Virus record (IMG/VR): IMGVR_UViG_3300031669_000291
Span: 1-20,675 of that record
DNA: 20,675 bases
DNA from: a virus
Direction: 5' to 3' (one strand)
Positions 1-20,675 of this stretch are shown here, piece after piece. The notes under the pieces were generated by a model. The model saw only the letters and a list, made by a program, of their open reading frames with translations, was not told the origin of the DNA and searched no databases. Numbering within the stretch: position 1 is the first letter of the stretch; each line of letters starts with the position of its first letter. The position numbers were made by a program, and so were the translations under genes.

Positions 1-2673
1 AAAGAAAAGTGTGTCGGCCTTGAAAAAAAATATGATCGATTCAGTAATATTTTTAAAGATGACTTTTATGTAGAATTCCAGGGTCACGTGCAAGAAGGCC
101 AAGAGAAGGTTAACAGGGCCTTTTATGATCGGTTGAGGGATAGGGGCGGTTTTCAACATGTGGTTACAAATGATTGCCACTATGTGCTTCCAGAACATGC
201 CAAGATTCAAACCCTTTTGAAGGGGATGGCCTATAAGAATACGGATGCGGGGCAGAGCTATACTTCTTGTGATTCTTTGTGGCTTAAGACAGCGGGGGAT
301 ATTTGGGATACTTTTAGAGAAAGTCATTCCTATTTGCCAGGTAGATTCGTATTAGATGGAATGAAAAACACAGAGGCGATTCTTGAGAAGGTAAAGGATT
401 TTAGATTACCCACCAAGAAATATTTGCCAATCTTCATGAAGGACTCTAGGGATACTTTTAACAGGCTCTCTGTGGGGCTTTTGAAAAAGTTTTTAGATGG
501 GGGAAAACTTTATGCCACGAAAGAAGAGTATACCGAAAGATTTAAGAAAGAATATAAGGTCATCGTTAAATATGGCCTGCAGGATTATTTCCTTATCGTT
601 TGGGATATTGTGCGTTTCGCTAATAACAACGGGATTTATATAGGACTTGGGCGCGGCTCTTCGACCGGGTGTCTTATTAGTTACCTTCTCGGGATTGTTC
701 GGGTTGATCCTCTTAGATACGATCTTATTTTCGAAAGATTTTTAAACGAAGCAAGATGCGAACAGGGCGAACTGGCCGACATAGATCTTGATGTGGAATC
801 TGACAGAAGAGATGAAATCAAACAATATATTTTTAAAAAGTATGGTAGGGAAAACGTATGTGAGATAGGGACATACGGAAGGATGAAGTTAAAAACTTCA
901 TTAATCGACATTGGTAAAGCCCTAGGGGTTGTGACCCAGAGAGAAATTTTAGATATCACCACGAAGTTGGATCTTAGCAGAGACGGTAAAGATTCTTTAG
1001 AGGCGGCCATTGATGCGTCACCAAAATTAAAAGAACATATGACGAACAATTTAGATTACGCCTTCGCGGTAGAAGAGATTACTGGCCAGATAAAGTCTCA
1101 GTCAATCCATCCGGCTGGAATGGTAATAGCACCCTATCCAGTACATCTGATTACACCGATTAAAACTCAGAGGGATAAAGATAGTGATGAAAGAGTAATC
1201 ACCACTCAGGCAGATGATAAGAGCATAACCCGTCAGGGGCTTATGAAGATGGATATCCTAGGTCTTAAAGAATACGACATTATCAGATTTATAATTGAAA
1301 ACGCAGGTCTGGAATTCAAGTCAACTGACTATGTTGAAAAAATAATGGAATTAGAAGATAGAAAGCCGGACGAGAGAATCTGGAAGTTATTTCAAGAAGG
1401 GAAGTCAGAGGGGGTGTTCCAATTTTCTTCTGAGGGGTTACAGCAATTACTCATACAGATACAGCCAGGCAAGATAGAGGACCTCATCGCAGCGAACGCC
1501 TTGTACAGGCCAGGGTGCTTAGATAACGGTTGGCATATCCAATATTGCAATCGAAAACACGGTAAAGAAAAAGTTGAGTACATGCATGAGAGTGTCGCAG
1601 ATGTTTTGAAAGACACTTACGGAGTTTGTGCCTATCAGGAACAGTTCATAAGTATCATTAATAGGTTGGGCGATATTAGCCTTTCAGATTCAGACACGAT
1701 CCGTGCAGCCCTTGGGAAAAAAGATGAAGCCAAACTCAAGAGGTTTAGGAAGACTTTCATTAAGAATGCTGCGAAAAAGGTTGGCAGTGTAGACGGGGCC
1801 AGGCGGATCTGGGAACAGTTAGAAAAATCTAGTAATTATTCGTTCACAAAGTCTCATTCTGCCGTTTATTCAATCCTGGCCTATGTTTCCCAATTTTTTA
1901 AGGTATATCACCCGGTTGAATTTTGGACAGCTCATCTCGAATGGGACGTGAGAAAAAATAGGCGCGACGATATGCTGCGTCACAAAAAGGCGGCGAGAGA
2001 AATGGGTGTCATCTTTAAACCGCCCCATATAAATCAGTCCGGGGTGTCTTTCAGGATAGTGGAAAAAGCGCCAGTCTGGTCCTTCATGGGTCTCAAGGGG
2101 CTTGGCCCGAAGGCTGCGGTGGAAATTGAAAAGCATCAGCCCTACGAGGATTTTGAAGACTTCTACAAACGCGTGAATAAAAGCAAGGTGAAGTTTAATA
2201 ATATTGTTTCTTTGATCTACGTGGGGGCGTTTGATTCGATGGGTGATAGAAGGGAATTCCTTAAAGCCCTTTTTAAATTGAAAACGAAAAAGCCACCATC
2301 TTTAAAAGATGAAGCGATGATGATGCAGTTTTATGAAATCATGGGTTTTTTTGAGCAAGGTATAAAGGAGGCGAGAGAGGTCGATGATTGCATCACTCAG
2401 GTGGATTTAGAAAACGTCCTGGTAGGCGAACAGGTGAGGATCGGTGGGATGTTGGTAAACATTAGACGCATCAAGACAAAAACAGGTGAGCCGATGGGAT
2501 TTGGAACGGTGGTAGATGTAGATGAGTCAATTGATTTAACTTTTTTCCCAAAAACTTGGGCAAAATATCGTGGTTCAATTTCAGATGGAAAAATTCTAAA
2601 GGTTGACGGGGTGAAATCAGGTTGGGGTGGCAAGACGAATGCGGTTGAAGTAGAAAAGGTTGAAGAATTTTGA
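1..2673 (+). CDS. dnaE: DNA polymerase III alpha subunit (DnaE-type, C family), 5' end missing
   Basis: This is a replicative C-family DNA polymerase. The frame is open to the left edge, so the GTG at 88 is not the true start; the visible part is 890 codons. The end of the PHP domain is present, with TNDCHY (codons at about 166-183) keeping the Asp and His that serve as metal ligands in proofreading PHP domains. The palm has GLGRGSSTG and the catalytic motif ADIDLD (Asp codons at 778 and 784), and the third acidic residue lies in KMDILGL (Asp at 1252). The fingers show GVFQFSSEG, ALYRPG, YGVCAYQEQ and FTKSHSAVYS. A helix-hairpin-helix (GLKGLGPKAA, near 2086-2115) and an OB-fold domain (about 2420-2640) follow. 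There is no long region beyond the OB fold for clamp-loader tau contact, so the enzyme may work without host tau. This last point is inference. The stop codon lies inside the repeated promoter-like element at 2666-2702. Confidence 0.95.
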   Translation, partial: KEKCVGLEKKYDRFSNIFKDDFYVEFQGHVQEGQEKVNRAFYDRLRDRGGFQHVVTNDCHYVLPEHAKIQTLLKGMAYKNTDAGQSYTSCDSLWLKTAGDIWDTFRESHSYLPGRFVLDGMKNTEAILEKVKDFRLPTKKYLPIFMKDSRDTFNRLSVGLLKKFLDGGKLYATKEEYTERFKKEYKVIVKYGLQDYFLIVWDIVRFANNNGIYIGLGRGSSTGCLISYLLGIVRVDPLRYDLIFERFLNEARCEQGELADIDLDVESDRRDEIKQYIFKKYGRENVCEIGTYGRMKLKTSLIDIGKALGVVTQREILDITTKLDLSRDGKDSLEAAIDASPKLKEHMTNNLDYAFAVEEITGQIKSQSIHPAGMVIAPYPVHLITPIKTQRDKDSDERVITTQADDKSITRQGLMKMDILGLKEYDIIRFIIENAGLEFKSTDYVEKIMELEDRKPDERIWKLFQEGKSEGVFQFSSEGLQQLLIQIQPGKIEDLIAANALYRPGCLDNGWHIQYCNRKHGKEKVEYMHESVADVLKDTYGVCAYQEQFISIINRLGDISLSDSDTIRAALGKKDEAKLKRFRKTFIKNAAKKVGSVDGARRIWEQLEKSSNYSFTKSHSAVYSILAYVSQFFKVYHPVEFWTAHLEWDVRKNRRDDMLRHKKAAREMGVIFKPPHINQSGVSFRIVEKAPVWSFMGLKGLGPKAAVEIEKHQPYEDFEDFYKRVNKSKVKFNNIVSLIYVGAFDSMGDRREFLKALFKLKTKKPPSLKDEAMMMQFYEIMGFFEQGIKEAREVDDCITQVDLENVLVGEQVRIGGMLVNIRRIKTKTGEPMGFGTVVDVDESIDLTFFPKTWAKYRGSISDGKILKVDGVKSGWGGKTNAVEVEKVEEF

Positions 2674-2702
2674 CCAGAAATTTTGGTTTTGTCGTAAATA
2701 TA
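2666..2702 (+). promoter_or_regulatory. Promoter-like 37-bp element, copy 1
   Basis: The element matches 31 of 37 positions with the sequence at 14736-14772. Shared blocks are AATTTTGACC, AAATT and GTTTTGTCGTA followed by an ATATA end. TTGACC resembles a -35 box, and TAAATA (2695-2700), 19 bases later, resembles a -10 or T4-late-type box. The GTG start of the next gene lies only seven bases after this box, which would give a leaderless transcript. It overlaps the polymerase stop codon. The promoter role is inferred from conservation and position only. Confidence 0.55.
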
Positions 2703-2706
2703 ATAT

Positions 2707-3147
2707 GTGAAAGATCTTACGTATGAAATTAAGGGCCTTGTGCCTGACCCGGTGGTTGTAGCTCTAAAAGATGAGTTGACGATTACAGAGGATATCGATG
2801 GAGAAGTGGACGAGGCGTCAGCCAGGTTCGGTTATTATGCGGTACTAGCTGAGAAGGCTGAGGCGAGATATGAAAAATTAAAGTTGGGGTTCAATCTTTG
2901 GGAATCAGATATTAAGGTCAGGAAAGACGAGCAGAGCGCCCTAGATAAAGAGAAGAAACTGACAGAGGCTCAAATGGGGGCTCATGTGATGTCTCAACCC
3001 AAATTCAAAGCATATCAATTGAAATTAATAGAGTTGAAAGAACAGAAGAATGTCATGAAGGCGATCTCAAAAGCTTTCGATAAAAAATCGGATTTGATTC
3101 AAACAAAGGCCTGCAATCGAAGGATAGAAGCGAAGGCCAACAAATAG
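2707..3147 (+). CDS. Small helical phage protein, possible recombination mediator
   Basis: The 146-residue product is rich in charged and helix-forming residues, with no membrane segment and no catalytic motif I can identify. Residues 35-140 look like a long two- or three-helix bundle or coiled coil. A Lys-Leu-Thr-Glu-Ala pattern followed by QPKFKAYQLKLIELKEQ resembles a family of small phage proteins found beside single-strand-binding and recombinase genes. Its place just before the SSB, RecA/UvsX and gp46/gp47-like genes makes a UvsY-like loading role possible, but this is inference from context and general helical character, not a clear match. The GTG start has no Shine-Dalgarno site. It sits directly behind the promoter-like element, so translation may be leaderless; an alternative is a downstream GTG at 2740. 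Confidence 0.6.
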   Translation: MKDLTYEIKGLVPDPVVVALKDELTITEDIDGEVDEASARFGYYAVLAEKAEARYEKLKLGFNLWESDIKVRKDEQSALDKEKKLTEAQMGAHVMSQPKFKAYQLKLIELKEQKNVMKAISKAFDKKSDLIQTKACNRRIEAKANK

Positions 3148-3163
3148 AAAAGTGGGGGCTATT

Positions 3164-3952
3164 TTGGAAACTCATTCAGTTATCGTGGTTGGCACGAAGA
3201 CCACCGTAAAAAAAGAAAAAAAAACAGACGCTCTTAGATTGAGGGATTCTGCCAGGAAGTTCTATGGAGAGATGCAAACATCGTGGCTTCTTTTTGCTAA
3301 GGCGATAATGGAGATTCGAGATTCGCGGGCGTATAAGGATTTTGATAAAAAAAGCTTCCAGCAGTTCTGTATAGACGAATATCCATCAATGCATTTTACC
3401 ACGATTATGAAAACAATTAAGGTCGCGGAGTTGTGGGGTAAAGATCTGGAGATGAAGCTTGAGAAGGATGAAGCGTATCAGTTGCCAGCGTATGAATCAT
3501 GTTACACGTTGTTGAACGCCAAAGACGACATCCCATCGCCAGAATTCCAGAGGCTTCGGAAAAACATTCTTGAAGGCAAGCTCAGTTATTACGCTCTCAG
3601 AGATAAGTTGAAGGATGTGGTGACTGCCAAGAAAAGGCGTAAGGTTGAATTTAAGTCAGAAGAACAAATCGAAGAAGAACTCGCGGCCTCTTTAAAAGAG
3701 GAATTTGGTGAAGAAGAATTTGAGATACTCGAAGACGATGTATCGCCAGGCGGTGAGGTTGAAAAGTCAAAAGCGTTGTGTGTCCAGTTGAAATCAAGAG
3801 TGGATTATATTTCTGACAATTTACCAACCCTTCTTGGCCTAATAGAAACGAATCCTGATTTATTAACCACCGATATTGTTGAGTTGGCTAGAAGCGTAGA
3901 GGATTTGGCTTCAAAATCAGATAATTTTTTAACCAGTCTGGAAAAACTTTAG
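3164..3952 (+). CDS. Hypothetical protein in the recombination cluster
   Basis: I do not recognise a named family. The frame extends back to a GTG at 3152, but I favour the TTG at 3164, giving 262 residues, because GGGGG sits five bases before it. The N-terminal half, about residues 25-130, has well-spaced helices (WLLFAKAIMEIRDSRAY, then QQFCIDEY and TTIMKTIKVAE) that look like a helix-turn-helix or small DNA-binding domain. The middle is strongly acidic (EEQIEEELAASLKEEFGEEE), and the C-terminus is a predicted helical pair. It lies nine bases before the SSB gene, so the two are probably co-transcribed, and a role as an SSB or DNA partner is possible but unproven. Confidence 0.7.
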   Translation: METHSVIVVGTKTTVKKEKKTDALRLRDSARKFYGEMQTSWLLFAKAIMEIRDSRAYKDFDKKSFQQFCIDEYPSMHFTTIMKTIKVAELWGKDLEMKLEKDEAYQLPAYESCYTLLNAKDDIPSPEFQRLRKNILEGKLSYYALRDKLKDVVTAKKRRKVEFKSEEQIEEELAASLKEEFGEEEFEILEDDVSPGGEVEKSKALCVQLKSRVDYISDNLPTLLGLIETNPDLLTTDIVELARSVEDLASKSDNFLTSLEKL

Positions 3953-3961
3953 GAGAAAGTA

Positions 3962-4903
3962 ATGGGCAAGGTATTAGAGAAGTTAAAGAAAGAAGTCGAG
4001 AGAATAGAGGCGAAAGAGAAGAGTAGAGGTGATTATACCAAGGTTGATTGGTTCAAGCCCGAGAAGGGTGACAATATCATTAGGGTTCTGCCTCACTGGT
4101 CAAAACCAGATGATTCATTATTCTACAAAACCATAAACATTCATTACGGCTTGCCCATCTCTCGCGATGGTAAAACATATAAGATTCCGGCCCGATGTTT
4201 AAGAGACTTAAATGAAGACTGCCCCCTTTGCGATGAGTATGAAAAACTTGGGAAGGGCGAAGGTAAAGACTTAAGAAGCAGTGAAAGAGCCATCTTCAAC
4301 ATTATTGATTTTAAAACGCAGACGGTGAAGCCATGGCAATGCCCAGAGACGGTTTATAAATATATATTCGCGATGTCCACCGAGATGGACGAGGACACGT
4401 GGGATCTAAAAACTGGCCGGAACTGGAAAATCAGGAAGAAGGTCGATCCATCAAAGCCTCCACAATTTGGTACTAAGTATGAAGTTTTCCCAGATATGAA
4501 GCAATCGGCAGTGCCTAAGAAATTACTTGGATTGACTGAGGATTTACCGGATCTCGATGGTGTGTATTGTGAGAATCATCGTGAGGCGATGCTTGATTTG
4601 TTGGGCTTAGAGGAAAAGTCAGAGGACGTGGATGACGATAATGAAAAAGAAGAAGTGTTCACAGAAAAACCAGTAAAAAAGCATAAGAAAAAGGCCAAGG
4701 CCGAAGTTGATGAAGAAGACGAAGACGAAGAAGAAAATGATGAAGAAGTGTTCACAGAAAAACCAGTAAAAAAGCATAAGAAAAAGGCCAAGGCCGAAGT
4801 TGATGAAGAAGACGAAGAAGAGGGTGAGGATGACAACATCGTTGCAAGCGTAAAGATAGAGGATAAAGAACTAGAGGATGAACTGAGAAGGCTTGGGGTA
4901 TAG
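3962..4903 (+). CDS. Single-stranded DNA-binding protein, T4 gp32-like, with duplicated charged tail
   Basis: This protein would coat single-stranded DNA and recruit replication and recombination partners. The core (about residues 25-215) shows the gp32-type order: VDWFKPEKGDNIIRVLPHW, then HYGL, then C-x7-CPLC, then VYKYIFAMS and a beta-rich end. His61, Cys79, Cys87 and Cys90 fit the His-Cys3 zinc site of gp32 closely in both spacing and position. After the core comes an acidic tail of about 90 residues, as expected for a partner-binding SSB tail, but it carries two copies of a Lys-rich/acidic unit (EEVFTEKPVKKHKKKAKAE plus an acidic run). A clear AGGAG-type site lies just before the ATG. 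It is followed directly by a small gene and then the recombinase. Confidence 0.88.
   Translation: MGKVLEKLKKEVERIEAKEKSRGDYTKVDWFKPEKGDNIIRVLPHWSKPDDSLFYKTINIHYGLPISRDGKTYKIPARCLRDLNEDCPLCDEYEKLGKGEGKDLRSSERAIFNIIDFKTQTVKPWQCPETVYKYIFAMSTEMDEDTWDLKTGRNWKIRKKVDPSKPPQFGTKYEVFPDMKQSAVPKKLLGLTEDLPDLDGVYCENHREAMLDLLGLEEKSEDVDDDNEKEEVFTEKPVKKHKKKAKAEVDEEDEDEEENDEEVFTEKPVKKHKKKAKAEVDEEDEEEGEDDNIVASVKIEDKELEDELRRLGV
4649..4725 (+). repeat. 77-bp perfect direct repeat, copy 1 (inside SSB tail)
   Basis: This copy is identical to 4742-4818 over all 77 bases, at an offset of 93 bases (31 codons), so the frame is kept. It encodes EEVFTEKPVKKHKKKAKAE plus the start of an acidic run. Confidence 0.95.
4742..4818 (+). 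repeat. 77-bp perfect direct repeat, copy 2 (inside SSB tail)
   Basis: This is the second copy of the repeat at 4649-4725. A 16-base acidic-codon linker separates the two. The copies diverge at 4726 (C) versus 4819 (A). Confidence 0.95.
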
Positions 4904-4904
4904 G

Positions 4905-5093
4905 TTGGAAAACGACAGAGTGAACTATAGCTTCAGCGTAAAGATTAACATGGGTAATTACGAATCCTGTTCTATTGGCGCGTCTTTATCCTCAGATGTA
5001 AAAAAAGGCGAATCTATAAGTCAGGCATTAGAACGAGTGTCTGAGATTGTAGAAAAGGAAGTTGATAGGCGCAGGGAAACGGTGAAAGAATGA
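4905..5093 (+). CDS. Small hypothetical protein between SSB and recombinase genes
   Basis: The product is about 62 residues from a TTG start with GGGG six bases upstream. A longer start at 4893 and a shorter GTG at 4920 are possible. The N-terminal part alternates polar and hydrophobic residues (YSFSVKINMGNYESCSIGAS), suggesting two beta strands. A single helix rich in Glu and Arg follows (ISQALERVSEIVEKEVDRRRE). The start lies at the SSB stop codon and the end overlaps the recombinase start by four bases (ATGA), so it is translationally coupled to both. This points to a helper role in the same pathway, but I do not recognise the function. Confidence 0.65.
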   Translation: MENDRVNYSFSVKINMGNYESCSIGASLSSDVKKGESISQALERVSEIVEKEVDRRRETVKE

Positions 5094-6571
5094 CAATCGC
5101 GACCGAGACGGGGAAAAAATTCACAAGACGTGGCAGAAAAAAGACAGAAAAGGCGGTCAAGGTTAAGGCTACGCCCGCATTCAAAGAAGTTGATGCAGAT
5201 TATTCCTCGTTCGTAAGAGAAGCGAGGAAGATGAAGAGCGATGCTATTATCTGTGGCTCAGATGAAGACGACCTGATTAGTGTAACCGATTGGATACCCG
5301 TTCCAGAATCTATCAGAGAGCTTATAGGCACACCAGGATTGCCTTGTGGCCTTATTACGATGGTATACGGAGAGCCGGATTGTTTGAGCGGAGATACTTT
5401 TATACCGTATAAGGTTTATTATAAAGGGCTTTGTCAGGATGCTACTGGGGGGACGCTTAAAAGTCTGTACCAAAGGTTCATTGATTTTGAAAGTGAGGAT
5501 CTTGATTTTTGTATTCCTTCTGTGGCCGGTGACGATAGTGTTTTCGTTAATAGGATAAAGGATGTCATTTATAGTGGGTATAAGAGTTGTTTTAAGATTA
5601 AAACCCTGTCCGGGTTTGAGCTAACTTCGACAGGTGATCATAGATTTTTTGTTGGGGGAGACAGAGAAACTTCATGGAGGGACCTAGATGAAACGAAATA
5701 TTCGCGGTTGGAGGAAATGTCCGTGGGTGATTCGGTGTACGTCTACGATGGGTCGAATATTGCGAAAGACACAATAGCATCTATTGAGCCAGCGGGCGAA
5801 ATGGATACATACGATATATCTTGCAAATCCCCGTTCAATAATTTTATCGCCAATGGGTTCGTAGTTCATAATTGCGGGAAGACTAGCCTGTGTAACGAGG
5901 CGTTGGCTGGGACGCAGAAAGAAGGGGGGCTAGCGATTCTTTTCCTTTCGGAATTAAAATACGATGAGAAACGTGCAGCGGCTCAGGGTGTGAGGTGTGA
6001 TGGAGGAGAGGGATCTCTGATCAAGTATCGTCCTAGAACAATCGAGCAGGTTGGCGATTATATCCACGAAGTTTCAAATATTATTAATAAGTCTGGAACG
6101 AAAAAGAAGGTTTGCATCGTTTGGGATTCGTTAGGCGCTACACCGTGTGAAAATGAATTGAATGCAGCTCGTACCGATTTCTCAATGGACGCAGCGAAGG
6201 CGATCACAGGTGTTCTTAGAAAAACGCAGGGCCTTATCAGAGACAAGAAGATTGCATTTGTGATGATAAATCAGGTCTACGATAAGACAGGCGTTACGTT
6301 TGGGAAAAAGACGACCACAAGGGGTGGAAAATCTCCAAGATATTACAGCGCCCTTCAGCTTAGTTTCGCTAAAATAGGGCGAATCCGTCCTCCAGGTGAA
6401 AAGTCTCCTGCACCGTTTTGTGGCATTAGAACCAAGATTGATGTTGAAAAAAACCATTTAGGGCAACCGTTTAAGTCGGCAGAGGTGCAAATTGATTGGA
6501 AGGGATTCGTTATTGATAGGAAGCCAGAGTATGCCCCAGAAGGACACTTCAATTCAGAAGTATCTGAATAA
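5090..6571 (+). CDS. RecA/UvsX-family recombinase interrupted by a mini-intein
   Basis: This is an ATP-dependent strand-exchange protein that would form filaments on SSB-cleared DNA. The 493-residue precursor consists of an N-extein (1-97), an intein (98-261) and a C-extein (262-493), so the spliced protein would be 329 residues. After removal of the intein the P-loop reads GEPDCGKTS, a normal Walker A. Further RecA features are a Glu in FLSELKYDEKRAA, the Walker B VCIVWDSLGA, MINQVYDKTGVTFG and a GGKSPRYYSALQL / KIDVEKNHLGQPF end. The N-terminus is short and very basic (KKFTRRGRKKTEK), unlike the usual RecA oligomerisation helix, so a phage RecA/UvsX relative is more likely than a bacterial RecA. 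The next gene starts inside its 3' end. Confidence 0.92.
   Translation: MTIATETGKKFTRRGRKKTEKAVKVKATPAFKEVDADYSSFVREARKMKSDAIICGSDEDDLISVTDWIPVPESIRELIGTPGLPCGLITMVYGEPDCLSGDTFIPYKVYYKGLCQDATGGTLKSLYQRFIDFESEDLDFCIPSVAGDDSVFVNRIKDVIYSGYKSCFKIKTLSGFELTSTGDHRFFVGGDRETSWRDLDETKYSRLEEMSVGDSVYVYDGSNIAKDTIASIEPAGEMDTYDISCKSPFNNFIANGFVVHNCGKTSLCNEALAGTQKEGGLAILFLSELKYDEKRAAAQGVRCDGGEGSLIKYRPRTIEQVGDYIHEVSNIINKSGTKKKVCIVWDSLGATPCENELNAARTDFSMDAAKAITGVLRKTQGLIRDKKIAFVMINQVYDKTGVTFGKKTTTRGGKSPRYYSALQLSFAKIGRIRPPGEKSPAPFCGIRTKIDVEKNHLGQPFKSAEVQIDWKGFVIDRKPEYAPEGHFNSEVSE
5381..5872 (+). mobile_element. Mini-intein (164 aa) in the recombinase P-loop
   Basis: This in-frame protein-splicing element begins with Cys (CLSGDTF, block A) and has a block B TSTGDHRFFV with the T-x-x-H signature. 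It ends YDIS...NNFIANGFVVHN followed by Cys, giving the canonical penultimate His, terminal Asn and +1 Cys. The stretch between blocks B and F is too short for a LAGLIDADG or HNH endonuclease, and none is seen, so it should splice but cannot spread by its own homing. The position usually occupied by a block F His before the NF pair is Asn here. Confidence 0.92.
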
Positions 6572-6797
6572 GCGGCAGCAAGAATTTGTTGGCCGTTTGC
6601 CCGTAACTCAATTGAGGATCGGGTTGGTGGGCCATACGTTTTTATCTGAAAATTTAGAGAGCAGCTTCCAAGAGGTAACGCCAGAATTCACAAGAGCTAC
6701 GGATATGCTTGAATGTCTTTTATTATCATTTATTCAACACGCAACCGATCCGGCTTCTCTTAGAGAAATGGAAGACAGTATTTATGGGGAAATCTAA
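6531..6797 (+). CDS. Hypothetical 88-aa protein overlapping the recombinase 3' end
   Basis: The ATG at 6531 has AGGAAG seven bases upstream, so I prefer it to the TTG at 6492. The gene overlaps the recombinase by 41 bases, and its stop overlaps the next ATG (TAATG). The product has a basic N-terminus (KYLNKRQQEF) and a helical C-terminal half (TDMLECLLLSFIQHA). I recognise no catalytic motif. The tight coupling suggests a small partner of the recombination proteins, but this is context only. Confidence 0.65.
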   Translation: MPQKDTSIQKYLNKRQQEFVGRLPVTQLRIGLVGHTFLSENLESSFQEVTPEFTRATDMLECLLLSFIQHATDPASLREMEDSIYGEI

Positions 6798-7804
6798 TGC
6801 GCATTTTAATGTATTCAGATTTGCATTTGAAAGAAGACCGCATTGACGATGCCAAGACTGTCTTAGACAGGATCGGTGAAATAGCTCAAGAGAATAAGGT
6901 ACAGATAATAGTTAATGGTGGGGATACGTTCAACACTAGGGGCGTGATCCGCACGCGATGTTTAAAAACCCTTTACGATGCATATAGAAAATGGCAGAGG
7001 AACGGGCTGAAGCAGTATATTTTGGTTGGTAATCACGATCAAGAGGACCGAGCAGGTCTTGTCCACCCGATGAAAATTTTCGAACAGTTTCCAGACTGGC
7101 ATGTGATTGATAAGCCAGAGAAGCTGGGCAATTTGGCATTCATACCTTATTGCGACCCGAAGAATATTAAGAAATTTATAAAGGGAATAGCAAAGCCGGG
7201 CGTTATTTGTTTTGTGCATCTTGGAATCCAAGGGGCCATGATGAATGATTTCGTAAAAGATTCGGAAGGTATCCCTGCCAATTGGTTTGTTGGATTCAAG
7301 GTTGTTTTCAGTGGGCACTACCACTATAGGCATAAGTTTAAAAATATCCAGTATATTGGCTCTCCGATGCAGCATAGCTTCGCGGAGATGGGGCAGGATA
7401 AGGGTGTTTTGATTTACGATAGTCTATTGAAAAAGATCGATTTCGTTTCAATAGAGGGCGTCCCGAGACATCATGAAATAAACGTGTATTGGCAGGACGG
7501 TAAGAAACAGTGGACGATTCCAAAGGGTATCTTAAAAATTGATCGCGTGAGGGTGAAAATACGGGGGGAGTCAGAACAAGTATTTGAAATAGATAAGGAT
7601 CTGCTAGAAAAAAAGTTTGATTGTTCGATGGTAAAAATTCATAGAGAGATTTTAGCGAAAACAGTCAGCAGAATGAACTTAGATCAAGATGAGATTTACG
7701 ATAAAAACAGATTGATGAAAAAATATGTGGATTTCGTAGATACCGACTTAAATAAGACTAGGGCGTTAGAAATTGGAACGGAGATAGTGAATGCCAGTGT
7801 TTGA
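6797..7804 (+). CDS. SbcD/Mre11-type nuclease subunit (T4 gp47-like)
   Basis: This metallophosphoesterase would form the nuclease half of a gp46/gp47 (SbcCD, Mre11-Rad50) complex that resects DNA ends for recombination. The five metal motifs are visible in order: DLHL (Asp8, His10), GGDTF (Asp43), VGNHD (Asn79-His80-Asp81), VHLG (His141) and SGHYHYRH (His174, His176). Residues from about 200 to 335 form the capping/partner-binding region. The 335-residue length fits the T4 gp47 family. The partner ATPase is at 8436, separated from it by two small genes. Confidence 0.92.
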   Translation: MRILMYSDLHLKEDRIDDAKTVLDRIGEIAQENKVQIIVNGGDTFNTRGVIRTRCLKTLYDAYRKWQRNGLKQYILVGNHDQEDRAGLVHPMKIFEQFPDWHVIDKPEKLGNLAFIPYCDPKNIKKFIKGIAKPGVICFVHLGIQGAMMNDFVKDSEGIPANWFVGFKVVFSGHYHYRHKFKNIQYIGSPMQHSFAEMGQDKGVLIYDSLLKKIDFVSIEGVPRHHEINVYWQDGKKQWTIPKGILKIDRVRVKIRGESEQVFEIDKDLLEKKFDCSMVKIHREILAKTVSRMNLDQDEIYDKNRLMKKYVDFVDTDLNKTRALEIGTEIVNASV

Positions 7805-8099
7805 TTTTATCTGTACCCATTGTGAGGATGTTATTGAATTAAACGTGAAATACCAGGACAGAGACAGCCAGGTGTGCCCAATATGCAATAAAGAATTGGA
7901 TAGGGTGTGGTTAAAGGCACCCTATTATGGCCAACTTGGCCCGGAAGGTTCTTCTAAAAATATAGATGCAATGAAGAAATCTTTTCACGAAAGATTCGTA
8001 AAAAAAGATATGGATCAGGTACGTCATAAATTCGGAAACCTTTTTGATGAATCGTTGGTAAGCGCAGCGGTGAATAGAATTAGAGAGGGTAAGGCGTAG
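7791..8099 (+). CDS. FmdB-like zinc-ribbon protein
   Basis: The 102-residue product starts MPVFDFICTHC and has paired CxxC motifs (Cys8/Cys11 and Cys29/Cys32), which is the FmdB/CxxC-type zinc-ribbon pattern. The rest is a charged helical tail with no further known motif. It overlaps the gp47-like gene by 14 bases. Proteins of this type are usually called putative regulatory proteins, and their biochemical role is uncertain. Its location inside the gp47/gp46 pair might indicate a link with end processing, which is inference. Confidence 0.75.
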   Translation: MPVFDFICTHCEDVIELNVKYQDRDSQVCPICNKELDRVWLKAPYYGQLGPEGSSKNIDAMKKSFHERFVKKDMDQVRHKFGNLFDESLVSAAVNRIREGKA

Positions 8100-8121
8100 A
8101 TACTATGGAACACGTGAACCT

Positions 8122-8472
8122 ATGGGTATCCTAGAAAATTTTTTACATAGCCAGTGGGTGAGTCATGGAAATGTGGTCCCTAATCATAATTACGATTCTG
8201 TTCGTGGCATTTTCTATTTAATTTCACCAGCGGGGCTGATCAAATACAGACAGCGTAGGGGGTGCGTAGATAAATTTAGGAATAAGTATTTGAACAAGTT
8301 TGAAGGATTGTGCCAAGCACATCGTGCCGGGTGCGATGTCTCGAAGGAAATGTTTAGCCTGTATTCAGAAATCAGGAAAGAATTAAATGTTTCTTATAGG
8401 GCAAATGCTAGGACTAGGTTGAGAGGATTGAGGGAATGGATTTTGTCAAAGTTAGACTTCAAAATTTCTTAA
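8122..8472 (+). CDS. Hypothetical 116-aa protein
   Basis: The product is basic and mostly helical, with an aromatic-rich first third (FLHSQWVSHGN, GIFYLISPAGLIKY) and an Arg-rich C-terminus (YRANARTRLRGLREW). There is no clear Shine-Dalgarno site before the ATG. It overlaps the start of the gp46-like gene by 37 bases. I do not recognise a family; a nucleic-acid-binding role would fit the charge but is not shown. Confidence 0.6.
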   Translation: MGILENFLHSQWVSHGNVVPNHNYDSVRGIFYLISPAGLIKYRQRRGCVDKFRNKYLNKFEGLCQAHRAGCDVSKEMFSLYSEIRKELNVSYRANARTRLRGLREWILSKLDFKIS

Positions 8473-10220
8473 GCTACCATAATCAGATTTTTGAGAATTT
8501 AGGAACGCCTGGCCTTACTCTAATAGAGGGTGTGAACCATGACGAAGGCGGTGCGAATGCGGCTGGCAAATCAAGTATTTGGGATGGACTATCATGGTGT
8601 CTTTTTGGTCAGACGGTAAGAGGTCTGAAAAACGATGAGGTCGTGAATCGAAAGTACAAAAAAGAATGCTGTGTCGATGCCGAATTCCTGCATAAGGGTA
8701 AGCATTGGGTTGTATCCAGATATCGAAAGCCAAATAAACTGACGATCAGTGTTGATGGAGAAACAATTGAACAGGGTACGTTGGCATTGGGACAGGAGTG
8801 GTTGCTTGAACAGTTAGGAATTGATTTCGACCTCTTCAGGTGCACTATTGTTTTCGCGCAGGGCGAGATGTTCAATTTTGTGAACGAGAATAACAAGAGC
8901 CAAAAAGAGATTCTTTCAAAGGTGATGCGCATTAATTTTTCAGATGCCCTTCTTAAGACACGGGCATTATTAAGAGACAAACAGGCAGAAGTCCTAGGAA
9001 CGAGACAGAAGGTAGATGTTCTAAATTCTCACCGGATAGATAGCGTAGTTGAAAAATATAGAACAGCCATATCGTCTTGGCATGGCGAGAAAAAGGCTAG
9101 GATTAAACACCTTGAGCTTGAGCTAGATGCGAAGTCGGGTGAGATCGTTAACCTTACCAAGGTGATAAGACCACATGGTGAGCTGAAGGCGTTGTGGGAA
9201 AAGATTGATTCTGCAATCAAAAAATATCAGTCTAGAGAGGCGTTGCTGAATGAAAAAAAGTATGAACTAAAGGCTATGCTAGGGCAGCTCAATAAAAGAT
9301 ATGCCCGGCTTCAGAAATTACAAGATGATGGTAAATGCCCCACCTGCGAGAGAAAGATTGGGGATGATGTCGTCCATACTCAGTGCTCTTTAAAAAATAA
9401 AATAAATCATACGAATGATGCTTATGAAAGAACCCATAAAGCGGTGTTCGAGCTTGGCGTTAAGATTTTTTCGTTCAAGAAGAAGATAGAACGTGTCTCA
9501 GAATCAGTTGATTCTCAGGAAAATACACTTAGGACACTGACTTTGCTTCGGGCAGACGTGCTCCGTATAAATAAGCAGATTGAGACTGCGCGTACAGAGA
9601 AGAATCCGTTTGAAAAACTAATAATAGATGAGAAAGAACAACAGAGGATAATAGCTGAAAAATTAAAACTATTAGAGAAGGTCGTGGATGCCACCATGAA
9701 GGATATCCCATACCTACAATTCTGGGAAAATGCCTTCGGTGATTCTGGTATGAAGTCGTTCGTCTTCGATCTGATTTGTTCATCTCTTACTGAGAAGGCT
9801 AACCACTACGCGAACATACTTACCGGGGGTGAGGTGATTATAGACTTTGATACCCAGTCCAGACTTAAAAGTGGAGCCCTGAAAGAAAAGTTCGACGTAT
9901 CCCTCCTTACCGGGGGGGAAAAGATAGAATATAGCGCGTATTCTGGCGGAGAAAAACGCAGAATTTCTTTAGCGGTTGACATGGCACTCAGCGATATAGC
10001 GTCAGAGTATGCCGGGGTGAAATTTAATACTATTGTGTTTGATGAGCAGACAAATTATTTAGACAAGGATGGCAGGCTTGCCTTTTTAGAGATGCTTAAA
10101 GAGATTGCCAAAACAAAAAGAGTTTTTGTTGTTGATCATGACAGTGAGTTTAAGGCTCGGTTTGATGATGTATGGACCATCGAGAAAAGGGGAGGGGTTT
10201 CTAGGATGGTGACCTGTTAA
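8436..10220 (+). CDS. SbcC/Rad50-type ATPase subunit (T4 gp46-like)
   Basis: This SMC-like ATPase would drive and control the gp47-like nuclease in DNA end resection. Visible parts in order: MDFVKVRLQNFLSYHNQIFE start strand, Walker A NAAGKSS (residues 41-47), Q-loop FAQG (140-143), a first coiled-coil arm (about 170-295), a zinc hook CPTC (Cys301, Cys304), a second arm (about 315-420), the ABC signature YSGGEKRR (502-509), Walker B TIVFDE (532-537) with a D-loop YLD, and a switch His in VVDHD (568). At 594 residues it is close to phage gp46 rather than the much longer bacterial SbcC. The start ATG is inside the preceding gene. Confidence 0.94.
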   Translation: MDFVKVRLQNFLSYHNQIFENLGTPGLTLIEGVNHDEGGANAAGKSSIWDGLSWCLFGQTVRGLKNDEVVNRKYKKECCVDAEFLHKGKHWVVSRYRKPNKLTISVDGETIEQGTLALGQEWLLEQLGIDFDLFRCTIVFAQGEMFNFVNENNKSQKEILSKVMRINFSDALLKTRALLRDKQAEVLGTRQKVDVLNSHRIDSVVEKYRTAISSWHGEKKARIKHLELELDAKSGEIVNLTKVIRPHGELKALWEKIDSAIKKYQSREALLNEKKYELKAMLGQLNKRYARLQKLQDDGKCPTCERKIGDDVVHTQCSLKNKINHTNDAYERTHKAVFELGVKIFSFKKKIERVSESVDSQENTLRTLTLLRADVLRINKQIETARTEKNPFEKLIIDEKEQQRIIAEKLKLLEKVVDATMKDIPYLQFWENAFGDSGMKSFVFDLICSSLTEKANHYANILTGGEVIIDFDTQSRLKSGALKEKFDVSLLTGGEKIEYSAYSGGEKRRISLAVDMALSDIASEYAGVKFNTIVFDEQTNYLDKDGRLAFLEMLKEIAKTKRVFVVDHDSEFKARFDDVWTIEKRGGVSRMVTC

Positions 10221-10245
10221 AGAGGCCGTCTTCAATACTGAGGTC

Positions 10246-10665
10246 GTGAATTCCCTAAAGGGTATGGGATGGTGGGCATATAAGATTCCAGATTTTCCAG
10301 TTGGGGGCGGTACGATTGGATTCAGGTTCAACCCAGAGAAACCATTTGATATAGCGTGTTTCTCAGATAGTGGGGGTATAGCGGTAGAAGGGAAACAGTT
10401 TAAAAAATATAAGGCGTTCGGGGCTAGGCATATGAGGCCGAGCCAGATCCAAGCGTTTGATGAAATTGTAGGCTTGGGTGTGGGTAGAGCCTTTGTTTTT
10501 CTAAATATTAGAGCATCAAAGCCAAGGATGAATCGGCTGATCACGTTCGATTGGGCCTTTTGGGGTAAAAGGATCAAGTCAGAGACTATTAAGGCGAAAG
10601 AGTTGAGGGATTTTTGGTATGTAGAGGGTAAGCGTGGGTTATTCGACTTATCATTCCTAAGATGA
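10246..10665 (+). CDS. Probable RecU/Hjc-like PD-(D/E)XK nuclease
   Basis: The product is a short nuclease-like protein (139 residues from the GTG). KPFDIA (the Asp) followed by GGIAVEGKQ (Glu-x-Lys) forms the D...ExK core, and the downstream MRPSQIQAFDEIVGLGVGRAFVFLNI resembles the RecU/penicillin-binding-factor-A type of Holliday-junction resolvase. A resolvase would complete the recombination set upstream. The frame reads open before the GTG, back to a TGA at 10210, and encodes VFNTEVVNSL there; this looks like the first nuclease helix with its conserved Glu, yet no ATG, GTG or TTG lies in that stretch. The true start may therefore be non-canonical, or the helix may be absent. The family call rests on motif reading only. 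Confidence 0.7.
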   Translation: MNSLKGMGWWAYKIPDFPVGGGTIGFRFNPEKPFDIACFSDSGGIAVEGKQFKKYKAFGARHMRPSQIQAFDEIVGLGVGRAFVFLNIRASKPRMNRLITFDWAFWGKRIKSETIKAKELRDFWYVEGKRGLFDLSFLR

Positions 10666-10979
10666 ACGAAGAATTAATAAATTATATGAATCTTAATACA
10701 AGCGATGAGATGGTGCGACAGGTCGCTTATTTTATTTGGGGTTCTGCCATTGCTACGACAAGGGCTTTTAAGTCGGTAGAGATAAAGATTGATCCGAAAA
10801 CAAGAAGAATTTTTATTTCAGTTACGCTTTATTGGTGGGCAAATTTTAAAAAAGCAGAGGTTCTAAGAAGGTATTGGCTTGCGAAGGCAGAGAGAAGGTG
10901 CCAGCGTCATGTGCCAGAGGGATGGAGAATCCTTCTCTATTACAAAAAAGGGGGAAACGATGGAGCAGGTGACAGATAA
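10662..10979 (+). CDS. Hypothetical 105-aa protein
   Basis: The ATG overlaps the stop of the nuclease gene by four bases (ATGA), indicating translational coupling. The product has a hydrophobic middle (VAYFIWGSAIATT and IFISVTLYWWANF) that is more like a buried beta/alpha core than a membrane span, and a basic C-terminal helix (AEVLRRYWLAKAERRCQRH). No family is recognised. Confidence 0.6.
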   Translation: MNEELINYMNLNTSDEMVRQVAYFIWGSAIATTRAFKSVEIKIDPKTRRIFISVTLYWWANFKKAEVLRRYWLAKAERRCQRHVPEGWRILLYYKKGGNDGAGDR

Positions 10980-11172
10980 CGAAGTCGGGGATTCAATAAA
11001 GAGGGTATTGGCACAACGAAGCGTGGATGGGCGAGTAGATTGGGGGCCGGTGATTATCATGATGGCAGACTACGTATCTTCCATTGATCAGAGGCTTGCG
11101 AAGATTGAGGCTTTGGTTGAAGGGTTGAATTCGGCCAGGTCTAATACAAGCGCGGGGCTTTCCATTGGATAG
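10960..11172 (+). CDS. Hypothetical 70-aa protein
   Basis: I chose the ATG at 10960 because GGGGGA lies just upstream; an open frame without a good site extends back to 10879. It overlaps the previous gene by 20 bases. The product has a central helix (IIMMADYVSSIDQRLAKIEALVEGL) that could form a short coiled coil. The function is unknown. Confidence 0.6.
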   Translation: MEQVTDNEVGDSIKRVLAQRSVDGRVDWGPVIIMMADYVSSIDQRLAKIEALVEGLNSARSNTSAGLSIG

Positions 11173-11533
11173 TATTGATAAAGCTGCGTATGCAAATATG
11201 CTAAGGCATTTAAGGTCGAGCAATTTCGTTTTAATTAAATTCATTGATGAATTCGTGGAACTGTCGGCTGCGCATCAGAATGCATTTGTCGCGTGGTTCC
11301 ATGAAAGCATTGCAGACGAGAGATGGAATGATTGTGCTTCGGATAGAATGCAGTATAAAGAGTTTATAAAGGCGTTGGTGATGCACTATAGTGGTTCTGA
11401 TTTAAGAAATGAACCCTCATTTAAGGATTTCGCATCTGAGATTGCGGGGTTTTTAAAGTCAGAACAATGCACGATAGCAAGCAAGGCACCGAAGAAAACA
11501 ATGAAAGAAATGTTAGAGGAGGCTTATGGCTGA
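11165..11533 (+). CDS. Hypothetical 122-aa protein
   Basis: The TTG start has GGGG seven bases upstream and lies in the last codons of the preceding gene. The product appears all-helical, with aromatic-rich segments (QNAFVAWFHESIADERWND), and ends with a basic/acidic tail (KAPKKTMKEMLEEAYG). It overlaps the next gene by eight bases. No family is recognised. Confidence 0.6.
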   Translation: MDSIDKAAYANMLRHLRSSNFVLIKFIDEFVELSAAHQNAFVAWFHESIADERWNDCASDRMQYKEFIKALVMHYSGSDLRNEPSFKDFASEIAGFLKSEQCTIASKAPKKTMKEMLEEAYG

Positions 11534-12047
11534 GGAAACAAAAGAACCGCGTATATCGAAAGAGGTCACTGATAAAGTGATCAAGAAAATAAACAAAGAC
11601 AAGGCGAGAGTAGATAAATTGTATGAGCTAACTCATTCTCTCTTTTTGTTCTCGAAAGAGGTCGACGTTAAAATTGAGACGCTGACTGATTTGTTGGTAG
11701 AACAGGGCGTCCTCCATCAAGATCGTATTGAAGAACTCTCCGATAAGAAACACAAGGTAAGAGCCAAGAAGGATGACGAAGAGATCACAAGGGGTGATAT
11801 TGTTTGGGTTAATTATAATGCAAAATTAGATGGTGAAGTTGAGGCGATCCAAGAAGTTGATTTGCCTATTCGTGTGGGTTCTGGAGCCATAGCGTTTGAG
11901 ACGGCATTGATTGGAAAGACTGCGAATTCGTGCGTTACGTTCAAAGATGAGTTCAGAGATAAAAAATATCCACAATGGGTCGGCAAAGAAGTCCTTTTTG
12001 AGATTGAAATCGTGAAGGTGAAAACGAACATAGAGGCGGTGCAATGA
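11526..12047 (+). CDS. Protein with trigger-factor/FKBP-like C-terminal domain
   Basis: The 173-residue product has two parts. Residues 1-85 are helical and charged. Residues 87-167 follow the order of the FKBP-type peptidyl-prolyl isomerase domain of trigger factor: ITRGDIVWVNYNAKLDGEVE, then LPIRVGSGAIAFETALIGK, then a short loop, then WVGKEVLFEIEIVKVK. The paired GD-x-V, VGSG...FE..LIGK and GK-x-x-F-x-x-x-V-x-V-K features are typical. Several aromatic residues of the isomerase pocket cannot be confirmed by eye, so it may be a folding or binding domain without activity. A role in folding phage proteins is inference. It overlaps both neighbours by a few bases. Confidence 0.6.
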   Translation: MAEETKEPRISKEVTDKVIKKINKDKARVDKLYELTHSLFLFSKEVDVKIETLTDLLVEQGVLHQDRIEELSDKKHKVRAKKDDEEITRGDIVWVNYNAKLDGEVEAIQEVDLPIRVGSGAIAFETALIGKTANSCVTFKDEFRDKKYPQWVGKEVLFEIEIVKVKTNIEAVQ

Positions 12048-12256
12048 CAGATTTTGACTTGCAGGCGAAGCACCCAGAGGCCAAAACTAAGCTATCGTTA
12101 GCGATTGATGACTTAGAAACTGGCGATGGGATGAAAACAAGGTTAGAATTCTACGACGACGATCCCGATACGATTGAGAAGAGGGTGGCGTCCACGATTC
12201 ATCAAATGATCCAGAAAATGGGTTATTTAGATAGATTAGATAAGAAAGGGGCATAG
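12044..12256 (+). CDS. Hypothetical 70-aa protein
   Basis: The ATG overlaps the previous stop by four bases (ATGA). The product is small and acidic in the middle (EFYDDDPDTIEKR), with a C-terminal helix (STIHQMIQKMGYLDRLDKK). No motif or family is recognised. Confidence 0.6.
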   Translation: MTDFDLQAKHPEAKTKLSLAIDDLETGDGMKTRLEFYDDDPDTIEKRVASTIHQMIQKMGYLDRLDKKGA

Positions 12257-12257
12257 T

Positions 12258-12404
12258 ATGTCTGAAGAGCAAGACCAAGACTTGGTACATCAGCACCCAG
12301 AAGAAACGGATAATCTTCAAAAATCAGAGCGGCCTGATTCTGATTATATGAAGGACAGGGGCCTAGATCCTGAAACGCATGGTAAAATTAAAGTTGAGAA
12401 ATAA
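12258..12404 (+). CDS. Hypothetical 48-aa acidic protein
   Basis: The ORF runs from an ATG preceded by AAAGGGG at good spacing and begins one base after the previous stop. The product starts MSEEQDQDLVHQHPEETDN and ends GKIKVEK; it is hydrophilic, probably disordered, and carries no known motif. The support is the ribosome-binding site and the close fit between neighbours. Confidence 0.5.
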   Translation: MSEEQDQDLVHQHPEETDNLQKSERPDSDYMKDRGLDPETHGKIKVEK

Positions 12405-12427
12405 CGCATCAGGCTATCGCAATGATT

Positions 12428-12458
12428 TTAGTTAGATACAGCGAAAACTTTCTATATA
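12428..12458 (+). promoter_or_regulatory. Possible promoter in the 76-bp gap before 12481
   Basis: TTAGTT (12428-12433) and TATATA (12453-12458) are 19 bases apart, the same spacing as in the twin elements at 2666 and 14736, but the surrounding sequence is not conserved. An 8-bp inverted repeat (TTTTAGTT at 12426, AACTAAAA at 12461) brackets it and could be an operator. This is weak evidence. Confidence 0.3.
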
Positions 12459-12480
12459 GCAACTAAAAAATTAGGGCTTT

Positions 12481-12762
12481 ATGAAAAAAATAATAGTAAT
12501 TTCGCAACTCAATGAAATGAAGGCCCAAGAATCTAAGCTTAAAAAATGCCAGGTGGTGGGGTTCCGAGGCCCAGATGCGAACGGGAAAGAGGTTTTTTTT
12601 AAGAATAATTTAGTTGCCCATCCATCCGATAGAGTATCGTTTGAATTCAGTGAATTAAGGGGTGAATTGGTCATCCGTTGTAAATTGAATCACGGAGACT
12701 TCTTAGCACTTGGAGATGAAGAAGGGACTTCGGAGAAAGAAATCCTAGAAAGCACTGAGTGA
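12481..12762 (+). CDS. Hypothetical 93-aa protein
   Basis: The ATG is preceded by AGGG at six bases. The product looks mostly beta (KKIIVISQL, QVVGFRGPDANGKEVFF, DRVSFEFSELRGELVIRCKL) with an acidic end, perhaps a small OB- or SH3-like fold. It comes just before the parS-like site and the ParB-like gene. No family is recognised. Confidence 0.6.
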   Translation: MKKIIVISQLNEMKAQESKLKKCQVVGFRGPDANGKEVFFKNNLVAHPSDRVSFEFSELRGELVIRCKLNHGDFLALGDEEGTSEKEILESTE

Positions 12763-12769
12763 CTGAGTG
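12754..12769 (+). repeat. Two tandem copies of ACTGAGTG beside the parS site
   Basis: ACTGAGTG occurs at 12754-12761 and again at 12762-12769. The second copy runs into the first two bases of the parS-like palindrome. The preceding gene's stop codon (12760-12762) lies inside the repeat. Confidence 0.8.
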
Positions 12770-12783
12770 TTCCACGTGAAACA
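12768..12783. promoter_or_regulatory. parS: Perfect chromosomal-type parS site
   Basis: TGTTCCACGTGAAACA matches at every defined position the 16-bp parS consensus bound by chromosomal ParB proteins of many bacteria (TGTTNCACGTGAAACA). It lies 18 bases before the ATG of a gene with a ParB N-terminal domain, outside any reading frame I call. It may nucleate host ParB, be the site of the phage's own ParB-like protein, or act as an operator. Confidence 0.85.
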
Positions 12784-12801
12784 CCCTTTTGGAGAAGTAA
12801 A

Positions 12802-13527
12802 ATGGAGCAGTTAGAAGTTTGTAAGGTCGCAACGTACATCCCAATCGAAAAATTAAAGTTTCATCCTCAAAATGAAATCAGGACTATTACCCGAGACAGA
12901 CTGGATGATTTGAAAGAATCAATTCGTTTAAAAGGCTTCTACGAGCCTATTTTGGTTTGGAAGAAGGGCGGGGTAGTCTTGGCCGGTGAACACCGCACAC
13001 GAGCCGCGAGAGAGCTAATAGAGGACGGCTACGAGTTTGTCACACCCAGTGGAAAGAAGAATCATTTACCCATCGTCCTAGAAGACTGCGACGAACATAC
13101 CGCAGTGCAAATTCTTCATGAATCCAATAATCACTATGCAAGTTGGATTGAGGAAAAATTAAGCAAGGCAATTCAAGAAGCAGAAAAAGCTGGTGAGAAT
13201 ATTCGGCAGTTCGGTTATTCCCAGGAAGAAATTGATAGACTGCTCGTTACAGCAACGAAAGATATCGAGAAAATTACTGCCGCTTCTACGGAAATAATGG
13301 AAACCCCAGAACCAGCGATTGGTGATGCGATTGAGAAGGAGAAATTTGAAACCCTGGTCCTACCAGCAGAGGTCTATTCAGAACTGATGGGCATCCTAGC
13401 AAAGGTAGCCATCCTATTAGATCCCAATTGGACGCGGGGGGATTCGGTTATAGAGGCAACGAAGGCCCTTTGTGAAACGATACGTGAAGCAAAGGTTCTG
13501 GAGAATCTAGAAGAAGATGGAGATTAG
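12802..13527 (+). CDS. ParB-like (ParB/Srx N-terminal domain) protein
   Basis: The 241-residue product has a ParB/sulfiredoxin-type N-terminal domain: IPIEKLKFHPQNEIRTI, then a SIRLKGFYEPILVWKKGG segment, then VVLAGEHRTRAA (residues 59-69), equivalent to the GERRxRAA nucleotide-binding box. EIDRLL follows FGYSQE as in many phage ParB-like proteins. I see no clear KorB-type helix-turn-helix in the second half, which carries the parS-reading residues in true ParB, and no ParA gene nearby. Residues 170-241 are acidic and helical. A GGAG site precedes the ATG, and a perfect parS palindrome lies just upstream. It may be a CTP-binding clamp, a nuclease or a regulator; the sequence does not decide between these. 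Confidence 0.8.
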   Translation: MEQLEVCKVATYIPIEKLKFHPQNEIRTITRDRLDDLKESIRLKGFYEPILVWKKGGVVLAGEHRTRAARELIEDGYEFVTPSGKKNHLPIVLEDCDEHTAVQILHESNNHYASWIEEKLSKAIQEAEKAGENIRQFGYSQEEIDRLLVTATKDIEKITAASTEIMETPEPAIGDAIEKEKFETLVLPAEVYSELMGILAKVAILLDPNWTRGDSVIEATKALCETIREAKVLENLEEDGD

Positions 13528-13849
13528 ATGCCCAGTCTGCGAGATAGAAAATCATAAAAGTCAGACCCGGTGTTATGCGACAAATAATGAAATGCTCTAC
13601 GCACGAGAATACGAAGATAAGAAACAAAACCATATCCACGATCCCAGTCGCATTTCTAAACTCTATGATTGCTCGAATCGGCATAAGTTTAAGATAGACG
13701 ATTATAGACAATGCCCTTCATGTGATTGGCAGAAAAACGAAAAAGCATTCTTTTTTTGGAGTCTAGAGGAGCTGGAATGGATGGGAATAGAACAGATACA
13801 ACCGATCCCGGATCAAACCCGCAAACAGCAGCCCTTGAACAGGTTGTAA
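13517..13849 (+). CDS. Cys-rich probable zinc-binding protein
   Basis: The ATG overlaps the end of the ParB-like gene by 11 bases. The 110-residue product has CPVC (Cys5, Cys8), Cys19, Cys52 and CPSC (Cys66, Cys69), consistent with one or two zinc ribbons, and a C-terminal tail without cysteines. It could be a nucleic-acid- or protein-binding adaptor. No specific family is recognised. Confidence 0.6.
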   Translation: MEIRCPVCEIENHKSQTRCYATNNEMLYAREYEDKKQNHIHDPSRISKLYDCSNRHKFKIDDYRQCPSCDWQKNEKAFFFWSLEELEWMGIEQIQPIPDQTRKQQPLNRL

Positions 13850-14040
13850 AGGATGTCGGGCTATGGGATGTATATCAATCGTTTATTGAAACGATGATAG
13901 AAACAGCCAATATTAAATATCCCCGTGTGCCTAATGAAAATAGAGATGCGTTCATCAAGACTTGTAAATATTCCTTTTGCGCAGGTGTAAACGAGGCCTT
14001 TAGGAAGATGTACGAAGATATCGCGACCACGGAGCATTAA
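13777..14040 (+). CDS. Hypothetical 87-aa protein
   Basis: I prefer the ATG at 13777, which has GAGGAG five bases upstream, to the longer frame from 13726. It overlaps the previous gene by 73 bases in another frame. After a polar N-terminus the product is helical (LEQVVKDVGLWDVYQSFIETMIETA), with a C-terminal NENRDAFIKTCKYSFCAGVNEAF segment that looks like a second helical pair. The function is unknown. Confidence 0.55.
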   Translation: MDGNRTDTTDPGSNPQTAALEQVVKDVGLWDVYQSFIETMIETANIKYPRVPNENRDAFIKTCKYSFCAGVNEAFRKMYEDIATTEH

Positions 14041-14043
14041 AGA

Positions 14044-14268
14044 ATGGAACAGCAACTAGGAGCAAATGAGGCGAGAAAGTTTATCAAGATGAAGGTCTAT
14101 CTAGAAGAAAGAGACCTAGCAGCCCTAGAATATGAAAGCGGTGAATTCTGGTTTGCAGGCGATATGTTATTTGTAAGTTGCGGGGAGAACGCCGATCCAA
14201 TTGAAAGAAAGTTAAAAATATTCAACCTGAGATTCGTAAAAAATGTATCATTAATATATGGAATTTGA
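14044..14268 (+). CDS. Hypothetical 74-aa protein
   Basis: The ATG follows the previous stop by three bases, with GGAG nine bases upstream. The product has a helix (NEARKFIKMKVYLEERDLAAL) and beta-like segments (GEFWFAGDMLFVSCGE). No family is recognised. Confidence 0.55.
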   Translation: MEQQLGANEARKFIKMKVYLEERDLAALEYESGEFWFAGDMLFVSCGENADPIERKLKIFNLRFVKNVSLIYGI

Positions 14269-14461
14269 CGCTATAGACTGGATGGAAGTATCCGGTAAGA
14301 AAGTGGCAATAATTCGCACAATCCACCCCTATAATCCAACACTTCTAATGAACTACGAAATTAAGATTGATGGTAAAAAATTCAAAGTGGTCGGAGTCCA
14401 GAGATATGCCCAGATAACCGATGCCATAGAAGAGTTCGGGTTAACGGTAGATCCTATCTAA
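14258..14461 (+). CDS. Hypothetical 67-aa protein
   Basis: The ATG lies 11 bases inside the previous gene with no separate ribosome-binding site, suggesting translation by coupling. The product is small and mostly beta (WMEVSGKKVAIIRTI, YEIKIDGKKFKVVGVQRY). No motif is recognised. Confidence 0.55.
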   Translation: MEFDAIDWMEVSGKKVAIIRTIHPYNPTLLMNYEIKIDGKKFKVVGVQRYAQITDAIEEFGLTVDPI

Positions 14462-14469
14462 AAGAAGAA

Positions 14470-14679
14470 ATGTCTAGAAAGAACCAATCCCATCGAAAAA
14501 ATGAAAGACGAGCCCTAGTCCTATCTAAAAATGAAAAGTTATTAGAGCAAGCCAAAAAGGGTCAGCTCCCATCCCACCTTAAGGATCAAATAGGTATGAC
14601 AGATAGAGTGAAGAGTTGGATTGATTCTATTGAGAAAGAGAATGAGTTATTGAAGAAACGGATTGGTGATGGTGGATAA
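14470..14679 (+). CDS. Hypothetical 69-aa basic protein
   Basis: The ATG is preceded by an AGAAG site. The N-terminus is very basic (MSRKNQSHRKNERRALVL), followed by a helix ending SIEKENELLKKRIGDGG, which could form a short coiled coil. A nucleic-acid-binding role is possible from charge alone. Confidence 0.5.
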   Translation: MSRKNQSHRKNERRALVLSKNEKLLEQAKKGQLPSHLKDQIGMTDRVKSWIDSIEKENELLKKRIGDGG

Positions 14680-14680
14680 T

Positions 14681-14743
14681 GTGATCATCTGGGTAGGTTC
14701 GCTCATTGTCTTAATTTCAATCTTTTATTTCAATCAATTTTGA
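14681..14743 (+). CDS. Possible 20-aa hydrophobic membrane peptide
   Basis: This short ORF starts at a GTG one base after the previous stop, with GGTGG upstream, and encodes MIIWVGSLIVLISIFYFNQF, essentially one transmembrane helix. An in-frame GTG at 14672 would add three residues. Its stop lies inside the promoter-like element at 14736-14772. The uniform hydrophobicity favours a real gene, but its length makes chance possible. Confidence 0.3.
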   Translation: MIIWVGSLIVLISIFYFNQF

Positions 14744-14772
14744 CCTTAAATTAAAGTTTTGTCGTATATATA
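14736..14772 (+). promoter_or_regulatory. Promoter-like 37-bp element, copy 2
   Basis: The element matches 31 of 37 positions with 2666-2702. TTGACC (14740-14745) and TATATA (14765-14770) are 19 bases apart. The ATG of the lipoprotein gene is eight bases after the second box, too close for a normal leader. AGGGG (14772-14776) touches the ATG with a single base between, a poor Shine-Dalgarno spacing. The promoter role is inferred. Confidence 0.55.
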
Positions 14773-14777
14773 GGGGT

Positions 14778-15095
14778 ATGAAGTATTTAATAGCCCTGTT
14801 ATTATCTGCGTGCGCAGCTCAGAAACCGTTACTATCCCCTGTCTCAGCCCATCTTAATTGTTACGGCAAGGATATCAAAACTCCATGGCTTTCATTAGTA
14901 GCAAAGCCAGACAGCATTGTTCAAAACAGCAATTTCATCGAAGTTAAAGACGGGTTCGGTAGAACGGTGATGAAGGCAAGCGGTAATTGCGTACTGAGGT
15001 ATTGGCACGAGGATGAATTAGCGATTCTAAAAAGCCAAATGGAAAGGGTAGAAAGTGAAAAGAATACCAAAGAGGAAAAGAAGAAGAGGAAATGA
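14778..15095 (+). CDS. Small lipoprotein, possible outer-membrane lysis or envelope protein
   Basis: The 105-residue product begins MKYLIALLLSAC: one Lys, a short hydrophobic stretch and a lipobox Leu-Ser-Ala-Cys with Cys12 as the lipidated residue. The signal is short but typical of small phage lipoproteins such as o-spanins. The mature part has two further Cys (in LNCYGKD and GNCVLRY) that could form a disulfide, and it ends in a charged helix (MERVESEKNTKEEKKKRK). A spanin role is only one option, and no endolysin or i-spanin is seen in the window. Its own promoter-like element lies directly upstream. Confidence 0.65.
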   Translation: MKYLIALLLSACAAQKPLLSPVSAHLNCYGKDIKTPWLSLVAKPDSIVQNSNFIEVKDGFGRTVMKASGNCVLRYWHEDELAILKSQMERVESEKNTKEEKKKRK

Positions 15096-15310
15096 GATTC
15101 GCTCTAATAGTCCCAAATGATCAGTCAGATTATGCAATAGCTAGAGAGATGGAACGCATACTGAGTAATCCAGTTATCATGAAGGATATGAGATTGATAG
15201 CCTCAGAAGAACTGAGGTATTGGATGAGCAATGCGTTAAGAAAAGAAGAGCAGAAGGATAAGGCGTCCCATAAAAAAAACGCGGGGAAAAGAAATGCTGA
15301 AACCAGATGA
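15092..15310 (+). CDS. Hypothetical 72-aa protein
   Basis: The ATG overlaps the lipoprotein stop by four bases (ATGA). The product is helical (SDYAIAREMERILSNP, EELRYWMSNALRKEE) with a highly basic C-terminus (KASHKKNAGKRNAETR). No family is recognised. Confidence 0.55.
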   Translation: MRFALIVPNDQSDYAIAREMERILSNPVIMKDMRLIASEELRYWMSNALRKEEQKDKASHKKNAGKRNAETR

Positions 15311-15470
15311 AATATCAGAGCCGACAACAACAACAATAAAGAAGCCAAAATCAATAAACACGAGCAGAGGATACCCAGAACAAGAACGCCTAAGAAGGAA
15401 GCAGTTTATTAAGAATAAGAAGAAGAGAAAGATGGCTAGAAAATCAAGAAAAGCTAATTATAAGAGATGA
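15294..15470 (+). CDS. Hypothetical 58-aa very basic protein
   Basis: The ATG has GGGG about eight bases upstream and overlaps the previous gene. The product starts MLKPDEISEPTTTTIKKPKS and becomes strongly Lys/Arg-rich (RLRRKQFIKNKKKRKMARKS). It is probably nucleic-acid-binding or a small basic virion or regulatory protein. Low sequence complexity lowers confidence. Confidence 0.45.
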   Translation: MLKPDEISEPTTTTIKKPKSINTSRGYPEQERLRRKQFIKNKKKRKMARKSRKANYKR

Positions 15471-15500
15471 TACGCCATGTAAAAAAAATCAGATAAGCTA

Positions 15501-15530
15501 TTGAAAAAAGACCCGAAATGACAGTATAAC
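15501..15530 (+). promoter_or_regulatory. Sigma70-like promoter before the packaging/virion genes
   Basis: TTGAAA (15501-15506) and TATAAC (15525-15530) are separated by 18 bases, near the sigma70 consensus in both boxes. It lies in a 99-bp gene-free stretch directly upstream of the gene at 15570. A perfect 12-bp palindrome, AATACATGTATT, lies at 15546-15557, just after the expected transcription start, and may be an operator. Confidence 0.5.
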
Positions 15531-15545
15531 CAAATTAAAGAAAAG

Positions 15546-15557
15546 AATACATGTATT
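15546..15557. repeat. Perfect 12-bp palindrome (possible operator)
   Basis: AATACATGTATT equals its own reverse complement and lies between the promoter-like sequence at 15501-15530 and the ATG at 15570. An operator role is inference. Confidence 0.45.
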
Positions 15558-15569
15558 ACACGAGTTTAA

Positions 15570-16313
15570 ATGCCCTCTAGAAAAAATGACATAGACCATA
15601 TCTCTGAATCAAATGAGATTAGAGAATCAATAATAGAAGGGAAATTACAAGGCAAAAAAGTAGATTTGTCATTCGAAGCAAGAGAAAACGAACGAACAAA
15701 AATGCTTCAGTATGAATGGGCATTGTTCTATCCAGATAATTCACCAAAACACTTTCTAATGGCTGTAAAAAATTTCACTGAAACACAATACGTACAGATA
15801 ATGAAAAAAAGCCCAATGGCGAAGTGGAATGAACAGAAGGATAGAATAAGAGAACGCCTAGCCCTACAAGTTGCAGAAAAACACGTAGAAAAAATAGCCC
15901 AGATGAACGATGAGCATATAAAGGCGGGAAGACTGGGCCTAGCAAAAGGAATAAAACTTCTTGCAGAAGGTGTAAGAGGGTTCAATAAGAAGAACCCGTC
16001 TAAAATTCTGAAAAGAGATTTAAAGCCACAAGAATTCCAACACGTCATGAGTGGGTTGAAACTCTGTCAACAAATATACAGAACAGCAATGGGTTTACCC
16101 AGTGATGGGGACGGAATGAGACAGCTACTTGTAGAATTAGCTGAAAAACAGGGCGTTCAAAACAATGTCCAGATTAACGTAAACGCGGAGGATGAAAAAT
16201 CTGGCCTGGGTCATTTGAAGGCTTTATTAGAAAGTCTTAGTCATGAAGAAATAAAACTATTCGTAGAACGTAAGCGTGCCCTAATGCGAGAAAAGGTAGA
16301 CAGGGGTGAATGA
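15570..16313 (+). CDS. Possible terminase small subunit
   Basis: The 247-residue product is almost all helical. About residues 30-80 (ERTKMLQYEWALFYPDN...) could be a DNA-binding head. WNEQKDRIRERLALQVAEKHVE begins a long central helix pair, then GLKLCQQIYRTAMGLPSDGDG. This layout, and the R-x-A-x-G-L ending, recalls small terminase subunits that recognise DNA for packaging. However, no large terminase follows in the window, so the assignment is tentative; another DNA-binding or scaffold-like role is possible. The ATG lacks a good Shine-Dalgarno site. The next gene overlaps by four bases. Confidence 0.45.
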   Translation: MPSRKNDIDHISESNEIRESIIEGKLQGKKVDLSFEARENERTKMLQYEWALFYPDNSPKHFLMAVKNFTETQYVQIMKKSPMAKWNEQKDRIRERLALQVAEKHVEKIAQMNDEHIKAGRLGLAKGIKLLAEGVRGFNKKNPSKILKRDLKPQEFQHVMSGLKLCQQIYRTAMGLPSDGDGMRQLLVELAEKQGVQNNVQINVNAEDEKSGLGHLKALLESLSHEEIKLFVERKRALMREKVDRGE

Positions 16314-16531
16314 TGTTAAGAGACTGTAGCGAATGCAAAACAAATGAATTTGTTGAATTTGAACGAAGCGCCAATACTATAAGGGTGATTTGCAAGTGCA
16401 ATATGGCCACTAAGTGGTTCCACAGTATTTCTGAAAACAGAATGTTTGCCATCTTCGCATGGAACGACGGCAAGGTCTTTTTAGACAGAGGGTTCAAGCG
16501 ACCAGAGGTGTTGCATCAATTGTACGAATAG
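16310..16531 (+). CDS. Hypothetical 73-aa Cys-containing protein
   Basis: The start is the ATG at 16310 or the adjacent ATG at 16313; AGGGG lies upstream. CSEC near the N-terminus and CKC about 20 residues later suggest a small zinc site. The C-terminal half has an aromatic-rich stretch (WFHSISENRMFAIFAW). No family is recognised. Confidence 0.55.
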   Translation: MMLRDCSECKTNEFVEFERSANTIRVICKCNMATKWFHSISENRMFAIFAWNDGKVFLDRGFKRPEVLHQLYE

Positions 16532-16540
16532 CAGGGCCTG

Positions 16541-16747
16541 ATGAAGATGAGTGAAGAGCACAAAGTAAGGATAGAAGAAGAGGTCGAATCGGTGGTTTCT
16601 TTTTACGCCAGAAGAGGATGTACTCAGCCTTTGACGCAGTCTGATATGTTTATGTTTGAAATGTTTGCCCGTATGAGCCTTGAGATGGAAGACTTAGCGA
16701 ACAGCATTGAGCAGTTAAAATCAAAAAACGAACCCACAGCTCATTAA
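16541..16747 (+). CDS. Hypothetical 68-aa helical protein
   Basis: The ATG at 16541, or 16547 in frame, is preceded by AGGG. The product starts with an acidic helix (EEHKVRIEEEVESVVSFYARRG) and ends with another helix (MEDLANSIEQLKSK). It resembles a small coiled-coil accessory protein, but no family is recognised. Confidence 0.5.
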   Translation: MKMSEEHKVRIEEEVESVVSFYARRGCTQPLTQSDMFMFEMFARMSLEMEDLANSIEQLKSKNEPTAH

Positions 16748-16785
16748 CGCGCTGGAAAAATTATATATTCCGATACTGGGCATAG

Positions 16786-16911
16786 ATGAGAACAAACGTT
16801 GAAGCAATCCGGTTAATTAAACAGGCTCACAAGCTGGCGAAGAAGGATACCGCAAGGGCAATTCGGGTTCTAGTGCAGGCGATGCGCCATTTGAAGGAAA
16901 TCAACCGATGA
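16786..16911 (+). CDS. Hypothetical 41-aa basic peptide
   Basis: The short ORF overlaps the next start by four bases (ATGA), which supports it as a coupled gene. The product MRTNVEAIRLIKQAHKLAKK... is one or two amphipathic basic helices, continuing DTARAIRVLVQAMRHLKEINR. There is no clear ribosome-binding site, and the function is unknown. Confidence 0.45.
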   Translation: MRTNVEAIRLIKQAHKLAKKDTARAIRVLVQAMRHLKEINR

Positions 16912-17621
16912 CAGAAACCTCTATCTGGATAGCAATCGCCGCTATTTCTGGTTTCGCATTTGGTAGTTTCAGACCGTCTTGGGTCAGAAAGGGATTGAAT
17001 CGGTATATCGACACGCGGGCAAACGAAAAGTTGAAGGAATTGCTACTCGGGAGAGAAATTCAGTTCAAATTGGAACGGATTGAATCGCAAGTAAAAGCGG
17101 CACAAACGCGCGAGAGTGCAGCGAAGGCGAAAAAGGATGCCAGGCCCCTAAACAAACCGAATCAAATCACTCAGCGACCTATTACCGCTATAAAAAGGGC
17201 AGTTGTAAGTAATAACGAGACTTCAAATTCAAAAAGAAATTCAAAACAGCCAAAAAACAAAGTCCCTTACATATCAGGCGTCATAAATAGAGCCGGATTG
17301 ATCATGAAAGACTTGAAGAAGCCAAGGAAAGTGGTGAAGCGAGAACAGGTTGAACAGGTTGAACAGGTGAAACAGAATGTTTCGCCACCGTCACCACCTA
17401 CCCCACCTATCGATAGGGCATTTGAGCATATATTCTACGGAACACAGCTCACAGTGGGGCAGTTCAGAGTTGTCTCGGGTTTATCAAAGGGGATGCACAG
17501 GTTAGAGGTGATTCAAAATCAATTATACGTGGATAATAAACTATACCCAGCCAATGTGGGTGATTTAGAACGTATCAAAGCTTTAGCTAGAGAGGGGCAT
17601 TTAGCAAATGGCACCGCCTGA
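16908..17621 (+). CDS. Hypothetical membrane-anchored protein with low-complexity linker
   Basis: The 237-residue product has one N-terminal membrane helix (about residues 6-21, IWIAIAAISGFAFGSF) followed by basic residues, suggesting an anchor with the rest in the cytoplasm. Residues 50-165 are a basic, low-complexity linker with a short helix (KLERIESQVKAAQTRES), a small EQVEQVEQV repeat (9-bp tandem units at about 17344-17370) and a Pro-rich stretch (SPPSPPTPP). Residues 170-237 form a compact domain (LTVGQFRVVSGLSKGMHRLEVIQ). It overlaps the next gene by 14 bases. The role is unknown. Confidence 0.55.
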   Translation: MTETSIWIAIAAISGFAFGSFRPSWVRKGLNRYIDTRANEKLKELLLGREIQFKLERIESQVKAAQTRESAAKAKKDARPLNKPNQITQRPITAIKRAVVSNNETSNSKRNSKQPKNKVPYISGVINRAGLIMKDLKKPRKVVKREQVEQVEQVKQNVSPPSPPTPPIDRAFEHIFYGTQLTVGQFRVVSGLSKGMHRLEVIQNQLYVDNKLYPANVGDLERIKALAREGHLANGTA

Positions 17622-18195
17622 TCCAAACATTGATCCTGCTGCATCTTGGAAGTTGAGGGAAATTTGCCCAAAGGACTTCTTTGAACAGTTACAAGAGGCG
17701 CAGCATCAGCCAGAAGATTACAATCATCTTATTGCAAGAACTATGAACGAACTATGCAGTTTTCTTAGTTCGACTGTCATCACCCCGCTCATTCAAGACG
17801 GTGGCGTAGCTTATTACAATGATGTTCTTCGAACTAAAAAACTATCGACGCATAGGGCTACGGTCGTAGGTGCATATTATGGATTGAATCAGTCTTCCAG
17901 GTATTTAAAAATTGCAGATGTCACTTCAGCCGGTTCTCAGGGATTTTTCATCCCAAGACCCGCCACTATTACAGGGATGTGGGCGAAATCCAGGTCAACT
18001 TCGAGTTGGACGTTTGAAGCCAGAAAGAACGGTGTGGCGACAGCCATTTCCTCAATTTCTGTCAGTTCAAGTTTCGGTTCTGCCATTGCATTGGACGTAG
18101 ATTTAAGTGCAGGGGATCATTTACAACTTTATCTTTCAGGGACGGGGATTGATCATCCGATAGTGGCTTGTGAGTTAGCTTGGCGACTACCATAA
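17608..18195 (+). CDS. Virion/tail-associated protein with beta-rich C-terminal domain
   Basis: The 195-residue product has a helical N-terminal part (residues 1-60) and a beta-rich C-terminal domain (about 85-195). Its end aligns by eye with the end of the protein at 18210-19751: WT-x-E-x-RKNG, then AGD-x-x-Q-x-Y-x-x-G, then ID-x-P and E-x-A-x-R. Such repeats are typical of phage tail-fibre or head-decoration tips that bind receptors or trimerise. A virion role is inferred from the shared domain and position. Confidence 0.7.
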   Translation: MAPPDPNIDPAASWKLREICPKDFFEQLQEAQHQPEDYNHLIARTMNELCSFLSSTVITPLIQDGGVAYYNDVLRTKKLSTHRATVVGAYYGLNQSSRYLKIADVTSAGSQGFFIPRPATITGMWAKSRSTSSWTFEARKNGVATAISSISVSSSFGSAIALDVDLSAGDHLQLYLSGTGIDHPIVACELAWRLP

Positions 18196-18209
18196 TTGGG
18201 GGCTAGATA

Positions 18210-19751
18210 ATGAGTTTCATAAGAATAACAGAACCGAACGTATCAAGCGTAGACATTGATGATTTAGGAATAACGATAGCCCAAGCGGCCACAGTGGTTC
18301 TTTCAGACCAGTTCAATGTGGCTGATTTATATTTAAGTGCAGATTTAGAGGCTCTAGTTATAGCGGGCACACTTGATATCGAAATCGATTTTGGAACGGG
18401 TTACACGGCAGTTGCAGCGGTTGATTATACGAATCGAGATACTTTAGGAGCCTTCCTTAATATTTTTGAAATCACAAATGAAGATAACAATGAAGATTTG
18501 GTAGACGGAAGTGAAGTGAACGCATCCGGTCCAGGCGCGACACCGCTTCATATTCATGACGCTAGATATTATACAGAGACAGAACTAGGTAATTCGGGTG
18601 CAGGAACCAATGGTGCCCTACTCGTAGGGGCAGACGATACTGCTTGCGTAATAGAGGGAACGGCAGCGTTCACCACGGTTCAAGGTGCAATTGAGGCGCT
18701 TTGTGCATTTATTACATCCGGTGCGATGGATGATTTAGATACGGTTTATTCAAACGATTCAGATGGGCGGATGGATGTCGATGAATCGTCCAAGCCTTTA
18801 GATTTCCGTTCTGACAATGCAAATGACATCGGTATATCCAGAACAAACGGCGGTGACATCCAAGACATGCTCAGGGCCGATGTTTCAGCTAGTGAGTTAT
18901 TAATTGGAGCCCTGGTCTCAGGTGCATTGGCTCAAGTAAATACAAGAGTTTTAGGCGATTTATATGTAGATGGAAATATCACGTTTGTAGGAACGATCAC
19001 TGACACGACAGTGGACAACATGAACGTGGTTAATTCTGAAATTAGAATGCGTGAAGGTGCTGCAACGGGTGGTGATGCAGCACTTCTTGTAGAGCGGGGT
19101 TCCACGGGCCCGGACGCCTGTGTCAATTGGAACGAAACCACAGACAGATGGCAGCAGGGGATAGTTGGAACCAAATCTACAATTCCAGGGATTGAAAACG
19201 ACGAAGACATAGAGGGTGTCTGGTGTTTCGGTGGTGTAGATGATACCGAGCCCGATATTTGTTTAGTTGAAAAGAATGACGCAGCCCCTCCTACAGCGAA
19301 TCTGGGCGGAGCAGGCGAAGTCCCAATGGCTATGATGGAAAATGGACTAATGGCCATTTACGATAAATCCAATTCCAGAAATAAATGGTTATCGGTCCAG
19401 AGAAACTGGATGTATTTTACTGGTAGAGATAACGCTAACAACTCAAACGAGTATGCTCGTTCGGTTGGTACGTTCACTTCAAACCAGACAGGAATTCGAT
19501 TGATTCGAAAGTCCACGTTGGTAGGCATGTCGATTCAAACGAACGGTGTAGAAACTTGGACGGCGGAGGTCCGAAAGAACGGGACTGTGACTGTCCAGGC
19601 TTCACTGGTAGCCACGGCGGTCGCTGGCAATCAGACTGGGACGCTCAATGTGGATTTTGACGCAGGCGATGAAATTCAAGTCTACGTCAATGGCTCCATG
19701 ATTGATCGGCCTGTAATCAAATTAGAATTCGCATATAGATTTGCGGCTTAA
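18210..19751 (+). CDS. Tail-fibre-like structural protein
   Basis: The 513-residue product has a modular fibre layout. Residues 1-60 form an N-terminal domain also seen at the start of the gene at 20223 (DIDDLGITI...LSDQF...GTLD). HIHDARYYTETEL (about 114-126) is a common linker motif in phage fibres. The middle holds VDGNITFVGTITDTTV and LLVERGSTGPDACVNWNE, typical of beta-stranded fibre shafts. The C-terminal domain (about 400-513) is shared with the protein at 17608. Most of the chain is beta-rich with few charged helices. It probably takes part in host attachment; the receptor is unknown. GGGGG lies upstream of the ATG. Confidence 0.8.
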   Translation: MSFIRITEPNVSSVDIDDLGITIAQAATVVLSDQFNVADLYLSADLEALVIAGTLDIEIDFGTGYTAVAAVDYTNRDTLGAFLNIFEITNEDNNEDLVDGSEVNASGPGATPLHIHDARYYTETELGNSGAGTNGALLVGADDTACVIEGTAAFTTVQGAIEALCAFITSGAMDDLDTVYSNDSDGRMDVDESSKPLDFRSDNANDIGISRTNGGDIQDMLRADVSASELLIGALVSGALAQVNTRVLGDLYVDGNITFVGTITDTTVDNMNVVNSEIRMREGAATGGDAALLVERGSTGPDACVNWNETTDRWQQGIVGTKSTIPGIENDEDIEGVWCFGGVDDTEPDICLVEKNDAAPPTANLGGAGEVPMAMMENGLMAIYDKSNSRNKWLSVQRNWMYFTGRDNANNSNEYARSVGTFTSNQTGIRLIRKSTLVGMSIQTNGVETWTAEVRKNGTVTVQASLVATAVAGNQTGTLNVDFDAGDEIQVYVNGSMIDRPVIKLEFAYRFAA

Positions 19752-19774
19752 AAACAATTAAAGGAGAAAATAAA

Positions 19775-20137
19775 ATGAAATCATTATTCACACGCCTCAG
19801 AGAAGCAGTGAACACAGACGAAAACCGAATGAGCATTCTAGCCTCTGCATTGGATCGCGGAGCCAAGAGCATTAGTGACGGGGGCGTTATTGATGGTAGT
19901 TCTCGCGTTTGGCTTGTTGATACATCGGCTGGAGCGGCAACGGTGACTTTACCCAAACTTGAAGATGCTCAGGGCGAAGCCTTTTATGTAAAAAATGGCG
20001 GAGCCAATGGCGTAACTCTAGAGGGTGATGGCGCTGAGACGATTGATGGAGCTGCCAATAAGGCGCTTGCAGCCCAGTATGATGTGATTCATGTTGCTGC
20101 TGGGACAAGCGAGTGGCACGTACTTTCAGCTTCGTAA
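19775..20137 (+). CDS. Small virion/fibre-associated beta protein
   Basis: The 120-residue product has a short helical N-terminus (MKSLFTRLREAVNTDEN) and a beta domain of the kind found at the ends of phage structural proteins: VDTSAGAATVTLP, FYVKNGGANGVTLEGDGAETIDG, then YDVIHVAAGTSEWHVLS. The ATG has a strong AAGGAG site. It lies between two fibre-type genes and before a terminator-like hairpin. It could be a fibre tip, decoration or adhesin-like protein. Confidence 0.65.
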   Translation: MKSLFTRLREAVNTDENRMSILASALDRGAKSISDGGVIDGSSRVWLVDTSAGAATVTLPKLEDAQGEAFYVKNGGANGVTLEGDGAETIDGAANKALAAQYDVIHVAAGTSEWHVLSAS

Positions 20138-20148
20138 TTTAGAGGATA

Positions 20149-20201
20149 TTGGGTGGTGGGTTTGATTTTGAGGGGAAAACGAAAACCTACTCACCGCCCA
20201 A
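20149..20201 (+). terminator. Long hairpin, possible terminator
   Basis: TTGGGTGGTG (20149-20158) pairs with CACCGCCCAA (20192-20201) with one T-G wobble. Inside this, GGTTT pairs with AAACC and TTTT with AAAA around a short loop. GTCTTTTG follows, so the T-run is weak. It lies in the 85-bp gap between the genes at 19775 and 20223. Confidence 0.5.
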
Positions 20202-20222
20202 GTCTTTTGAGGTTTTAAATTT

Positions 20223-20675
20223 GTGGGTCTTTTTGTTGATACAACCGGCACGAATGTTACGATTAGTGAATTAGGAATCACCCTTACCCACCCCACTTCC
20301 AATTATGATCTCTCAGGCCAGTTCACCCCGGAAGAAATCAAAAACGCAGTTTCGCTCACCAATGCTATTACAGGCGGCACCCTTGATTGGAAAAAGACAT
20401 CAGGAGGAGCGGTCCAGCCTGGTGGGCAGTATGATCCCGACTATGTAGAGGTTGAGTCAGAGAATCTTGGGACGGGATTACAGGCTGACAGAGCGGTCAC
20501 GTTTAAAGATTTAACGGCTGGCAAAATAGATATTCAAGAGAATGACGCTACGATTGTAGCGGATGCAGACACCCTCAATTTTGAAGGCGCGCTGGTTAGC
20601 GTGATTGACGAGGGGGGAAAGAAGGCTACCGTCAATGTTGGAGTGAATACGGGGGCTATTCTTGCAGCTCTGTTC
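20223..20675 (+). CDS. Tail-fibre-like protein, cut by the right edge
   Basis: The GTG start at 20223 follows an in-frame stop at 20208 and has GAGG ten bases upstream. The 151 visible codons run open to the window end. The N-terminus (VTISELGITL, then LSGQFTPEEIKNAV and GGTLDW) matches the N-terminal domain of the protein at 18210 in order and spacing. A beta-rich shaft follows (DRAVTFKDLTAGKIDIQEND). This suggests a second fibre or baseplate-linked protein attached by the same domain. The real length is unknown. Confidence 0.7.
   Translation, partial: MGLFVDTTGTNVTISELGITLTHPTSNYDLSGQFTPEEIKNAVSLTNAITGGTLDWKKTSGGAVQPGGQYDPDYVEVESENLGTGLQADRAVTFKDLTAGKIDIQENDATIVADADTLNFEGALVSVIDEGGKKATVNVGVNTGAILAALF

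Follow-up and report, generated by a model that had tools for sequence, protein, structure and literature searches.

T7-family promoters resemble one another within a phage and differ between related phages, bacterial ECF promoters often have CGT in their -10 element, and leaderless messages are known from phages in other contexts. In phages phiEco32 and 7-11, middle/late promoters are read by the phage-encoded ECF-like sigma factors phi32_gp36 and SaPh711_gp47, at the short, -10-like motif tAATGTAtA in phiEco32 and the bipartite motif GTAAtg-(16)-aCTA in 7-11, with transcription starting 6-9 bases past the motif; phage ECF-like sigma factors that serve a small number of phage-specific promoters are thus a known kind (PMC8948821, PMC4331800). 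At the middle promoters of T4, a MotA box replaces the -35 element beside a stringent sigma-70 -10 element (PMC2988021). Among bacterial ECF promoters, that of SigW reads TGAAAC-N16,17-CGTA (PMC2375139).

Here, we describe a pair of candidate promoters from an uncultured phage that combines two matched sites near a polymerase gene, a fixed -10 box, a private upstream half and a spacing suggestive of leaderless messages, a combination for which no description was found in the open-licence papers searched; nor did the open-licence literature searched for leaderless phage promoters describe such a set. As is the case for T7-family promoters, the sites are alike within a phage and different between relatives; unlike them, they carry a box that looks bacterial. 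With the promoters of phiEco32 and 7-11 they share an apparent phage specificity, low copy number, a short -10-like motif with a predicted transcription start a few bases beyond it, and versions that differ between related phages (PMC8948821, PMC4331800). Unlike in those phages, the sites number two rather than six to eight, and leaderless messages are not mentioned in either report (PMC8948821, PMC4331800). Neither tAATGTAtA nor GTAAtg-16-aCTA is present at the aligned sites, which read TCGTATAAY and have other upstream halves. The conserved -10, the phage-specific box in the place of the -35 and the putative prereplicative phase are reminiscent of T4 middle promoters, which, in contrast, number nearly 60 (PMC2988021); when the MotA box, (a/t)3TGCTTtA at 12 +/- 1 bases before the -10, was looked for, no TGCTT was present in any of the twelve paired sites. 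Finally, the sites resemble the SigW promoter in having CGTA at -10 and a short upstream motif some 16-17 bases away (PMC2375139), and differ from bacterial ECF promoters in that the upstream half is not TGAAAC or GGAAC and varies from phage to phage.

The window analysed is a complete viral record of 20,675 bases, and the copy counts given for it cover that sequence only. It is a phage replication region that encodes dnaE (DNA polymerase III alpha; 1-2673, plus strand, its 5′ end lying off the record), a gene of unknown function assigned to phrog_2058 (2707-3147, plus strand; hereafter gene 2), a further unknown gene, an SSB-like protein and a RecA/UvsX-like protein with an intein domain, together with a metallophosphatase and an SMC-like ATPase that are likely an SbcD/SbcC or gp47/gp46 pair, a ParB-like protein and many small genes. 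An earlier note on this DNA had pointed to two similar 37-base elements, and these were confirmed on the plus strand at 2666-2702 (AATTTTGACCAGAAATTTTGGTTTTGTCGTAAATATA) and 14736-14772 (AATTTTGACCTTAAATTAAAGTTTTGTCGTATATATA) by direct reading, pattern scan and shuffles, with identity at 31 of 37 positions. Also as claimed, TTGACC, the -35-like half (2670-2675 in the first copy and 14740-14745 in the second), is separated from TAWATA by 19 bases in both copies, and both overlap coding ends. In the first copy, the TGA contained in TTTTGACC (2671-2673) is the stop codon of dnaE, and in the second the TGA ends a 24-codon hydrophobic open reading frame (14669-14743). The distances of 4 and 5 bases from element to start codon held as well. 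The -10-like box of the first copy (TCGTAAATA, 2692-2700), which is of the same kind as the TCGTATAAY of relatives, is followed at 6 bases by the GTG of gene 2 (2707), a start backed by an N-terminus, M-K/R-D-L, that is conserved in relatives; that of the second copy (TCGTATATA, 14762-14770) is followed at 7 bases by the ATG of a gene for a small predicted lipoprotein (14778-15095, plus strand; MKYLIALLLSAC...), which is the first of another run of small genes.

Among 233 dinucleotide-shuffled versions of the window, no non-overlapping pair of 37-mers agreed at more than 29 of 37 positions, compared to 31 of 37 for the real twins. Only one pair in the real window scores higher, and it falls within a coding repeat of 93 bases in the SSB-like gene. 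Scanned with the element pattern, the window gave exactly two matches and 100 shuffles gave none, and a pattern scan of the whole record yielded no third copy. The sequence that the earlier note had proposed to scan for is private to this genome, other phages having a different one: the exact element had zero matches in the viral contigs searched and no match at up to 3 mismatches in eleven relatives, and its sequence is therefore genome-specific. Single matches among the matches listed in a loose pattern scan of viral contigs were taken as mostly chance and left unused.

Searches with dnaE and gene 2 found approximately 20 viral contigs of the same group, which are uncultured and partly incomplete, and whose loci are mutually related, so that probabilities assuming independence are too small. 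The window's SSB protein, used as a query, returned no relatives; gene 2 had no match among 50,697 isolate phage records; and the matches of dnaE in bacterial genomes, at only ~30% and spread over many phyla, indicated no host. Below, G002, G004, G005, G006, G007, G008, G009 and G010 denote the records of L123, L128, L130, L138, L178, L131, L132 and L137, respectively, and their coordinates are record coordinates. Most of the uncultured phages sharing dnaE have an element directly 3′ of the dnaE stop codon, ahead of gene 2. When this element was taken from each relative and scanned against its own genome, a second copy was found in five, namely G004 (38614 and 34103, 38 of 39 bases alike), G008 (46245 and 41640, 33 of 34 bases alike), G007 (82631 and 77466), L129 (7539 and 3329) and G002 (4418 and 23089, with a weaker third site at 23904). 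The same twins were recovered independently by an all-against-all comparison of upstream regions. In four of these genomes (G004, G007, G008 and L129) the second copy is found just 5′ of dnaE and a P-loop gene follows, in G008 after an HNH-like gene that the copy directly precedes. Strong copies number exactly two in both G004 (110 kb) and G007 (108 kb); in G004 no other site on either strand scored above the reversed-sequence control, and in the other twin genomes the best further matches were slightly above that control and far below the twins. No twin was found between the gene-2 site and the site upstream of dnaE in G005, G006, G009 and G010. Because most twin-bearing relatives have a site upstream of dnaE, a place that is off the window's record, a third copy is predicted for the window phage beyond the left end of that record, ahead of a gene whose product should start with MW(I/V)...G..GSGK.

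A box like TCGTATAAC recurs ahead of gene 2 in the relatives, whereas the window's own element is absent there, and the part shared across genomes is the -10-like box TCGTATAAY. The word CGTATAA occurs within 80 bases ahead of gene 2 at 6 of 19 loci, compared to 0.04 expected and none for the reversed pattern, the six including the near relatives L133 and L135 and thus representing five or so independent cases. This signal is one of position only, CGTATAA and similar words being unenriched in whole-genome counts of the relatives. With sites aligned on the -10-like box, twins were identical at 27.5 of 33 positions within genomes versus 13.4 between genomes. In the upstream 24 bases the corresponding values were 19.0 and 7.3, the latter near the level of unrelated sequence, while the -10 part was identical at 6.2 of 9 positions even between genomes. 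The box is thus common to the group, and each phage has an upstream half of its own that its two sites share, as expected if the reader of both sites is phage-encoded or host-specific. The element and its reader therefore appear to change together between related phages.

The distance from box to start codon has two modes. At ten sites (both of the window, both of G004, both of G008, the upstream site of G007, two of G002, and L122) it is 5-7 bases, and no ribosome-binding site lies downstream of the box at any of them, the two ribosome-site (SD) flags in G002 overlapping the box itself and so not being on the presumed message. At six others (gene 2 of G007, both sites of L129, L340, L133 and L135) it is 16-35 bases, and all six have a ribosome-binding site; no site has a gap of 8-15 bases. 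Most other genes of the window have a ribosome site. Transcription starting ~7 bases past the box would explain both modes, such that short-gap sites would be leaderless and long-gap sites would have a short leader fitting the ribosome site. The twin pattern, its recurrence, the concerted divergence, the shared box and the two-mode start distance are all features of the DNA itself. They lend support to two proposals of the earlier note, that of a phage-specific promoter class, to which the genome-specific twins and the shared box point, and that of leaderless or nearly leaderless mRNAs, since the box-to-start distance is fixed and a leader with a ribosome site is found only where the start codon is further away. 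At the window's sites both the spacing and the missing ribosome sites fit, and gene 2 (2707) and the gene at 14778 are predicted to give leaderless mRNAs. A lack of further copies in the genome, which the same note would have held against the class, would have been a misleading yardstick, since these phages carry very few copies, at two in a genome of 110 kb.

As for what could read the element, it is not a canonical sigma-70 promoter. A scan for TTGACA-like and TATAAT-like hexamers at a spacing of 16-18 did not list the plus-strand twin sites, because their hexamers are 19 apart and because the -35 is not TTGACA-like in L129, G007 and G008. No T7-type single-subunit RNA polymerase was found in these phages, a weak negative given that the control was silent. 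A small ECF-like sigma factor is encoded in five larger relatives (G004, G005, G007, G008 and G009), matching TIGR02937 at 3.5e-12 and 4.4e-13 in two of the five; sigma-70-family factors were thus found in relatives only, the window's record being a fragment with no sigma gene. The ECF-like gene is at 24271-23714 in G004 and at 36750-36211 in G008, and in these two genomes and G007 it belongs to an oppositely read block that carries multi-copy host-type promoters and looks early, as would befit an early gene. RACC-N17-CGTA is present in the twins of the window and of L129, and G006 (115 kb) has neither the factor nor a twin. On these grounds we tentatively propose, with slightly less than even confidence, that the phage's ECF-like factor reads the element. 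Counting against this assignment, G005 and G009 have the factor and no clear twin, G002 has twin-like sites and no such factor in the 60 kb of it analysed, a regulon of only two members is unusual for a sigma factor, and a box ending in TATAAY could be read by host sigma-70. A FliA/WhiG-like sigma factor, with a zinc ribbon in most cases, is encoded in G002, G004, G005, G006 and G007. Considered as a reader of the element, it may have other cognate sites, as the enrichment of TCCGATA suggests. In these five genomes this FliA-like -10 box is enriched ahead of gene starts (15/52, 2.7e-9), several of the matches falling inside coding sequence.

The element is very probably a promoter, either ECF-like-read or T4-like. 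The fuller account that we favour, and to which we attach moderate confidence, is that the twins form a phage-specific promoter class of very low copy number, with non-standard polymerase specificity, leaderless mRNAs and middle timing. An ECF-like sigma factor, the most likely reader, would be made from early genes and join RNA polymerase, and the holoenzyme would recognise both the genome-specific upstream half, ~35 bases before the transcription start, and the conserved -10 box TCGTA(T/A)AY. Transcription would start ~7 bases past the box, at the start codon, such that gene 2 and the lipoprotein gene at 14778 would have mRNAs beginning with that codon. As middle promoters, the pair would turn on the replication genes after the host-type early promoters and before the late genes. 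Promoter activity, exact start site and timing are what we infer from sequence, and the ECF-like factor as reader is the least certain part of the account. The more specific picture, in which a phage sigma factor serves just two or three promoters near the replicative polymerase gene, changes its upstream specificity from phage to phage jointly with those promoters and yields leaderless mRNAs, is possible but doubtful.

The rival that survives best, which we consider rather unlikely, is that the twins are T4-like middle promoters, at which host sigma-70 would read TATAAY and a putative phage activator on the upstream half would replace the -35 contact in a MotA/AsiA-like manner. The middle promoters of T4 follow the same logic of a conserved -10 with an upstream half that diverges (PMC2988021), the upstream half covaries between both sites of each genome, and the box ends in TATAAY, that of G004 holding a perfect TATAAT. 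However, the hexamer is preceded by a conserved CG, a pair of bases that sigma-70, the extension of which is TGn, does not read, and T4 has dozens of such sites compared to two in these phages. It is improbable that the elements are instead operators to which a phage repressor or replication regulator binds, with an incidental spacing to the start codon. Two sites per genome would suit an operator, and the window's copies have partial dyad symmetry around CCAGAAATTTTGG and CCTTAAATTAAAG; yet no dyad is shared with the remaining genomes, what they have most in common is a -10-like box spaced from the start codon as in a promoter, and these phages have other, clearly palindromic operator-like repeats. 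Duplication or gene conversion, making the copies alike through recombination and without joint function, would also leave them more alike within than between genomes. We regard it as very improbable, as the likeness in G004 runs from the -35-like bases to the start codon with unrelated flanks, and both the -10 box and its spacing from the start codon are conserved between genomes. Although AT-rich promoter regions can resemble one another, chance resemblance of two such stretches ahead of genes has a negligible probability and is contradicted by an identity (31/37) above the best of 233 shuffles (29) and by the recurrence of the pattern in relatives.

Should the favoured account hold, a switch for replication genes could be read from sequence alone in an uncultured phage group that has no close relative in the isolate collection searched. 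The group would also offer a natural set of diverged reader-promoter pairs, with the -10 box fixed and the upstream half free to change, whose specificity could be tested by exchanging parts between pairs in vitro; were the reader a phage sigma factor with two or three promoters, nature would have supplied a series of matched sigma-promoter pairs. The two-mode start-codon distance would, likewise, point to leaderless mRNAs of metagenomic phages from sequence alone.

Several other features of these genomes were observed. The multi-copy host-type promoter repeats (L219-L220 in G004, L231-L236 in G007, L246-L247 in G008 and L237-L242 in G006, for example TTGACATnnTGTAGTACATGTAGTACACT) are likely early promoters, and in G004, G007 and G008 lie on the strand opposite the replication genes. 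Palindromic repeats that are alike across genomes, GTTTCTACGTAGAAAC in many copies in G006 (L237-L242), AACTTCGACGTAGAAGTT in G004 (L220) and GTTTCGACGTCGAAAC in G009 (L249-L250), look like operators. Split tblastn matches revealed large in-frame inserts, possibly inteins, in dnaE of G007 (78348-82625) and L123 (356-4417). In the window, the repeat in the SSB-like gene is a 93-base tandem duplication (4621-4806, 87% identical) in the acidic tail, and the RecA/UvsX-like gene (5090-6571) has an intein-splicing domain (PF14890, scoring just below the cut-off) inside its ATP-binding region. The protein encoded at 11526-12047 reads by eye like an FKBP-type peptidyl-prolyl isomerase domain, with no Pfam match at 0.01. 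The neighbouring proteins of 17608-18195 and 18210-19751 have a similar C-terminal domain (..W.FEARKNG.. and ..WTAEVRKNG..) and are probably virion surface or tail proteins.
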